From Bacteroidota bacterium (GTDB lineage: Bacteria; Bacteroidota; Bacteroidia; Bacteroidales; UBA4417): a DNA stretch of 64,000 nt. The translations under genes and the position numbers were made by a program. Numbering within the stretch: the stretch's first letter is position 1; each line of letters starts with the position of its first letter. The stretch is taken from positions 62,001 through 126,000 of the forward strand of contig JACAAZ010000004.1 of the NCBI GenBank assembly GCA_013376995.1, read 5' to 3'. Shown here piece by piece: positions 1-64,000 of the stretch. The notes below the pieces were generated by a model. It ran no database searches. It had not been told where the DNA came from and saw nothing but the letters and a program-made list of their open reading frames with translations.

Positions 1-9
1 AATCGTCGG

Positions 10-1242
10 ATGTCAGGAAAACGAAAATTGCGGGTATTTGGTATCCTTTTTATCCTGCTTTTAACAGGATTTATGGTTTCAGCTCAGAAAGTAAATACAG
101 TGGTCCTGGATGCCGGCCATGGTGGTCATGATACAGGTGCCCTGGGCAAGCACTCCCGTGAAAAGGACATCACTCTTGCCATTGTGCTGAAGCTTCGAAA
201 TTATATCAATGAGAACCTTAAGGATGTTAAGGTCATCTTAACCCGCGACAATGACGAGTTTATTGAATTATACAGGAGGGCCAGGATAGCCAATGAAAAC
301 AAGGCCGATATTTTCATTTCCATTCACTGCAATTCGAACCCATCCTCCGTCCCTTACGGAACAGAAACCTATGTAATGGGCCTTCATAAAAGCGGAGCCA
401 ACCTGGCCGTTGCAAAAGCCGAAAATGCTGCTATCCTGCTTGAAGACGATTATGTTGAGCAATATGATGGTTTTGATCCTAACTCAGCTGAAGGAAATAT
501 TTTTTTTAGCATGATGCAAAATGCTTTTCTTGATAAGAGCCTTGATTTTGCAGGACGAGTTGAAAAGCAGTTTAAGGAGAAACTGAATTTCCTGGACAGG
601 GGAGTAAAACAGGCCGGGTTCCTGGTGCTCTACAAAACAGCAATGCCAGGTGTTTTGATTGAAACAGGGTTTCTGAGCAATGCCAAGGATGAGAAGTTCC
701 TTCTATCCGATAGAGGGCAGGAACAAATGGCCTATGCTATTTTCAAAGCATTCAGGGAATATAAAGGCACAATTGAAAAATGGAATCCATCTCTCCTGAA
801 TAAAGAGGATACGTTATTATCCAATCCAAAACCATCAAAAGCAGTTACTGAAAACTTGAAAGCGAAAGCATCAAAGCAGAAAGAAAGTGTTACTTCAAAT
901 ATAGAACCTTCTGATTCTGAAGTGCCTCAAGCTAGTAAAACTACACCAAATTCTCCTCCGGCTATTGAGGGAACTGAAGAGGTTATTTACAGGGTTCAAT
1001 TTATGTCATCTCCAAAGGATAAGCAAATTGATTCACCCGAATTCAGCAAGGTCAAGGATGTGTGGAAATACTTCCAGAACGGACTATATAAATTCACTGC
1101 AGGTAAGTTTGATTCAATAAAGCTTGCTTCTGCCTATCGACTCGATCTTGTTGGCAAAGGTTATGCTGATGCATTTGTTGTCCCTTTTTACCAGGAAAAG
1201 AGAATCACCCTGGAAGAGGCGCGACGGCTGGCGGGAAAATAA
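10..1242 (+). CDS. N-acetylmuramoyl-L-alanine amidase (Amidase_3) with SPOR-like C-terminus
   Basis: This zinc enzyme is expected to cleave the amide between N-acetylmuramic acid and the stem peptide of peptidoglycan in the periplasm. Residues 1-26 form a signal peptide ending in VSAQ. The Amidase_3 domain runs from about 28 to 250 and shows the zinc and catalytic motifs DAGHGG (H37), REKD (E51), SIHCN and IETGF. A Lys/Ser/Pro-rich linker follows, and residues 325-410 resemble a SPOR-type peptidoglycan-binding fold (VIYRVQF...). At 410 aa it is full length for the Bacteroidota form. The MCE/MlaD-like gene follows after 33 bp. The ATG is only 9 bases from the window edge, so the upstream context is not visible. 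Confidence 0.93.
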   Translation: MSGKRKLRVFGILFILLLTGFMVSAQKVNTVVLDAGHGGHDTGALGKHSREKDITLAIVLKLRNYINENLKDVKVILTRDNDEFIELYRRARIANENKADIFISIHCNSNPSSVPYGTETYVMGLHKSGANLAVAKAENAAILLEDDYVEQYDGFDPNSAEGNIFFSMMQNAFLDKSLDFAGRVEKQFKEKLNFLDRGVKQAGFLVLYKTAMPGVLIETGFLSNAKDEKFLLSDRGQEQMAYAIFKAFREYKGTIEKWNPSLLNKEDTLLSNPKPSKAVTENLKAKASKQKESVTSNIEPSDSEVPQASKTTPNSPPAIEGTEEVIYRVQFMSSPKDKQIDSPEFSKVKDVWKYFQNGLYKFTAGKFDSIKLASAYRLDLVGKGYADAFVVPFYQEKRITLEEARRLAGK

Positions 1243-1245
1243 TCG

Positions 1246-1253
1246 TAACTTTG
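1246..1253 (+). promoter_or_regulatory. TAnnTTTG promoter box before the MCE-family gene
   Basis: TAACTTTG matches the -7 box of the Bacteroidota primary sigma factor (TAnnTTTG). It starts 3 bp after the amidase stop codon and ends 22 bp before the next ATG, so the downstream gene may have its own transcript. I see no clear TTTG -33 element. Confidence 0.45.
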
Positions 1254-1275
1254 CAGGCAAGTTATTTTTTAGCAA

Positions 1276-2268
1276 ATGAAAATTCGCCGCGAAATCAAGA
1301 TTGGTGTTTACCTGGTTGTTGTTCTTTTATTGTTTGTAACAGGTATTAATTATATCAAGGGTAAGGATTTCTTCAGGAAACACCGTGTATTCTATGCAAA
1401 GTATGACCAGATTTCCGGGTTGGTTGAAGCAGCACCTGTATCGATCAATGGTTTTAATATCGGGAATGTTAGCAAGATCAGTTTCGAAAGTCCAAAATCC
1501 AGTAAGATCATTGTCGAGATTACGGTATACAGCACCCTCGATATTCCTAAAAATTCCATTGCCCGAATTTTCAGCCCCGATCTCTTAGGTACTAAGAATA
1601 TTGATATCCGGCTTGGGGATTCTCCAATAGCTGCCCAGAGTGGTGATACCCTTATGAGTGGAATTACCGCTACTTTATCAGAGGAGGTGAGTCAGCAGGT
1701 GGCCCCGCTGAAGCAAAAGGCAGAAGGCCTGATGCTTTCTCTTGATACAATGGTAACAGTTGTTAAGACTGTCTTTAATTCACAAACCAGGGCAAACCTC
1801 CAGGCTTCATTCGAACATATCAGGCAAACCCTCAATAATCTCGAACACACAACATACAACCTTGATACACTGGTATATGGTCAGCGCGGCAGGATGGAGC
1901 GTATCCTTTTCAATATTGAATCTATTACTGGCAACCTGAGGGAGAATGATCAGAATATCTCCAATATCCTCAACAACTTTTCAGCTATATCTGATACGTT
2001 GGCTAAGGCCCAGATAGCACATACTTTGGATGATGTTCATACTACCGTGATGAGTTTGTCTGCAACAATGGACAAGATCAACCAGGGACAGGGGTCACTA
2101 GGTTTATTGATCAATGACAAGAAATTATACAACAATCTTGAGAGTTCATCAACTGAACTTAATAAACTTATAACTGATCTAAAGCTAAATCCTCACCGCT
2201 ACCTTAATTTTTCGGTATTCCCACCTAGTAGCAAGAGGATGCAATACCAGGAGCCGGTAAAGAAATAA
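1276..2268 (+). CDS. MCE/MlaD family lipid-transport protein
   Basis: MlaD-type proteins are the substrate-binding component of ABC systems that move phospholipids between inner and outer membrane. One N-terminal membrane segment (about residues 10-26) is followed by a single MCE domain (about 37-115, including ISGLVEAAPVSINGFNIGNV). The rest is a long helical, coiled-coil-prone region up to residue 330, which in this family can form a periplasmic tube. The ATP-binding and permease partners are not in the window; they may lie elsewhere, as is common in Bacteroidota. The pairing with an amidase and an OstA-like gene fits an envelope-maintenance cluster. Confidence 0.88.
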   Translation: MKIRREIKIGVYLVVVLLLFVTGINYIKGKDFFRKHRVFYAKYDQISGLVEAAPVSINGFNIGNVSKISFESPKSSKIIVEITVYSTLDIPKNSIARIFSPDLLGTKNIDIRLGDSPIAAQSGDTLMSGITATLSEEVSQQVAPLKQKAEGLMLSLDTMVTVVKTVFNSQTRANLQASFEHIRQTLNNLEHTTYNLDTLVYGQRGRMERILFNIESITGNLRENDQNISNILNNFSAISDTLAKAQIAHTLDDVHTTVMSLSATMDKINQGQGSLGLLINDKKLYNNLESSSTELNKLITDLKLNPHRYLNFSVFPPSSKRMQYQEPVKK

Positions 2269-2271
2269 ACA

Positions 2272-3798
2272 TTATTGTTTTTTTCTGAAGATATCAGGCC
2301 AGGTCAATGGGCGATGATCCGAAAGCCATTGAAATCCTTTCAACATCCGCTTATCAGCCGAAAGGTCCTTCTCCGGGAACATATTACCATCAGGCTTATC
2401 GAAGTACGTTATCCTTTCGATCTTATTGTCATTTATATAGAGATGCATCCGGCTTCCCTGCGCCTTATTGATGCCAACCAGGTTCTTGTTGTCTTCCCGG
2501 ATGTAATATACAGTTTCCGCATTTCCTTCTACATCAATCCTTATAAGGCGGTTATCCACAAAATGGCCTGTCATATTCTTTCCCCGGATCTGGTTGAATG
2601 AAGTAGTGCTGTCCTTATTGACAATGAATGCAGCATTGTAGAGTTTCAAGAGTTTAATAGTCTTTTTCCCAGTGAATATTCGTATCGTATCGGCGGTAAG
2701 CTGGTTTTTATCAGACCAGAGTATTGGGGAGTGATACATGGTAATGGTGGAATCAGCAAATCCGTAATACAGGGAGTCACATTCTCCCTGCAGGTCATTT
2801 CTGAAAAACCTTGCCCCATAATAGGCATAAAGATCCCTGGTTTCTTGCCTGGCTGTATCAAATATCGCTTTCAGGGTGTCGGCATGAAGATAGAGAGTGT
2901 CTTTTTTGTCACCCAGGATTGCCATCGCCTGGTTGGTAATATAGGCAAGACCTTTTTTCTTCCAGTACTCACCCATATTTCCCCTTAGAACAATTTTCTG
3001 GACAGTATCCGTGAGAACTACATGCTGAACTGCTTTACCATAATTATTATTGCGGTCATAGTAAAGGCTGTCGCCGGTAAGCCTCCGGTTTTCGTCAACC
3101 AGCAACGCATTCAGGCTGAAGCGTGATTTGTTGGTTTTCCGGTCGTACTCGCCGTTTTCACAATAGATATAATTGTCTTTTCCCTTGATAATTGTTGGCC
3201 CGAGGAAGTAGCTTATCCTGGTCTGGGTGTTATATAGTAAGGTATCACAATTCATTTTGTAGTCGGGATTCTTAACAACAACGTCTTCCTTGAAATACAT
3301 TTTCTTGGTATCCGTGTGGTAATATCCTTTCTTACTGGTCAGGGTATTGTCTTTGCTAACGATCTTACCCCCGGTTACATAGCTGGCAATTTGTGTATTC
3401 CTGTCAAAAACCATGACATCGGTTGTAAGTGTTGCCTGGTTATCAACAAGCTTTACATTGTCGCGGAGGTTGGCGATTTTGGAGTTCCCGTCGTAATGCA
3501 AAAATTTACCGTATAGGTTAAGTGTATCACTCGATTTAATCCTGACCCTCCCATAACAATCAACAGTATTGCTTTCTTCCATTAACCATGCGCTGTCGCA
3601 ATAGAGGTAAGCTCCATCGTGGTAAAAAACGGGGTTTCCAACGAAACGGATGGCATCACTGATACTTGTGGAGTGACGCATTTCAGCGGCTCCTGGCATG
3701 ATCTGGATACGATAGTGGTTTTGAGCCGCAACCTGAAAGAACATCAGGAACGGGGCAAACAAGATTAGAATCCGCAACAACTTTACTCGAAATCGCAT
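2272..3798 (-). CDS. OstA/LptA-like outer-membrane assembly protein
   Basis: The protein has a signal sequence (MRFRVKLLRILILFAPFLMF) and then the repeating beta-jellyroll pattern of OstA/LptA-like proteins. Examples are GNPVFYHDGAYLYCDSAW, GKFLHYDGNSKIANLRDNV and DTLLYNTQTRISYFLG. Such proteins bridge lipopolysaccharide transport across the periplasm. At 508 aa it is far longer than E. coli LptA and fits the long Bacteroidota OstA-like family. An in-frame TTG at 3828 would lengthen the protein by 10 residues, but that codon lies inside a TACTTTTG promoter box, so I chose the ATG at 3798. It converges with the MCE gene, 3 bp apart. Confidence 0.85.
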   Translation of the reverse strand: MRFRVKLLRILILFAPFLMFFQVAAQNHYRIQIMPGAAEMRHSTSISDAIRFVGNPVFYHDGAYLYCDSAWLMEESNTVDCYGRVRIKSSDTLNLYGKFLHYDGNSKIANLRDNVKLVDNQATLTTDVMVFDRNTQIASYVTGGKIVSKDNTLTSKKGYYHTDTKKMYFKEDVVVKNPDYKMNCDTLLYNTQTRISYFLGPTIIKGKDNYIYCENGEYDRKTNKSRFSLNALLVDENRRLTGDSLYYDRNNNYGKAVQHVVLTDTVQKIVLRGNMGEYWKKKGLAYITNQAMAILGDKKDTLYLHADTLKAIFDTARQETRDLYAYYGARFFRNDLQGECDSLYYGFADSTITMYHSPILWSDKNQLTADTIRIFTGKKTIKLLKLYNAAFIVNKDSTTSFNQIRGKNMTGHFVDNRLIRIDVEGNAETVYYIREDNKNLVGINKAQGSRMHLYINDNKIERITYFDKPDGNMFPEKDLSADKRMLKGFQWLSDHRPLTWPDIFRKKQ

Positions 3799-3825
3799 TA
3801 AGGCAGGGTTGAATCTGAGATTTTG

Positions 3826-3833
3826 CAAAAGTA
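3826..3833 (-). promoter_or_regulatory. TAnnTTTG box for the OstA-like gene
   Basis: TACTTTTG on the minus strand matches the Bacteroidota -7 box and ends 27 nt before the ATG at 3798. It overlaps an alternative TTG start, which argues against that start. Confidence 0.5.
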
Positions 3834-3875
3834 AATGTTATTCATGAATTAGTCAGGGAAATTGTAGCTTGTTAG

Positions 3876-3972
3876 GGGACAGGTGCCAGGTTCCGGGAGC
3901 TGTTGTCCGGGTTCGGATCCAGCTTCCGGGTTCCGTTTACCATGTTCCTGGTGCCATGTGCCAGGTGCAATG
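3876..3972 (+). repeat. Degenerate 7-bp repeat array (unit like tgCCagg/ttCCggg)
   Basis: A CC dinucleotide recurs every 7 bases through this stretch, with one 5-nt phase slip near 3915. Units include TGCCAGG, TTCCGGG, TACCATG, TTCCTGG and TGCCATG. It lies in the spacer between the divergent OstA-like and gatE genes. An open reading frame runs through it into gatE, but this looks accidental. Confidence 0.6.
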
Positions 3973-4039
3973 GGAGGTCTGCCAAACAAGGGTACTAATA
4001 ATTCAGATTTGAGATTTGCAATTTTACTTCAGACTTCCG

Positions 4040-4076
4040 CCCTCCCGCTCTCCCGCTCTCCTGCTTTCCGGCCTCC
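4040..4076 (+). repeat. Short 8-bp repeat array (CCCTCCCG-like)
   Basis: Four successive units, CCCTCCCG, CTCTCCCG, CTCTCCTG and CTTTCCGG, form a pyrimidine-rich run 110 bp upstream of gatE. The same unit recurs at 17999-18024. Confidence 0.5.
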
Positions 4077-4132
4077 TCAAACCCTATCCCGCCAAAGCTT
4101 CCACATACTTGTAAACAATTTCTCAACATATA

Positions 4133-4162
4133 TTTGCCGTTTCTGCATATTCCATACTTTTG
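4133..4162 (+). promoter_or_regulatory. Candidate promoter of gatE-gatD
   Basis: TTTG at 4133-4136 and TACTTTTG at 4155-4162 are 18 bp apart, fitting the Bacteroidota -33/-7 arrangement. The -7 box ends 26 nt before the ATG at 4189 and supports that start over longer upstream starts. Confidence 0.6.
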
Positions 4163-4188
4163 ACCCACTTTTAACAGGATTTCTTTCA

Positions 4189-6162
4189 ATGAAACACTCC
4201 TTCAATCCACGCAAAAACTACGAAAGCACCCGCGAGAAAATCGGCTATGTAACCAGGCAAGAAGCAACGCAGGAAACATATGACAGGATCGGATTTATGT
4301 CGGGTTTGGAAGTGCACCAGCAACTTTTGACAAAGGAAAAGCTGTTTTGCCGCTGCCCTGCGGGCGTATACCAGAAACCTACCCAATTTGATGCTGAAGT
4401 GATCAGGCATATGCGGCCGACTTTGAGTGAATTGGGGGAGTACGATGGTACAGCTCTCATGGAGTTCAAGACCCGCAAGAATATCGTGTACCGGTTAAAA
4501 AATGAAACTACCTGTACCTATGAAGTCGACGACACTCCTCCATTTCCTTTGAACAAGGAGGCCCTTGCCATTGCCATCGAGATCTCATTGGTTTCCAAAT
4601 TGAATATTGTAGGTGAAGTTCATATTACCCGTAAGCAGTACCTGGATGGTTCCATACCCACTGGATTCCAGCGGACAGCCATCATCGGTGTTGAAGGCGA
4701 AATTCCACTGAAAAATAAGAAGGTAAGGCTGATCCAGCTGAGTCTTGAGGAGGATTCATGCAGGGAAGTCAGTGACGTTGGCCATACCCGCATATACCGT
4801 ACAGATCGCCTGGGTATGCCGCTTATTGAGACCGTTACCTATCCTGATATGGTTAACCCTGATGAGGTAAAAGAAGCATGCAATTATATCCGTTTCCTTA
4901 ACAGGAGCACCGGTAAGGTGAGAACCGGAATTGGCGCAGGCAGGGAGGATGTCAATGTGAGCTGTCGTGGGGGATCCAGGGTTGAGATAAAAGGCGTTGC
5001 CCATACCCGTTGGATTCCATCCTTGACACATAATGAATGTTTCCGGCAATGGGCATTGCTGGCAATTCGCGATGAGCTGCTGAGCAGGGTTCCTGTGGCG
5101 GCTTCATGGAAAATGAAGCATGTTTTGTTTGAAAATGATCTTCTGAAAACAAGTTTTGAGCCTATTAAGCAGACTAAGGAAAATAAGAACCAATTGGTTG
5201 CAGTGCTGCTTCCAAAGTTCAAAGGTATCTTATCACATTTTACTCAACCAGGTAAAGTGTTTGCTAATGAACTGAGTGAAAGGCTGAAGGTGATTGCCTG
5301 TATTGAAGTGCCTCATATGACGCACAGTGAGGAGTTTGAACAGATACTTACTGAAAGTAATTGGGAGAAGATTGAACAGCTTCTTATTCCCAACGAAGAT
5401 GACGCTATGATGGTTATCTGGGGACCAGCCGATGATATGCCGACCGCTCTTGAAGTGATTGAAGAAAGATGCCAGATGGCATTTAAAGGCGTTCCGAATG
5501 AAACCAGGAAATCATTTGAAAACGGAACAACCATTTTCGAGAGGGTTCTGCCAGGCGCTGACAGGATGTATCCTGATACCGACTCTGCACCTATTCCTCT
5601 TGAAAACAGTTTTATAGAAAGCCTTGGCAAGAATATACCCAAGGAAGTGATTGAACGCTATCAGCGAATGAGGGATTGGAATATCCCGGAAGATACCTAT
5701 ACATATATTCTTAAGAAGAACCTCTATCCACTGATTGACCGTATCATAACAGAACTTGAGGTTGATCCGGCTTTTGCTGGTAAGTTATTCGGGCATACGC
5801 TTAAGTGGGTGGAGGGCCATTTTAAGCCTGCTGCTGAATTCGACTACAAGATCGTATATGCTCTTCTGCGGTTTCTGAAACAACTAGGCCTTGAGATGGC
5901 TATTGCCAAGAAAATGCTCCCGCTGGTTTATCAATACCCGAAAATGGATTTTGAATCCGTTCTTACCAGCATCAAGTTCAAAAGAACATCAAAGGAACAG
6001 ATACTAAGCCAGGTGCCCTTTCTGAGGAAGAAATTTGCCGAGATAAGGATTTCAAAAGGGAATGATATTGAACATAAGTGGATTTTCGGACAAGTTCGCA
6101 GGAGCGCAGAAGGTAATGTGCCATTGTCAATATTGGCTAAAGAAATTAATGAAATTAAATAA
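4189..6162 (+). CDS. gatE: Glu-tRNA(Gln) amidotransferase subunit E (archaeal-type)
   Basis: GatE binds mischarged Glu-tRNA(Gln), phosphorylates the glutamyl group and, with ammonia from GatD, forms Gln-tRNA(Gln). The N-terminal catalytic part shows the GatB/GatE signature (GFMSGLEVHQQL, LFCRCP, YEVDDTPPFPLN, RKQYLDGSIPTGFQRT, IQLSLEEDSCRE, TRIYRTDRLGMPLIE). A GAD/AspRS-insertion-like domain then separates it from the GatB/YqeY-type helical tail. That domain and the overall length of 657 aa identify GatE rather than bacterial GatB. The start at 4189 is chosen because the reading frame upstream runs through repeats and a promoter. gatD follows after 18 bp in the same direction. GatDE is normally regarded as archaeal. 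Confidence 0.95.
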   Translation: MKHSFNPRKNYESTREKIGYVTRQEATQETYDRIGFMSGLEVHQQLLTKEKLFCRCPAGVYQKPTQFDAEVIRHMRPTLSELGEYDGTALMEFKTRKNIVYRLKNETTCTYEVDDTPPFPLNKEALAIAIEISLVSKLNIVGEVHITRKQYLDGSIPTGFQRTAIIGVEGEIPLKNKKVRLIQLSLEEDSCREVSDVGHTRIYRTDRLGMPLIETVTYPDMVNPDEVKEACNYIRFLNRSTGKVRTGIGAGREDVNVSCRGGSRVEIKGVAHTRWIPSLTHNECFRQWALLAIRDELLSRVPVAASWKMKHVLFENDLLKTSFEPIKQTKENKNQLVAVLLPKFKGILSHFTQPGKVFANELSERLKVIACIEVPHMTHSEEFEQILTESNWEKIEQLLIPNEDDAMMVIWGPADDMPTALEVIEERCQMAFKGVPNETRKSFENGTTIFERVLPGADRMYPDTDSAPIPLENSFIESLGKNIPKEVIERYQRMRDWNIPEDTYTYILKKNLYPLIDRIITELEVDPAFAGKLFGHTLKWVEGHFKPAAEFDYKIVYALLRFLKQLGLEMAIAKKMLPLVYQYPKMDFESVLTSIKFKRTSKEQILSQVPFLRKKFAEIRISKGNDIEHKWIFGQVRRSAEGNVPLSILAKEINEIK

Positions 6163-6180
6163 CACCCGGACTTACAACAT

Positions 6181-7566
6181 ATGACAGAAGATATTTTCCA
6201 GGGATATAAAGGACATGCTCTTGAAGTACTTAAAAACTTCAATGTCAGGGTGTGGAGCCAGTGCACTGTTGAAACTACGCGAGGTACATTTATCGGGACT
6301 ATTCTTCCCCGCTCTGAGAATGATGATGACAAGCATATTGTCATGAAAATTCCTACAGGTTACAATGTGGGCCTCGATGTGGACACAATCAGGTCCATGA
6401 AGGAAACAGGGTATAAAAAGGCAAATTATAAGATCCCTGAAAAGGAATTTCCCTATACACAAGGTTTACCCAAGGTTAAGCTTATTGGTACCGGAGGAAC
6501 AATAGCCTCGCGTCTTGATTACCGCACCGGAGCTGTTATTCCAGCCTTTTCACCTGGTGAATTGTACGGTGCTGTTCCCGAATTGGCGAATATTTGCAAT
6601 CTAACCACGGAAAAGATCTTTGCCGTTTTCAGTGAAAATATGGCTCCTGAAAACTACAAGAAACTTGCTATAGCAATAGGGAAGGAGATTGAAGCAGGTG
6701 TTGATGGGATTGTTATCGGTCACGGGACAGATACCCTTCATCATACCGCGGCTGCTTTAACTTTCATGGTACAGAATTCTCCCGTTCCTATTGTACTTGT
6801 TGGCTCCCAGCGTTCCAGCGACAGGCCAAGTTCTGATGCTGCACTTAACCTGATGCATGCTTGTACTGCTGCAGGTCATGGCGATATTGCCGAAGTGATG
6901 GTATGTATGTTTGGCCCTACTTCTGATGAATATGGATTCCTGCATCGTGGTACCAGGGTTAGAAAGATGCATTCCAGCTATCGCTCAACTTTCAGAACCA
7001 TCGGGGATACACCGTTGGCAACCATTACACGAAAAGGCGTTACTCCGATTAAGCCAGTTTATAATCACAGGCGCAAAGACAGGAATGTTAAGATTCTGCC
7101 TTATTTCGAAGAGAAAGTGGCTATAGTCTATTATTATCCAAATATGCAGCCGGATATTATTGACTCTCTGGTGCAGAATGGGTACAAGGGAATCGTTATC
7201 GCCGGAACCGGATTAGGCCATGTAAACAAACCTATTTATCCGGCAATCGAACGAGCTTCCAAAGCCGGGGTTGCGATCTATATGACTGTTCAAACTCTTT
7301 GGGGCTACGTACATATGTTTGTATATGATACCGGCCGCGACCTTATGGCTAAAGGGATTGTGCCTGCTGAAAACATGCTCCCTGAAGTTGCTTATATCAA
7401 ACTCGGATGGGCACTTGGTCAAACAAGTGACCTTGAAGAAGTTAAGCGCCTTATGTTGACTCCGATCAATGACGAGATCACCAAACGCGAGCCATATAAT
7501 GGTTACCTGGTTTACCAGGGTGGTGTGCGTGAGGTGGAAGAGTTTATCAGGAAGGTGAGGAAGTAG
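6181..7566 (+). CDS. gatD: Glu-tRNA(Gln) amidotransferase subunit D (archaeal-type asparaginase-like glutaminase)
   Basis: GatD hydrolyses glutamine and passes ammonia to GatE. A small N-terminal beta-barrel-like domain (residues 1-90, including VETTRGTFIGTILPRSEND) precedes an L-asparaginase-type domain. The catalytic motifs are visible: IGTGGTIASRLDY (about residue 100), GHGTDTLHHTAA (about 180) and VRKMHSSYRS with the conserved lysine (about 260). The extra N-terminal domain and the 461-aa length separate it from plain asparaginases of about 330-350 aa. Order and spacing with gatE indicate one transcript. I see no broken motif, so the complex should be active. Confidence 0.95.
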   Translation: MTEDIFQGYKGHALEVLKNFNVRVWSQCTVETTRGTFIGTILPRSENDDDKHIVMKIPTGYNVGLDVDTIRSMKETGYKKANYKIPEKEFPYTQGLPKVKLIGTGGTIASRLDYRTGAVIPAFSPGELYGAVPELANICNLTTEKIFAVFSENMAPENYKKLAIAIGKEIEAGVDGIVIGHGTDTLHHTAAALTFMVQNSPVPIVLVGSQRSSDRPSSDAALNLMHACTAAGHGDIAEVMVCMFGPTSDEYGFLHRGTRVRKMHSSYRSTFRTIGDTPLATITRKGVTPIKPVYNHRRKDRNVKILPYFEEKVAIVYYYPNMQPDIIDSLVQNGYKGIVIAGTGLGHVNKPIYPAIERASKAGVAIYMTVQTLWGYVHMFVYDTGRDLMAKGIVPAENMLPEVAYIKLGWALGQTSDLEEVKRLMLTPINDEITKREPYNGYLVYQGGVREVEEFIRKVRK

Positions 7567-7723
7567 CAAGGTAATACGCTACACGCAGTTTCTTAATTGT
7601 TTGGCGCAAAGTATTTGGCATTAAGCATTATGGGTTAGTCTTTGGACGTTCCGCCTAATGCGGATTTAACATTTGACTTTCCCGCCTGAGGCAGATTTGT
7701 TTTCTCCGTCAGTTGACTTATTT

Positions 7724-7898
7724 GTCTTTTGCCTTTTGTCTTTTGCCTTTTGTCTTTTGTCTTTTGCCTTTTGTCTTTTGTCTTTTGTCTTTTACCTTTT
7801 ACCTTTTGTCTTTTGCCTTTTACCTTTTGCCTTTTGTCTTTTGCCTTTTACCTTTTGTCTTTTACCTTTTGTCTTTTGCCTTTTGTCTTTTGTCTTTG
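7724..7898 (+). repeat. 7-bp repeat array, 25 units of (GTC/GCC/ACC)TTTT
   Basis: Twenty-five uninterrupted heptamers occupy exactly 175 bp. TTTT is invariant except in the last unit, and the first three bases are GTC, GCC or ACC in irregular order. The array fills most of the 348-bp gatD-tautomerase spacer and ends 16 bp before the tautomerase ATG. Because 7 nt is not a multiple of 3, all forward frames stay open and give Phe/Leu/Cys-rich phantom peptides. Just upstream (7643-7700) are two small palindromic pieces, CCGCCTAATGCGG and CGCCTGAGGCAG. Confidence 0.9.
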
Positions 7899-7914
7899 CT
7901 TAAATCTTTACCCC

Positions 7915-8304
7915 ATGCCCCTCGTTAGGATAGAAATAGAAAAAGGATTTGATGAAGCTTATTGCAAAACCATTCTTAATGCTGTTCATGAAGCTTTGGT
8001 TGAATGTATAAAGATTCCTGATCATGATAGACGACAAAGGATATTTGAACTGGAACCAATGCACTTTGAGCATAATGGAAGGACAAATCAATATACAATT
8101 GTTGAGATTACCATGTTCAAAGGCAGGAGTGATGAAGCAAAGAAGAATCTCTATGCTTCAATTACCCGAAGGCTTGAACTAAACCCGGGCATTCCTGGCT
8201 CCGAGGTAATTATTATTATTCATGAACCACCCTTGCAGAATTGGGGCATCCGTGGCGGCAAACCGGCAAACGAGGTAGATCTTGGATTCAATATCACTGT
8301 CTAG
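7915..8304 (+). CDS. Tautomerase family protein
   Basis: The mature protein would start with Pro (MPLVRIEI), the catalytic N-terminal proline of the 4-oxalocrotonate tautomerase superfamily. At 129 aa it matches the longer fused-repeat tautomerases. The C-terminal half has the usual ending of this group (EVIIIIHEPPLQNWGIRGG). The longer reading frame upstream is translated repeat array, so the ATG at 7915 is chosen; it also places Pro at position 2. The substrate cannot be read from sequence. It is 348 bp from gatD and probably a separate unit. Confidence 0.85.
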   Translation: MPLVRIEIEKGFDEAYCKTILNAVHEALVECIKIPDHDRRQRIFELEPMHFEHNGRTNQYTIVEITMFKGRSDEAKKNLYASITRRLELNPGIPGSEVIIIIHEPPLQNWGIRGGKPANEVDLGFNITV

Positions 8305-8721
8305 GTATAGTTGTACACAGCTTCCTGCCTGATAATATTTATTTATTCTCTTCTTATTGAGGCGATTACGCCTTCCCCTTGAATTAATGGTTAGGAATTC
8401 TGTTGACTCAGCAATGCAGATTACTGAGTAGTCCCATTTTATTGCATTTGAATGCCTTTTCCGAATTATTGATCGGCTTATAATGGATTTTTATTACTTA
8501 TTCTTTGAAAAATGGAGTTACCAGATTGCTATTTCTGGATTAAGATAATAATAACAACTACTTCTACTATTCGACTTCAGGTTCTCAAATGAACGAATAC
8601 TGCGATTTTGTATAATAGTTAATTAGCTTGAAATCATTGAATTGCAGTTGTTTTTATAATTGCCAACAATAAATGAAACTGGATTTATACAAAGTGTCCA
8701 CATTAGGTGAATGTAATCACT
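8305..8721. other. Intergenic region without a recognisable gene
   Basis: This AT-rich stretch holds no convincing ORF or tRNA. A weak inverted repeat, ACTCAG at 8406-8411 and CTGAGT at 8424-8429, is the only structure I noticed. The end of the spacer (from 8722) is a conserved promoter listed separately. Confidence 0.5.
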
Positions 8722-8788
8722 AAAAAACACTTTCGAAGCTAGCATTAATACCTTTTAAACAGCCAATTAATTAATAATTAATAAATAC
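8722..8788 (+). promoter_or_regulatory. Conserved promoter/leader shared with the HmuY-like gene at 46476
   Basis: Bases 8722-8791 align without gaps to 46409-46478 with 55 of 70 identical, and the two start codons line up. The core ATTAATACCTTT (8744-8755) is identical, as is CACTT upstream and AATTAATAA downstream. TACCTTTT resembles a TAnnTTTG -7 box. The spacing and conservation suggest a shared sigma factor or regulator site plus leader. Confidence 0.65.
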
Positions 8789-9304
8789 ATGAAAAAAAAG
8801 TTCCTCCTTTTTTCGTTTCTCCTTGCTGTATTTTGGAGTTCTGCTCAGATGGTCAAGCCATTTATTGTTAATTCCACTGGTGGATCTGGCAATATTGCCG
8901 GAAATGTTTATGACTGGTCATTTGCAGAAATGACAATCATCAGTACCATGGGCAGCAGTAACCTGATTGTAACCTCAGGGATTATGCAACCAATCGATCC
9001 CAATGTCGGAACAGAGGAATTGCCTGTTGCTAAAGGGACAATCAATGTTTTCCCTAATCCGGTATCAGATATACTAAATCTTGAAACCAATTTTAACGAT
9101 CCCGGGAAACTATCCTATCAATTGGTTGATATGACAGGTAAGCAGATCAGGAGCAAATCTCTTGAACTTGGGACTGGAAGCAACACAAATCAGGTTTCAC
9201 TTGATGGATTTTCTGCCGGAGAATACCTCCTGCTGGTTCTATTTCAGGCTGATCATCCTGGGGAAAAAGCATCACAATCTTTCAAAATTCAAAAAGTCAG
9301 GTAA
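8789..9304 (+). CDS. Small T9SS type A sorting-domain protein
   Basis: A signal peptide (MKKKFLLFSFLLAVFWSSAQ) leads into a short mature region of about 60 residues. A type A T9SS C-terminal domain fills residues 80-171, with the INVFPNPVSDILNLE entry motif, LVDMTGKQI and the SAGEYLLLV strand. T9SS cargo is exported through the outer membrane and usually attached to the cell surface or released. The mature part (VNSTGGSGNIAGNVYDWSFA) is a short domain that I recognise only as typical of Bacteroidota proteins paired with larger surface genes. The collagen-like gene follows after 18 bp, so the two are probably cotranscribed. Confidence 0.85.
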   Translation: MKKKFLLFSFLLAVFWSSAQMVKPFIVNSTGGSGNIAGNVYDWSFAEMTIISTMGSSNLIVTSGIMQPIDPNVGTEELPVAKGTINVFPNPVSDILNLETNFNDPGKLSYQLVDMTGKQIRSKSLELGTGSNTNQVSLDGFSAGEYLLLVLFQADHPGEKASQSFKIQKVR

Positions 9305-9322
9305 TCTTTATAAATCTAAAAT

Positions 9323-11266
9323 ATGAAGCAGTATATACTCACATTAATCATCGGAATATTTTCCCTTAGTTTATTGGTAGCCCAAGTCCCGCAAAAGTTT
9401 AATTACCAAGGCCTTGCACGAAGTTCCAGCGGAGCGCCACTTGTCACCAAAACTATTAACCTACGGCTTAGTATCCTTGATGGAACATCGTCAGGGCCTG
9501 TCGTTTATATGGAAACCCAACTCGTTATTACTAATCAATTCGGACTTTTTAACACCTCAGTAGGCTCTGGTACGGTTATTATCGGCAGCATGTCAACTGT
9601 ACCCTGGAGTGCAGGAGATAAATACCTGCGTGTTGAAATGGATCCTGATGGAGGAACTGCTTGGAATAACATCGGAACTACTCAATTATTAAGTGTTCCG
9701 TTTGCCATGTATGCAATGACTCCTGCTGGACCGCAAGGACCAATGGGCCCTCAAGGCCCCCAGGGACCACAGGGCGTCGCTGGGCCGGTTGGTCCCCAAG
9801 GTCCGACAGGGCCACAAGGCCCTCCTGGTGCAGGAAGCCTTTCCGGCACTTTAAACAAGGTCGTTAAGTTTACAAATGCTACAGTCGGTGGCGACTCCCA
9901 AATCTTTGACGATGGAAATTTTGTTGGAATTGGTGCTACCGCATCCATTCCTGGAGGATTAGAGCGATTTAGGATAAATTTCGATGGTGGTGCAGGTGGA
10001 TACGGCGGGATGAATATTTCAACAGCGTCGGCGACAGGCAAACCATTCCTAAGTTTTGGGAATAATAACGCTTTAAAATCATGGCTATACCTGGATGGAA
10101 CCGATGGAGATAAACTTAAATACCAGGCCGGGGGTGGTGATAGGTTGACATTAACAGCAGGAGGAGCCATGGGGTTAGGAACAACTAGCCCAAACAACGG
10201 GAATCTGCATCTCAATGCCCCTAATGTAATTGATTATGAAGGATTGCATATGACACACAATGCCTCGGGTGTTACAGGTACGGATGGTTTCCTCTTTGGT
10301 CCCTATGCCCCTAACTCTAATGATCTGGTTGTATGGAATTTTGAATCTGGTTCAATTCGTTTAGGTACAAATAGTATGGACAGGCTTATGATAGATGCTA
10401 ATGGAAAAACCGGAATAGGAACAACAAGTCCTGACGGACAGTTGACAGTGCTGAATAACGGTTCAGGTCTTGCAGCACCTACGGCACATTTTAAGAATAC
10501 CGGGACATCAGGTATTGGCCTCTTTGTTGAAAATGCAAGTACAGATGCAACAGCCGTCTTTACTAATTCTCTTGGAACTACATCTTCGGTTGTACTGTCA
10601 AAGTTTTTTGATGGAGGTGCCTCTGATCTTATGAGGATCGACAATTACGATGGTTTGCACATCGCGAGAGTAAAATTGTTTGGTGGGAGTACCGGTTTGA
10701 ACGGAGGTGGATGTCTCACAGCAAGTGATTCCTATGGTTTAGTGCTGGCTGATATCAGTCCAAGTACTGGCTTAATTACCAATATTGCAAATGCAGATCG
10801 TGACGGTTCAGGCAATAATGCGTTTGAACCTTGGACCTCAGGTATTTCCTGTGGAAATTCCACATATAAATGGTCGGCAATTTGGTCAACCAATGGCACT
10901 ATCCAAACTTCAGATGAAAGGGATAAACAGAATATCCGGTCACTCGGTTATGGCATCAATACAGTCATGGCTTTGAAGCCAATAAGTTTCCAATGGAAAA
11001 ATGAGCAATCACGAATGGGAACCGGTACAAACCTTGGTTTTGTAGCCCAGGATCTGGAAAAGGTTATTCCTGATGCGGTGGTTCACAGTTATGTATCCCA
11101 GGAAGAAATTGATAAAGCCGCACTGGCGGGTCGCGGGAATATCGAACCAGATAATTATGGCGTGAAGTATTCTGAACTGATCCCTGTTCTTGTAAAGGCA
11201 ATCCAGGATCAGCAATCTCAGATTGAGGAACTTAAGAAAGAAGTAGAAACGCTGAAAGGTAAATAA
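9323..11266 (+). CDS. Collagen-like surface protein with S74 intramolecular chaperone domain
   Basis: After a signal peptide (residues 1-20, ending LLVAQ) comes a beta-rich N-terminal domain. A Gly-X-Y collagen-like segment lies at about residues 135-168 (units such as [12 protein letters not shown]). A long fibre-like region follows with repeats of the type [10 protein letters not shown]. Near the C-terminus [10 protein letters not shown]...LKPISFQWK...[16 protein letters not shown] marks a Peptidase_S74 domain. In phage tail fibres this domain helps trimerise the fibre and then cleaves itself off. The last 20 residues form a coiled coil ([20 protein letters not shown]). A trimeric surface fibre is the likely form. 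It shares an operon with the T9SS protein. Confidence 0.85.
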
Positions 11267-11289
11267 AAATACAGGTTTAACGCATTCAT

Positions 11290-11328
11290 GCCCTTTCATG
11301 CTGGCTTTATTGACCAGTGCGAAAGGGC
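11290..11328 (+). terminator. Hairpin after the collagen-like gene
   Basis: GCCCTTTC (11290-11297) pairs with GAAAGGGC (11321-11328), and inner bases CTGG/CCAG extend the stem. A T-rich run follows from about 11341, somewhat distant for a classical terminator. Confidence 0.5.
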
Positions 11329-11432
11329 TTAATTTATATCCTCTTTTTTCTTTTCAAAGGAAATGAAGTAATATTGCCTTTAACTGGAAACTATCCGCAG
11401 GCAGTCCAAATAAAAAATTAATTCAATAAATT

Positions 11433-11963
11433 ATGGCTCTTATTAATTTGGTTGAAAAGGAAGAAGCAACCGGACGTGTAGCTGAAATATACGATACCAT
11501 GCTTAATACCATGGGTTTCATCCCAAATGCTTTCAAAGTTTTCAGTCCTTCGGCTCATGTGCTTGACAGGCAGTTTGGTAACCTAAGCTACTTTATGAGG
11601 CATAAAACGCTGGGTGGGAAATTATTGGCTTTCATTCGTTTGCTTGTATCTGAGCAGGAAGAGTGCCGGTATTGTATTGGGATGAATTCCGGAATTTTAC
11701 TTCAATATGGTGTTTTACCCGATCAACTTGCCGAAATCAAAGCTAATCCTAATCTTTCCCCTTTGGATGAAAAAGAATTGCCTTTACTTCTTTTTGTGCT
11801 CAAAGTGATTCGTAATTCCAATTCAATTGAGCAATCAGATGTTGATGAACTTAGGGAACTTGGTTGGGCAGATGGGGATATTCTGGATGCAACCTACCAC
11901 GGTACCGCCCAGGCGGCTGCGGATAAGATTTTTAATGCTTTTAAGATTGATAATGAACAATAA
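11433..11963 (+). CDS. Carboxymuconolactone decarboxylase/AhpD-like family protein
   Basis: The 176-aa all-helical protein has the AhpD-like segment LLVSEQEECRYCIGMNSG, with a CxxC pair (CRYC). In AhpD the motif continues CxxCxxxH; here the histidine position is Asn. Peroxidase-related relatives reduce peroxides or act as decarboxylases, but with the His missing I would not assign a reaction. It stands alone after a hairpin, with the small membrane protein gene 71 bp downstream. Confidence 0.8.
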   Translation: MALINLVEKEEATGRVAEIYDTMLNTMGFIPNAFKVFSPSAHVLDRQFGNLSYFMRHKTLGGKLLAFIRLLVSEQEECRYCIGMNSGILLQYGVLPDQLAEIKANPNLSPLDEKELPLLLFVLKVIRNSNSIEQSDVDELRELGWADGDILDATYHGTAQAAADKIFNAFKIDNEQ

Positions 11964-12034
11964 AAGTGGGTCTTTCGAATCTAACCTTCTGCCAATTTCG
12001 AATACCTTAATCCAAAACCAGAAGAGATCTTTTT

Positions 12035-12412
12035 ATGAAACCTATTTTAATCGCTGGAATATCCATCGTAAACCTGGCTCTCATTTCCTATTCGGTTGCT
12101 ATAATAACACAAAGCAGGAAGAAGATTCTAAGCAGGACTGTTTTGGTATTCCTTTCACTGGGAGTTGTTTTTGATATTTCGGCGACTGTGTGCATGGTCA
12201 TTGGATCAGGGCATTTCATTACCGTTCACGGAATAATAGGTTATACCTCCCTCATTGCTATGGTATCTGATACCTTTATTTCGTATTCTGTTGCTTTTAA
12301 GAAAGGAGCGGATACGATTTTAAGCGCGAAATTCCTGAGAAATTCAAAACTAGCCTATTTTTATTGGGTCCTGGCATATATTACAGGAGCAATGATCGTA
12401 ATGATGAAATAA
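12035..12412 (+). CDS. Small four-helix membrane protein (possibly the HsmA/TIGR03987 family)
   Basis: The 125-aa protein has four hydrophobic segments (about residues 4-24, 35-57, 66-86 and 104-123). Short charged loops hold SRKK and KKGAD. Polar residues within the helices (HFITVHG) might bind a cofactor or metal. The size and pattern fit the conserved Bacteroidota family I know as TIGR03987/HsmA, from memory only. No function is assigned. The ATG at 12035 is the first start after the preceding stop that gives a membrane-like N-terminus. Confidence 0.65.
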   Translation: MKPILIAGISIVNLALISYSVAIITQSRKKILSRTVLVFLSLGVVFDISATVCMVIGSGHFITVHGIIGYTSLIAMVSDTFISYSVAFKKGADTILSAKFLRNSKLAYFYWVLAYITGAMIVMMK

Positions 12413-12415
12413 CCG

Positions 12416-12757
12416 TCAGCCTTTTTTGCTCGATTTTGCCTTAGGATTGAACTCAAGTGCTAAATCAACCCAGTATTCCAGGTCGGCATCAAGGTCATAT
12501 CCCGTCGGATCAACAAAAATATAGCCTTTCATTGGCCGGTGTGTAAAATCCATATCCCGGCAACCCTGCCTTTTTTTTGCTTCATCCTGGTTTTCTGGAT
12601 CAATGCGGGCCATCAGATCATTCTTGATCACCCCCAGGCACATTTTATCCTCAACCATAATAGCCAACCCTCCCATCATCTTTTTTTCTGAAAAGTTCCT
12701 GGTTTTATGACTTAGTAGGTATTTTACCCTGTCGGCCAGGTATTCATTGTATGCCAT
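12416..12757 (-). CDS. TfoX/Sxy N-terminal domain protein
   Basis: The 113-aa protein is a stand-alone TfoX_N domain (FSEKKMMGGLAIMVEDKMCLGV, then DFTHRPMKGYIFVDP). In gamma-proteobacteria TfoX regulates competence, but single-domain copies are widespread and mostly of unknown role. The C-terminus is Lys/Ser-rich (NPKAKSSKKG). It converges with the small membrane protein gene, 3 bp apart, so the two cannot share a promoter. Confidence 0.85.
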   Translation of the reverse strand: MAYNEYLADRVKYLLSHKTRNFSEKKMMGGLAIMVEDKMCLGVIKNDLMARIDPENQDEAKKRQGCRDMDFTHRPMKGYIFVDPTGYDLDADLEYWVDLALEFNPKAKSSKKG

Positions 12758-13077
12758 AAGTTACAGTGTTGAAAAGTTATTAAATGTTGAAAGTGAAATG
12801 AAAGCAACTTAAATAAGATAGAAAGTCTAAGTAAGATTGTAAGTTAACACAAAAATAATAGCGTATTTAATCCAAATTTAATGCTTTTATGATCTTTTCC
12901 TGACGTCAATTGTTCTATTTAATGCATAAAGGATACATGCTTTTAGCATACTACCTTTTCGATTCTGTTTGAAAAAGGATTTTCAACGCGCTGATGTTTA
13001 TAACAAATTGCAATTGTAGTTATAGCTACAGCCTGTAAGATAGTATTTTTACGTTCCCAATTTAACAACAACCGGCA
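12758..13077. other. Intergenic region between divergent genes
   Basis: This AT-rich spacer separates the TfoX-like gene (minus) and the YyaL-like gene (plus) and should hold promoters for both. I see TATTTTTAC about 13045, a weak -7 candidate for the plus gene, and a small GTAG/CTAC inverted repeat before it, but nothing decisive. Confidence 0.4.
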
Positions 13078-15102
13078 ATGGCAAATCGCCTTCAATTTGA
13101 ATCAAGCCCTTACCTGCTGCAGCATTCAAAAAATCCTGTAGACTGGTATCCTTATGGCGATGAGGCATTTGAACTGGCGAAAACCCAGAATAAACCGCTT
13201 CTGATAAGTATCGGTTATTCTGCATGTCACTGGTGTCATGTAATGGAGCATGAATCTTTCGAAGACGAAATTATAGCAGCAACTATGAACGAATTGTTCA
13301 TATGCGTTAAGGTGGATAGGGAAGAGCGGCCTGATGTTGATCATTTTTATATGGATGCAGTTCAGTTGCTTTACGGGCATGGAGGTTGGCCACTTAACTG
13401 TTTCACATTGCCTGATGGCAGGCCATTTTGGGGTGGTACTTATTTCAGGCCTGACCAGTGGAAAGAAATTCTGCAGAATGTTTCTGAACTTTATAGTACG
13501 CAGTACCAGGAATTTGAAGAACAGGCTGTTGAAGTTACAAGTGGCATTATCAGGCATAGTGCTATTGTGGCAGATTCAGGCTCCAGGAGATTGAACGATG
13601 ATTTTTTCACCGAGTTTTTCTACAACCAGCGTGAGCAATTCGATTACGAGTATGGAGGGTTTTTAGGATCCCCCAAATTTCCAATGCCCATGATTCTTCA
13701 GGCATTCTTGCACTATAACCATATGTTTGGTCAAAAAGAAGATCTCGATCATGTGCTGTTTACCTTGAAAAAAATGGAAATGGGAGGCATCTATGACCAG
13801 GTGGGTGGAGGCTTTGCCAGGTATTCTGTTGATAATAAGTGGAAAGTGCCTCATTTTGAGAAAATGCTATATGACAATGCGCAGTTGGTAAGCCTCTATT
13901 GCAATGCCTTTAAGGTTACAAAAGAAGGATTTCTCAAAGAAACTGTTGAAGACATTCTCGAATTTGTAAACAGGGAGCTCACTTCACCTGAAGGGGTTTT
14001 CTATTCATCGCTTGATGCCGACAGCGATGGGGAAGAAGGCCTGTTTTATACTTGGACCAGGGAAGAATTTGATGATGTGTTAGGCCCTTATGCTGAATTG
14101 ATGGGTGAATATTTTGGAGTTGGTGAAGAGGGTACCTGGGAAAAGGGTCGGAATATCCTGCTTCGGACTGTCGAAAATTCTTCTTTTGCACAAAATCATT
14201 TTCTTTCAGAAGAGGAACTCTCGGCTCTGTTAAAGGCATGCAGGTTGTCACTTCTTGAAGTACGAGCCAGGAGGAACCGGCCCTCTATGGATGATAAGGT
14301 GCTCTTGTCCTGGAATTCGCTAATGATTAAGGCTTATCTTGATGCTTTTATTACTTTCGGAAATGATGAATACCTCTCATCTGCAGTGAATGCGGTTAAC
14401 TTTCTTCTGAAGGAACTTAAGAATCCTGATGGCGGTTACTTCCATACATGGAAAGAAGGTGTCGCCCGTATCCCGGCTTTCCTTGATGATTATTCCTTCC
14501 TTGGTGAAGCCCTTGTGTCATTGTACCAGTTAACAATGGATGACCGTTGGCTATATGAAAGTGAGTTGATAATCCGGCATATACTTCTTCATTTTAACGA
14601 CACTGAGTCCGGAATGTTCTACTTCTCCGAAGAAAGCCACCATAATATTGTTAGAAAAGTAGAGACGTACGACAGTGTTATTCCATCCTCCAATTCTTCT
14701 GTTGCAAGGCTTCTGAATTCTGTTGGAACGCTCACCGGGAATGTTCTGTACTGTGAGATCAGTCAGAATATGATGGAAAAAATGAATTTAAGGATGGTAC
14801 AACAGCCTGGTGCCTCAGCAAATTGGGCATGTGTTGCGATGGAGACGGGCTTATCACATCATGTGATTGCAGTTGTTGGAGAAGAAATGAAAAGATTCAT
14901 TTCTGAGTTGAGCCGCTATTTTCTGCCTAATACCCTTATGATAGGATCAGAAGGCCCATCGGATATCCCGTATGTAAAAGGTCGTTTTGTTCCCGGAACA
15001 ACACTGATACATATCTGTACCGAGAATGCCTGTTTCGCACCAGTGGATTCAGTAGCTAAGGCCCTTCAACTTCTTGGTGCACACCTCAGCATTCTCAGTT
15101 AA
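13078..15102 (+). CDS. Thioredoxin-domain/six-hairpin glycosidase-like protein (YyaL/SPATA20 family, DUF255)
   Basis: The N-terminal 170 residues are the DUF255 thioredoxin-like domain: [13 protein letters not shown], then [14 protein letters not shown] with its CHWC pair, [11 protein letters not shown] and GGWPLNCF. The remaining 500 residues match the (alpha/alpha)6 toroid of the N-acylglucosamine epimerase superfamily ([52 protein letters not shown]). At 674 aa it is full length for this family, which is conserved from bacteria to human SPATA20. The molecular activity is not established. No signal peptide, so it is cytosolic. Confidence 0.92.
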
Positions 15103-15108
15103 GCTTTC

Positions 15109-16887
15109 TTATTCCTGGGAAAATTCCTTAACCATTTTTCGATAGGCTGAAAATACATTCGCCCGGGAAACAAATCCTACGTATTTACCCTGGTCAAGGA
15201 CCGGAAGATTATAATGTGCAGTTTCCTGGAATCTTGCAGCTACATCCTCCATGGTTGCATGTTTATCTACATATGTGTCAGGCATGAACATCAGGTTGCT
15301 TACATACGTAGTGTCATAAAGTTCAGGTTTAAAAATGATCTCGCGAACATCATTGATAAATACTACCCCAAGGAAAGTGTTTTCCTGGTCAATAACAGGG
15401 AATACATTTCGTGATGATTTGGAAACAACCTTGACAAAGTCTCCCAGGGTGTTTTCCGGGCCAATAGTACTGAAATTGGTTTCAATCAGTTTCTCAATCG
15501 TTAGCCTGCTGAGAACAGCTTTGTCCTTATCGTGCGTTATGAGTTCCCCAAGTGCTGCCAGTCTTTTCGTGTAAATTGAATGTGGCTCAAACGGAATTAT
15601 GGTTAAATAGGCAATGATGGAGGTGGTCATCAACGGAATAAAGAAAGTATATCCACCGGTTATTTCGGCTATCAGGAAGATTGCAGTAAGTGGAGCATGC
15701 ATTACGGCAGCCATTACACCGGCCATACCTGCAAGTGAAAAGTTAGCTTCCGGTAAGCGGTCAGCATAGAAGAAATTCACCAATTTGCTCATAAAGAAGC
15801 CTGTAACTCCACCCATGAAAAGTGAAGGCGCAAATACACCGCCGACACCTCCCCCTCCAGTCGTAGCTGACATCGCTACAACTTTGAATATGAGGATTAG
15901 GATCAGGAATATCAGCAGAATGAAATAGTTGCTACCGGCAGGATAAAATATGCTCTCTTGTAATAAGTTCATGCCTCTTCCATTCAACAGGGAGGCTAAA
16001 GTTTCATAACCTTCTCCAAAAAGAGGGGGGAAAATGAATACCAGTAAACTGGTTATCAGGCCACCAGCCAATAGCTTAAGGATGCCTGAAGGCATTCGTT
16101 GGAATTGTTTCTCAATCGACAGGTTGGCCTTGGTAAAATATAGGGACACCAGGCCGGTTAGACCACCCAGAAGCATATAGAATGGTAGGTTAGCCAGCCG
16201 GAAAGGGTGTTCACTAACAGGGAAATGAAATAATACACCACTACCCATAAAAAAATAAGCCAGTGTAGTTCCACTTACTGCCGAAATCAGGAGTGGAATG
16301 AGACTGGACATAGTCAGATCCAGCATTAGGACTTCCAATGCAAATATTACAGCAGCAATCGGGGCTTTAAAGATGCCTGCAATGGCACCTGCTGCCCCGC
16401 AACCAATAAGTAGGGTAGTGGTATGATAGTCGAGGCGAAGAAAACGGGCTAGGTTAGAGCCAAATGCAGACCCGGTTAGTACGATAGGAGCTTCCAGCCC
16501 AACACTACCCCCAAAGCCAACAGTTAATGCACTGGCTATCATGGATGAAAACATGTTGTGTGCCTTGATAATGGAATTGTTCCTTGATATGGAGGAAAGC
16601 ACCCTGCTAATACCATGAGATACGTTGTCTTTAACAATGTATTTGACAAACAAGTACGTGATTAAAATTCCAATAAAAGGTAGTGCCAGGTAGATAAGAT
16701 TAAAGCCGTTTCCGGTTATTCTGGTCACGAGGTACTTGTGGATTAAAAATACCGCGTTCTTAAGTGTTATGGCTGCCAGGCCGCCTAGAACACCTGCCGC
16801 AAGACTCAGTATCAGGACAAAATTCCTTGGAGAAATATGTTTCAACCTCCAGGAATGAAGTTTGCGATAAAAAAGTGAAGTGTTCAT
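15109..16887 (-). CDS. ClC-family chloride channel/antiporter with CBS pair
   Basis: About eleven hydrophobic segments occupy residues 20-430. The ClC motifs are present: GFGGSVGLEAPIV, which carries the gating glutamate, and GGVGGVFAPSLFMG, the GxFxP chloride-site loop. The C-terminal 150 residues hold two CBS domains (NVFPVIDQENTFLGVV; YNLPVLDQGKYVGFV), which in this family may sense nucleotides. Whether it is a channel or a Cl-/H+ exchanger is not decided by the visible residues. It converges with the YyaL-like gene 6 bp away and diverges from the CDF transporter gene. Confidence 0.92.
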   Translation of the reverse strand: MNTSLFYRKLHSWRLKHISPRNFVLILSLAAGVLGGLAAITLKNAVFLIHKYLVTRITGNGFNLIYLALPFIGILITYLFVKYIVKDNVSHGISRVLSSISRNNSIIKAHNMFSSMIASALTVGFGGSVGLEAPIVLTGSAFGSNLARFLRLDYHTTTLLIGCGAAGAIAGIFKAPIAAVIFALEVLMLDLTMSSLIPLLISAVSGTTLAYFFMGSGVLFHFPVSEHPFRLANLPFYMLLGGLTGLVSLYFTKANLSIEKQFQRMPSGILKLLAGGLITSLLVFIFPPLFGEGYETLASLLNGRGMNLLQESIFYPAGSNYFILLIFLILILIFKVVAMSATTGGGGVGGVFAPSLFMGGVTGFFMSKLVNFFYADRLPEANFSLAGMAGVMAAVMHAPLTAIFLIAEITGGYTFFIPLMTTSIIAYLTIIPFEPHSIYTKRLAALGELITHDKDKAVLSRLTIEKLIETNFSTIGPENTLGDFVKVVSKSSRNVFPVIDQENTFLGVVFINDVREIIFKPELYDTTYVSNLMFMPDTYVDKHATMEDVAARFQETAHYNLPVLDQGKYVGFVSRANVFSAYRKMVKEFSQE

Positions 16888-16894
16888 CCGGAAA

Positions 16895-16902
16895 CAAAAA
16901 TA
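16895..16902 (-). promoter_or_regulatory. TAnnTTTG box for the ClC gene
   Basis: TATTTTTG on the minus strand ends 7 nt before the ATG at 16887, implying a very short leader. No clear -33 element. Confidence 0.45.
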
Positions 16903-16984
16903 AGGAAATGAAAGGATTGACGCTAGTAATTCCGAATCGCTCCATTATTATTTGAATCCGGTCTGATTAAGAATTCGTTTTCCC

Positions 16985-17017
16985 GTTTGTTATACTGAGA
17001 GTGCCAACTTACTTTTG
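16985..17017 (+). promoter_or_regulatory. Candidate promoter of the CDF gene, 4 nt from the ATG
   Basis: TTTG at 16985-16988 and TACTTTTG at 17010-17017 are 21 bp apart. The -7 box ends 4 nt before the ATG at 17022, so transcription would begin at or next to the start codon. This also rules out the GTG at 17001. Confidence 0.55.
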
Positions 17018-17021
17018 CAAA

Positions 17022-17981
17022 ATGGCAAATAATTATAGCAAAGAGAAGCGTAAAAGCAGGGTTGCAGCCTTGTCGGTTATTTCAAACTCCACCCTTGTTG
17101 TATTTAAGCTCATCATTGGCTTGATCATTGGATCGGTTTCTGTTATTTCTGAGGCTATACACTCTGGTGTTGACCTGGTGGCTTCCGTTATTGCTTTTTT
17201 TGCTGTGCGGACTGCAAATAAGCCTGCGGATGATAAACATACTTTTGGTCATGGGAAATACGAAAACCTTTCTGCTGCTGTTGAAGGAGCCCTGATATTT
17301 GTTGCCGCAGGATGGATAAGTATGGAAGCCATTAAAAAACTCATGTATCCTGGGGAGGTCGATACTCCCGGATGGGGAGTTTTGGTTATGGGCTTATCTG
17401 CCATAACCAATGTTTGGGTTTCCAGGAAATTATTCAAGGTAGGCAAAGAAACAGATTCCATGGCTTTGGTGGCCGATGGCTGGCATTTGCGAACGGATGT
17501 CTGGACTTCTGCTGGCGTAGCTTTTGGATTGTTCATGTATTATTTGGGAAAAGTCTTCTTCCCGGCTTTGCCCCTCCATTGGATCGACCCTGTTGTTGCC
17601 CTTGGTGTCGCAGGATTAATCATTAAAGCCGCATGGGAACTGACTTCTGAATCCGTGACCGCACTGTTGGATGTTAGCCTCCCTCAAAGTGAAGAGCAAT
17701 TGATTACTGAAGTTATTTCATCCTTTTACCCTCAGGCTAAAAGCTTTCACAAACTGAAAACAAGGAAATCCGGCTCCGACAGGTTCATTGAATTTCACCT
17801 TGTAGTTCATAAGGACCTGACTGTAAAGGTAGCTCATGATATATGCGATGATATTACCCGCCTGATCATCAACAAGTTGCCAAATGCAACTGTAATGATT
17901 CACACTGAACCATGCCTCGACAGTTGCCAGGGACTTTGCATGGGTACCTGTTCAATATTTGAAAGTGACACTACTCCCTAA
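17022..17981 (+). CDS. Cation diffusion facilitator (CDF) metal transporter
   Basis: CDF proteins export divalent metals (Zn, Fe, Mn, Co) in exchange for protons. Six membrane segments lie in residues 15-215. The metal-site motifs are HSGVD in helix 2 and GWHLRTDVWTS in helix 5, with HTFGHGKYEN between helices 2 and 3. The cytoplasmic domain (residues 220-300) is the usual dimerising fold. The C-terminus carries an unusual tail, CLDSCQGLCMGTC, with cysteines every fourth residue. A GTG at 17001 would add seven residues but lies upstream of the promoter box; the ATG gives 319 aa. The metal is not predictable from these motifs. Confidence 0.92.
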   Translation: MANNYSKEKRKSRVAALSVISNSTLVVFKLIIGLIIGSVSVISEAIHSGVDLVASVIAFFAVRTANKPADDKHTFGHGKYENLSAAVEGALIFVAAGWISMEAIKKLMYPGEVDTPGWGVLVMGLSAITNVWVSRKLFKVGKETDSMALVADGWHLRTDVWTSAGVAFGLFMYYLGKVFFPALPLHWIDPVVALGVAGLIIKAAWELTSESVTALLDVSLPQSEEQLITEVISSFYPQAKSFHKLKTRKSGSDRFIEFHLVVHKDLTVKVAHDICDDITRLIINKLPNATVMIHTEPCLDSCQGLCMGTCSIFESDTTP

Positions 17982-17998
17982 CCTCAATTCCTCACTTA

Positions 17999-18024
17999 CC
18001 CTCTCGCGCCCTCCCGCCCTCCCG
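17999..18024 (+). repeat. Short 8-bp repeat (CCCTCCCG)
   Basis: Units CCCTCTCG, CCCTCCCG and CCCTCCCG lie 18 bp after the CDF stop codon. They match the 8-bp array at 4040-4076. Confidence 0.5.
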
Positions 18025-18095
18025 CCAGTCCCTCGTCTGTTAATTACTTTTGATAACTTACCGACTCCCCGGGTAAGCCTCAGCTGTAATCACTT

Positions 18096-18103
18096 TATAT
18101 TTG
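18096..18103 (+). promoter_or_regulatory. TAnnTTTG box for xth
   Basis: TATATTTG ends 22 nt before the ATG at 18126. A second match, TACTTTTG at 18045-18052, could be an alternative upstream promoter. Confidence 0.45.
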
Positions 18104-18125
18104 ATCTTCCAAACAGACTGCATAT

Positions 18126-18893
18126 ATGAGGATAATCTCGTATAACGTAAATGGTATCAGGGCTGCAATTGCAAAAGGTTTACTGGAATGGTTGAAATCG
18201 TCCAATCCCGATATTGTTTGCTTCCAGGAGATAAAGGCTCATCCGGAACAAATCCCCACACTTGACATTGAAGCGTTAGGATATTATCATTATTGGTTTC
18301 CTGCCGTAAAGAAAGGTTATAGCGGAGTTGGGATTCTCAGTCGTCAGCAACCGGATAAAGTCGTATATGGAATAGGTAATGAACTATACGATTACGAAGG
18401 ACGTGTTATTAGGGCTGATTTTGGGGAAATTTCAGTCCTGTCTGTTTATCATCCTTCAGGAACTACCGGTGAAATAAGGCAGGATTTTAAAATGAAATGG
18501 CTGGATGACTTCCTGGATTATATCAATGAACTTAAGAAAACTCGTCCAAACCTGGTAATTTCAGGAGACTATAATATTTGCCATCAGTCAATAGATATTC
18601 ATGATCCTATCAGGAATGCAACTAGCTCAGGCTTTCTACCCGAAGAACGTGCCTGGGTTTCCAAATTCCTTTCATATGGTTTTATTGATTCATTCAGGTA
18701 CTTTGTAAAAGAGCCTCATCATTATTCCTGGTGGAGTTACAGGGTGAATGCCCGGGATCGTAACCTGGGCTGGCGTATCGATTACCATATGGTTAGTGAA
18801 CCTATTGAAAAAAGGATGCAACGGGCTGCTATCCTGCCAATGGCTAAGCATTCAGACCACTGTCCGGTGATGCTGGAAATTGATTTTAAATAA
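18126..18893 (+). CDS. xth: Exodeoxyribonuclease III (AP endonuclease)
   Basis: The enzyme cleaves DNA at abasic sites and removes 3'-blocking groups in base excision repair. The EEP-fold motifs are in order: ISYNVNGIRAA, CFQEIKA (metal-binding Glu), VGILSR, LSVYHPSG, VISGDYNICH, GWRIDYHMVSE and KHSDHCPVMLEID. At 255 aa it is full length. It is cytosolic. The OmpA-like gene starts 82 bp downstream; a longer frame of that gene would overlap xth but is not supported. Confidence 0.95.
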   Translation: MRIISYNVNGIRAAIAKGLLEWLKSSNPDIVCFQEIKAHPEQIPTLDIEALGYYHYWFPAVKKGYSGVGILSRQQPDKVVYGIGNELYDYEGRVIRADFGEISVLSVYHPSGTTGEIRQDFKMKWLDDFLDYINELKKTRPNLVISGDYNICHQSIDIHDPIRNATSSGFLPEERAWVSKFLSYGFIDSFRYFVKEPHHYSWWSYRVNARDRNLGWRIDYHMVSEPIEKRMQRAAILPMAKHSDHCPVMLEIDFK

Positions 18894-18975
18894 TACAAGG
18901 TTTACAATAAGTATCGATCTTCAAACGCTTAGATCTGAAATAAAGCGGGGAAATATTTACATAAAAACTGTTGCA

Positions 18976-19914
18976 ATGCAAAAAATCCTGATTCTCATAG
19001 CAGTTATATCTATAAGTCTCACATCCTGTGTTTCCACCAAAAAATATAATGATCTGGCTAACAGGTGTAAGTCTGAAAATGAGAAGTTGTCAGCAAAAGT
19101 TGATGAGCTTACAACTTCTGTAAATGAGTTGACCTCCGAAAATAGCCGCCTGAAAAAAGAGAATGCCAGGCTTATAGCAGATACAGTTGAACTTGCTTCG
19201 TCATTGCGGGTTCTCACCGCAGATTATGATGAACTTGACCGCTCCTACGAAATGCTTAAAGCCCAAACCTCAGGCAACGAAGAAGAAACAAGGAAGGTTA
19301 TGTCGCAACTCAAGGCTGCACAGGATGATCTTATTGCAAGGGAGGATAAACTTAAGGATTTGCAGGTAGAACTTGACAAAAAAGCGAAAGATCTGGAAGA
19401 ACTTCGGTCAGTCCTCCATAAAAAGGACTCAATCACTCAAGGGTTGCGAAAAGCTGTTTCTGATGCATTACTGGGCTTTGAAGGCAAAGGGCTTTCCGTT
19501 CATATGAAAGATGGGAAGGTCTACGTTTCTATGGAAGAAAAACTACTTTTTGCCTCAGGCAAATGGGAAGTAAGCAACGAAGGAGTTTCAGCCTTGAAAG
19601 GCCTCGCAAAAGTCCTGGAAAAAAATCCCGATATCAATGTGATGATAGAAGGACATACTGATAATGTGCCCTATACAGGAACCGGCCAGGTGAAGGACAA
19701 TTGGGATCTCAGCGTCATGAGAGCCACTTCAATAGTTAAGATTCTCCTGGCCAATTCTAAAATTGATCCTAAAAGGCTCACTACAGCCGGACGCTCTGAA
19801 TTCCTGCCAATAGATCCTTCAAATAACCCTCAGTCCAGGGCTAAAAACAGGCGCACAGAGATTATACTTACTCCGAAACTTGATGAACTTCTTCAAATTA
19901 TAGGGAGTAAATAA
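18976..19914 (+). CDS. OmpA-family lipoprotein with coiled coil
   Basis: The ATG at 18976 gives a lipoprotein signal peptide (MQKILILIAVISISLTSC) with Cys as the lipidation site. The longer frame from 18880 lacks a sensible N-terminus. Residues 25-160 form a long coiled coil rich in Glu/Lys/Leu. The C-terminal OmpA domain (about 185-305) contains the peptidoglycan-binding pattern NVMIEGHTDNVPY...LTTAGRSE...NRRTEI. The protein probably tethers the outer membrane to the cell wall, with the coiled coil as a spacer. It is 312 aa and is followed by two inverted repeats that may end the transcript. Confidence 0.9.
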   Translation: MQKILILIAVISISLTSCVSTKKYNDLANRCKSENEKLSAKVDELTTSVNELTSENSRLKKENARLIADTVELASSLRVLTADYDELDRSYEMLKAQTSGNEEETRKVMSQLKAAQDDLIAREDKLKDLQVELDKKAKDLEELRSVLHKKDSITQGLRKAVSDALLGFEGKGLSVHMKDGKVYVSMEEKLLFASGKWEVSNEGVSALKGLAKVLEKNPDINVMIEGHTDNVPYTGTGQVKDNWDLSVMRATSIVKILLANSKIDPKRLTTAGRSEFLPIDPSNNPQSRAKNRRTEIILTPKLDELLQIIGSK

Positions 19915-19923
19915 TTGTAACTT

Positions 19924-19992
19924 TTGTCCTGAAATTTTAAGGACAACCATTAAGTTATTCGAATTGAAGGCAGGGCCATAGATAGACCCTGC
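19924..19992 (+). other. Two inverted repeats between the OmpA gene and carA
   Basis: TTGTCCT (19924-19930) pairs with AGGACAA (19940-19946), and GCAGGG (19970-19975) with CCCTGC (19987-19992). Neither is followed by a T run. They may be a transcription end or a carAB leader structure. Confidence 0.35.
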
Positions 19993-20107
19993 TGAGTTAT
20001 GCCACTTAATCCGGGTAGTAACAGAAAAATCTAAAGTGCGCTCTAACTGTTAAATGTATACAGATGAGGATCTGTGCCTACTCATGCAACGTAATCAACA
20101 GACTATC

Positions 20108-21193
20108 ATGCCTGAACCTAATACTGCTTACCTGATCCTGGAAGATGGTACCAGGTTTAAGGGAAAATCTTTCGGATGCAATAACTCTGTTGCCGGAGAA
20201 GTTGTTTTCAATACGGCTATGACCGGTTACCCGGAAAGCCTTACCGATCCGTCCTACGCCGGTCAAATTCTTGTCGCTACATATCCATTGATTGGCAATT
20301 ATGGCGTGCCCCAGGAAACCAGGGAAAATGCAATGTTGAAATACTTTGAATCTGACAGGATCCAGGTCAGCGGATTGATCGTTTCCGACTATTCTTTCGA
20401 ATTCAGCCATTGGAATGCGGGGGAAAGCTTGGGTGCATGGCTTGAACGAAATAAGGTTCCCGCTTTGTATGGCATCGATACCCGTGAACTTACCAAGATT
20501 ATCCGCGAAAAAGGTGCAATGCTTGGTAAAATCCAGTTTGAGGATCAAAAAATAGATTTCTGCGATCCTAACAAGATAAACCTGGTGGAACAGGTCAGCT
20601 GCAAGGATGTTATAACATATGGAAACGGAAGATCACGAATTCTGCTGGTTGATTGCGGTGTAAAATTCAATATTATCAGGCATCTTTTGAATCGGGATAC
20701 TACAGTTATTAGGGTGCCCTGGAATTTCGATTTTACAAGGGAAAACTACGATGGCCTGTTCATTTCTAACGGGCCGGGAGATCCTAAAATGTGTGATGCA
20801 ACAATCAGGCATCTTTCGGCAGCTCTGGGCCAGGATCAACCAGTATTCGGGATATGCCTGGGTAATCAGTTGCTGGCACTAGCCTCCGGGGCTGATACCT
20901 ACAAGCTTAAATATGGTCACCGAAGCCATAATCAACCTGTAATCCAGGTTGGTACAAACAAGGGATTGATAACTTCTCAAAATCATGGATTTGCCATCAA
21001 TAACGATTCACTTGGATCAGATTGGGAACCGTACTTTCAAAATCTGAATGATGGCACAAACGAAGGTATCCGGCATAAAAAACGCCCCATTTTTTCAGTA
21101 CAATTTCATCCTGAGGCTTCCAGTGGGCCCAAAGATAGTGAGTACCTCTTTGATGACTTTTTAAATAAAGTTATTGAGAATAGTAAACAATAG
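20108..21193 (+). CDS. carA: Carbamoyl-phosphate synthase small subunit
   Basis: CarA is the glutaminase subunit that supplies ammonia to CarB for carbamoyl phosphate, used in pyrimidine and arginine synthesis. The N-terminal domain begins AYLILEDGTRFKGKSFG. The class I amidotransferase domain (from about residue 175) shows FISNGPGDP, the nucleophile loop FGICLGNQLLALASG and FHPEASSGP with the catalytic His-Glu. Starts at 20054 and 20087 would add up to 18 residues unlike the family, so I use the ATG at 20108 (361 aa). carB follows after 63 bp. Confidence 0.93.
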   Translation: MPEPNTAYLILEDGTRFKGKSFGCNNSVAGEVVFNTAMTGYPESLTDPSYAGQILVATYPLIGNYGVPQETRENAMLKYFESDRIQVSGLIVSDYSFEFSHWNAGESLGAWLERNKVPALYGIDTRELTKIIREKGAMLGKIQFEDQKIDFCDPNKINLVEQVSCKDVITYGNGRSRILLVDCGVKFNIIRHLLNRDTTVIRVPWNFDFTRENYDGLFISNGPGDPKMCDATIRHLSAALGQDQPVFGICLGNQLLALASGADTYKLKYGHRSHNQPVIQVGTNKGLITSQNHGFAINNDSLGSDWEPYFQNLNDGTNEGIRHKKRPIFSVQFHPEASSGPKDSEYLFDDFLNKVIENSKQ

Positions 21194-21256
21194 CCATTCT
21201 CAAGTATTGATGAAAAGCCTATCACATTGGCAATACCATAAATAATACATTCCAAG

Positions 21257-24200
21257 ATGATAAAAAAAGTATTGGTCCTTGGTAGCGGAGCATTAAAAAT
21301 AGGAGAGGCCGGTGAATTTGATTATAGTGGTTCACAGGCACTGAAGGCATTGCGGGAAGAAGGAATCAGCTCCGTCCTTATCAATCCGAATATCGCTACA
21401 GTTCAGACTTCTGAAGGGATTGCCGATAAAATATATTTCCTTCCGGTAACTCCCTTTTTTGTTGAAGAAGTCATAGTAAAAGAAAATCCTGACGGAATCC
21501 TTCTTGCCTTCGGTGGACAAACAGCGCTTAACTGCGGAGTGGAACTATTCAGGGCCGGCATACTGGAAAAATATGGGGTTCAGGTTCTTGGAACCCCGAT
21601 TTCCGCGATTATCGAAACGGAAGATCGCGAACTTTTTGCCCGTAAGCTTCAAAGTATCCAGGTTAAAACACCGAAAAGCGTAGCCGTAAATTCCATACCT
21701 GAAGCACTTAAAGCTGCCGAAAATCTCGGATTCCCTATTATTGTAAGGGCTGCGTTTACATTAGGCGGACAAGGATCCGGTTTCTGCAACAATATGGATG
21801 AACTTGTCAAGCTTGCACAAAATGCTTTTTCCTATTCAAACCAGATATTGGTAGAAGAATCACTAAAAGGATGGAAAGAGGTTGAGTATGAAGTTGTTCG
21901 TGATTGCTATGATAATTGTATCACCGTGTGCAATATGGAAAACTTCGATCCACTGGGTATTCATACGGGGGAAAGCATCGTAGTCGCACCCTCCCAAACC
22001 CTTACGAACAGTGAATACCAGAAATTGCGCAGCCTTTCTATACAAATAGTCAGAAGCGTTGGTATTATTGGTGAATGTAATGTTCAGTATGCCCTTGATC
22101 CCTATTCAGAAGATTACAGGGTCATCGAAGTCAATGCCCGCTTATCGCGGTCATCAGCGCTTGCATCCAAGGCTACCGGTTACCCTCTGGCTTTCGTGGC
22201 TGCTAAACTTGCCCTGGGATATGGACTTCATCAACTTGAAAATTCAGTAACCCGAACTACAAAAGCATTCTTTGAACCTGCTCTCGACTATATTGTGGTT
22301 AAAATTCCTCGTTGGGATCTGAACAAGTTCATAGGAGTCTCGAAGGTTATTGGTTCGAGTATGAAGAGCGTAGGGGAAGTGATGGCAATCGGCCGCTCAT
22401 TCGAAGAAGCCATACAAAAAGGACTGCGAATGGTTGGTCAGGGAACCCATGGCTTTGTCGGAAATACAGATATCGTATTCGATGATATCGAAAAAGCCCT
22501 TGCCGAGCCAACGGACATGCGCATTTATTGCATTGCTGCTGCCTTTGAGCAAGGTTATGATATTGACTCCATTCATGAACTGACTAAAATTGATAATTGG
22601 TTCCTTGAAAAACTCCACCATATCTACCGGACAATGAAAGTGCTGGAGGGCATGAATTCTTTGTCCGAACTATCAACTGAAGTACTTCTTAAAGCAAAGC
22701 AACAGGGCTTCTCAGATTTCCAGCTGGCAAGGTTCATTTTAAAGGAGGAAGGGCGGATGCATAATAAGATGCTTCAGGTCAGGTCGTTACGCAAAACTTT
22801 AGGGGTAACACCCTTCGTGAAGCAGATCGATACACTTGCTGCTGAATATCCTGCTGTCACAAATTACCTGTACCTGACCTACAATGGCTCAAGCCATGAT
22901 GTTGTCTGTGAGACAGATAAAAAATCGGTAATAGTCCTTGGGTCAGGTGCATACCGGATAGGAAGTTCCGTTGAATTCGACTGGTGTTCGGTCAATGCTT
23001 TGTCTACTGCACGCAAGGAAGGGTTTAGAGGCGTGATGATCAACTTTAACCCTGAAACTGTCAGCACAGATTATGATACCTGCGACCGCCTGTATTTTGA
23101 CGAACTTTCCTTCGAAAGAACAATGGATATCATTGAACTGGAGCAACCGTTTGGCGTGGTTGTTTCAACGGGTGGCCAGATTGCAAATAACCTGGTGATG
23201 CGCCTGCATGAGCAAAAAGTTCCTATCCTGGGCACTTCACCCGAAAGTATCGACAGCGCTGAAAACCGTCATAAATTTTCAACACTGCTCGATAAATTGG
23301 AGATCGACCAGCCCCGTTGGAAGGAACTGACTTCCCTGAAAGAGATTAATTATTTTGTTGATGAAGTCGGTTACCCTGTGCTTATCCGCCCTTCCTACGT
23401 GCTTTCCGGGGCAGCAATGAATGTGGTTTCCAACAGCCAGGAATTGGAACACTTCCTTACTTTGGCTACAAAAGTCTCCAAAGAATTCCCGGTTGTTGTT
23501 TCTGAATTTATTCAAAACGCAAAAGAAATTGAAATTGACGCTGTTGCCAATAAAGGGGATATCCTGGCTTATGCAATTTCTGAGCATATCGAATTTGCTG
23601 GTGTACACTCCGGTGATGCAACAATGGTTTTCCCGGCTCAAAAGATCTATTTCGAAACAGCAAGGAGGATTAAGCGCATTTCGCGGGATATTGCCGCAGC
23701 TCTTTCTATTACAGGTCCTTTCAACATGCAGTTCCTTGCCAGGGACAATGATATCAAGGTAATTGAATGTAATTTGCGTGCTTCCCGCTCCTTTCCTTTC
23801 GTTTCAAAAGTTATCAAGATCAACTTTATAGAATTGGCTACACAGGTCATGCTTGGCATTCCTGTACAGAAACCGGAAAAAAGTGCATTTGACCTGGATT
23901 ATATTGGTATTAAAGCTTCTCAGTTTTCTTTTTCCCGGCTCCAGGCTGCTGACCCTGTGCTGGGTGTTGAAATGGCTTCAACCGGGGAGGTGGGTTGCAT
24001 AGGTGAAAATTATTATGAAACTCTGCTGAAAGCTATGCTGTCAGTTGGATACAGGATACCCGGGAAAAACATCCTGCTTTCAACAGGTGATGCGCGTTCA
24101 AAAGTCGAATTACTTATTAGCTCAAAAATGTTAAGGGAGAAAGGGTACCATCTATTTGCAACCCCTGGCACAGCTCAATTCCTGAAAGAAAATAATGTTG

Positions 24201-24463
24201 AAGCCACAGTCCTGCATTGGCCTGATGAAGATGCCAAACCAAATATCCTCGATTATCTGAGAGAAAGAAAGATAGACCTTGTTGTCAATATCCCGAAAGA
24301 CCTCACTCGTAATGAATTAGCTAATGATTATACTATCCGCAGATCAGCAGTTGATTATAATATCCCGCTTTTAACCAATGCCAGGCTTGCAAGTGCTTAT
24401 ATCTACTCAATCTGCAAACTGAACCTCTCTGATCTGGTAATTAAGTCATGGGATGAATATTGA
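21257..24463 (+). CDS. carB: Carbamoyl-phosphate synthase large subunit
   Basis: CarB makes carbamoyl phosphate from bicarbonate, two ATP and ammonia channelled from CarA. The 1068-aa protein has the duplicated ATP-grasp layout. Half one starts KKVLVLGSGALKIGEAGEFD; half two starts at about 550 with VIVLGSGAYRIGSSVEFDW. Each has its ATP-grasp core (FTLGGQGSGFCNN; YVLSGAAMNVV). The C-terminal MGS-like allosteric domain covers about residues 925-1068 (LFATPGTAQFL, DLVVNIPKD). The first half carries the usual FDPLGIHTGESIVVAPSQTL. No lesion is visible. Confidence 0.97.
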   Translation: MIKKVLVLGSGALKIGEAGEFDYSGSQALKALREEGISSVLINPNIATVQTSEGIADKIYFLPVTPFFVEEVIVKENPDGILLAFGGQTALNCGVELFRAGILEKYGVQVLGTPISAIIETEDRELFARKLQSIQVKTPKSVAVNSIPEALKAAENLGFPIIVRAAFTLGGQGSGFCNNMDELVKLAQNAFSYSNQILVEESLKGWKEVEYEVVRDCYDNCITVCNMENFDPLGIHTGESIVVAPSQTLTNSEYQKLRSLSIQIVRSVGIIGECNVQYALDPYSEDYRVIEVNARLSRSSALASKATGYPLAFVAAKLALGYGLHQLENSVTRTTKAFFEPALDYIVVKIPRWDLNKFIGVSKVIGSSMKSVGEVMAIGRSFEEAIQKGLRMVGQGTHGFVGNTDIVFDDIEKALAEPTDMRIYCIAAAFEQGYDIDSIHELTKIDNWFLEKLHHIYRTMKVLEGMNSLSELSTEVLLKAKQQGFSDFQLARFILKEEGRMHNKMLQVRSLRKTLGVTPFVKQIDTLAAEYPAVTNYLYLTYNGSSHDVVCETDKKSVIVLGSGAYRIGSSVEFDWCSVNALSTARKEGFRGVMINFNPETVSTDYDTCDRLYFDELSFERTMDIIELEQPFGVVVSTGGQIANNLVMRLHEQKVPILGTSPESIDSAENRHKFSTLLDKLEIDQPRWKELTSLKEINYFVDEVGYPVLIRPSYVLSGAAMNVVSNSQELEHFLTLATKVSKEFPVVVSEFIQNAKEIEIDAVANKGDILAYAISEHIEFAGVHSGDATMVFPAQKIYFETARRIKRISRDIAAALSITGPFNMQFLARDNDIKVIECNLRASRSFPFVSKVIKINFIELATQVMLGIPVQKPEKSAFDLDYIGIKASQFSFSRLQAADPVLGVEMASTGEVGCIGENYYETLLKAMLSVGYRIPGKNILLSTGDARSKVELLISSKMLREKGYHLFATPGTAQFLKENNVEATVLHWPDEDAKPNILDYLRERKIDLVVNIPKDLTRNELANDYTIRRSAVDYNIPLLTNARLASAYIYSICKLNLSDLVIKSWDEY

Positions 24464-24614
24464 TGGTGCTATTGGTATTTCCGGTTAGGATGTTGAAGGA
24501 AGAATTTAAACCTATCAATCCTTAGCTTTCTTTTGATAGTGAGATTCTGTTAGCTTTGCTACACCAATTTATAGGAATATAAGCATTGTGCTTTGATTTC
24601 TCAAAACTGCTTTA

Positions 24615-26123
24615 ATGAATCAAGAAAATACAAAAAACCTTTCAGGCAGCAAACTGAGTTTCTTGATAGCCTGCCTTGTCATTACAATTTCATTCTTCTT
24701 TTTTTCCAACAGGTTTTATCCGCTTCTAAATTCTGATGATGGAATATCCATCCTGATGATTCATTACTTTGACTGGAAAAGCGGTTTGTATTTCTGGGGG
24801 CAGGACAGGCTTGGTTCATTGGTACCCTTCCTGGGCAGACTTATCTATATCCTTTTTCACCCAAATGCAATACTAGCTGAATCCATTAGTCACTATTTAA
24901 TAATGGCAGCAGGGTACTTTGCTATATCCACCTTCCTCAGATCTCCTGTTTCCAGGATAATATTGTGTATCATTTGGTTCTTTCCGCCTTTCCATATGAT
25001 TGAAATCCATCACAATGCACTTGGGCTTGAGTATAGTGTTCTCGGAATCGGTCTATACTTTATGCACAGGTCGCTCCGGGGCCGGGCTAAAACATCTATG
25101 CACCGGCTTTTCTTTTTCGCTGTGTCCTTCATCTTCTTTATTCTGGCCATATGGGTTTCTGACCTTGATCTTGTTTCTATAGCAGTTGTTTTTGGAATTA
25201 TCCTATGGTACAAATTCAAATCTTTTCATTATAACCCAATTCGTGCCGTCCTGAACATACCCGTCGGTTATTACCTGGTCGCTTTAATAGGTGTTTTATC
25301 AGGAGCTATGTTCATCGCATACTGCAAATCTGTATCTCTCAATACTATCGATTACCAAAGCCTTGCTGGTTATAAGCCGTTTGTTCAAACCTCAGGTATA
25401 TTCCTTCAAAGTATGTGGAGCCTCTTCATCTTTAAGGCAGGAGAACCTTTCACTTCAATTTACCTGTATTTAGTTGTAGGGTTTGGAATTGTGCTTGTTG
25501 TGTGTGTATTTAGTAATGAGAAAATTCACTGGTCACCTGTTACCCTGTTTTTTGCCTTACAGACCATTATTCTGCTCCTGGTAGTACTCTCCTCAAAATG
25601 GGTGCTCATGAACGAGGTAGGAAGGCGTTACTTTATAAGTATTTACCTTTCTATTTGGATCACGTTACTGCTATTACTGGAGAAAAAGATGCAGTCGGGA
25701 TTAAAAAAAATGAGGTGGATTTCATTTTCCCTGTTACTCATTGCAATTTTCGGAGGATCTGGTACAATTTTACATTTGAGATATATTTGGCCCGGGACGC
25801 TTACGCCAAAGTATACCATCCTGAAAGAGTTTAAAGACTATGGGAATATTGGTGTGATCGGTAACTATTGGAATTCATACGTCATCTCGAGTATAGATCC
25901 TGACCATATCGTAGCCTCAACCTCAGATGAAATGTTTTGTCGCAAAAAAGAACTCACACCCTTGGTTTTTAAACAGGAGCGGTTATTCATTGTGCGCGAT
26001 GGCTGGTTTGAACATTTTCCGGATACAATGTTTCTGTATAACCATGTTTTGCAAAGAAAGAGCGAGGAGAAAATGATTGGTGATTGTTTTGCCTGCGAAT
26101 ACAAGGTGTTAAGGGATCAATGA
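24615..26123 (+). CDS. Multi-pass membrane protein, possibly a GT-C-type glycosyltransferase
   Basis: I do not recognise this 502-aa protein. It has roughly eleven hydrophobic segments between residues 13 and 385 and a soluble C-terminal part of about 110 residues. The first extracytoplasmic loop contains LNSDDGISILM, an acidic pair just after TM1 in the position of the catalytic acids of GT-C enzymes. A later loop has FFPPFHMIEIHHNALGLEYS. These features make a lipid-linked-sugar glycosyltransferase plausible but not proven. It is 151 bp after carB and has no glycan genes around it, so context does not help. Confidence 0.6.
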   Translation: MNQENTKNLSGSKLSFLIACLVITISFFFFSNRFYPLLNSDDGISILMIHYFDWKSGLYFWGQDRLGSLVPFLGRLIYILFHPNAILAESISHYLIMAAGYFAISTFLRSPVSRIILCIIWFFPPFHMIEIHHNALGLEYSVLGIGLYFMHRSLRGRAKTSMHRLFFFAVSFIFFILAIWVSDLDLVSIAVVFGIILWYKFKSFHYNPIRAVLNIPVGYYLVALIGVLSGAMFIAYCKSVSLNTIDYQSLAGYKPFVQTSGIFLQSMWSLFIFKAGEPFTSIYLYLVVGFGIVLVVCVFSNEKIHWSPVTLFFALQTIILLLVVLSSKWVLMNEVGRRYFISIYLSIWITLLLLLEKKMQSGLKKMRWISFSLLLIAIFGGSGTILHLRYIWPGTLTPKYTILKEFKDYGNIGVIGNYWNSYVISSIDPDHIVASTSDEMFCRKKELTPLVFKQERLFIVRDGWFEHFPDTMFLYNHVLQRKSEEKMIGDCFACEYKVLRDQ

Positions 26124-26209
26124 TAAGGAACAGGATTCAACAGAAATTGAGACTAAAATTGATAATGCCCAGGTGTATTCTGATTCAGGGTGGTAACCAG
26201 ACACCAGTA

Positions 26210-26809
26210 TCACCTTGTAAAGTATCTTACCATGGGGCGATTTTTTGAAGTCTGATCGACGATGATAAATCCTGCTCTTTCAAAAGATTTGTAAAGCCCG
26301 ATCCAGGCAAAGGAATCAGGAAGCTTTTCAGTTGTTGGGATGGTTGGATATGCCTCAATGATTGCAATACCTTTTTGCCTGGCAATATTGATAATGCCTT
26401 TGAGTAACTCCACGGAAACGCCAAGTTTCCTGAAATTCTTATGGACAAAAAAGCAGGGAACAGACCAGGTCTCCTGATTATCAATCCTTTTATGAACCCT
26501 TGACTTCTCAAGTTTATCGAAATCCTTGCGAGGTGCAAAGGCAGCCCATGCAATGGCTTCTCCTTCATAAAATGCCAATATACCGGTAGGTTTTCCACTC
26601 CAAACCAACTCCTTCATTGCCTCTTTATTCCGGTCTTCATATTTGCCTTCTGTGAATTCGGATTTTGTTAACCTGTAGTACATGCACCAGCAATTTCCAC
26701 AGGCTCCATTTTTACCAAAAAGATGAACAAAGGAATTCCAGTTTTCTATTGACAATGGCTCAAAGGAAAGCTGGCCTTCTAAGGGATTCATATTATGAGT
26801 TCTTTCCAT
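26210..26809 (-). CDS. GNAT-family N-acetyltransferase
   Basis: The 199-aa protein has a GNAT fold. The Cys-rich N-terminal motif GACGNCWCMYYRL belongs to a known GNAT subgroup, and the acetyl-CoA loop region is FFVHKNFRKLGVSVELL. The substrate is unknown. The ATG at 26809 overlaps the preceding gene by 17 bp. A second ATG at 26791 starts 1 nt after that gene's stop codon and is an equally good start (193 aa). Either way translation is probably coupled to the upstream GNAT. Confidence 0.85.
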   Translation of the reverse strand: MERTHNMNPLEGQLSFEPLSIENWNSFVHLFGKNGACGNCWCMYYRLTKSEFTEGKYEDRNKEAMKELVWSGKPTGILAFYEGEAIAWAAFAPRKDFDKLEKSRVHKRIDNQETWSVPCFFVHKNFRKLGVSVELLKGIINIARQKGIAIIEAYPTIPTTEKLPDSFAWIGLYKSFERAGFIIVDQTSKNRPMVRYFTR

Positions 26810-27287
26810 GTCCCTTTCGTTCCGGCCTGCTATGCCTGATTTCCATCCAGTCTGCAGGCCGGCTTACTGGCTGGAAACCGACCTTGCTGTAAACACCGTG
26901 AGCATCACTGGTTCTCAATAAAAACTGATAGACTTCCTTTAAATCTTCATGCTGAAGAATATACATCATCAGATGTTGCCCTATTCCCTGTCTTCGAAAT
27001 CTGTCATCAATGATCACATCAAGTATATAAGCGAACCTGGTCTTATCCGAAATTACCCTCGCATAACCAATCTGTTCATTTTCAGGCGAAAACACTCCGA
27101 CTACAAGTGAAGAATTTCCTGCTCCTTTCATCACTTCCGGCTTGCAGATGCCTTTGCACCAGTAAGCATTCGTTAACATCCCCGATACTTTATCGAAATC
27201 CATATTTTCATAGCCACTTCTGAAATTGTAATTCATACGTTCAAAGGTTGGTTTTGGAATAGGTAAACTGGTATTTACTTCATTCAA
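26793..27287 (-). CDS. GNAT-family N-acetyltransferase
   Basis: The 164-aa protein has the GNAT core with acetyl-CoA loop DDRFRRQGIGQHLMMYIL and the beta-strand VVGVFSPENEQIGYARVI. The C-terminal segment SDAHGVYSKVGFQPVSRP is typical of the group. The acceptor molecule cannot be inferred. It is the first gene of a two-GNAT minus-strand unit and is divergent from the M16 peptidase gene, with a 116-bp spacer. Confidence 0.88.
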   Translation of the reverse strand: MNEVNTSLPIPKPTFERMNYNFRSGYENMDFDKVSGMLTNAYWCKGICKPEVMKGAGNSSLVVGVFSPENEQIGYARVISDKTRFAYILDVIIDDRFRRQGIGQHLMMYILQHEDLKEVYQFLLRTSDAHGVYSKVGFQPVSRPADWMEIRHSRPERKGHGKNS

Positions 27288-27335
27288 AGTTAGAGATATT
27301 TATTGCTTCTGCTTTCATCAGCCTTTATGGGTGCC

Positions 27336-27364
27336 TTGCGACAGGAAAAATTTGTGTAAGTTTG
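27336..27364 (+). promoter_or_regulatory. Candidate promoter of the M16 peptidase gene
   Basis: TTG at 27336-27338 and TAAGTTTG at 27357-27364 are 18 bp apart, a good Bacteroidota promoter. It lies 39 bp before the ATG. Confidence 0.5.
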
Positions 27365-27403
27365 AGCCAATAAATCAATCAGGTTAACTCTATTCCTTTT
27401 TTT

Positions 27404-30349
27404 ATGAAAAAGCTGCGTTTCCTTGCTGTATGTATTGCGATAATTGCAACAATATCCGGTTCATTTGCCCAGGGCTCCTTTAAGTATGAATCAGTTCCGA
27501 ACGATCCTTTAGGTACCCGCATTTATACCTTGGAAAATGGATTAAAGGTCTACCTTACTGTATATAAGGAAACTCCAAGGATATATACTGCTATTGCAGT
27601 AAGGACCGGCAGCAAGAATGACCCGGCAGATAATACCGGCCTTTCGCATTACCTGGAACATATGATGTTCAAAGGGACAACGCATTTCGGAACAAGTGAT
27701 TATGCCAAAGAGGCTCCACTATTGAAAAAGATCGAGGATCTTTTTGAAGAATACCGATCAACAACAGATACCATCAAGCGAACAGCAATATATCATCATA
27801 TAGACAGCATTTCTGGGATTGCTGCTTCGTATGCTATTGCTAATGAGTACGATAAGCTGGTTTCGGTAATAGGTGCCAAGGGAACGAATGCCTTTACCAG
27901 TACCGAAGAAACTGTCTATATCAATGATATCCCATCAAATGAGATTGATAATTGGCTAAAAATAGAAAGTGATAGATTTTCAAATCCTGTATTCAGGATA
28001 TTTCATACGGAACTTGAAGCAGTGTATGAAGAGAAGAATATGAGCCTAGATAGGGATGGTGACAAGGTAGAGGAAGAATTGTATGCCGGTTTATTCAGCA
28101 AACATCCATATGGCACACAGACAACGATCGGTACAATTGAACATCTTAAAAACCCTTCGCTCAAGAGCCTGAAACAGTATTTTACTGACAGGTATGCCCC
28201 AAATAATATGGCCCTTGTAATGGCTGGCGATTTTGACCCGGACAGTATAATTGGCAAGATCAATAAATCATTCAGCGTCCTGGAAAAGAAAAAAGTAGAA
28301 CATTTTGTATCCCCGGTAGAAGATCCGATTACAAAGCCAATAGTCAAAGAGGTTGTCGGGCCTGATGCAGAAAGTGTGACCATCGGGTTTAGAACTGGTG
28401 GTATCCATACTCCTGATGCAGATCTTGTAAGCCTTTGCAGTGATATACTATCGAATGGGAAAGCCGGGCTCATCGATCTTAACCTTAAGTTAGCCCAGAA
28501 AGTGCTTTCTGCAAATGCAGGTGCTGAAGTACAAACTGATTATTCGACGCTGGTGCTCACAGGAAAACCGAAAGAAGGACAGAAACTGGAAGAGGTGAAG
28601 GATTTATTATTGGATCAAATCCAAAAACTAAAGTCAGGGGAGTTCCCTGATTGGTTGGTTCCGGCAATCCTGAACAATATGAAGCTAAGCAGGATCAAAC
28701 AGCAGGAAAGCAATAATGCCCGCGCTATGAACCTGGTTAGCAGTTTCATTATGGAGCAACCTTACGAAGAATCGGTCACCGAAATAGATAGGCTTGAAAA
28801 AATTACAAAGCCCGATATTATTGGATTTGCCCAACGAACATTCAAGGATAATTATGTTGTTGTTTATAAGCGGACCGGGGTTGACAACAATGTCAGGAAA
28901 GTAACCAAACCCAGCATAACTCCTGTTGTAATGGAACGTAATAAGGAGTCTGCATTTTACAACTCAATAGTAAAAACCCCGGTGCTTGACATTAAACCAA
29001 AGTTTATTGATTATTCTCAGGATATCAAGCAATTTAAAACATCAACAGGAGTTAATGTGATTTATCTCCGTAATACTGAAAACAAAACGTTCAATCTCTC
29101 TTATTACTTTGAGATGGGTAGCCAGAATGACCTGAAATTGGCTACCGCGGTAAATTACTTATCTTATCTTGGAACTACACAGTATACAGCTGAACAGTTG
29201 AAACAGGAATTTTATAAGTTGGGCTGCAGTTATTCCGTAGCTGTTGGAAATGACGATATCACAATTTCACTCAGTGGATTGGCTGATAACACTTTGAAAG
29301 CCCTCAGTTTACTCGAGCAGCTTCTTGCTGAGGCAAAACCGGATGATAAAGCACTTTCGAACCTGGTTCAGGATATCATTAAATCCCGCTCAGATAATAA
29401 ACTTAATAAGAATACCATTAGGCAGGGCTTAAGTATGTACGCCGCTTATGGCCCGAAATCACCATTTACAAATATCCTTAATGAAACTGAACTGAACGCA
29501 CTTCGCGGAGATGAACTTGTGGCTTTAATTCATGGACTGACTTCCTATAAGCATGATATCCTTTATTATGGACCAATGGTAGATAATGATGCTTCTGGAG
29601 TCAAGGCTGAGCCGGGAAAAATGGCGGAGCTTGGAATTATTCTTGATCGCTATCACAGGGTTCCGGCCCAATTCAAACCTGTGCCTCCCCGTGTTAAATA
29701 TCCGCAATTGCCAACCGATGAAACGAAAGTGTTTGCAGTGGATTACAAGATGAAACAGGTTGACATTGTTTTGCACTCCAAATCTGTCCCGTATGATCCA
29801 TCTAAAACAGCTATAAACAGGATGTTTAATGAATATTTTGGAGGAGGAATGAACTCAATTGTGTTCCAGGAAATTCGTGAGGCCAAAGCATTGGCTTATT
29901 CATCTTCTGCTTCCTATCGTACTCCTTCTTATCCTGATGAAAACAATACTATCTATGGTTTCGTTGGAACGCAAAATGACAAAATGCCTGAAGCATTGAA
30001 GACAATGTTTTCATTGTTCAATGATATGCCCGAATCCGAAAAGAGTTTTGCCGCCGCAAAAGAGGCTATCCTAAACCAAATAAGTTCAGAAAGGATAACC
30101 AAGATGAGGCTGATCAACAATTTCCTCACAGCACGTCGGTTTGGCTTTGACCACGATATCAGGAAAGATGTTTATGAGCAGGTACCAGCTTTAACTTTTG
30201 CTGATATCCTTGGATTTCAGCAGCAATATCTAAAGAATAAGAACTTTACCATACTCCTGGTAGGCAATACAAAGAAATTTGATCAGCCAACCCTTGAAAG
30301 CTATGGTAAGGTTACTTACCTGGATCTTAAAGATATTTTCGGGTATTAA
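27404..30349 (+). CDS. M16-family zinc metallopeptidase (two-unit, secreted)
   Basis: A signal peptide (about residues 1-22, ending SFAQG) leads to two M16 units in one 981-aa chain. The first has the inverted zinc motif HYLEH (in SHYLEHMMFKGTTHFG) and the downstream ligand in ELEAVYEEKNMSLD, so it is catalytic. The second (from about residue 530) lacks HxxEH and is the usual inactive partner, with an R/Y-type substrate clamp (AKALAYSSSASYR). Family members degrade peptides in the periplasm. It has its own promoter and converges with the LytTR gene. Confidence 0.92.
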   Translation: MKKLRFLAVCIAIIATISGSFAQGSFKYESVPNDPLGTRIYTLENGLKVYLTVYKETPRIYTAIAVRTGSKNDPADNTGLSHYLEHMMFKGTTHFGTSDYAKEAPLLKKIEDLFEEYRSTTDTIKRTAIYHHIDSISGIAASYAIANEYDKLVSVIGAKGTNAFTSTEETVYINDIPSNEIDNWLKIESDRFSNPVFRIFHTELEAVYEEKNMSLDRDGDKVEEELYAGLFSKHPYGTQTTIGTIEHLKNPSLKSLKQYFTDRYAPNNMALVMAGDFDPDSIIGKINKSFSVLEKKKVEHFVSPVEDPITKPIVKEVVGPDAESVTIGFRTGGIHTPDADLVSLCSDILSNGKAGLIDLNLKLAQKVLSANAGAEVQTDYSTLVLTGKPKEGQKLEEVKDLLLDQIQKLKSGEFPDWLVPAILNNMKLSRIKQQESNNARAMNLVSSFIMEQPYEESVTEIDRLEKITKPDIIGFAQRTFKDNYVVVYKRTGVDNNVRKVTKPSITPVVMERNKESAFYNSIVKTPVLDIKPKFIDYSQDIKQFKTSTGVNVIYLRNTENKTFNLSYYFEMGSQNDLKLATAVNYLSYLGTTQYTAEQLKQEFYKLGCSYSVAVGNDDITISLSGLADNTLKALSLLEQLLAEAKPDDKALSNLVQDIIKSRSDNKLNKNTIRQGLSMYAAYGPKSPFTNILNETELNALRGDELVALIHGLTSYKHDILYYGPMVDNDASGVKAEPGKMAELGIILDRYHRVPAQFKPVPPRVKYPQLPTDETKVFAVDYKMKQVDIVLHSKSVPYDPSKTAINRMFNEYFGGGMNSIVFQEIREAKALAYSSSASYRTPSYPDENNTIYGFVGTQNDKMPEALKTMFSLFNDMPESEKSFAAAKEAILNQISSERITKMRLINNFLTARRFGFDHDIRKDVYEQVPALTFADILGFQQQYLKNKNFTILLVGNTKKFDQPTLESYGKVTYLDLKDIFGY

Positions 30350-30420
30350 TAATGGTATCAGGGAATTCTAAATTCAGGGAATAGCTCCGAGTACTACCTT
30401 CTTTGAATTTGGTGGATTCA

Positions 30421-31284
30421 CTATTCTTCTGAGGAGGGTGAATAATGCGAAAATGTGCTCATCACATTCTCCAGGTATGTCTTCGTAACAGGAAGATCCT
30501 GCGCCTCCCGTATTCCAAGTTCTAACTTTATTCCATCCTTTTCACGACGGATCACCTTGACTAAATCACAATTGACCATAAACCGTCTGTGGCAACGGAT
30601 GATGTCTGTTCCTTTCAACGATTCTTCAAGGTTCTTTAGGGTGTTTCGCAACATGAAACGAGTGATCTTTTCCTTATCCATGTAAAAGATGCTTACATAA
30701 TTATCTGAAGCTTCGATATAAAGCAAATTCTCCATCTTAACCGAAAATCGCATAACACCTTTTTCATCTTCGAAAATGGCCATCAACTTTGAGCTGTCAG
30801 GCGATTGCAAGCCTTGCGACATTTCATCGATCATGATCTTTTTATCTCTCCATGAAAAATAAAGCCAAAGCACAGAGTAAGGTAAAAGCAGCAGCAATGC
30901 CGTGTTTTGAATGGAAAGCTTCAGCAGGTTTGGAAAAAACCGGGTATCATGCAGAATAAACTTTATATATACCGAATAAAACATCGCCATGGAAACAACC
31001 TCAACAAGCACCCATCCAAGATATTGCCAGTAATTGATGGGATTTCTTTTACAGCGGTAATACATGATAATTCTGCTTATTACGACTACCATTACTCCTG
31101 TAAGTGTAATGAGGCTTGAATATAAAAGCAATTGCCAGGGGGAAAGATCGAACCAGACATTCACGCCAAATGGCTGGTAAATGTTAATAAAAGCAAGTGC
31201 AAAAGCTGCAGTCAGAAGTACAAGCTGAACAATATTCCTCTTAGAAGTAAGGTATTTTGGTATAGGCTTGAAAAAGTCTGCCAT
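30421..31284 (-). CDS. Membrane-bound LytTR-family transcriptional regulator
   Basis: The 287-aa protein has four hydrophobic segments (about residues 16-36, 48-70, 86-108 and 124-142) followed by a LytTR DNA-binding domain (about 180-280). That domain is marked by LLYIEASDNYVSIFY, LRNTLKNLEESL, IIRCHRRFMVN and LPVTKTYLENV. There is no receiver domain, so the signal may be sensed by the membrane part. A TTG at 31308 would add eight residues but lies inside the promoter box, so the ATG at 31284 is used. Direct repeats 94-133 bp upstream of the start may be its binding site. Confidence 0.88.
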   Translation of the reverse strand: MADFFKPIPKYLTSKRNIVQLVLLTAAFALAFINIYQPFGVNVWFDLSPWQLLLYSSLITLTGVMVVVISRIIMYYRCKRNPINYWQYLGWVLVEVVSMAMFYSVYIKFILHDTRFFPNLLKLSIQNTALLLLLPYSVLWLYFSWRDKKIMIDEMSQGLQSPDSSKLMAIFEDEKGVMRFSVKMENLLYIEASDNYVSIFYMDKEKITRFMLRNTLKNLEESLKGTDIIRCHRRFMVNCDLVKVIRREKDGIKLELGIREAQDLPVTKTYLENVMSTFSHYSPSSEE

Positions 31285-31305
31285 TTTACTTTCATTAATA
31301 CACTT

Positions 31306-31313
31306 CAAAATTA
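31306..31313 (-). promoter_or_regulatory. TAnnTTTG box for the LytTR gene
   Basis: TAATTTTG on the minus strand ends 21 nt before the ATG at 31284 and overlaps the alternative TTG start. Confidence 0.5.
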
Positions 31314-31377
31314 GGCTTTTCTAGGTTATGACTAGCGTAATAAGGAGTTTTAGGATTCCCGGGTCAATCGAAATTCA

Positions 31378-31417
31378 CCCCTCTATTCAATTTTCTACCC
31401 CTCTATTCATCTTTCTG
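31378..31417. repeat. 20-bp direct repeats, candidate LytTR operator
   Basis: CCCCTCTATTCAATTTTCTA is followed directly by CCCCTCTATTCATCTTTCTG, with a weaker third start (TCCCTTTAG). LytTR proteins typically bind direct repeats about two helical turns apart, and this pair lies between the LytTR gene and the divergent gene at 31519. Confidence 0.5.
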
Positions 31418-31518
31418 TCCCTTTAGTATGGCTGATATCCCATTTTAGAAAACGCTTGTTGAATGCGTTGTTACTTTGTATCATAAATTCTAACATCAAA
31501 CTTTCCAATGCATTTATC

Positions 31519-32679
31519 ATGGATTACTCAGTCCTTTATAACAAACTAAAAAAATCTTTTGACCCACAGAAAAGCTTCATGGAGTTCGAGGGTTTTGAGG
31601 TTGTTTGTTCAATGTTCGATTTCAAATCTGATACAAATGATCACAGGTTGATAAATACTCAGATTAGCTCAGAAAAACATATAGAGATTTCCGGACTTCC
31701 TGATGATACAATAAAGGAAAACCAGAAATTCCATTATCCAGTCCTATATAAGAATACTGGGGCCAAATATGATCATGCAATTATCCTTTTGCATGGATTG
31801 AATGAGAAAAGTTGGATAAAGTATCTGACCTGGGCTTTTTTCCTGGTAGAAAATACAGGCCACCCGGTGATTCTTTTTCCAATTGCTTTCCATATGGACA
31901 GGGCTCCTTCCTTATGGGGAGATCTAAGAAAGATGTCAAGCTTCGTAGATAATAGGAAAATACTATACGGAGATCTGCCTTTCCTTACATTCGTCAACGT
32001 GGCTCTGAGTGACAGGCTCACTGAAGATCCGCTTAGGTTCTATAATTCAGGATATCAAAGCGCAATGGATTTAACGAAATTAAGCAGCCAGCTGCGTAAT
32101 GGTGATCACCCTTTATTTCTAAAAGATACAACAGTTGATTTCTTTGCTTATTCTATTGGAGCTTTCCTGGCCCAGATTCTTTTGTTAGGTAACCCTGATA
32201 ACCTCTATTTAAACTCTAAACTATTTATGTTTTGCGGAGGTGCCTTTTTTAATGAAATGAATGGCGTTTCAAAACATATCATGGACCAGTTGGCTTTCAG
32301 GCGTCTGAGGAATTATTATTTATTTCATTTTGAGGAAGATGCTTTCAATAATGTTGAAATGAAGGAAGAACTTTATGGATCTGAATTGGGTAAAGCATTT
32401 GTCTCAATGCTGGCTTCTACAAAATTGAAGGAATTCAGACAGCAACGGCTTAATACGATAAATGGACGGATGAATTCCATTTCACTTGCAAAAGACCTGG
32501 TGATCCCATGTAAAGCCACTGACGAGAAAAGGAATGAATTTGGACTCCTTGAAATACAGGACTTTCCTTTCCCTTATTGCCATGAAAATCCCTTTCCTAT
32601 TCTGGAGGGAACTAATAGCAGCCTTGTTGATGCAAGTTTCGAGAATGTTTTTGGGAAAGCTGCAAAGTTCCTCTGCTGA
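31519..32679 (+). CDS. Alpha/beta-hydrolase-like protein (possibly DUF6051)
   Basis: The 386-aa protein looks like an alpha/beta-hydrolase. HAIILLHGLNEKSWIKYLTW resembles the oxyanion-hole strand. VDFFAYSIGAFLAQILLLGN sits at the nucleophile elbow but reads YSIGA, with Ser in the usual GxSxG place and Tyr for the first Gly. I recall a Bacteroidota family of this size named DUF6051, but this is memory rather than a search. There is no signal peptide. An upstream frame from 31456 adds 21 residues that look like translated spacer. It faces a T9SS gene at its 3' end. Confidence 0.65.
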   Translation: MDYSVLYNKLKKSFDPQKSFMEFEGFEVVCSMFDFKSDTNDHRLINTQISSEKHIEISGLPDDTIKENQKFHYPVLYKNTGAKYDHAIILLHGLNEKSWIKYLTWAFFLVENTGHPVILFPIAFHMDRAPSLWGDLRKMSSFVDNRKILYGDLPFLTFVNVALSDRLTEDPLRFYNSGYQSAMDLTKLSSQLRNGDHPLFLKDTTVDFFAYSIGAFLAQILLLGNPDNLYLNSKLFMFCGGAFFNEMNGVSKHIMDQLAFRRLRNYYLFHFEEDAFNNVEMKEELYGSELGKAFVSMLASTKLKEFRQQRLNTINGRMNSISLAKDLVIPCKATDEKRNEFGLLEIQDFPFPYCHENPFPILEGTNSSLVDASFENVFGKAAKFLC

Positions 32680-32689
32680 TTCATTGTAC

Positions 32690-34087
32690 TTATCTGATGA
32701 TAAGACTTGTAGTGGCAGATCGTAGTTGGTTTCTTAATCGCAAGGTATAATGCCCCGAAGGCAAATCCAGATCAAGGTGCGCAGGGTTAGCATTAGCAAA
32801 ATCCTTTATCATTAATTTCCCATCATCATTATATATTTCTACCTGGGACATGTGTGGTAATTTCAGAAGTGCAGAATTTACAGTGATAGAGCCACCTGAT
32901 GGATTCGGGAATATGGAAACTATAGGAACTGCCGATGCGCTTTCTGGAGTTGATGTTAAGTAATTCTCCAGTCCTGTTTCGCATTTTTTTACCATGTGGA
33001 TATGTTGCCATGACATGGTAAATACCTTCTCAGTGTAGTAGATAAAAGCACTGTCACTGAATATAACAGGCTCCGGATCAATGCGAATGGCTTCTGCGCT
33101 GTCACTTACTCTTCTCATTAATGGATGATCAGGATTTATAGCAGCGATCCAGATTTGTGCAGGCATTTCATCCATTCCCATCGTTGATTGCGCTGCCATA
33201 AAAGAAACATACGATCTGCCACCAAACTGAAACGGTTCTGGAGATGTAATATACTGGTAAGGATAAGGCACAGGGCTGGAAAAAGAGTTAAAGAGATACC
33301 AGTTTCCATCCGCATTTTCCTGGAAGATTTTTAGAGTCTTGCTTCCATTAGTTCTGTACATGAACATTCTGCTATTGGTTTCAGGGTCATTCCACATGGA
33401 AGGAGCCCCTATAGTATCATCTGAGATCTGGGTAAAGTAAGGAAACATAGTCTGGACTTCTACAAAGCCTGGTTGCCTGGAGTGACTGTATGCGCAACAT
33501 ATTTGTTGATTGTCGTTAGCGAAAAATCCCAGAGTGACGTCAGGGTATAAATTACATTTGTTAAAGTCTGTATTGTTAACCCATCTTATCCCATCATTGG
33601 ATTCAGATTCAAACAAAAACATTCCAACAGAATCTGAATAATTGCGAGTTGCCATTGCATACAAAGCACCAGGATAATCCATTAAAGTTGTTGAATTCCA
33701 GCCCCCCAAAACCTGGGTTGCTACTGCAGGAAATCGCGTGTCGCCTTTTTTCTGGTTATAAACTATCTGGGTACATCCAGTGCTGAGCATCCATTCCGGC
33801 CCGTTCCAGCCTCCAGGAGTAGGAGGGGTGAGGTCAACATCTATTAGAGTGCCTTTCCCATCTGAAGGTACAAAACATCTTGTAACCGGGTTAAGTGAAC
33901 AAACCCATAATTCCCCGCAAACCGACTGCCAGCAGACAATCTTCAGGTCCATATTATACTCTGGATCAATGATGCTGGCATCCTGATCTGCAGCCAGTTC
34001 ATCATGAACAATAAATCCATTTTGTGTATGACCAGAAAATGGAATCTGGATAAGAATTAACACAAAGAGAGTATAAATCCGGATCAT
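32690..34087 (-). CDS. Secreted protein with T9SS type A sorting domain
   Basis: A signal peptide (MIRIYTLFVLILIQIPFSG) is followed by about 340 residues that look like a beta-propeller-type fold with many W, G and D residues. A type A sorting domain forms the last 75 residues (PIVSIFPNPSGGSITV, VEIYNDDGKLMI, LPSGHYTLRL). The mature region has several cysteines (VCWQSVCGELWVC) that may form disulphides. I do not recognise its function. It is a monocistronic gene between convergent and same-strand neighbours. Confidence 0.8.
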   Translation of the reverse strand: MIRIYTLFVLILIQIPFSGHTQNGFIVHDELAADQDASIIDPEYNMDLKIVCWQSVCGELWVCSLNPVTRCFVPSDGKGTLIDVDLTPPTPGGWNGPEWMLSTGCTQIVYNQKKGDTRFPAVATQVLGGWNSTTLMDYPGALYAMATRNYSDSVGMFLFESESNDGIRWVNNTDFNKCNLYPDVTLGFFANDNQQICCAYSHSRQPGFVEVQTMFPYFTQISDDTIGAPSMWNDPETNSRMFMYRTNGSKTLKIFQENADGNWYLFNSFSSPVPYPYQYITSPEPFQFGGRSYVSFMAAQSTMGMDEMPAQIWIAAINPDHPLMRRVSDSAEAIRIDPEPVIFSDSAFIYYTEKVFTMSWQHIHMVKKCETGLENYLTSTPESASAVPIVSIFPNPSGGSITVNSALLKLPHMSQVEIYNDDGKLMIKDFANANPAHLDLDLPSGHYTLRLRNQLRSATTSLIIR

Positions 34088-34203
34088 AACTAATCGATTC
34101 GTTTAAACAATTCGGCCCCAAATTTAATAAATCAATTATTTAAATACCTAAATATTGAATAGTGCCTGAAATAATATTTCAGATATATATAATAAGAACC
34201 GGT

Positions 34204-35571
34204 TTATGCGAATAATAAACCAAAGACCTCCTCTACCTTTGTCACACCTGAAATATGAATATCCCATTTTTCGGTTTTCAATCCCTTAAGATTGTATTTA
34301 GAAACAAAGATCTGGCGAAAACCAAGTTTTTCAGCTTCTGATATTCTTTGTTCTATCCTGTTAACTGGTCTTATTTCTCCTGAAAGTCCGACTTCAGCAG
34401 CAAAACAAATATGTTGATTTAGTGGCTGGTCTTCGCTTGATGAAAGGATGGCACTTATAATGGCAAGGTCCATTGCCGGATCATCAACCCGAATGCCTCC
34501 GGTAATATTCAGGAAAACATCCTTGGTTCCTAATCTGAAACCACATCGCTTCTCAAGCACGGCAAGCAGCATGTTGAGTCTGCGTGTATCAAAACCAGTA
34601 CAACTCCTTTGCGGAGTTCCATAAGCTGCAGTACTAACCAAAGCCTGGGTTTCCAATAGCATGGGCCTTAACCCTTCAATTGTAGAAGCGATGGCAACTC
34701 CACTGACTTCTTCATCCCGCTGCGAGAGTAGTATTTCCGAGGGATTGCTTACCTCTCGTAATCCAGTATCCCTCATCTCAAAGATTCCCAGCTCAGAAGC
34801 TGAACCAAACCGATTCTTGATAGCTCTGAGAATGCGATAACCGTAATTCCTGTCTCCTTCAAATTGGAGCACTGTGTCAACCATATGTTCCAGGATCTTT
34901 GGCCCTGCCAGGTTCCCATCCTTGGTTATATGTCCTACCAGGAAGACCGGAACACCAGTTGTTTTAGCGTACCGTTGCATTTCAGAAGCAGTTTCACGTA
35001 TTTGTGAAATGCTGCCGGAACTTGATTCAATAACATTAGTTTGAAGGGTTTGAATGGAGTCGATAACAACAAGGCCTGGTTGCAGGGCTTCCAGGTGCTG
35101 AAAGATTGCCTGGGTATTGGTTTCGGTAAGTATATAACAGTCTGGGTCAGCATAGCCAATTCGTTCTGCTCGCATGCGTATTTGCTGGTCACTCTCCTCC
35201 CCGGAAATGTAAAGAACCTTCTTCCCTTTCATCTGAAGAGCTACCTGCAGCATTAGAGTTGATTTGCCAATACCTGGTTCTCCTCCAACCAGTATAAGTG
35301 AGCCTTCAACTAATCCTCCGCCCAGAACTCTGTCTAACTCGACACTACCTGTACTGGCCCTTCTCTCATTTCCTTCAACAATCTCATTGATCTTTTTGGG
35401 ATGACTTTCGGATATCTTGAAATTTCCCTGGCTCTTTGTTCCAGTTTCACTCCGTTGAATAACTTCCTCAACAAAAGTGTTCCATTCCCCGCAGGAAGGA
35501 CATTTGCCCATCCACTTGGGAGCCTGCGCGCCACAATTCTGACAGAAAAAACTGGTCTTAACTTTCGCCAT
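34204..35571 (-). CDS. radA: DNA repair protein RadA
   Basis: RadA is a RecA-like ATPase that promotes branch migration in recombinational repair. It has an N-terminal zinc finger (CQNCGAQAPKWMGKCPSC), Walker A GGEPGIGKSTL, the RadA-specific KNRFG motif and a C-terminal Lon-protease-like domain (AAEVGLSGEIRPVNRIEQR). The ATG at 35571 gives the usual 455 aa; an earlier in-frame start at 35643 would add 24 residues unrelated to the family. It is the last gene of the panC-panD-LPG synthase-rfaE2 strand run, though 318 bp separate it from rfaE2. Confidence 0.95.
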   Translation of the reverse strand: MAKVKTSFFCQNCGAQAPKWMGKCPSCGEWNTFVEEVIQRSETGTKSQGNFKISESHPKKINEIVEGNERRASTGSVELDRVLGGGLVEGSLILVGGEPGIGKSTLMLQVALQMKGKKVLYISGEESDQQIRMRAERIGYADPDCYILTETNTQAIFQHLEALQPGLVVIDSIQTLQTNVIESSSGSISQIRETASEMQRYAKTTGVPVFLVGHITKDGNLAGPKILEHMVDTVLQFEGDRNYGYRILRAIKNRFGSASELGIFEMRDTGLREVSNPSEILLSQRDEEVSGVAIASTIEGLRPMLLETQALVSTAAYGTPQRSCTGFDTRRLNMLLAVLEKRCGFRLGTKDVFLNITGGIRVDDPAMDLAIISAILSSSEDQPLNQHICFAAEVGLSGEIRPVNRIEQRISEAEKLGFRQIFVSKYNLKGLKTEKWDIHISGVTKVEEVFGLLFA

Positions 35572-35779
35572 TGGGTAAAAATAGGAAATCTTTAAAATCG
35601 ACTGAGAACTTCTTGGAATTTTGATAAGCAAATCTACTATCAATAAACGCCTGCTGGCTAATTTGCCCCAAATACGCTGCCTTAGCGAGAAGTTTTCACT
35701 AATAAGTACGGAATGATAAGCATCAGGTGAAACTTATATTGAAAAACAATGGTATGACTATTTTATAACCAATGAGTGA

Positions 35780-35865
35780 CTACTGAATGATCCGTCATCT
35801 GGCTGAAATGACAACCGGGACCATCGAATGATTCGCCTCAGGCGGAAATGACCACCGATTGACAA
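35780..35865. repeat. Two imperfect copies of a 40-41 bp repeat
   Basis: GAATGAT occurs at 35785 and 35826, and GAAATGAC at 35805 and 35845, so two units of about 41 bp lie head to tail. The second contains the palindrome CGCCTCAGGCG, resembling the pieces near 7643-7700. The rest of the 318-bp spacer (35572-35889) holds nothing I recognise. Confidence 0.6.
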
Positions 35866-35889
35866 CGACAAGAAATTCCGGTAGATTCT

Positions 35890-36393
35890 CTATTTCCCCC
35901 CAGCCAGTATCTTTCCTTCAATAGCTGAAGTAGAATATCCTTCCAGGAAACTGATAGTGACTATTTCACCACCATGTGCATCGACTATGTCATATCCAAC
36001 AATATCTTCAGGAAGATAATCAGCACCTTTTACCAGGACATCTGGAACAACTGTCTTTATTAGCTCATAAGGGTTTTGTTCTCCAAAAAAAACAACACAG
36101 TCAACAAAACCTAACGAAGCCAGAATCATTGCACGGGATGCTTCATCCTGTATTGGCCGGTTACCACCTTTCAGCTTTCGAACAGATTCGTCAGTGTTCA
36201 AACCAACAATCAGGAGGTTGCCTAATTCAGAAGCTTTAGCCAGGTAATCAATATGGCCAAGATGCAGGATGTCAAAACAGCCGTTTGTAAAAACTATTTT
36301 TTTACCCTTGAACCTCCATATAGCAAGCTGACGCTGAAATTCTGGATCCTGCCTGCTGTAAATCTTTGATTTGATCAGGTCAAGCTTCGACAT
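35890..36393 (-). CDS. rfaE2: D-glycero-beta-D-manno-heptose 1-phosphate adenylyltransferase
   Basis: The enzyme transfers AMP to heptose 1-phosphate to make ADP-heptose for lipopolysaccharide core. The nucleotidyltransferase motifs are clear: FTNGCFDILHLGHIDYL (HxGH), IVGLNTDESVRKLKG and a C-terminal SFLEGYSTSAIEGKI. At 167 aa it is the stand-alone adenylyltransferase, equivalent to the C-terminal half of E. coli HldE. The kinase partner is not in the window. The start overlaps the preceding gene by 14 bp, indicating translational coupling. A related cytidylyltransferase is less likely given the GGNRPIQDE segment. Confidence 0.9.
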   Translation of the reverse strand: MSKLDLIKSKIYSRQDPEFQRQLAIWRFKGKKIVFTNGCFDILHLGHIDYLAKASELGNLLIVGLNTDESVRKLKGGNRPIQDEASRAMILASLGFVDCVVFFGEQNPYELIKTVVPDVLVKGADYLPEDIVGYDIVDAHGGEIVTISFLEGYSTSAIEGKILAGGK

Positions 36394-37402
36394 AATTCTT
36401 TTTCTTTTGAATGATTGGAAGAATAATTAGTGATAAACCACCAAGGATAATGATAGTAATGGTTTGCGAACTCCAGATAAGCCAGCCAAGTGCGTAGCCT
36501 TTGGTGGCAACAACAGAGTACAGGACTAAGGTTTCAGCTACTATGGCTGGATAAATCCCAATTCCTCCTTGCACGACCATTATTCCGATGGTCCCAAATA
36601 CCAATGCGGCCAGGCCTGCGTCAATTCCAAGGTGAGCGGTTTCAGGGAGACTGAAAAATACCAGGTAAGCCATAATCAGGTAAAGAGCCCAGATAGAGAA
36701 TGAATAAAATGCAAAAAGCCAAAGCCTTTTAACTTTAACCAGCGATTTTATTCCTTCAAGAAATCCCAATGCCATATTCCAGAACTTTATGAAGTACTTG
36801 TTCCTGGCAATTTGCTTCCTGAAGATGAAATAAATAATTGCTACTAATATAATTCCTCCTAGTGCTATAAGTTTCAGGCTTCCCGAGAGGTCCATAGTCA
36901 GGTGGAACTTCTGTTCGAGGGGCGTATATACTTTAGCATCAATAAAGTTGGAGAGCTTATCAAACTGCAGGGCAAGGTTTAAAAAGAATAAAGCAACGAA
37001 CATTGCCAGGTCAATGGCTCGTTCTGTAATGACTGTACCAAAGGATTTATTGAAAGGGACACCCTCGTATCTTGTCAGGACAGTGCACCTGCTAACCTCT
37101 CCAAGGCGCGGTAGAGCAAGGTTGGCTATATAACCAATCATAACCGCGAAAAAAGTATTTCTTTTGCCAGGCAGGTATCCCATTGGCTCAAGTAACATTC
37201 TCCAACGGATTGCTCTCAGATAATGCGAAAGAATACCAAGAGCTACTGACAGGGAAATCCACCAATAATTGGCGTACCCGAAGGATTTCATGATTTCCTT
37301 TCGCTGATCTGTTGATAGGTTTCGCAGGAATAACCAGATAAAGAAAAAGCCGATGCCCATGAACAGCAAGAACCGGGCAACAGCAATAAGTTTGTTTTTC
37401 AA
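36380..37402 (-). CDS. Lysylphosphatidylglycerol synthase TM-region-like protein (UPF0104)
   Basis: The 340-aa protein has about eight membrane segments and matches the membrane part of MprF (LPG_synthase_TM): NYWWISLSVALGILSHYLRA, PRLGEVSRCTVLTRYE and QGGIGIYPAIVAETL. The catalytic cytosolic domain of MprF is absent, so it should not make lysyl-PG by itself. Stand-alone forms may flip lipids. It is encoded between panD (6 bp) and rfaE2 (overlap), so it belongs to one operon. Confidence 0.88.
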   Translation of the reverse strand: MKNKLIAVARFLLFMGIGFFFIWLFLRNLSTDQRKEIMKSFGYANYWWISLSVALGILSHYLRAIRWRMLLEPMGYLPGKRNTFFAVMIGYIANLALPRLGEVSRCTVLTRYEGVPFNKSFGTVITERAIDLAMFVALFFLNLALQFDKLSNFIDAKVYTPLEQKFHLTMDLSGSLKLIALGGIILVAIIYFIFRKQIARNKYFIKFWNMALGFLEGIKSLVKVKRLWLFAFYSFSIWALYLIMAYLVFFSLPETAHLGIDAGLAALVFGTIGIMVVQGGIGIYPAIVAETLVLYSVVATKGYALGWLIWSSQTITIIILGGLSLIILPIIQKKKNYVEA

Positions 37403-37408
37403 AATAAT

Positions 37409-37756
37409 TTACCTTTTTTTGTTATTGGCATCTGGAAATACAATAGAAGGCTTGAATTTCCTTGCTTCTTCGAAATCCATATGAGCAAATGAGGCAATAA
37501 TTACAAGATCGCCCGGATGCGCTTTTCTTGCTGCAGCTCCATTGAGTGAAATAACGCCTGAACCGCGCTCCCCTTTGATCACGTACGTTTCCAACCGTTC
37601 TCCATTGTTGATGTTTACAACCTGGACTTTCTCAAACTCAATCATGTTTGCAGCATCCATCAAATCTTCATCTATCGAAATGGAACCTATATAGTTCAGG
37701 TTGGCCTGTGTTATGGTGGCCCGGTGTATTTTAGATTTAAGTATCTCGATTGTCAT
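37409..37756 (-). CDS. panD: Aspartate 1-decarboxylase
   Basis: PanD decarboxylates aspartate to beta-alanine for pantothenate and CoA synthesis. The pro-enzyme cuts itself at Gly-Ser to create a pyruvoyl group. The site is visible in [15 protein letters not shown], with Ser25, and [19 protein letters not shown] and [14 protein letters not shown] follow. At 115 aa it is full length. The promoter box lies 4 nt before the ATG. panC is upstream in the same direction with a 108-bp gap. Confidence 0.95.
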
Positions 37757-37760
37757 GGGA

Positions 37761-37768
37761 CAAAATTA
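37761..37768 (-). promoter_or_regulatory. TAnnTTTG box 4 nt before panD
   Basis: TAATTTTG on the minus strand ends 4 nt before the panD ATG, the same spacing as at the CDF gene. It predicts a leaderless panD transcript separate from panC. Confidence 0.5.
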
Positions 37769-37864
37769 CAAATAAAAACACAAAAAAATGCTGATGGGTA
37801 TAACAATCAGATGAACAGTTTGTTACGAGTTATTTTTATAATATTCCATCTCCTGGAGATATTA

Positions 37865-38707
37865 TTAATAGAGGTTCATATTATCGATGAGCCTTACTTC
37901 TCCCAGAAATACCGCAACGCAAAGTATCGCATGATCAGAATCTTCCCATTCAGAAAGAGGCATTAATGTTTCCGTATCAACAACAGAGGCATATTCTACA
38001 TCAAACCCAAGTGTTTGTTCAATTTCTCCCGTAACCATCTTACTAATGCCATCTGGCGTAAACCAGCTATAATTATCCCGGGCTTTCAATAATGCCTGGT
38101 AAATTGAAGGAGCTATAGCCCTTTCATCTGGATTAAGCCTTTCATTCCTGGAACTCATGGCAAGGCCGTCTGGCTCACGAACGGTTGGACAGGCTACAAT
38201 TTCAACGGGTAGTTGTAAGAGACGAACAAGATTCCTGATGATTGCTAATTGCTGAAAGTCTTTTTCCCCAAAATAGGATCGGTGTGGTTCGACTATTTCA
38301 AATAGTTTCCTGACCACTATTCCAACTCCGTTAAAATGACCTGGCCGAAACTGACCTTCCATTACCTTGTCTAAAATCCCGAAATCAAATCGGGTCTGAT
38401 CAGGCTGAGGATACATCTCTTCGACTGATGGGGCGAAAATTAAATCACAGGATACGGATGTGAGTTTTTCAACATCTGCTTCAAGATTTCTTGGATATTT
38501 TTTCAGATCCTCTGGATTATTGAATTGTGTAGGGTTCACAAAAATGCTTACAACAACACAGTCGTTTTCTTCACTGCATTTTTGAACTAATTTGAGGTGG
38601 CCGGCGTGAAGGGCACCCATGGTTGGTACAAACCCTATACTTTTACCTTCTCTCCTGATTTTTGAAAGAAACTCACGGGTCTCAGCAATTGTATGAATTA
38701 CAAGCAT
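37865..38707 (-). CDS. panC: Pantoate-beta-alanine ligase
   Basis: PanC condenses pantoate and beta-alanine with ATP to give pantothenate, so with PanD it covers the last steps of vitamin B5 synthesis. The motifs are VPTMGALHAGHLKL (HxGH), VSIFVNPTQFNNPEDL, GHFNGVGIVVRKL, YFGEKDFQQLAII and GLAMSSRN (KMSKS-like). At 280 aa it is complete. It heads the minus-strand pan operon. Its promoter region abuts the 7-bp repeat array. Confidence 0.96.
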   Translation of the reverse strand: MLVIHTIAETREFLSKIRREGKSIGFVPTMGALHAGHLKLVQKCSEENDCVVVSIFVNPTQFNNPEDLKKYPRNLEADVEKLTSVSCDLIFAPSVEEMYPQPDQTRFDFGILDKVMEGQFRPGHFNGVGIVVRKLFEIVEPHRSYFGEKDFQQLAIIRNLVRLLQLPVEIVACPTVREPDGLAMSSRNERLNPDERAIAPSIYQALLKARDNYSWFTPDGISKMVTGEIEQTLGFDVEYASVVDTETLMPLSEWEDSDHAILCVAVFLGEVRLIDNMNLY

Positions 38708-38837
38708 ATAATTGGTTTTACTCAGGAAACCGTTACATGTTTACTGCTTTCAATTATTTATGATTGAAATGGAATTTGCCATAATAGCAAACCAGAATAA
38801 AATATGGTAAGAAGTCAAATGACTAAGATATTTTTCA

Positions 38838-39254
38838 GCTTCCAGCCGCCAAACTAATATTTCCCACAACCTGCTTCCCGCCACCTGTTCCTTCTTCCTG
38901 CTTCGAACATCCGGCTTCAGATTTCCAGCCAACTGCTTCCGGCTTCCGGCTTCCTGCTTCCGGCTTCCAGCTTTCGACTTCCAGCTTTCGACTTCCTGCT
39001 TCCTGCTTCCTGCTTCCGACTTCCTACTTCCTGCTTCCTGCTTCCGACTTCCGACTTCCTGCTTCCGACTTCCGGCTTCCGGCTTCCTGCTTCCAGCTTC
39101 CGACTTCCGGCTTCCTGCTTCCAGCTTCCAATTTCCGACTTCCAGCTTCCGGCTTCCTGCTTCCTGCTTCCGACTTCCGACTTCCTGCTTCCGACTTCCA
39201 GCTTCCGGCTTCCTGCTTCCTGCTTCCTGCTTCCGACTTCCGGCCACCTGCTTC
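38838..39254. repeat. Long 7-bp repeat array, about 60 units of CTTCC(TG/GG/AG/GA)
   Basis: Over 400 bp consist of heptamers such as CTTCCTG, CTTCCGG, CTTCCAG and CTTCCGA, degenerate at the left end and regular from about 38930. The core CTTCC is nearly constant and the last two bases vary. The array runs to the stop codon of the thioredoxin-like gene at 39255. On the minus strand three units (21 nt) encode a repeated heptapeptide (AGSRKQE), leaving a 165-codon frame open from 39247 to 38750, which I take as a by-product. It fills the spacer between panC and the thioredoxin-like gene. Confidence 0.92.
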
Positions 39255-39767
39255 CTACTTACTCAAGATCCCAAGGATTTCCTTTTCAAGCAAACCCGAA
39301 GGAGATTCAATGATGCGGCCTTTTTCATGTCTCTTGCGATAGAAAACAAATGTCGGGATCTTTTCTATCTTCAACTTCTTGAGTTCTTTAGCCGGAGCAT
39401 TCTTTACATGGTCTACACAAATCAGGGTAAGTTTATTGTAATCAAATCCCGCGAGGTCCATCACTTTATAGAATCGCGGAATCCAATCCTTGCTATCACC
39501 GCACCAGGTGCCCATTACAACAGTGATCTTTATTTTTTTGAATTTTCCTTTCAGCAGGTCGATTGTAGCCTGGTCAGGTTTGTAGGCTGAATACTCAGCC
39601 TGGTAAACAGAATCAAAGTTGCTTTTTATCATCTTGAAACCATCACGGTTGCAATATCCGATCAGCATTTCATTGTTCCTTTTTTCGTCAAACTCTTTTT
39701 GATTTATAGCTTGAGCGAAAATCAAAGCTGGAAATAAAATGAGCAGAACTAGGATTGACTTTTTCAT
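39255..39767 (-). CDS. Secreted thioredoxin-like protein with a single active-site Cys
   Basis: A signal peptide (MKKSILVLLILFPALIFAQ) precedes a thioredoxin fold of about 145 residues. The active-site stretch is VVMGTWCGDSKDWIPRF, in which the usual CxxC has only the first Cys (WCGDS). The cis-Pro region IEKIPTFVFYRKRHEKG is intact. Such proteins occur in Bacteroidota, and a mono-Cys site suggests a role other than a simple disulphide oxidase. There is a second Cys in the N-terminal part (LIGYCNRDG) and one in LICVDH. Its last codon touches the repeat array. Confidence 0.85.
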   Translation of the reverse strand: MKKSILVLLILFPALIFAQAINQKEFDEKRNNEMLIGYCNRDGFKMIKSNFDSVYQAEYSAYKPDQATIDLLKGKFKKIKITVVMGTWCGDSKDWIPRFYKVMDLAGFDYNKLTLICVDHVKNAPAKELKKLKIEKIPTFVFYRKRHEKGRIIESPSGLLEKEILGILSK

Positions 39768-40032
39768 GTATCAGTTGTTTGGTTGAAAAATAGACATTTA
39801 TTATTTAACAGCTTGTAATTCAAGTAAAATTTAAGCTAGTTGAAGATTATTAAGACTCCAATAGGGGCTACAAAGATAGTAAAGTCAAGAACTCCCGATT
39901 TTTACTTAACAAGCTTTATGATTTGTAGAACAGATATAAGCACTGATAAAGAGCCCAATCAAGTTGAACAGATTTGTCAGATTCAGGGTAAATGGCTGGT
40001 CTTAAATAGGAATCGGGAAATAGGCTGTATAC

Positions 40033-40095
40033 AGTAAGAAGTAAGAAGTAAGAAGTAAGAAGTAAGAAGTAAGAAGTAAGCAGCAAGTAGCAAGA
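40033..40095 (+). repeat. 7-bp repeat array, 9 units of AGTAAGA
   Basis: Six exact AGTAAGA units are followed by three variants (AGTAAGC, AGCAAGT, AGCAAGA). The array sits downstream of the response-regulator gene, in the 416-bp spacer 39768-40183, which otherwise shows no gene. Confidence 0.9.
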
Positions 40096-40113
40096 AATAG
40101 TTAGATATCTGGT

Positions 40114-40169
40114 AACCAATAACCAATAACCAATAACCAATAACCAACAACCATTAACCAATAACCAAT
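40114..40169 (+). repeat. 7-bp repeat array, 8 units of AACCAAT
   Basis: Six AACCAAT units and two variants (AACCAAC, AACCATT) end 14 bp before the stop codon of the response-regulator gene. The unit resembles that at 47511-47573. Confidence 0.9.
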
Positions 40170-40183
40170 AACAAAAACTCTCT

Positions 40184-40843
40184 CTATAAATTCACAAGGT
40201 TATTCCTGATAGCAAACTTGACAAGGTCAACGGAAGATTTTAATTCCAACCTTTGCATAATATGATTCTTGTGAGATTCTACAGTACGAATACTTATAAA
40301 TAACTTATCGGCAATCTCCTGGTTGGAAAACCCTTCAGCAAAAAGCCTGAGGACTTCAGTCTCACGCTTTGACAATTGGCTTTCTTTGTCAGAGCCATCG
40401 TCCTGACCAGACTTGGCTTTCTTGATGTAGCTTTTCAGAATTACATTCGAAATCGACTCTGCAAAATATTCTTCCCCTCTCGCAATGGTGTGTATTGCAT
40501 CAATCAGTTCTTTCTTAGAAGTATTTTTTGGGAGATATCCCTTTGCTCCTGCATTTATCGAATTGAAGATATACTCTTCAGAAGTGTGCATTGAAAGTAT
40601 TAGGACTTTAATGGCAGGGTGTTTAGACTTAAGATGCCGGGTAAGTTCAATCCCTGTCATCCCGGGAATCGAAATATCCAGGATAGCAATGTCAGGATGA
40701 AACTTTTCTAAGGTTGATAAGAATTCATTGGCATCTGCAGCTTCACTTACTATTTCAAAATTGGGTTCGTTAACAAGCAGGTTGGCTATTCCAGTTCTTA
40801 CTAACTGGTGATCATCCACCAACATGATCCGTATATTTTCCAT
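40184..40843 (-). CDS. NarL/FixJ-type response regulator
   Basis: The 219-aa protein has a receiver domain (residues 4-120; phosphoacceptor Asp in HPDIAILDISIPGMTG, and LPKNTSKKEL with the conserved Lys) and a LuxR-type helix-turn-helix (LSKRETEVLRLFAEGFSNQE, VESHKNHIMQRLEL). It is a DNA-binding transcription regulator. No histidine kinase is encoded nearby, so the partner is encoded elsewhere. It is transcribed away from the flavodoxin gene across a 542-bp spacer. Confidence 0.92.
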   Translation of the reverse strand: MENIRIMLVDDHQLVRTGIANLLVNEPNFEIVSEAADANEFLSTLEKFHPDIAILDISIPGMTGIELTRHLKSKHPAIKVLILSMHTSEEYIFNSINAGAKGYLPKNTSKKELIDAIHTIARGEEYFAESISNVILKSYIKKAKSGQDDGSDKESQLSKRETEVLRLFAEGFSNQEIADKLFISIRTVESHKNHIMQRLELKSSVDLVKFAIRNNLVNL

Positions 40844-41214
40844 TTCTGTCTAAAATAAAATCAGTCGAGCTTTGCGTTGGCAGCACTTAATGAACTGAAA
40901 TATACTGGAAACTATGACCACCAATTTGTCTTATCCCTAATGAAGTTCATTAATTAAATCAGTCTCAAATATAAGCCCTTTTCAGATGTGTTTTACTAAT
41001 TGGTCGGGATACAATATGTTCAACGAAATTTTTTGCTACCATTATTATAGACGAGAATACTTACTATTCTTCAGGTTTATTGAGCATTTACACAGAACAA
41101 ACTCAGCAAAAACTTGTTATTAATTGTATAGCTGATAGTTATTTATCAGTATTTGTGAATTAGTAAGGAATTAGTTAATTGACATCTTTCAGTCTGATAA
41201 TTAATAACATTCAG
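40844..41214. other. Intergenic region between the response regulator and flavodoxin genes
   Basis: No gene or RNA is recognisable in this AT-rich spacer. It should contain the response-regulator promoter; TTTATTTTAG close to 40855 on the minus strand is only a weak match. Confidence 0.4.
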
Positions 41215-41273
41215 TATTTTTGCAGACAAATTCAGGTTAGGATTAAGTCGATTACATTCAGTCACTAGTGACT
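41215..41273 (+). promoter_or_regulatory. Flavodoxin promoter box and downstream palindrome
   Basis: TATTTTTG (41215-41222) is a good -7 box about 163 nt upstream of the ATG. In the predicted leader, 41260-41273 is a perfect 14-bp palindrome, AGTCACTAGTGACT, a possible repressor site or hairpin. The long leader is unusual for this window. Confidence 0.5.
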
Positions 41274-41385
41274 AAGACCTGGAATTCGTTACTGCTTGTG
41301 TAAGCCAGTACGGAGTCGCATTTGATAAGTTGTAATGAACTTGCCTGGTAAATACAAAGATTGGTAGACTACTCTAAATTATAAT

Positions 41386-41895
41386 ATGACGAAAGTTGGG
41401 ATTTTTTTTGGCGGACGTGATAACGGTAACACCGCTAAAATTGCTAGAAAAATTCAGGATGGCCTTGGAAAGGGCCTGGCAACAGTTCACAATGTGAATA
41501 ATGCCAAAACCGAGGATGTAAACAAATTCGACATGCTCATTCTTGGCACCGCTGCCTGGGGAATTGGCGAAATGCATTCTGATTGGGAAAACTTCATCGA
41601 GGAACTTTTGAACGCAAACCTTGAAAATAAAAAAATTGCGATCTATGGCCTTGGTGACCAGGTAATGTATCCGGAAAGCTTCGTTGATGGAATGGGTACC
41701 ATTTTTTGCCGTTTGCCTTTCAAACAGAATGTTGTGGGCTATACGGCTACAGATTCCTATAAATATTACTATTCAACTGCCGAAAAAGAAGGCAAGTTTA
41801 TAGGGTTGGCAATCGATGATGACAGTCAGCCTGAACTTACAGATACTCGTGTAAGTAAATGGGTTTCCCAGGTCAGAAAAGAATTTGGTTTATAG
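41386..41895 (+). CDS. Flavodoxin
   Basis: Flavodoxins carry FMN and replace ferredoxin when iron is scarce. The 169-aa length and the segments FDMLILGTAAWGIGEMHSDW (first FMN loop), KKIAIYGLGDQVMYPESFVD and the C-terminal helix fit FldA-type proteins. The phosphate-binding loop is FFGGRDNGNTAKIA, keeping GNT but replacing the usual T-x-T-G with R-D-N-G. It is monocistronic, with a possible operator palindrome in its leader, and lies just upstream of the haem locus. Confidence 0.9.
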   Translation: MTKVGIFFGGRDNGNTAKIARKIQDGLGKGLATVHNVNNAKTEDVNKFDMLILGTAAWGIGEMHSDWENFIEELLNANLENKKIAIYGLGDQVMYPESFVDGMGTIFCRLPFKQNVVGYTATDSYKYYYSTAEKEGKFIGLAIDDDSQPELTDTRVSKWVSQVRKEFGL

Positions 41896-41983
41896 TCAAA
41901 ATTGCGGGCACCTGGGTAGCTTTCCTGAATTCTATTCAAAGGATTAAGTCAATATCATTTGCTGAAATTAGAGTTATTATTAT

Positions 41984-42025
41984 ATTACAATTATGTTTCA
42001 ATATTGTAATTGATACATAATCAAT
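41984..42025. promoter_or_regulatory. Paired inverted repeats upstream of the haem locus
   Basis: ATTACAAT (41984-41991) pairs with ATTGTAAT (42003-42010), and ATTGAT (42009-42014) with ATCAAT (42020-42025). They lie 113-154 bp before the small His-rich protein gene and could be a regulator site, possibly iron-responsive, or an AT-rich hairpin. Confidence 0.35.
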
Positions 42026-42137
42026 ATTTTATAACTATTTCAGTTGCGTTGAAATATTTTTATCTAAAAAAATTACATATTTTGATATTTGCATAGAAAA
42101 AAATTACAACTTTGAATCCGAAATCTATCCACTAGAA

Positions 42138-42506
42138 ATGGATCATCTTCCTAATACAACCACAAAATTTCATAAGCGCATTCTTTTGATGTGGGCTTGC
42201 GCTGTAATGTGGATTTATATTGGGAATATCATCAACTTCCACCAACATCATATATGGGGGAAACAACTGATTCCAGTTGCCTGTGCAAATAACCGGACCA
42301 AAGAAAAGTCCCTCATCAAATATCTGGGTAGTTCCAACGATCATTCTCTTTCATTAGGTTCATCCTCATGGCTGAACGCGGTAGATCTTAATTCCGTGCA
42401 TGGCAGTTTCAATCTGGCAGGAATTATTTCTTTTCCATATATCTACCAATCCCTTTGTTCTTTTAGAATCCAGGGCAAACCTTTACGTGCCCCACCTCTG
42501 GCCTAA
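42138..42506 (+). CDS. Small His-rich membrane or secreted protein at a haem locus
   Basis: The 122-aa protein has one hydrophobic segment near the N-terminus (ILLMWACAVMWIYIGNI) followed by a His cluster (NFHQHHIWG). It ends in KPLRAPPLA. A short protein with His residues and a Pro-Pro end is a pattern I know from metal and haem uptake loci of Bacteroidota. The ATG at 42138 is chosen because the hydrophobic segment then lies at the N-terminus. No family is assigned. The following gene is 291 bp downstream. Base composition is normal for the region. Confidence 0.55.
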   Translation: MDHLPNTTTKFHKRILLMWACAVMWIYIGNIINFHQHHIWGKQLIPVACANNRTKEKSLIKYLGSSNDHSLSLGSSSWLNAVDLNSVHGSFNLAGIISFPYIYQSLCSFRIQGKPLRAPPLA

Positions 42507-42797
42507 ATGCCAGCAGACTCCTTTTGCCTTTCTGTATAAGTACTGAAATTCATTTTTTGAAATTCGAATTGCTGCTTTTCCGAAAGGACACAAATCCCAT
42601 CCTGCTGCATTTCCGGGCCTGATCTTTTAGGTTTACTGCTATGGCTTTTTTTGATAGGCCATGCTCCTTCAAATTAATCCCCTGAAATAAATTTAGTAAA
42701 ACAAAGGAGTTAAAATCTCTTTCCAGAATATGCATTGGTCAGATACCTTTATAAGATTTGGGTTTGATAAATGCAATCTCCAAAAAACCGATTGAAA

Positions 42798-44099
42798 ATG
42801 AAAACAAATCTACTCTTCATTAGTGCATTAATAGCACTCTTTACTGGCAGCACTGCTGTGTTTGCTCAATCCGCAAGCCCGATACTGGACTCAGTCTTCA
42901 TGGGACCTGGATATGCAAAGGAAGTTTATTACAGTATGTCGAATGGCACCCAGGGTACCATTGATCGTAAGCAATGGGATATTGCCTTCAGGACTTCACG
43001 CAGAAGCGCAAGTATTCTCACCAATGATGCGGCAAATAATAATGCTCTCGGAATTACGGGAGTTGAACTATATAGTTATCCCAAATCTGATACTTCAGGT
43101 TGGGCGTCATTTGATACTACCGGCTTTTCAACCTGGAAAAATATGGTGAATTCAACTACGGATTGGGAAACAGGTGCCTTTGATCAATATCAGTTAGGCC
43201 ACCCTGACTATGGATGGGGTAAGTATAATACTGCAACACACGATGTTGTTGGAGATTCACTATTCCTGATAAAACTTCGTGATGGTAGTTTCAGAAAGAT
43301 CTGGATAATCAGGAAATACTCCTCTCTTAACAAATATGAATTCCGGTACGCAAACCTTGACGGTAGTGCCGAGAACACTATTTTGCTCGATTGCAGTCCC
43401 TATGAATCAAAGAATTTCGTTGGCTATTCATTGACAACCAACGCAATAGTCGATTATGAACCTGTTGCTACCGCAGCCTGGGATATTCTTTTTACCAAGT
43501 ATATGTATACTTATCCCGATGGAACACAATATCCGGTAACAGGAGTCCTTAGCAATTACGGTATTAAAGTTAACAAGTTTGAACATGTAGCGCCTGATTT
43601 TACTTCCTATAATGTTGCTGCAATGGACTCTACCCGTTCTCCTATTGGATGGGATTGGAAATATTACAACTCAAATGCCGGAGTGTACAATGTAGTTGAT
43701 TCTGTGGTGTATTTCGTTCTGGATGGTCCGGGAAATATTTACAAACTGGTTTTTAAAGAATTTGCTGGCTCTTCTACCGGCAAGGTTATATTGGAAAAAG
43801 AATTGATCCAGCCTTCCGGTATTAATGATTTGAATGCTTCTCCCTTCACCCTTGCTGTTTATCCAAATCCTGCTTCAACAGAGGCTACATTGTTAATTAA
43901 TACTGGTAATGCCTCTGAAATGAGCATAGTCTTGAGTGATCTTTCGGGTCGCCAGATTTGGGTTAAAAAGGAAGAAACAAATACTGATGGATTAAATTCA
44001 TTAAGAATTCCTGTAACTGATTTAATGGATGGCTTCTATTTGCTGACCGTTAACTCAGCTCATATGAAGTCATCAACCAGGTTGATTGTTAAACACTAA
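42798..44099 (+). CDS. HmuY-like haem-binding protein with T9SS sorting domain
   Basis: The 433-aa protein starts with a signal peptide (MKTNLLFISALIALFTGSTA). Residues 30-345 resemble HmuY, with KEVYYSMSNGTQGTIDRKQW, DIAFRTSRRSAS and a second WDILFTKYMYTYPDGTQYPV. HmuY scavenges haem for its TonB receptor. The last 80 residues form a T9SS type A domain (FTLAVYPNPASTEATLLI, LSDLSGRQIWVKKE, DLMDGFYLLTV). Known HmuY proteins are lipoproteins, so the sorting tail is a different export route. An upstream ATG at 42771 would add nine residues before the signal peptide and is less likely. The receptor gene follows after 13 bp. Confidence 0.85.
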   Translation: MKTNLLFISALIALFTGSTAVFAQSASPILDSVFMGPGYAKEVYYSMSNGTQGTIDRKQWDIAFRTSRRSASILTNDAANNNALGITGVELYSYPKSDTSGWASFDTTGFSTWKNMVNSTTDWETGAFDQYQLGHPDYGWGKYNTATHDVVGDSLFLIKLRDGSFRKIWIIRKYSSLNKYEFRYANLDGSAENTILLDCSPYESKNFVGYSLTTNAIVDYEPVATAAWDILFTKYMYTYPDGTQYPVTGVLSNYGIKVNKFEHVAPDFTSYNVAAMDSTRSPIGWDWKYYNSNAGVYNVVDSVVYFVLDGPGNIYKLVFKEFAGSSTGKVILEKELIQPSGINDLNASPFTLAVYPNPASTEATLLINTGNASEMSIVLSDLSGRQIWVKKEETNTDGLNSLRIPVTDLMDGFYLLTVNSAHMKSSTRLIVKH

Positions 44100-44112
44100 A
44101 AATATATAAGAC

Positions 44113-46332
44113 TTGTTAGTTAGAGTATTAGGGTTAATGGCATTCCTGCTGTCCGGGCTGATCACCATGGGACAGCAGGCTGTCATTTGCGTGGTTGATG
44201 CAAAAACTAAAGAAGCTATTCCCTTCGCCAATGTTTGTTTTGATGGCATTGGCGCAAAATCACAAAAACACCTGCTTTCCGACATGAAAGGAAATGTCCC
44301 CAATGACCTGGTAAAAGCTGCCAGGGTGGTAATTTCCTGCATGGGCTATGAAACGCTTACAGATACGCTGCTTCCGGGGGAAAGTAAGTCCATCGGGCTG
44401 ACTCCAACCATTTTTAACATGAATGAAGTGGTTGTTACTGCACAATATTCACCCGAAAAAGCCGACAAGTCAATCTATAATATCTCTGTGATCAACAGCC
44501 GCCAGATTGAACAAAAGGCAGCTACCAACCTTACAGATCTATTGTCAGGTGAAAATAGTATGCGAATTGTGCAGGGAGGAGTTTTGGGATCCAGTATTAG
44601 TATGCTTGGTTTATCCGGGGAAAATGTGAAAATCCTTGTCGACGGAATTCCGGTCATTGGCCGGATGAATGGCAATATTGACCTGAACCAGCTGAACCTT
44701 TACAATGTAGACCATGTTGAGGTAATTGAAGGGCCAATGTCTGTCATTTATGGAAGCAATGCAATCGCAGGTGTAATTAACATTATTACTAAAGAAAACA
44801 AATCTGCTGCTTTCGCATCATTTCTTAATTCATACTATGAAAGTATAGGGATGTACAATTTTGACGGGGGCATAAGCAAGCGTCTAAAGAAGAACCTGTT
44901 CTCCATTGATGCGTCCCGCAATTTCTTTGGAGGATCCGAAGGTGGTGATTCTTTGCGGAAAATGCGCTGGAAGCCTAGAAGGCAATACAATGCCGATGCA
45001 TCTTACCTCTATTCTGATAAAAAGATCAGGATTAAATTGACTGGGCAATATTTCAATGAGATGCTTCTGGATAAAGGCCAACTTCTCCAACCTTATTATG
45101 AAACAGCCTTTGATAATTATTTTACAACGGTGCGTTCTACAGCCAAAGTAGAATCTTCTTATTCATTAAATGAAGGAGAGCTAATCAGCCTGGTAGCAGC
45201 CTATTCAACATACAATAGAATTAAAAACCAATATTTCAAGGATTTGACTACCCTTAATGAAATACTTACTCCAAATCCGGATGACCAGGATACCACCACT
45301 TTTAAGGATTATCTCCTTCGAGCTTGGTATAACAAGAATTCCCCCAATAATATCTTGAATTACCAGATGGGAATTGACTTGATTGATGAAGCAGGTACTG
45401 GAAAACGCATACTCAACCAGAAACAGGAAATCGGGGATTATGCTGCGTTCATTAGTTTTAAATATGATCCTTTCCGAAAATTGTCAGTTCAACCTGGATT
45501 AAGGGCTATCTACAATACAAAGTATAAAGCTCCTATCGTCTATTCAGTGAATCTTAAATGGGTGCCGCAAACCAAATGGGCCGTTAGAGCGTCATTTGCA
45601 AAGGGATTTAAAGCACCCGATCTGAAGCAACTTTATCTATATTTTATTGATATCAGTCACAATGTTAGAGGTAACCAGGATCTTAAAGCTGAATATTCTT
45701 ATAATTACAGCCTGTCATGCAGCTACAATAGTGAAGCTCAAAATACCTTCTTCAAAGCGGAAGCAAGTTTGTTCTATAATGACATAACAAATAATATCAC
45801 GCTTTCACCTTCTAAATCAAATCTCTATACCTATGTTAATATTGGCAAGCATCTTTCAAGGGGGATTCAGGCAAATGCTTCCTGGAGCCTTTATCCCTTG
45901 CTGAATGTTTCTCTTGGTTTTTCCAGGATTGCTGAAGCCTATGCATTTGATGCAACAAGTATAGGAAAAGCTAAAAATTATTGGAGCAATGACATAATGG
46001 GTACCCTGAATTACAAAATGTTTAACCAGAAACTCACTTTCTGCGTTTTTTATAAGTATACCGGCCAAACTCCTGAAGCAGCTATACAGGATGATAATAG
46101 TTTGGCAGTAAGATGGGTAGATAGATTTAGCCTGGTTGACCTAACCCTTATGCATACCTTGCTTCATAAGCATTTAACTCTTTCGGCGGGAATTAAAAAT
46201 CTGACGAATGTCACCACCGTAGCCGCCGTTGGAGGTGCAGGCGGAGCACATTCAGGTAACAGTAATTCATCCGATATTGCTTGGGGGCGTACCTGCTTTG
46301 TTAAGCTGGCTTTTAATTTTAACAAGTACTGA
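44113..46332 (+). CDS. TonB-dependent outer-membrane receptor (HmuR-like)
   Basis: Receptors of this class import haem or other ligands using TonB energy. A short signal peptide is followed by a carboxypeptidase-regulatory-like beta-sandwich (residues 24-97), a plug domain (110-235, with ILVDGIPVIGRMNGNIDLNQ and VEVIEGPMSVIYGSNAIAGV) and a 22-strand-type barrel to residue 739. The barrel's last residue is not aromatic (CFVKLAFNFNKY ends in Tyr, as common). The only start upstream of a complete signal peptide is TTG at 44113; ATG at 44137 leaves no positive N-terminus. It is cotranscribed with the HmuY-like gene. The ligand is inferred from context. Confidence 0.9.
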   Translation: MLVRVLGLMAFLLSGLITMGQQAVICVVDAKTKEAIPFANVCFDGIGAKSQKHLLSDMKGNVPNDLVKAARVVISCMGYETLTDTLLPGESKSIGLTPTIFNMNEVVVTAQYSPEKADKSIYNISVINSRQIEQKAATNLTDLLSGENSMRIVQGGVLGSSISMLGLSGENVKILVDGIPVIGRMNGNIDLNQLNLYNVDHVEVIEGPMSVIYGSNAIAGVINIITKENKSAAFASFLNSYYESIGMYNFDGGISKRLKKNLFSIDASRNFFGGSEGGDSLRKMRWKPRRQYNADASYLYSDKKIRIKLTGQYFNEMLLDKGQLLQPYYETAFDNYFTTVRSTAKVESSYSLNEGELISLVAAYSTYNRIKNQYFKDLTTLNEILTPNPDDQDTTTFKDYLLRAWYNKNSPNNILNYQMGIDLIDEAGTGKRILNQKQEIGDYAAFISFKYDPFRKLSVQPGLRAIYNTKYKAPIVYSVNLKWVPQTKWAVRASFAKGFKAPDLKQLYLYFIDISHNVRGNQDLKAEYSYNYSLSCSYNSEAQNTFFKAEASLFYNDITNNITLSPSKSNLYTYVNIGKHLSRGIQANASWSLYPLLNVSLGFSRIAEAYAFDATSIGKAKNYWSNDIMGTLNYKMFNQKLTFCVFYKYTGQTPEAAIQDDNSLAVRWVDRFSLVDLTLMHTLLHKHLTLSAGIKNLTNVTTVAAVGGAGGAHSGNSNSSDIAWGRTCFVKLAFNFNKY

Positions 46333-46408
46333 TGATATAGCAATGGTTGTAAAATCGCAAACCAAATATTATAATAAACATAACCATTACGTATTACATA
46401 CGACTGAT

Positions 46409-46475
46409 ATAAAACACTTGCGATGCAACCATTAATACCTTTAAAACTGGCAATGAATTAATAAATTATTATCAC
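46409..46475 (+). promoter_or_regulatory. Conserved promoter/leader shared with the T9SS gene at 8789
   Basis: This segment matches 8722-8788 at 55 of 70 positions (start codons included) without gaps. ATTAATACCTTT (46431-46442) is the conserved core and CACTT precedes it. The shared alignment supports the GTG at 46476 as the true start. Confidence 0.65.
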
Positions 46476-47480
46476 GTGAAAAGGGCCCTGTTTCTTGTGC
46501 TGCTGCCGGTAATTATTATTTCGGTAACATCCTGTTTTAAGGATGACGAAAAAGTTGTTCCTCATCAGCCAGGTTCTACAAAGGTGGATACAATCCCGCT
46601 TACCGTCTACTATAGTAATCAGGTTTACTTTGATTTGAACTCTGGTGCTTCAATTTCAACTAATTTGAGAAAGGATTGGGATTTGAGTTTCGGATCAGGG
46701 AAAGATGGTTGTTGCGTCAGGTTGAATACATCATGTTTCATGTTTGCTGCGAAAATTTCCTCGGAATCTTTTGGCTTGCCAGTGGATACTACCGGGGCAA
46801 TCTGGCATTTTGACAACTCTAATGGGAATGCAGATTCTACCGCCATTGGTAAATGGTACACAGTAGTTGGTAAGGATACAGTTTCAAATGGTCAGCTCAT
46901 AATATTGGATAGAGGTATAGATGAATTAGGAAACAATAGGGGCTTGAGGCAATTGGTATTAGATAGCCTTGCCAATGATACCTATTTCTTCCGCATCGCG
47001 AACCTTGATGGAAGTAATCAACAATCTTACCAGGTAACAAGAGATCCATTTAGTAATCACGTACTATTCTCCATCGGCCAGGTACAGGAAAATTATGCTG
47101 AACCTTATACAAAATCATGGGATTTGTTGTTTTCACAGTACACGACAATGCTTTATACAGATCAAGGTACGCCCTATCCTTACCTTGTAACTGGTGTACT
47201 CCTTAATCCTGATCTGGTTGAGGTCGCCATCGACTCTTCCAATAAATTTGATTCGATCTCTTTTCAAACGGCTAAGAGTCTTACATACTCTAACCGGCAG
47301 GACTTTATTGGTTACAACTGGAAATCATATTCATTTTCTAATGGAGTGTACACAGTTCGTACTAATATTAATTATGTGATTCATGATGAGGAGGGCTTCT
47401 ATTTTAAATTCAGGTTCCTAGGGTTCTATAATAATAAAGGTGAAAAGGGTTATCCCTCCATCGAATATCAAAAATTATAA
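46476..47480 (+). CDS. HmuY-like lipoprotein
   Basis: The 334-aa protein has a lipoprotein signal peptide (MKRALFLVLLPVIIISVTSC) and a HmuY-like fold. It repeats the pattern of the first HmuY-like protein: RKDWDLSFGSGKDGCCVRLN and later KSWDLLFSQYTTMLYTDQGT. Cysteines CC and a nearby C may form a disulphide. It is the usual lipoprotein form of the haem scavenger, in contrast to the T9SS version upstream. The start is GTG, supported by alignment of its promoter to the ATG of the T9SS gene. It has its own promoter in the 143-bp spacer after the receptor. Confidence 0.85.
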   Translation: MKRALFLVLLPVIIISVTSCFKDDEKVVPHQPGSTKVDTIPLTVYYSNQVYFDLNSGASISTNLRKDWDLSFGSGKDGCCVRLNTSCFMFAAKISSESFGLPVDTTGAIWHFDNSNGNADSTAIGKWYTVVGKDTVSNGQLIILDRGIDELGNNRGLRQLVLDSLANDTYFFRIANLDGSNQQSYQVTRDPFSNHVLFSIGQVQENYAEPYTKSWDLLFSQYTTMLYTDQGTPYPYLVTGVLLNPDLVEVAIDSSNKFDSISFQTAKSLTYSNRQDFIGYNWKSYSFSNGVYTVRTNINYVIHDEEGFYFKFRFLGFYNNKGEKGYPSIEYQKL

Positions 47481-47510
47481 CATTTTATCTTAACCAACCT
47501 CGAATTCCTA

Positions 47511-47573
47511 ATAACTAATTACTAGCACTAATAACCAATTACCAACAACTAACAACAAGTCCCAATAGCCAAT
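47511..47573 (+). repeat. Degenerate 7-bp repeat array, 9 units of TAACCAA type
   Basis: ATAACTA, ATTACTA, GCACTAA, TAACCAA, TTACCAA, CAACTAA, CAACAAG, TCCCAAT and AGCCAAT form nine heptamers after the HmuY-like lipoprotein gene. Confidence 0.65.
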
Positions 47574-47610
47574 CCTCTGCAACTGCTGTTCCCGGAATTT
47601 GAAAAAAGAC

Positions 47611-47618
47611 TAAGTTTG
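47611..47618 (+). promoter_or_regulatory. TAnnTTTG box for the M28 peptidase gene
   Basis: TAAGTTTG ends 16 nt before the ATG at 47635. No clear -33 element. Confidence 0.45.
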
Positions 47619-47634
47619 CGAAAAAATCCAGGCA

Positions 47635-49476
47635 ATGTTCAATATCACAATGCGCTATTCCTTCCTGCTACTGCTTCTGGTAGCGTTTAGCCAGGTTTCT
47701 TTAGGCCAGGTCGTTTCAAGTCAACCCCAAATTGGGAGAGGAAATAATACCTGGAAACCTGATTCAGAAATAACTGTTTCAGATCTTCAGCATGAAATTG
47801 GCTTTCTTGCTTCCGATTCTCTTAAAGGCCGGAAGCCGGGAATGCCCGAAAGCAATGTTGCTGCCAGGTATATTCGTGATTTGTTTAAGTCAGCCGGACT
47901 TACGATGCTCTGCAAGGACGGGCTTCAGGATTTTATAGTAGTTGCAGATATTAAACCGGGTGAGAATAACCATCTTGACATACCCGGATATTCTGCAATG
48001 CTGAATAAAGATTTCGTGCCTATCTCATTTTCTGCAAATGCAAAAGTTGATGCTGCCGTGGTATTTGCTGGCTATGGTTTCGATTTATCCCTTGACTCAC
48101 TAAAGTGGAATGATTATAGTAATCTTGATGTTAAGGGGAAATGGGTTATGATATTCCGTGGTGATCCTGAGCCGGATAAACCTAATAGCGCATTCATCCC
48201 TTTTGAACAGGAAAGATCTAAAACCCTAACGGCAAAAGATAAAGGGGCATTGGGTGTACTTCTTGTAACTCCTACTGATATTGAGAAGACTGATGTGCTT
48301 ATGCATGTACAATATGATAAAACTCCCGCAGATGCAGGCTTGCCGGTTATCAGTATAACCAGGGCACTTGCAGATCGTATTTTGTCTTCAATGAACTATA
48401 CCATTTCAGATCTCGAGTCCGCCATTAAAAGTGATCATAAGCCTCAAAGCCTGCTTCTGCCTGTAAATATTGCTGCTGAAACAGACCTTATTCAACAAAA
48501 AGTCACTACATATAATGTGGTTGGAGTCATCAAAGGCAATGACCCTCTGCTGTCAGGGGAATACATAGCAATAGGTGCACATTTCGATCACCTGGGAATG
48601 GGTGGTGAAAATTCTGGTTCACGGGTTCCTGATCAGGTCGCTGTTCATAATGGAGCTGATGATAATGCCTCAGGTACAGCCGGTGTTATTGAGCTGGCTC
48701 AAAAGTTAATGGCTCACCGTGCGGAATTAAAGCGCAGTATATTATTGATTTCATTTTCCGGCGAAGAAATGGGACTTTTAGGTTCAAAGGCCTTTGTGAA
48801 AGATAGTCCTGTTGGATTGAAAAGTATTAAAGCCATGATCAATCTCGACATGATTGGGCGGTTAAATACTGAATCAAAGGCAATCAGTGTTGGTGGTACG
48901 GGTACATCGACTGAGAGTGACACAATCATTGGTACTCTATCACTTAAGAGGCCATTTACTGTAAATAAATCACCGGAGGGTTTTGGGCCATCCGACCATG
49001 CTTCCTTTTATAGTGAGAATATCCCTGTATTCTTTTTTACAACTGGTGCACATGAGGATTATCATACACCCACTGATGATGCTGATAAAATAAATTATGA
49101 AGGGGAAGTGCAGGTTTTATCAATGGTCTATGACCTTGTTACTGACCTTTCTGAAAGACCTGATGCTTTGGTATTCAAAGAAGCAGGCGCAAAGGAAGGC
49201 GTGCGTTATAGTAGGTCATTGAAGGTGACGTTAGGAATTGTACCTGATATGGTTTCAACTGATAATAAAGGGCTAAGGGTTGATGGAATTCGAAAGGGCG
49301 GGCCTGCTGAAAAAGCTGGTATAAAGAAGGGGGATGTTATCGTTGCACTCGAAGGTCAACCAGTTACAAACATCTATGATTATATGTCAAGGTTGGGACG
49401 ATTGAAACCGGGACAAGTCGCCTCAGTTGAAATTGTCAGGGACGGCAAGAAGGAAATAATTATTGTTCAATTTTGA
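47635..49476 (+). CDS. Secreted M28-family zinc aminopeptidase with PDZ domain
   Basis: A signal peptide leads to a PA-like insert and a M28 catalytic domain. The zinc ligands and catalytic residues are in GAHFDHLGMGG, NGADDNASGTAGVIEL, SFSGEEMGLLG, MINLDMIGRL and ffTTGAHEDYHTPTDD. The C-terminal 90 residues are a PDZ domain (GLRVDGIRKGGPAEKAGIKK). Such enzymes trim N-terminal residues from peptides in the periplasm or outside the cell. At 613 aa it is complete. ATG at 47635 and 47650 are both possible; the second gives a more typical signal peptide. The GtrA gene follows closely. Confidence 0.9.
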   Translation: MFNITMRYSFLLLLLVAFSQVSLGQVVSSQPQIGRGNNTWKPDSEITVSDLQHEIGFLASDSLKGRKPGMPESNVAARYIRDLFKSAGLTMLCKDGLQDFIVVADIKPGENNHLDIPGYSAMLNKDFVPISFSANAKVDAAVVFAGYGFDLSLDSLKWNDYSNLDVKGKWVMIFRGDPEPDKPNSAFIPFEQERSKTLTAKDKGALGVLLVTPTDIEKTDVLMHVQYDKTPADAGLPVISITRALADRILSSMNYTISDLESAIKSDHKPQSLLLPVNIAAETDLIQQKVTTYNVVGVIKGNDPLLSGEYIAIGAHFDHLGMGGENSGSRVPDQVAVHNGADDNASGTAGVIELAQKLMAHRAELKRSILLISFSGEEMGLLGSKAFVKDSPVGLKSIKAMINLDMIGRLNTESKAISVGGTGTSTESDTIIGTLSLKRPFTVNKSPEGFGPSDHASFYSENIPVFFFTTGAHEDYHTPTDDADKINYEGEVQVLSMVYDLVTDLSERPDALVFKEAGAKEGVRYSRSLKVTLGIVPDMVSTDNKGLRVDGIRKGGPAEKAGIKKGDVIVALEGQPVTNIYDYMSRLGRLKPGQVASVEIVRDGKKEIIIVQF

Positions 49477-49486
49477 TAATAGCCAT

Positions 49487-49885
49487 ATGTGGCAATTCTT
49501 AACCAGGGAACTTATCCTGAAATTCGTAAAATTCGGTGCTGTTGGAGCTTCAGGTGTAGCCGTTGATTTTGGGTTTACATACCTGTCAAAGGAGATAGTG
49601 AAAATTCAAAAATATATAGCGAATGCAATTGGGTTTACACTGGCGGCATCAAGCAATTACATGCTAAACAGGTTGTGGACCTTTCATAGCCATAACCCTA
49701 ATATTGGTATAGAATACTCTAAGTTTCTATTTATTTCAATCCTGGGGCTGGGAATAAACACTTTCGTCATCTGGTTCCTGGTTAGTAAGTATAATCGCAA
49801 TTTCTATGTCTCAAAGTTATTTGCAATAGGAGTAGTAACCCTATGGAACTTTGTGCTGAATATGATATTTACTTTTGCCGCCTGA
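49487..49885 (+). CDS. GtrA-family membrane protein
   Basis: The 132-aa protein has four membrane segments and the GtrA-like pattern (KFVKFGAVGASGVAVDFGFT, SSNYMLNRLWTFHSHNPN). GtrA proteins are thought to move lipid-linked sugars across the inner membrane. The ATG at 49487 is chosen; the TTG at 49463 lies inside the preceding gene. It begins 10 bp after the M28 gene, so the two may be cotranscribed, although their roles are unrelated. Confidence 0.88.
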   Translation: MWQFLTRELILKFVKFGAVGASGVAVDFGFTYLSKEIVKIQKYIANAIGFTLAASSNYMLNRLWTFHSHNPNIGIEYSKFLFISILGLGINTFVIWFLVSKYNRNFYVSKLFAIGVVTLWNFVLNMIFTFAA

Positions 49886-49926
49886 TAGTTACAGGAGGAT
49901 TTCAACGTGATGAATAACCCGATATT

Positions 49927-50793
49927 CTATTGGGTTCTGGTCATCGATTCAGGAATAACCAGGATATAGTCTGCAAGGCCTTTGGAGTCATTGCTCAAAT
50001 CGGCTGGATCAGTTTGTTCTACAGAAGAAATCGTCACGATTTTAAGATTCGGGTTGACTTGTTTCAAATACCAAACAATTCCCTGGAAGTGATCACTATG
50101 ATAGCTTCCGTTGAAATGAAGAAATATATTTCCCTGTTTGAAGCTATCGAGTATGAAGTGTGCCATCGTTGCATCCTTGATAGCTTGGGCTTTCGCAATA
50201 TTGGCACTTGCATGGCTGGGAGAATCACCCATAGATTTCATGATTTCCTTGTAACAACTAAGGTTCGTATCAAAAAGAATGGGTAATGGAGCAATCAAAC
50301 TTAATGCTTCTTTATCTACTTTCGATAATGCTTCAAATCCTCCTGAATTTACCATACTGGCGTATCTCCTGGGAACATTGGTAGCAATGAAGTTAAGGCT
50401 GCTGTCGCGTGCAAATGATAATAATGGCTTATAATCGGCCTTGTAATTTGGCCATAACCGGGCTTCTGATTCAAAATTCTTATCCTTGACAAGCCCTTTC
50501 AGATATTCATTTATAATAATCTGATTGTCTGACTCAAACATTTCGGCTCCCAGGGTTAGGTTTTTCCCTTTCTCTTTGTATAGATCAACGAGGAGCTCAT
50601 ACTCAAGCCAATGACAAATTGGATTGTCATGGAGTTCCCCAAAGAAGACAATATCAGCTTTTGATGCATCTTCCAGCATTTCTTCATAGGATGAAGTTTT
50701 TCCTTTTACATCAAATATTTTATACGCTGGCTTATCACGCTTCATTGCTACAAAAACGATAAGGAATAAAGGTAAAATAAGGAGCTTTTTCAT
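49927..50793 (-). CDS. ChaN-family iron/haem-associated protein
   Basis: The 288-aa protein has an N-terminal hydrophobic signal or anchor (residues 2-17). It matches the ChaN/Tiki-like fold: IVFFGELHDNPICHWLEYEL, LGAEMFESDNQIIINEYLKG and FLHFNGSYHSDHFQGIVWYL. ChaN of Campylobacter binds haem, and family members are iron-regulated lipoproteins. I see no lipobox Cys. The conserved His residues (ELHD, NGSYHSDH) are the likely ligands. It converges with the GtrA gene and lies 2.4 kb from the HmuY locus. Confidence 0.85.
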   Translation of the reverse strand: MKKLLILPLFLIVFVAMKRDKPAYKIFDVKGKTSSYEEMLEDASKADIVFFGELHDNPICHWLEYELLVDLYKEKGKNLTLGAEMFESDNQIIINEYLKGLVKDKNFESEARLWPNYKADYKPLLSFARDSSLNFIATNVPRRYASMVNSGGFEALSKVDKEALSLIAPLPILFDTNLSCYKEIMKSMGDSPSHASANIAKAQAIKDATMAHFILDSFKQGNIFLHFNGSYHSDHFQGIVWYLKQVNPNLKIVTISSVEQTDPADLSNDSKGLADYILVIPESMTRTQ

Positions 50794-50837
50794 GAGGAAT
50801 GAAAATAAAGGTAAAACAGAATGACTGGTTCCGGGAT

Positions 50838-51326
50838 CTATTTTTTCAACTGATCACCTTGGAACATAAGTGGCAATAAGTTATGAACTCCGCGGATTTG
50901 CCATACAATACCATTTGTACCCTGCATCCATACTTTCAGAGGTTTCCCGGCAATGTTTTCATATTCAGCCATTACCTGCCTGCAACCACCACAAGGAGTT
51001 ACAGGTTGATGCATGCCGAATAATTCAGTGCTGGCGGTAATAGCAATGCTCTCAATCCCTACACCCGGATATTGGCTTGATGCCGCAAAGAGTGCAACTC
51101 TTTCTGCACATAAACCTGAGGGATAGGCGGCGTTTTCCTGGTTGCTACCCGTGACTATGATTCCATTCTGAAGCCTGACGGCAGCACCAACATAAAATCT
51201 GGAATAAGGCGCATACGCCGATTTACATGCTTCACTGGCTTTCTTGAGGAGCAGCTGGTCGAGTTCTTCCAATTCTTCTACTGAATGATATTCAGTATAG
51301 GCAATTTGCAATGAATATTCTGTCAT
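50838..51326 (-). CDS. cdd: Cytidine deaminase
   Basis: The enzyme deaminates cytidine and deoxycytidine in pyrimidine salvage. The zinc motifs are present: NAAYPSGLCAERVALF (C-A-E) and PVTPCGGCRQVM (PCxxC), and APYSRFYVGAAV for substrate binding. The ATG at 51326 gives 162 aa, the usual length; an upstream start at 51377 would add 17 residues that look like spacer. It lies 44 bp upstream of the ChaN-like gene, both on the minus strand. Confidence 0.95.
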   Translation of the reverse strand: MTEYSLQIAYTEYHSVEELEELDQLLLKKASEACKSAYAPYSRFYVGAAVRLQNGIIVTGSNQENAAYPSGLCAERVALFAASSQYPGVGIESIAITASTELFGMHQPVTPCGGCRQVMAEYENIAGKPLKVWMQGTNGIVWQIRGVHNLLPLMFQGDQLKK

Positions 51327-51496
51327 CTGGAATAAATGGGCTGTAAAGATAATAGTAATTAGGTATTCATCTGGCAAATAATAGCATCATGATTTTTTCT
51401 CTTAAAAAAACGGGATAATCCTGAACTAATGATGTCTGTAACGTAAATTAAGCAAAAGAATAAATTCAATTGCAAAGTCAACCGCTAAAGCTATTT

Positions 51497-53182
51497 TCAA
51501 TCACCAGCTTTTGCAGTTTCATTCCTGTCACGGGCAAGTAGCAACAATGAGGCAAAGTAGGCAAAATAAGTCACACCTTCCTGGCTTTCAATGGTATCTT
51601 CGGTGAACATGGAAATTATGAGAATTAGCCAGAAAATAATATAGAAATAGTCCTTATATCCTTTTTGAGCAAAAGTTGGATAAACTAAAACAAACAAAAA
51701 CCAGCATAATCCTAAAATGCCAAAGGCAACAGCAATTGACAGGTATTGATTGTGGGCGCGAAGGCGGTATTGCGGGTCCAGTAAAGAATTCATCCTTTTA
51801 TATTCAAGTTCAAAAGCAGTTGGGACATCGCCAGTGCCAACACCTATCAGCGGGTGCTCTTTTAACAGTAAAATAGAAGCCTTCCAGTATTCCAACCGCT
51901 GTATTAATGAACTTGAATTAGGGTTATTATGGTATTTATAATTGTCCCAACTTACCAATAAGTTTTCGATTGGAGTTCTGATATCAAATAAGGCACTATT
52001 ATTTGCATGTGTTAGGCCGGCTTCTATCTTGCCAATATCCTTAGGGGTCAGTTGGGCGACCCCTGACGAATCTTTTCTAAGATCTTTGGATGCAAGGTAC
52101 CTGATAAGCGTGTTCTTTAATAGCTGCTTTTTCCCATCCAGGTCAGTCAGCGGTTTTCTGCTAGCTTTGGACCACATTCTGTCAAGCTCTTCATCACAAA
52201 TATAAAGGCCTACATATTTGCCATTCTCTACTTTAAAATGAATAGTATCATGTCTGTAAATATTTCCCAGGGTTGTATAACGGTCAAGCTTATTATAATT
52301 AACAGGCTCCGTGTGCCGGTATTGTTCAACAACCGAATGAAAATAGAGTAGAGGTGCTGCTAATAAAACCAGGCCGGTAGCAAGAAATATAACCTGCTTC
52401 CTTCGATCTGAGCCGATCAGTGATTTATAAATCATGAACAGGATTGAAACAATCACAAGAATAGATATTCCTGTGCTGTAAGATAAATAAAGCAAGAAAA
52501 AGGTAAACCAGACAACAACGCTTGCAATCAGTATTTTTTGCCATCTTGTTAAAAAACCCTTCAGGAATATGAAATACAATAAGATGAAAATGCAATATAC
52601 CGTATTGAGGCTAAACCGGATATGAGAAATATGGGAATGTATTTCGCGAGTATCTGCCACAGGCAAATTCAGGAATAAATATATCCTGTAAATAGTTCCT
52701 GCTAAAATAGCTGCTGCATATCCGAAATAAAGCCAATACAGGGTTCGTGTATTAACTTTTGGGCCGGTTGAAAAGAATAAAGGCAGCAGAAATAAAGGGA
52801 GCTTGGTTCTTAGGTCTTTCAATGCATAGCTGAAGTCACTGGTGTATAAAAGTCCGATAACATGCAAAACCAATAAAGAAGGCAGGATGAGAGCCGCTCT
52901 GCAATGAAAAAAGGATTTGAACTTAGAATATAGTGATTTTAATATCGATTCAAGGAATCCTGATACTAATCGAAGAATTCTGATATATAATGGTTTTCCT
53001 GATGAGTTGAAATCAGCAATATAATCCAGGTCGGATTGATAAAACAGCCATAGTGCCAGTATTAAAAACTGCGCAGCACTTGTAGTATACTTCGATAGTG
53101 GTATGGAAGCAAGAAGCAATAGGAGGGAAATGTGATATAAACGCACATTCCAGGTCGAAAATTCTTGCTTAAAATCACTCAT
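51497..53182 (-). CDS. O-antigen ligase family membrane protein
   Basis: The 561-aa protein has a Wzy_C/WaaL-type architecture: about ten to twelve membrane segments, with a large periplasmic loop of about 150 residues (about 280-430). The typical C-terminal motif is LLKEHPLIGVGTGDVPTAFE followed by RAHNQYLSIAVAFGILGL. The large loop carries the catalytic residues in the family. It joins glycan to lipid or another acceptor. No glycosyltransferase cluster is nearby. It starts 14 bp after the S41 protease gene, so the two may be cotranscribed. Confidence 0.85.
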   Translation of the reverse strand: MSDFKQEFSTWNVRLYHISLLLLLASIPLSKYTTSAAQFLILALWLFYQSDLDYIADFNSSGKPLYIRILRLVSGFLESILKSLYSKFKSFFHCRAALILPSLLVLHVIGLLYTSDFSYALKDLRTKLPLFLLPLFFSTGPKVNTRTLYWLYFGYAAAILAGTIYRIYLFLNLPVADTREIHSHISHIRFSLNTVYCIFILLYFIFLKGFLTRWQKILIASVVVWFTFFLLYLSYSTGISILVIVSILFMIYKSLIGSDRRKQVIFLATGLVLLAAPLLYFHSVVEQYRHTEPVNYNKLDRYTTLGNIYRHDTIHFKVENGKYVGLYICDEELDRMWSKASRKPLTDLDGKKQLLKNTLIRYLASKDLRKDSSGVAQLTPKDIGKIEAGLTHANNSALFDIRTPIENLLVSWDNYKYHNNPNSSSLIQRLEYWKASILLLKEHPLIGVGTGDVPTAFELEYKRMNSLLDPQYRLRAHNQYLSIAVAFGILGLCWFLFVLVYPTFAQKGYKDYFYIIFWLILIISMFTEDTIESQEGVTYFAYFASLLLLARDRNETAKAGD

Positions 53183-53196
53183 GCATTCAATGTGGA

Positions 53197-54891
53197 TTAG
53201 GATTTTTTACCCTTATCCTGTATAGTAGGTTTTTTGACACTTCCATCAAGGATTCCGGTAAAAGTAGAAGCATCATTAATGAGGTATATTGATTTAGATA
53301 TCTCCCGGTCGGTTGATAAAGAGGTTACTATCCTTCCCTTCTGATAATAATACCTGCTTACAATTTCAGAAGTCAGCAATTCCTTTATCTCATCCTTGTT
53401 TTCCTGTAGATCCTTTGCTTTATGATCCTGGACATTAGCCTTAATGCTCTCAAAATTTGCTTTTACATCATCCCAGCATCCTTCTGCTTCACATGCTTTT
53501 TTCAGTTTATTCAATTCAGATTCAGCAGCAGTAGTAAATTCAAAATCCTTCGTCTTGATAAAAGAGACGAAATCATCGTAATCATTGTCTGACAAGGCGA
53601 ATTTATCTGCAGTTGCTATAGCAGGGTGCTCACGTGAATATTTGGTTGCATAGTCAAAGATAAAGTACTTGGTTGCCAGGTTAAAGGCTATAGAACTGTA
53701 TCTGAGCGAATCAGTTTCAACGTCTGGCAAAATACCTTTCCCGTCATAAACAGTCCTTCCACCATGTGTTTTGAATGCGTTTATCAGTGAATCAGGAACA
53801 TGTTCTGCTTTACCGCTTGCATCATGATGTGAATAATCGATTGCCTGTATACACCTTCCACTGGGAATGTAGTATTTGGCAACGGTGATCTTCACTTGAG
53901 TGTTATAGGATAAAGGATAAACATTTTGAACCAGGCCTTTGCCAAAGGTGCGGTGTCCAACAATTACTGCCCGGTCAAGATCCTGTAGAGCTCCCGCAAC
54001 AATCTCAGATGCAGATGCACTGGATCCATTTACAAGAACAATCAGTGGAATGGAGTCATCAAGTGGTTCATCTGTAGTCTTATAGGTCTTATTCTTGTCT
54101 AGTTGCTTGCCTTTGGTACTTACAACAGTTTCACCTTTATTGACAAAAAGATTTACCAGGCTTACAGCTTCATTGAGGAGGCCTCCACCATTATCCCGTA
54201 GGTCAAGCACAAGGCCTCCAAGTTTATTTTTTTGCTTAAGATCCAATAGTGCTTTCTTCACATCGGAAGCACAATTTTGTGTAAAACTTGTAAGTTTGAT
54301 ATACCCAACTTTGTCATTAAGCATCCCGTAATACGGGACCGATTCAACAGTAATTTTTTCCCGGTTGATGTCAAATTCAAGTGGCTTTGGTTCTCCGTCT
54401 CTTTCGATGGACAGTTTAACGGATGTGCCTGGTTGTCCTTTGAGAATCGTGCTGATGTCATCAACGGATTTGCCGGCTGTCGGTTTATCATTAATTTTTA
54501 GGATCCTGTCTCCTGCTTTGAGGCCAAATTTTTGAGCAGGTGATTTCTCATATGGCTCTGAGATAACAATATAATCCCCTTGTTTATGGATAAGGGATCC
54601 AATGCCACCATATTCACCGGTTGTCATAAACCTGTAGTCCTCAATCTCAGCTTCCGGAATATAATTAGTATAGGGGTCAAGTGATTCGAGCATTGCATCA
54701 ATGCCAGTCTTAACTATCTCTGAAGGATTAAGCTCGTCGACGTAATTGCTGTTCAATTCTCTGTATAAGGTAGCAAAAATGTCAAGGTTTTTTGATATTT
54801 CGAAGTTTTGGGAGTTTTGGGCTTTAAGCAAAAAGCTGGAAAAAACAACCAGGAGAATGGTAAAGATCAGTTTGTTTTGAAGTGGTTTCAT
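53197..54891 (-). CDS. S41-family C-terminal processing protease
   Basis: The 564-aa protein has a signal peptide (residues 1-24), a PDZ domain (about 90-170, YGGIGSLIHKQGDYIVISEP) and a tail-specific protease domain. The catalytic Ser is in GSSASASEIVAGALQD, and the catalytic Lys is in RTFGKGLVQ. A C-terminal extension of about 160 residues is typical of the Bacteroidota form. It degrades or trims periplasmic proteins. It lies with O-antigen ligase and yidD in a minus-strand run. Confidence 0.93.
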   Translation of the reverse strand: MKPLQNKLIFTILLVVFSSFLLKAQNSQNFEISKNLDIFATLYRELNSNYVDELNPSEIVKTGIDAMLESLDPYTNYIPEAEIEDYRFMTTGEYGGIGSLIHKQGDYIVISEPYEKSPAQKFGLKAGDRILKINDKPTAGKSVDDISTILKGQPGTSVKLSIERDGEPKPLEFDINREKITVESVPYYGMLNDKVGYIKLTSFTQNCASDVKKALLDLKQKNKLGGLVLDLRDNGGGLLNEAVSLVNLFVNKGETVVSTKGKQLDKNKTYKTTDEPLDDSIPLIVLVNGSSASASEIVAGALQDLDRAVIVGHRTFGKGLVQNVYPLSYNTQVKITVAKYYIPSGRCIQAIDYSHHDASGKAEHVPDSLINAFKTHGGRTVYDGKGILPDVETDSLRYSSIAFNLATKYFIFDYATKYSREHPAIATADKFALSDNDYDDFVSFIKTKDFEFTTAAESELNKLKKACEAEGCWDDVKANFESIKANVQDHKAKDLQENKDEIKELLTSEIVSRYYYQKGRIVTSLSTDREISKSIYLINDASTFTGILDGSVKKPTIQDKGKKS

Positions 54892-54937
54892 AGTGGGTTT
54901 ATTAGAAGAATCACTTTTTTATTTTGAATAAATGTAA

Positions 54938-55159
54938 TCATGGGACTGGGTCGTATCCACTTCCACCCCAAGGGTTACACGATGCAATTCGTTTTATTGT
55001 CAACCATCCGCCTTTGAAAGGTCCATGCTTTGTAATTGCTTCAATCCCGTATGCAGAGCAGCTTGGAGTATACCTGCATGAAGGTGGGAGATATGGAGAA
55101 ATGGCATATTGGTATACGCGAATAAGCATTACCATAAATTTGCTAACCAACTTCTTCAT
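54938..55159 (-). CDS. yidD: Membrane protein insertion efficiency factor YidD
   Basis: The 73-aa protein matches YidD, which helps insertion of inner-membrane proteins with YidC. The signature is [20 protein letters not shown], then [20 protein letters not shown]. It lies 66 bp from rnpA, the usual neighbour, in the conserved rnpA-yidD arrangement. Confidence 0.95.
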
Positions 55160-55225
55160 ATTTTAGTATCAAGTCAAATATGCCTCAATTTCAATGCGCT
55201 AACGTTAAACGTTACGAAATACTAT

Positions 55226-55630
55226 TTATTTTTCCAGGAATGCTCCTGATTTCAGGAGTTGAAGTATAAGTAACTCTATTGTGCTGTCAATTGTTTTAAA
55301 ATCAGTCATTTTCTTTCCTGTAAAAAGCAAAGCCATTGAGTAATATGTATTGGGTTTACAGGAATCTAACAATAGAATTTTCCTCTTCCTGTAAGATTCT
55401 CTAAGAAGTCGCTTCATCCTGTTACGGTCGGTTGCATGACGAATATTTCTCTTAGGAACCGATATTAGTACTTCAATATTTGAAAGACCTGTAACTTCAG
55501 AAGTATTGATCTGAATCTTAACCGGGCTGATAAAGAAGGATTTACCTGAAATAAATAATTCTTCTATCGCTTTTCTGCTACAGAGCCTTTCTTTCTTTTT
55601 AAAAGTTTGCGTGGAAAGAGATTGTTCCAT
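55226..55630 (-). CDS. rnpA: Ribonuclease P protein component
   Basis: RnpA is the protein subunit of RNase P, which matures the 5' end of tRNA. The RNR motif is in RHATDRNRMKRLLRESYR, and the start FKKKERLCSRKAIEELF is typical. At 134 aa it is slightly longer than the usual 110-125. The RNA component rnpB is not in the window. rnpA has its own promoter box and begins the rnpA-yidD unit. Confidence 0.94.
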   Translation of the reverse strand: MEQSLSTQTFKKKERLCSRKAIEELFISGKSFFISPVKIQINTSEVTGLSNIEVLISVPKRNIRHATDRNRMKRLLRESYRKRKILLLDSCKPNTYYSMALLFTGKKMTDFKTIDSTIELLILQLLKSGAFLEK

Positions 55631-55645
55631 AAATCACTTCAGCTG

Positions 55646-55653
55646 CAAAGGTA
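55646..55653 (-). promoter_or_regulatory. TAnnTTTG box for rnpA
   Basis: TACCTTTG on the minus strand ends 15 nt before the rnpA ATG. It lies in the 129-bp spacer after hemD. Confidence 0.5.
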
Positions 55654-55759
55654 ATAAACAATGTAATCCCATATAGAAGGATGAAATGGACAGCGTAGGA
55701 ATCCTCCATCGTATTCCTGCTCTGGAGATATTGGGAAGTACCAGGGAGAAATAATAATT

Positions 55760-56509
55760 CTATTTCTTGTTGTTTTTTGAAAGGAATTGCTCAATCGCCA
55801 TTGCCATGGATGGAGCTATAGCAGTCGGAGCCGGGACATTGACCACAAGGCCGGCATCTGTTGCAGCTTGAGCAGTTGTACTGCCAAATGCACCAATAAG
55901 TCTTTCCTCTTGTTTGAAATCAGGCCAGTTGTAAAAAAGCGATCTGATTCCCTGGGGACTGAAAAATACAATCATATCAAATGAACAGATGTCAAAAATG
56001 TCTTTCATCTCCGCAGGTAAAGTTCTGTACATCACAGCTTCACGATACTGAACTTTAATGGATTCGAACATCAGTGGCAATTCCTTATTGTGACTGTCAG
56101 AGCATGGAATGAGGAAATTTTCAGTCTTATGTTTCTTAACCGTATCAAGCATCTGAGCAAGGTCAGGAGCATGAAAAATCTTACGCTTGCGGTATTGAAC
56201 ATATTTCTGAAGATAAAAAGCAATAGATTCTGACATGCAGAAATACTTCATGGTTTCAGGCACCTCTACTCTTACCTCTTTCGCTAATCGAAAGAAATGA
56301 TCAACAGCATGTTTGCTGTTAAAAACAACTGCTGAGTATTCGTTAATGTAGATTCGTTCATCCCTGAACTCCCTGGTGGTTATTCCTTCAATTCTAAAGA
56401 ACTTATGAAATTCAATATGTACACCGAACTTTTTGATAATATCACCATATGGAGATTTTTCAATCTCGGCAGGTACGGGTTGAGAGAGTAGTATGTTCTT
56501 GATTTTCAA
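55760..56509 (-). CDS. hemD: Uroporphyrinogen-III synthase
   Basis: HemD cyclises hydroxymethylbilane in haem biosynthesis. The 249-aa protein has the two-domain pattern of the family (LLSQPVPAEIEKSPYGDIIK; YSAVVFNSKHAVDHFF; DMIVFFSPQGIRSLF; GAFGSTTAQAATDAGL). The start is TTG at 56509; no ATG or GTG fits in frame before the conserved N-terminus. Sequence identity is low in this family, but the SPQGI and GSTTAQAA motifs are convincing. It lies after DUF4271 and before rnpA. Confidence 0.87.
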   Translation of the reverse strand: MKIKNILLSQPVPAEIEKSPYGDIIKKFGVHIEFHKFFRIEGITTREFRDERIYINEYSAVVFNSKHAVDHFFRLAKEVRVEVPETMKYFCMSESIAFYLQKYVQYRKRKIFHAPDLAQMLDTVKKHKTENFLIPCSDSHNKELPLMFESIKVQYREAVMYRTLPAEMKDIFDICSFDMIVFFSPQGIRSLFYNWPDFKQEERLIGAFGSTTAQAATDAGLVVNVPAPTAIAPSMAMAIEQFLSKNNKK

Positions 56510-56558
56510 CGCTTTCGGATTTATACATTACAACATTATGAGCATCAAAAACAGGCTT

Positions 56559-57446
56559 TCAAATCTGCCTGATGAATTTTATGAGCAAGACTAATGGTAA
56601 AATTTCCAGAGTGCAAAGGTATAAAATTAAATAGAATACAGGAAACTTTGAATTGGAAAATCCGATTAAAGTACCTCTTAAGAATCTGTAAAACAATAAA
56701 ATAGAAGCTATTCCAGCTGCAATCCAAAGAAAAGGGGTAACCTGGAAAAAAAGCGAAAATAGTATGACCGGAAAGACACTTATTCCTATTGTATGGTTGA
56801 AGATCAACGTATTCAGACGGTATGCATGTGATTCCTCCCTGGTTTTGAAGATGATTCCGGTTGCCTGGATCAATGTGGTCTTTACAGCAATGTAAACTAT
56901 CAATCCAATGAAAATGAATACAAATAATAAGAAATTTGAGTAGGGGAATATTCCTTTTCCAAAATAAATGGAAAATTGGTATATCAGGAAAGAAAGTGAA
57001 GTCAAATAAATAAATCCTAATCCAAGAGTGATTCTCTCATTGTAAAGATTGCCCTCTCGTTCCAGCTGATTCACATAATAAGGTAAAGCAACAGATCTGA
57101 AAATCTGCCTTAAACGTTTCGAATAATTTGTTTGGATCCAGGCTATCAATAGTAGACAAACTGTAATCAGGATTACGCTCCAGTCATTTGACTCTTTGTA
57201 GATATGCTTGGGTGCAGAATACGTGTGCGACAAGGAATGCCCTTGAAAAATAGATGGCCCCGGATTACTTCCGATATGCTTTGCTACAGGCGTCAGGTAA
57301 TCGTAAATACTGAAATTATAATACTTCTTCAGTGAGTCATTTCCAACATGTTGCGATTGGTTGGTGTAGGGTACATTATAACCAAAAAAACCTGTCGTAT
57401 CATTCAAATAGGGAATGACTTTATATCTTGGCAGGTGGTTACTCAT
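56559..57446 (-). CDS. DUF4271-domain membrane protein
   Basis: The 295-aa protein has a soluble N-terminal part of about 85 residues (SNHLPRYKVIPYLND, HTYSAPKHIYK) and about seven membrane segments after it. It matches DUF4271, a Bacteroidota family of unknown function. The order DUF4271-hemD-rnpA-yidD-S41 is one I recall as common in Bacteroidales. It has its own promoter and is divergent from the hydroxyacyl-CoA dehydrogenase gene. Confidence 0.85.
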   Translation of the reverse strand: MSNHLPRYKVIPYLNDTTGFFGYNVPYTNQSQHVGNDSLKKYYNFSIYDYLTPVAKHIGSNPGPSIFQGHSLSHTYSAPKHIYKESNDWSVILITVCLLLIAWIQTNYSKRLRQIFRSVALPYYVNQLEREGNLYNERITLGLGFIYLTSLSFLIYQFSIYFGKGIFPYSNFLLFVFIFIGLIVYIAVKTTLIQATGIIFKTREESHAYRLNTLIFNHTIGISVFPVILFSLFFQVTPFLWIAAGIASILLFYRFLRGTLIGFSNSKFPVFYLILYLCTLEILPLVLLIKFIRQI

Positions 57447-57466
57447 CTTATAGTATTAAAGAAACG

Positions 57467-57474
57467 CAAAATTA
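57467..57474 (-). promoter_or_regulatory. TAnnTTTG box for the DUF4271-hemD genes
   Basis: TAATTTTG on the minus strand ends 20 nt before the ATG at 57446. Confidence 0.5.
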
Positions 57475-57585
57475 CTAAAATCCCTCCACTAAATGCTGGT
57501 TGCTATGCCCTGAGTAATTATGTAGATTCAAGCGGATTTTCAAAATTATATTCTCGCTAATTATGTTTTACGCTTGAATATATTC

Positions 57586-57593
57586 TACCTTTG
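57586..57593 (+). promoter_or_regulatory. TAnnTTTG box for the dehydrogenase-ackA unit
   Basis: TACCTTTG ends 93 nt before the ATG at 57687, giving a leader of about 87 nt. No clear -33 element. Confidence 0.45.
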
Positions 57594-57686
57594 CACTCGA
57601 ATTTAAATTAAAGTAGTTAATATATTGAAATTCAGATATAAAGGATAGTTTTTACGAAAGAAAGCGTCTAAATAAACTCTAAACAA

Positions 57687-58661
57687 ATGACTGAAATAAT
57701 TGCAAAACTGGAAGATTTTAATTTGGGAAAAGAAGCCAAATCAAGTGGCGCTCTTCAAAAGATTGGAATCATCGGATGTGGCTCTATGGGTCAGGAAATT
57801 GCCAAGACAATTAGTCAACACGGATTTGATGTTGTGATTATTGACCTGGATGATCAAAAGGTGAATGATGGGCTGGCTGGGATAACCAGGTTAATTGATG
57901 ATGAGATCAGGCGATGGGGGATGACTCAAAGTGAAAAGAGGTTGATCCTGTCCAGGATTAAGGGTTCGGTTGACTACGCCGCTCTTGCTGATTGTGATAT
58001 TGTCCTTGAAGCTATCAATTCAAGAAAACCTGGCACAAGTTTGGAATTGCGAAAAGAGATATTTCGTAAGGCAGAGGCTGTCGTTCGCCGTGATACCATT
58101 ATTACCTCCAATACTGCAACATTAATGATCTCCGATCTGTCATCTGGTTTGCAGTTCCCTGACCGTGCAGTTGGTCTGCATTTTTTGGCTCCAACTGATA
58201 AGGTGAAAGTTCTTGAAGTCGTCAGGTCTGCCAAAACTTCGGATGAAGCATATGAAATGGCTTGCAGATTTGTTAAAATGCTTGAAAAGAAGCCAATCCG
58301 TTTGATGGAATCTCCAGGTAACCTTAGCACCCGCATGATCATTGTTGTTATCAATGAAGCCTGCGAAATGCTGATGGAAGGAATAGCTTCTGTTCATGAT
58401 ATAGATGAACTGATGAAAACCAGCCTGGGCCACCAATTTGGGCCTTTTGAACTTGCAGATAGGATTGGTTTGGATAAACTCCAGAAATGGATGGATAATC
58501 TTTTTGCCGAATTTGGAGAGCATAATTACAAAGCATCTCCAATCATTAAAAGATTGGTTCGTGCAAATTATCTTGGCAAAGCATCAGGACAGGGTTTCTA
58601 TAAATATGATGCCAACGGCAGAATATATGGAGATACAGTCACATGTCCGGAATTCAAATAA
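57687..58661 (+). CDS. 3-hydroxyacyl-CoA dehydrogenase family protein
   Basis: The enzyme oxidises or reduces 3-hydroxyacyl-CoA with NAD(H), most likely 3-hydroxybutyryl-CoA. The Rossmann motif is IGIIGCGSMGQEIAKTIS, with LDL-type acidic residue IIDLDDQK after beta-2. The C-terminal helical domain has ESPGNLSTRMIIVVINEACE and LGHQFGPFELADRIGLDKL. An extra 25 residues precede the Rossmann fold. At 324 aa it is of single-function size. The acetate kinase gene starts 23 bp downstream, so both are probably one transcript, linking acyl-CoA fermentation to acetate formation. Confidence 0.88.
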   Translation: MTEIIAKLEDFNLGKEAKSSGALQKIGIIGCGSMGQEIAKTISQHGFDVVIIDLDDQKVNDGLAGITRLIDDEIRRWGMTQSEKRLILSRIKGSVDYAALADCDIVLEAINSRKPGTSLELRKEIFRKAEAVVRRDTIITSNTATLMISDLSSGLQFPDRAVGLHFLAPTDKVKVLEVVRSAKTSDEAYEMACRFVKMLEKKPIRLMESPGNLSTRMIIVVINEACEMLMEGIASVHDIDELMKTSLGHQFGPFELADRIGLDKLQKWMDNLFAEFGEHNYKASPIIKRLVRANYLGKASGQGFYKYDANGRIYGDTVTCPEFK

Positions 58662-58684
58662 TCAGGCTGAAAAAATTAATATTT

Positions 58685-59884
58685 ATGAAAGTAATTGTAC
58701 TTAACTGCGGAAGTTCTTCAATTAAATATCAACTCTTTGATATGCCTTCTGCTGAAGTTCTGGCTAAAGGGCTAGTAGATAAAATTGGACTGAAAGGCGC
58801 TTCCATTAAGCACACCAAATTAAATGGTGATGTTTTGAAATTGGAAGGTGAAATACTTGATCATCAAGCAGGTATTGAGCATGTCCTTGCTATACTTACT
58901 CACTCTGAGCACGGATCTTTAAAAAACCTGTCAGAATTGGGTGCTGTTGGTCACAGGGTGGTGCATGCCGGTGAAAAATATAACGGATCCGTTGCCATAA
59001 CTAACGAAGTTATTAAAGCCCTGGAAGAATGTGTCGATCTTGCACCTCTTCATAATCCACCTAATCTTGAAGGGATATACGCCATTACAAAGCTTTTGCC
59101 CGAAGTGCCTCAGGTTGGGGTGTTTGATACTGCATTTCACCAAACTATGCCGGAAAAGGCTTATCTCTATGGAATACCTTATTCATTGTATGAGAAATAC
59201 AAGGTTCGCAGGTATGGCTTCCATGGATCAAGTCATCGTTTTGTCTCTAAGCGGGCAGGTGAAATATTAGGCATGCCAATGGATGAACTCAAAATAATTA
59301 GTTGCCATCTTGGCAACGGAGCTTCAATTGCCGCTATCGATAAGGGTAAATCAGTTGATACCAGCATGGGTATGACTCCTGTGGAAGGTCTTGTTATGGG
59401 TACACGTTGTGGTGATGTAGATGCTGGAGCTGTGCTGTACATTGCAGATAAAGAAGAGACAAGTATACCGTTTACCAATACCCTGTTGAATAAGCACAGC
59501 GGAATGTTAGGCCTGTCAGGTGTATCTAGTGATATGCGTGATATCGAAACAGCAGCTGCCGAAGGTAACCATCGTGCGCAAGTTGCACTGGATATTTACC
59601 ATTATAGGATTAGGAAGTACATTGGAGCCTATGCTGCAGCTATGGGAGGAGCAGATTTGCTGATTTTTACGGGAGGCGTTGGCGAAAATGGATGGGAAAC
59701 AAGACAAGAGTGCTGCATGAACTTAGGGTTTATGGGCTTGGATTTTGATATCGAAAAAAATACCAAGCTTAGAGGAAAAGAAGCTATTATCTCGAAAGAT
59801 AATTCGAGAGTAAAAGTAATGGTAGTTCCTACCAATGAGGAGTTGGTAATTGCTCAGGACACCTTCGAAATTGTTACAACCTGA
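58685..59884 (+). CDS. ackA: Acetate kinase
   Basis: AckA makes ATP and acetate from acetyl phosphate. The family motifs are VIVLNCGSSSIKYQLFDM, GHRVVHAGEKY, LAPLHNPPNLEGI, FDTAFHQTMPEKAYLYGIPY and RYGFHGSSHRFVSKRA. At 399 aa it is complete. The ATG at 58685 is used; the frame runs 14 codons upstream into the preceding gene without a family match. Phosphotransacetylase is not nearby. A bidirectional terminator follows. Confidence 0.96.
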   Translation: MKVIVLNCGSSSIKYQLFDMPSAEVLAKGLVDKIGLKGASIKHTKLNGDVLKLEGEILDHQAGIEHVLAILTHSEHGSLKNLSELGAVGHRVVHAGEKYNGSVAITNEVIKALEECVDLAPLHNPPNLEGIYAITKLLPEVPQVGVFDTAFHQTMPEKAYLYGIPYSLYEKYKVRRYGFHGSSHRFVSKRAGEILGMPMDELKIISCHLGNGASIAAIDKGKSVDTSMGMTPVEGLVMGTRCGDVDAGAVLYIADKEETSIPFTNTLLNKHSGMLGLSGVSSDMRDIETAAAEGNHRAQVALDIYHYRIRKYIGAYAAAMGGADLLIFTGGVGENGWETRQECCMNLGFMGLDFDIEKNTKLRGKEAIISKDNSRVKVMVVPTNEELVIAQDTFEIVTT

Positions 59885-59894
59885 TAACTAAGTG

Positions 59895-59935
59895 AAAAAA
59901 AAGGCCGCCAGGTGAAAACTTGACGGCCTTTTTTT
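59895..59935. terminator. Bidirectional intrinsic terminator between ackA and yebC
   Basis: A poly-A run, stem GGCCG...CGGCC with inner pairs CAGGT/ACTTG, and a T7 run form a terminator that reads in both directions. It lies between the convergent ackA and yebC genes. Confidence 0.9.
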
Positions 59936-59952
59936 ATTGTATTGAGATGATA

Positions 59953-60696
59953 TTAATCCAATGACTCCATTAACTCATCTGTCATTTCCATATTATGGTA
60001 TACCGCTTGAATATCATCATCCTCCTCGAAAAATTCTATCAACCTCATTACTTTTTTAGAAGATTCAAGATCAAGTTTTGTTGTGTCTTTTGGAATGCGT
60101 TGTAATTTGGCGCTTTCAGGCTCAATACCCAATTCCTCCAGCTTTTTCATCATTGCTCCAAAATCTTCCATAGCAGTTGTAATCATAAAGAATCCGTCTT
60201 CCAGTTGAAGATCTTCTGCCCCTGCATCAATAACTTCCATTTCAAATTCATCCTGGTTCAGATTTCCCTGTGGAACAGTAAATATTCCTTTCCGGTCAAA
60301 GATGAAACTTAGTGAACCATTAGTCCCTAAGGTTCCACCATATTTGTTGAAATAGGATCTTACGTTGGAGATGGTTCGTTGGGTATTATCAGTAGTTGCT
60401 TCAATAAAAATTGCTATACCTCCGTTGGCATATCCTTCGTAGGTAGTTTCTGAATAGGAGGCTGAGTCCTTGTCAGATCCTTTGCTGATTGCCCGTTGGA
60501 TATTATCCTTAGGCATACTTGCTCCTTTTGCATTTGCAATTGCCAGGCGGAGCCTTGGGTTTCCATCTGGATCTGCGCCACTTTCTTTGACAGCAACAGT
60601 AATTTCCTTGATGATCTTTGAGAAGATTTTTGAACGCTTTGCATCCAGTGCTCCTTTTTTGCGCTTAATCGTAGACCATTTATTGTGACCTGACAT
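59953..60696 (-). CDS. yebC: YebC/PmpR-family regulator
   Basis: The 247-aa protein matches the YebC/PmpR family (MSGHNKWSTIKRKKGALDAK at the start, ANAKGASMPKDNIQRAISKG, GSLSFIFDRKG). Members regulate transcription or help translation of proline-rich stretches; the role here is unknown. The length is typical. It has its own promoter and ends at the shared terminator. Confidence 0.95.
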   Translation of the reverse strand: MSGHNKWSTIKRKKGALDAKRSKIFSKIIKEITVAVKESGADPDGNPRLRLAIANAKGASMPKDNIQRAISKGSDKDSASYSETTYEGYANGGIAIFIEATTDNTQRTISNVRSYFNKYGGTLGTNGSLSFIFDRKGIFTVPQGNLNQDEFEMEVIDAGAEDLQLEDGFFMITTAMEDFGAMMKKLEELGIEPESAKLQRIPKDTTKLDLESSKKVMRLIEFFEEDDDIQAVYHNMEMTDELMESLD

Positions 60697-60758
60697 AAAG
60701 GTGGTTTATTTGAATGATTTTTCTGCTATCAGTACTACAAGAAATCTAGTACTGTGGG

Positions 60759-60766
60759 CAAAGTTA
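60759..60766 (-). promoter_or_regulatory. TAnnTTTG box for yebC
   Basis: TAACTTTG on the minus strand ends 62 nt before the yebC ATG. Between them, AGTACT occurs twice in the leader (60731-60736 and 60749-60754). Confidence 0.45.
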
Positions 60767-60783
60767 AGATATTGCATGCAAAC

Positions 60784-60809
60784 AAAAAAACCGCTTCCAT
60801 TGGAAGCGG
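60784..60809 (-). terminator. Intrinsic terminator of the GIN-domain gene
   Basis: CCGCTTCC/GGAAGCGG forms an 8-bp stem with a 3-nt loop, followed on the minus strand by seven T. It lies 84 bp after the GIN-domain stop codon. Confidence 0.88.
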
Positions 60810-60892
60810 CTAACCAGACAAATACCACCAGATTAAGTACTTGTATTGATGTGATTGGAAGCTATATTCTATGATCAATAAGGCCTGTACAA

Positions 60893-62527
60893 TTATAAAT
60901 CTGTTAAATCTGTCAAGCAAATTCCTACTGAAAAAGGATAGAGTTCTGGCCCTTTGTTTTTCTGGAACATCGGAGTAAGTGAATAAGTTGCATAGACATT
61001 GATTACTCCCCAGCCTATTTTAGCAATTGCATCTAATTTAAAGGGATTCATGTAGAAATCACTGTGGTCCTTATCTTTTTGGCGACTTCCATCATTATAA
61101 ACATACTTGGCATGAGTTCCAATCCTCCAGCCACCAACTACTCCGGCACTAACATGCATACTATTTAGTTTTGAATAAGGGTTGGTCTGAAATTCCAGCA
61201 TTAATGGGAGTGTTAGGTATGTATTTACAAGCTTGCTCTTTTCAAAACTATAATTATTGGTATCCCTGCTCAGGTATAATTTATCTGATCCTTTTGTCAA
61301 TCGAACATCATTATCAAATCTGTAATTGTTCCATGACAATCCTAAACCGGTTACAAGGCCTAAATGATTCTTTATCAAATTGATATCCTGTTCAAAAAAG
61401 TTAAGATTTACATTTATTGACTTCTGATATTTTTGATCCAACAAGCTGTATTCACTTGCATAGTCAAAATCATTATTAGGTGTAAGAAATCCGTTAACTC
61501 CTAATTCCAATCCTTTCCAATGTCCATTGAACTTCTGCTTCTTATTATGTTTCAGTTTTACATCGCCGTCGTCATCAACTTCTATAGTGTTGTTTCCAAG
61601 TTTAACGGTTACAGAATCGTCTGTAACTACAACGATTTTGTTGTTTCTTAATTTGATTTCCACATTCCCATTGTCATCTGTTCTGGAGACAATGGTATCT
61701 TCCTCAGTTCCTTCGCTAGCATCTTTGTCTTCGTCAACGGAAACGGATTTTACTTTGTCCATACCATTGAAAGAAAATTGATATTCTCCTGCTTTCCCGA
61801 TTTTTTTCATATTTGAATTGTCAAAATATGTAATAGAGCCGGCCCCGGATAGATCAGCCTTTAGTTGTTTACGTGCCATCACTGATGCATTTCCAGCACC
61901 TGAAACTTCGGCATTTGTATTATCTGTTACGAATTCAACAGCTTTAAGGCTTCCAGCTCCGCTGACATTAGTCTTATGTTCTTTCGCTAAACCAATAATT
62001 TTCAGATTTGCTGCACCGCTGACTTCACTATTTACAATATCAGCCTCAATCTGGAGATGATTTTTGGAAGCACCACTTACTTCTGTATAAATAGATCTTG
62101 ACTTGAGTTCAAGGTTTATTTTAGCGGCACCGGATGAAATTATGCTTGTTTGATCTGTATTTATTGGAGTTGTGCCTTTCACTACAGCGGCTCCATTTGC
62201 TTCCAGTTTTGTAAGCTTGGTGATTGTAACATAGATATTCATCTTAGTGGCATTACGCACATTATCACAACTTAAGCTAAGCAGCCCATTACTGACTTTG
62301 GTATTAATCTTTTCCTGAAGATTCTCATCTGCTTCAACAGAAACTGATTGGGTTTCACCTTGAGATAAAAACAAGTTAATAGCGCACCCAACTTCAATAG
62401 CATCAAAAGCAGCAACCTGGCGATCCTGACGTGTTATGTTTCCATTGCCTTTTGATTGTGCATTCACACTAGCTGTGAAAGCGAGTAGAATAAGAGCTAC
62501 AATTAGAGAGTTTTTTAGCGTTTTCAT
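60893..62527 (-). CDS. GIN-domain protein fused to an outer-membrane beta-barrel
   Basis: After a signal peptide (MKTLKNSLIVALILLAFTAS...), residues 30-250 form a right-handed beta-helix-like GIN (DUF2807) domain. It has repeated TEVSGASKN, SEVSGAANL, TNVSGAGSL and AEVSGAGNA rungs. An acidic linker with DUF-like repeats (about 255-335, such as VTVKLGNNTIEVDDDGDVKL) follows. Residues 340-544 have the alternating pattern of a PorT/outer-membrane beta-barrel (LGLVTGLGLSWNNYRF, LPLMLEFQTNPYSKLN, VGICL at the end). GIN domains are of unknown function. Upstream is the anti-sigma-like gene, 228 bp away with its own terminator. Confidence 0.85.
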   Translation of the reverse strand: MKTLKNSLIVALILLAFTASVNAQSKGNGNITRQDRQVAAFDAIEVGCAINLFLSQGETQSVSVEADENLQEKINTKVSNGLLSLSCDNVRNATKMNIYVTITKLTKLEANGAAVVKGTTPINTDQTSIISSGAAKINLELKSRSIYTEVSGASKNHLQIEADIVNSEVSGAANLKIIGLAKEHKTNVSGAGSLKAVEFVTDNTNAEVSGAGNASVMARKQLKADLSGAGSITYFDNSNMKKIGKAGEYQFSFNGMDKVKSVSVDEDKDASEGTEEDTIVSRTDDNGNVEIKLRNNKIVVVTDDSVTVKLGNNTIEVDDDGDVKLKHNKKQKFNGHWKGLELGVNGFLTPNNDFDYASEYSLLDQKYQKSINVNLNFFEQDINLIKNHLGLVTGLGLSWNNYRFDNDVRLTKGSDKLYLSRDTNNYSFEKSKLVNTYLTLPLMLEFQTNPYSKLNSMHVSAGVVGGWRIGTHAKYVYNDGSRQKDKDHSDFYMNPFKLDAIAKIGWGVINVYATYSLTPMFQKNKGPELYPFSVGICLTDLTDL

Positions 62528-62700
62528 GGTTTGAATTTTTATTTTGTGTTGTTTGTTTCAAATTTCCGGGACTAGACGCGTTGAGGTTACCATTTGTTAC
62601 AGTTGACATTCAAATGAGTTGCAAAACATAAAAATAAATGTGATTTAGGATGCTAGAAGAGCCTTTAATCAATGACTATAGAATAATAGAAAGAAATATT

Positions 62701-62731
62701 AAAAACAAAACCGGGCCTTTGTTCCCGGTTT
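62701..62731 (-). terminator. Intrinsic terminator of the anti-sigma-like gene
   Basis: AAACCGGG/CCCGGTTT forms an 8-bp stem, followed on the minus strand by TTTTGTTTTT. It begins 24 bp after the stop codon at 62755, so the two minus-strand genes are probably separate transcripts. Confidence 0.85.
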
Positions 62732-62754
62732 ATTATTCAATTTGAGATTCCAGG

Positions 62755-64000
62755 TTATTTATTAATATCTCTTTGTAGATCGAGTCTATCTCCTAAGAGA
62801 TTATATGATATTACTTTTCCCTCTTCATCTCTTTGAAGGTCAAGCGTAACATTATCTTGTGCAATCTTATTATATGTTTTTACTCCAAGTTCGGCAAAAG
62901 TCCACACTGATATCCCGGAATTACCAGCACGTTCATCTTCATTTTTGTCATTATTTTTCCTCTTAAACAAATTGCTGGCATATGCTGTCATAGATGACAG
63001 GATTGTTCTCTCCGGATTTTCATCTTTCTGGTTTAGCTGTGCATATTGGATTTGTTCTGCCAACCTTACATTGTAATACAATTCCATATAATCATTGGTA
63101 TGCATCTGGCTAGTTCTGATGAAGATAAATTCTGGCGCAACATAATCATGAGAGCTTATCTCTTTATAACTCCTGGAAGCCAAAAGTTCTACAACTTCCA
63201 GTTCTCTTGCACCATCAACCGAATTCTCCTTTAAAGAAATTGATGGTGATTCATCCGGAGTTCCTTGCCTGGATAAGGAAGTCTGATGATTTTTATTGGA
63301 AGCAAGTTCAACCGATTTTCCAGGAATACTGATTTGTTTGCTGATATTGAACTTTGTGTTTTTTGTTGAGGATGTAAAGGAATGATTGATGGGGTTATTG
63401 TTTGCAGTGCTGATAATTTGATTCTCCTGAAACCGGAAATAGATCCCAGCCAGTAAAATGATCGATGCAGCAGCTGAAAGAGAATATAATACAAGACGTC
63501 GGATTGGAGCAACAGCTTTGCGAAGGGAGGATTTGTCTTCAAAGACAACAGAAGTGTCAGGTTGCAGCCTGGTAAGCCTAGTGATCTTATGCGATCTTTC
63601 CAGTTCAGGATTTAATAAAAGGAATTCTCGGAGGTCGCTCTCTTGCTTAACACTTAAACTGCCTTCTACTTGAGATATGAAGTAATCTTCGAAATTAGTT
63701 TCATTAATTTCCCCAAAAGAGATTGCAGAATGAAGCAGGTTTTCCTTTTGCTGGAATTGTATATTTAGATCAGGTGTCAGTTTGGTGTGGGAAAATAATC
63801 TTTTTTCTTTTTCAATTTCAGGGTGCGTAATCATGAATGATGTAAGTTTTAATAACTGTTCATCATTTAAAGACCCTTCCATCTCAGAAATTAGGAATTC
63901 CTCATAGTTGTCGGGCCCAATTTCATCAAGAATCAAGATCATATTTTTTTTTAGCGATTCCTTATGCGCAAAAGAAATGCCAGTGTCAGGCTGGATTGAA
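62755..64000 (-). CDS. Membrane protein with repeated N-terminal units, anti-sigma-like (5' end beyond the window)
   Basis: The frame stays open past the first Met (63942) to the edge of the window, so the gene is truncated here. Reading back from 63996 gives IQPDTGISFAHKESLKKN, which matches the ends of the two following units (LTPDLNIQFQQKENLLH, LQPDTSVVFEDKSSLRK). The protein therefore has at least three units of about 71 residues, each with a NYEEFLISEMEGSL-like start. A single membrane segment (VLYSLSAAASIILLAGIYF) and a C-terminal domain of about 220 residues follow. The layout resembles membrane anti-sigma factors paired with ECF sigma genes in Bacteroidota, but no zinc motif is visible. 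Confidence 0.75.
   Translation of the reverse strand, partial: SIQPDTGISFAHKESLKKNMILILDEIGPDNYEEFLISEMEGSLNDEQLLKLTSFMITHPEIEKEKRLFSHTKLTPDLNIQFQQKENLLHSAISFGEINETNFEDYFISQVEGSLSVKQESDLREFLLLNPELERSHKITRLTRLQPDTSVVFEDKSSLRKAVAPIRRLVLYSLSAAASIILLAGIYFRFQENQIISTANNNPINHSFTSSTKNTKFNISKQISIPGKSVELASNKNHQTSLSRQGTPDESPSISLKENSVDGARELEVVELLASRSYKEISSHDYVAPEFIFIRTSQMHTNDYMELYYNVRLAEQIQYAQLNQKDENPERTILSSMTAYASNLFKRKNNDKNEDERAGNSGISVWTFAELGVKTYNKIAQDNVTLDLQRDEEGKVISYNLLGDRLDLQRDINK

Follow-up and report, generated by a model that had tools for sequence, protein, structure and literature searches.

A GatD-GatE amidotransferase pair encoded beside glutaminyl-tRNA synthetase in Bacteroidales

The window analysed here, a stretch of 64,000 nucleotides from a Bacteroidales genome, carries a full-length gatE-gatD pair of the GatDE amidotransferase family, and the same genome encodes a complete glutaminyl-tRNA synthetase (GlnRS). 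Two reviews, in the text available to us, restrict GatDE to archaea, and one paper, also available in part, states that no bacterium is known in which both Gln-tRNA routes are encoded. We propose, at a probability a little under one half (about 0.45), that the pair is a working amidotransferase operating beside GlnRS, most simply to handle Glu-tRNA(Gln) as a back-up or corrective route.

Identity and layout of the gatE-gatD pair

The open frame of gatE extends from 3883 to 6162, and alignments with homologues begin at the ATG at 4189, giving the protein listed in Table 1. In NCBIfam profile searches, GatE passed the cut-offs of both of its equivalog profiles (NF003107, 465.5 bits against 456; TIGR00134, 406 bits against 319.55), as did GatD (NF003217, 504.7 bits against 310; TIGR02153, 503.4 bits against 324). 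Pfam matches above cut-off were GatB_N (residues 38-477 of GatE), Asparaginase, Asparaginase_C, and GatD_N. Among solved structures, the archaeal GatDE entries 1zq1 and 2d6f come closest to the pair: the profile alignment of GatE (A2 profile) with 2d6f_C and 1zq1_C spans residues 28-656, nearly the full length; Foldseek with an AF2 model of GatE (pLDDT 83) returned 1zq1_C as top match (E 5e-39); and the top PDB matches of GatD were 1zq1_A and 2d6f_A.

Table 1. Features of the gatE-gatD locus (nucleotide positions in the window; aa, residues of GatE)
Feature	Position	Strand	Description	Basis
gatE	4189..6162	+	GatE subunit, 657 aa	NCBIfam, Pfam, structure alignment, Foldseek
GatE cradle/catalytic domain	about 30-300 and 421-480 aa			limits approximate, authors' choice
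GatE GAD-like insertion	about 301-420 aa			limits approximate, authors' choice
GatE helical and tail part	about 481-657 aa			limits approximate, authors' choice
Gap, gatE stop to gatD start	6163..6180	+	18 bp	read from sequence
gatD	6181..7566	+	GatD subunit, the half that releases ammonia; 461 aa, with GatD_N and a type I asparaginase fold	

Residues E41, H43, E187, E188, D189, E214, D254, and N256 of GatE, which we take to form the Mg/ATP site, are invariant in all 32 aligned bacterial GatEs. The motifs GTGGTIAS, GHGTDT, and KMH were found in GatD and align to both archaeal structures. The domains of GatE, those of GatD, and the catalytic residues of both subunits, as we take these to be assigned, place the pair in the GatDE family, and the description in the earlier note of two adjacent, full-length genes with intact motifs stands.

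The order and spacing of the genes suggest a two-gene operon. The same note had regarded this order as needing explanation; it is the usual bacterial layout. In 55 of 60 loci (the window's own counted), gatD follows gatE in the same orientation, and the gaps in relatives run for the most part from about -11 to 110 bp. A "Bacteroidota-type promoter" had also been read upstream of gatE, where TANNTTTG stands at 4129 and 4155, yet this motif is no commoner in the whole window than chance would give (59 occurrences against 66.4 expected). Among 81 neighbourhoods (80 loci and the window, many shortened by contig ends), gatD was present in 70, and no other conserved neighbour that would tell of function was found, the next commonest occurring in 14. 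Plasmid records matched GatE in a single haloarchaeal record and GatD in none, and no viral contig encoding a relative was found in a scan by two peptide patterns; spread by plasmids or viruses was rejected on these results.

Glutamine charging in the host genome

The host genome is 5.05 Mb in size and 96.7% complete. It has a gene for a full-length GlnRS of 570 aa on contig C12 (TIGR00440, E 8.1e-228, above cut-off) and for one GltX, of bacterial type. The gltX_arch profile matched two places, both under its cut-off, which are the GlnRS and the bacterial GltX; no second, archaeal-type non-discriminating GluRS was found with it. A search covering gatA and gatB returned no equivalog above cut-off, and the single gatA-like frame is named amidase. 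Both tRNA-Gln genes carry T1 and A72. The marks of the archaeal indirect pathway to Gln-tRNA(Gln), namely the absence of GlnRS, an archaeal-type GluRS, and a tRNA-Gln with A1:U72, are thus not seen here, nor are the gatA and gatB expected of bacterial GatCAB. Because a full GlnRS and one bacterial GltX are encoded, and no GatA or GatB equivalog, GatDE is not the sole route to Gln-tRNA. On reading by eye, none of 31 tRNA sequences of the genome (from 30 of 38 tRNA places) appeared odd.

The earlier note had read the pair as an indirect route to Gln-tRNA(Gln). The absence of gatA and gatB equivalogs agrees with that reading; the presence of glnS goes against it, as does the lone GltX, in which Arg358 marks a discriminating GluRS.

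Distribution in the order

At a threshold of E <= 1e-50, a draw of 295 genomes of the order contains 124 with GatE, and these fall in 62 of the 120 families sampled. Of the 99 families represented by at least two genomes, most were uniform: every genome carries gatE in 33 and none does in 48, which leaves 18 mixed families where shuffling predicts 66.9. With gltX misses as the yardstick for assembly gaps (8/124 gatE+ and 12/171 gatE- genomes), glnS was missed in 11/124 and 13/171 (Fisher p 0.83), GlnRS being found in 113 of the gatE+ genomes, and asnS in 7/124 and 12/171 (p 0.81). Matches to gatB occurred in 8/124 gatE+ and 6/171 gatE- genomes, and eight of the 124 gatE+ genomes had neither a glnS nor a gatB match. 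Since GlnRS is present here and the occurrence of GatE is independent of glnS, GatDE as the route to Gln-tRNA is unsupported.

That the pair belongs to a real Bacteroidales chromosome rather than to archaeal contamination is borne out by a single-contig genome (G605) holding gatE, glnS, asnS, and gltX, and by gatE in records titled as isolates of Marinifilum flexuosum, Labilibaculum sp., and Perlabentimonas gracilis.

Two possible partners of GatDE were considered and rejected, as far as the following comparisons can tell. Arg358 of GltX is kept in 40/40 gatE+ and 40/40 gatE- sequences (80 sequences from the best-scoring 150 places), and the largest difference in column frequency between the two sets is 0.38, against a pairing with a non-discriminating GltX; the Arg358 criterion failed for H. 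pylori GluRS1, according to the part of the source available (PMC3927822). In a small sample of 40 stretches, two of them cut by contig ends, tRNA-Gln(CTG) adjoins glnS in 8/20 gatE+ and 2/20 gatE- stretches and starts with U in every one; the two sets showed no difference.

Conservation and origin

In the same 12 genomes, mean pairwise identity is 0.661 for GatE and 0.603 for GltX, and in seven of these it is 0.825 for GatD and 0.616 for GltX; the identities of GatE and GltX are correlated (r 0.51, with 0 of 2000 permutations as high). In the careful tree, bacterial GatE forms one clade (support 99/99) apart from two archaeal sequences. Because GatE is common in the order, coherent by family, and placed in its own bacterial clade, a recent transfer from archaea is unsupported; an older one is possible, the tree comparisons having included no more than two or three archaeal sequences.

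Bacteroidales GatE is the sister clade of GatE from other classes of the phylum, with a stem of 0.97 against 0.43. The ratio of the two stems is 1.6- to 2.5-fold across four GatE segments, 1.5-fold in the pooled catalytic columns, and 2.7-fold in GatD. An acceleration confined to the RNA-reading part was therefore rejected; it is general, because the ratio is raised in every GatE segment and in GatD. In the helical and tail part, the tRNA-reading region in archaea, identity is only 16% when Bacteroidales GatE is compared with that of other bacterial classes, and 22% when archaea are compared with those other classes. Identity to other-class homologues is mostly 67-71% for the window's GatD and mostly 42-50% for its GatE. 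At position 142, the 29 rows used for archaea and other classes all have Asp, and the 22 used for Bacteroidales all have Gly.

Comparison with known systems

The archaeal GatDE enzymes of Methanothermobacter thermautotrophicus (2d6f) and Pyrococcus abyssi (1zq1) have the same subunits, parts, and catalytic motifs and are the best structural match. Unlike their hosts, the genome studied here has GlnRS, a bacterial GltX, and U1:A72 tRNA-Gln, with no second archaeal-type GluRS found, and the window sequence groups with bacterial sequences in a clade of their own. A parallel in gene content is bacterial GatCAB, kept beside GlnRS and AsnRS in, for example, Bdellovibrio, Deinococcus, and Thermus (PMC4206432, in the part available): there too an amidotransferase is retained though the direct synthetases are present, but the enzyme family in the window is GatDE. 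Because Asn_synthase-family frames are present here, the tRNA-dependent asparagine supply invoked in that paper does not obviously explain the retention of GatDE. The other-class GatEs (L006-L033), mostly in gatE-gatD tandem, resemble the window pair, but at least two of their genomes (G287 and G314) also have GatB, with L273 and L274 placed in the GatB clade.

Possible functions of GatDE in Bacteroidales

From the chemistry of the family we infer that GatD would release ammonia from glutamine or asparagine and pass it to GatE, which, using ATP, would activate the carboxyl group in the side chain of a misacylated aminoacyl-tRNA and then amidate it. GatDE appears to have been inherited for long in Bacteroidales beside GlnRS and a discriminating-type GltX and, because of this company, would not be the main supply of Gln-tRNA(Gln); Glu-tRNA(Gln) made by GltX mistakenly or under stress would instead be turned into correct Gln-tRNA(Gln). 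The equivalog matches, the archaeal GatDE structures as nearest neighbours, the co-occurrence with GlnRS, the lack of gatA and gatB equivalogs, the strong conservation, and the family-coherent spread count for this back-up route. Against it, a well-discriminating GltX may leave little Glu-tRNA(Gln) to correct; tRNA-Gln has U1 (with A72 in this genome), whereas archaeal GatDE contacts an A1:U72 pair, according to the part of PMC9499178 available; and the helical and tail part has the low between-clade identity given above. The 171 genomes of the order below the GatE threshold presumably manage without GatDE.

The same divergence could be read differently. With perhaps somewhat lower odds than the back-up route, Bacteroidales GatDE amidates something besides ordinary Glu-tRNA(Gln), or is a dedicated quality-control enzyme; the literature, in the parts available to us, held no description of such a role. 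In a more specific version, slightly less likely again, the ammonia half is unchanged and GatE has a new RNA partner, its substrate being an aminoacyl-tRNA or acceptor other than Glu-tRNA(Gln). Gln-tRNA is already covered by GlnRS, and the long GatE stem, the helical and tail divergence, the greater identity of GatD than of GatE to other-class homologues, and the change of Asp142 to Gly would all suit repurposing, but the stem acceleration extends to GatD and the catalytic columns, no common neighbour besides gatD points to a partner, and the tRNAs read by eye offer no odd candidate.

That GatDE acts on Asp-tRNA(Asn), in a tRNA-dependent asparagine route replacing AsnRS in this genome, is unlikely. 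No asnS match was found in the genome at E <= 1e-60, and the two places given by PF00152 are a bacterial AspRS and a LysRS; however, both same-genus genomes in the draw (G511 and G608) have gatE and asnS, asnS is missed across the order at about the gltX gap rate, and five stretches of the genome match the Asn_synthase family. A contig ends at the tRNA-Asn gene, which makes an assembly gap at asnS plausible. As a general rule the replacement was rejected on the order-wide survey, while a gap or a loss in this one genome is possible. More improbable still is a recently acquired archaeal pair supplying an essential indirect route to Gln-tRNA(Gln): the intact archaeal-type pair without gatA or gatB equivalogs and the eight gatE+ genomes lacking both glnS and gatB would fit, but those eight equal in number the gatE+ genomes in which gltX was missed, and GlnRS here and in 113 of the 124 carriers, the Arg358 of GltX, and a widespread GatE in its own bacterial clade speak against it. 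Equally improbable is a non-functional relic or selfish remnant; the pair is patchy between families and redundant by gene content, but GatD and GatE are better conserved than GltX, the motif residues are invariant, and the plasmid and viral scans gave one haloarchaeal plasmid match to GatE and no other.

Significance

The occurrence of GatDE in a large bacterial order, some of whose members are cultured, contradicts its placement in archaea only. GatDE beside GlnRS in Bacteroidales offers a natural test of the claim that no bacterium encodes both routes to Gln-tRNA, and it bears on how an amidotransferase coexists with GlnRS and on whether GatDE dates back to the last common ancestor or has crossed from one domain to another.

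The gatE-gatD pair and its setting

The window holds a complete archaeal-type gatE-gatD pair, as the earlier note had claimed. As subunits of the archaeal Glu-tRNA(Gln) amidotransferase, both products score above their equivalog cut-offs; the expected Pfam domains (GatD_N among them) are present, and the nearest solved relatives are crystal structures of archaeal GatDE, 1zq1 and 2d6f. When 32 bacterial GatE sequences were combined in a profile, it matched both structures over almost the full GatE chain, including the tail. An AlphaFold2 model of GatE, built from a 32-sequence bacterial alignment (mean pLDDT 83, pTM 0.75), placed 1zq1_C and 2d6f in the top ranks of a structure search. The residues assigned to the active site of GatE do not vary across the aligned sequences (32/32).

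Features of the window around the GatDE genes, with tandem arrays of 7-bp units
Feature	Position	Strand	Remark
gatE	4189-6162	+	equivalog cut-off passed
gatD	6181-7566	+	equivalog cut-off passed
tandem array	7721-7897		a short way downstream of gatD
tandem array	38894-39260
tandem array	40033-40096
tandem array	40113-40172

The two genes are 18 bp apart. One of the arrays can also be read as having a 35-bp unit. The Bacteroidota-type promoter proposed earlier proved to be a short motif whose frequency in the window is not above chance, and a sigma-70-type scan gave 5 sites, fewer than the 7.5 in shuffles.

Among relatives, gatE and gatD occur together in 55 of 60 loci; gatD is present in 70 of 81 gatE neighbourhoods, in which no other common neighbour of gatE was found. 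Within four loci (L070, L071, L066 and L075), a peptidase-like frame, read by eye, separates gatE from gatD in two, and in the other two no gatD lies up to about 1.5 kb away. For one genus from another class of the phylum, gatD is apparently split across two open frames in two genomes (loci L012 and L023).

Gln-tRNA and Asn-tRNA genes in the source genome

The view that GatDE provides a necessary indirect route to Gln-tRNA(Gln) is not supported, as a GlnRS of 570 aa is encoded in the same genome. GatA and GatB above family cut-offs were both absent from it, the sole gatA-like match being a 542-aa frame named amidase by NCBIfam. There is one GltX only, of bacterial type, and two tRNA-Gln genes, each with U1:A72. 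Judged by this gene content, the organism is not dependent on GatDE for Gln-tRNA. AsnRS was not found in the source genome (relevant contigs C12, C15 and C40), whose tRNA-Asn gene is at the very end of a contig; both same-genus genomes of the order draw possess it.

A tRNA-Gln(CTG) gene lies directly downstream of glnS in the source genome, as in 8/20 stretches from genomes with a GatE match (gatE+) and 2/20 from genomes lacking one (gatE-; L275-L314). The glnS-adjacent tRNA-Gln is similar in the two sets.

Spread of GatE and co-occurrence with other routes

GatE scored above cut-off in 30 of 395 genomes of the phylum draw: the source genome, sole member of its class among them, and 29 from other classes. 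In the order draw it was found at E <= 1e-50 in 124 of 295 genomes, 122 of them above cut-off. Families represented by two genomes or more numbered 99; every genome was positive in 33 of them and negative in 48, and 18 were mixed, against 66.9 mixed after shuffling. Titles in the named-genome scan (best 80 kept of at least 561 relatives, among 583 stretches) are mostly Bacteroidales, Bacteroidetes or Bacteroidota, and isolate-titled gatE records among the matches listed are Marinifilum flexuosum DSM 21950, Labilibaculum sp. K2S and Perlabentimonas gracilis M08_MB. The single-contig genome G605 carries gatE, glnS, asnS and gltX, and is outside the 14 order-draw genomes with gatB. Bacteroidales-type GatE also appears in an other-class genome (G156, L034) and under the record titles Aminicenantes, Archangium, Chlorobiota and Saprospiraceae (L133, L152, L141, L146, L171, L172), which may reflect transfer or mis-binning.

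In the order draw, glnS was missed in 11/124 gatE+ and 13/171 gatE- genomes (p 0.83; 4 of the 24 negatives identified by absence from the positive list, with a consistent total), and asnS in 7/124 and 12/171 (p 0.81); gatB was found in 8/124 and 6/171 (p 0.27). Misses of gltX (8/124 and 12/171) were taken as the yardstick of assembly gaps. Since these glnS, asnS and gatB frequencies are alike, GatDE is no general substitute for GlnRS, AsnRS or GatCAB. Three other-class genomes of the phylum draw (G116, G294 and G357) have GatE and no second, GatB-like match, which makes them candidate genomes in which GatDE would be the sole Gln route.

No GltX column separated 40 gatE+ from 40 gatE- sequences, all of which have arginine at Thermus position 358. 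This residue is at most an indication of discrimination, because mutation at that position in H. pylori GluRS1 had no such effect, according to PMC3927822; the survey in that paper places bacteroidetes, one exception aside, among phyla without a non-discriminating GluRS.

Origin and conservation

Trees were rooted on GatB (quick, 76 rows; careful, 53 of those). In both, bacterial GatE forms a single clade (99/99 in the careful tree) separate from the archaeal sequences (100/99). Within the bacterial clade, Bacteroidales (100/99) and the other classes (97/98) form sub-clades. In the quick tree L032, from another class, stands alone, on a long branch, at the base of the bacterial GatE clade; it was omitted from the careful tree. 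Because the archaeal sample is two sequences in the careful tree and three in the quick tree (one a 481-aa frame on a very long branch), all euryarchaeal, the origin may be an old transfer out of an archaeal lineage outside this sample, a reverse transfer, or shared ancestry.

Across 12 genomes, GatE and GltX identities are correlated (r 0.51; 0/2000 permutations as high), and GatE is slightly more conserved (0.661 vs 0.603); in 7 of these, GatD is far more conserved than GltX (0.825 vs 0.616). At 0.97, the Bacteroidales stem of the GatE tree is roughly double that of the other classes (0.43), the ratio being 1.6 to 2.5 by GatE segment, 1.5 for pooled catalytic columns and 2.7 for GatD. Within GatE, divergence is by far the strongest in the helical and tail part, with 16% identity between Bacteroidales and other-class sequences. 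We read the long stem as a shift in constraint across the whole enzyme.

Role of bacterial GatDE

In the literature searched, largely outside the subscription journals, we recognised no report of GatDE in Bacteroidota from titles, abstract openings or passages; COG2511, archaeal GatE, is tabulated in the common-ancestor section of a 2013 paper (PMC3685469). Bacterial GatDE is genuine, widespread and found alongside GlnRS. A bolder reading is that its substrate has changed; the whole-enzyme shift in constraint is compatible with a changed role and does not prove one. The simplest account is that GatDE would serve beside GlnRS as a second amidation route, corrective or back-up.
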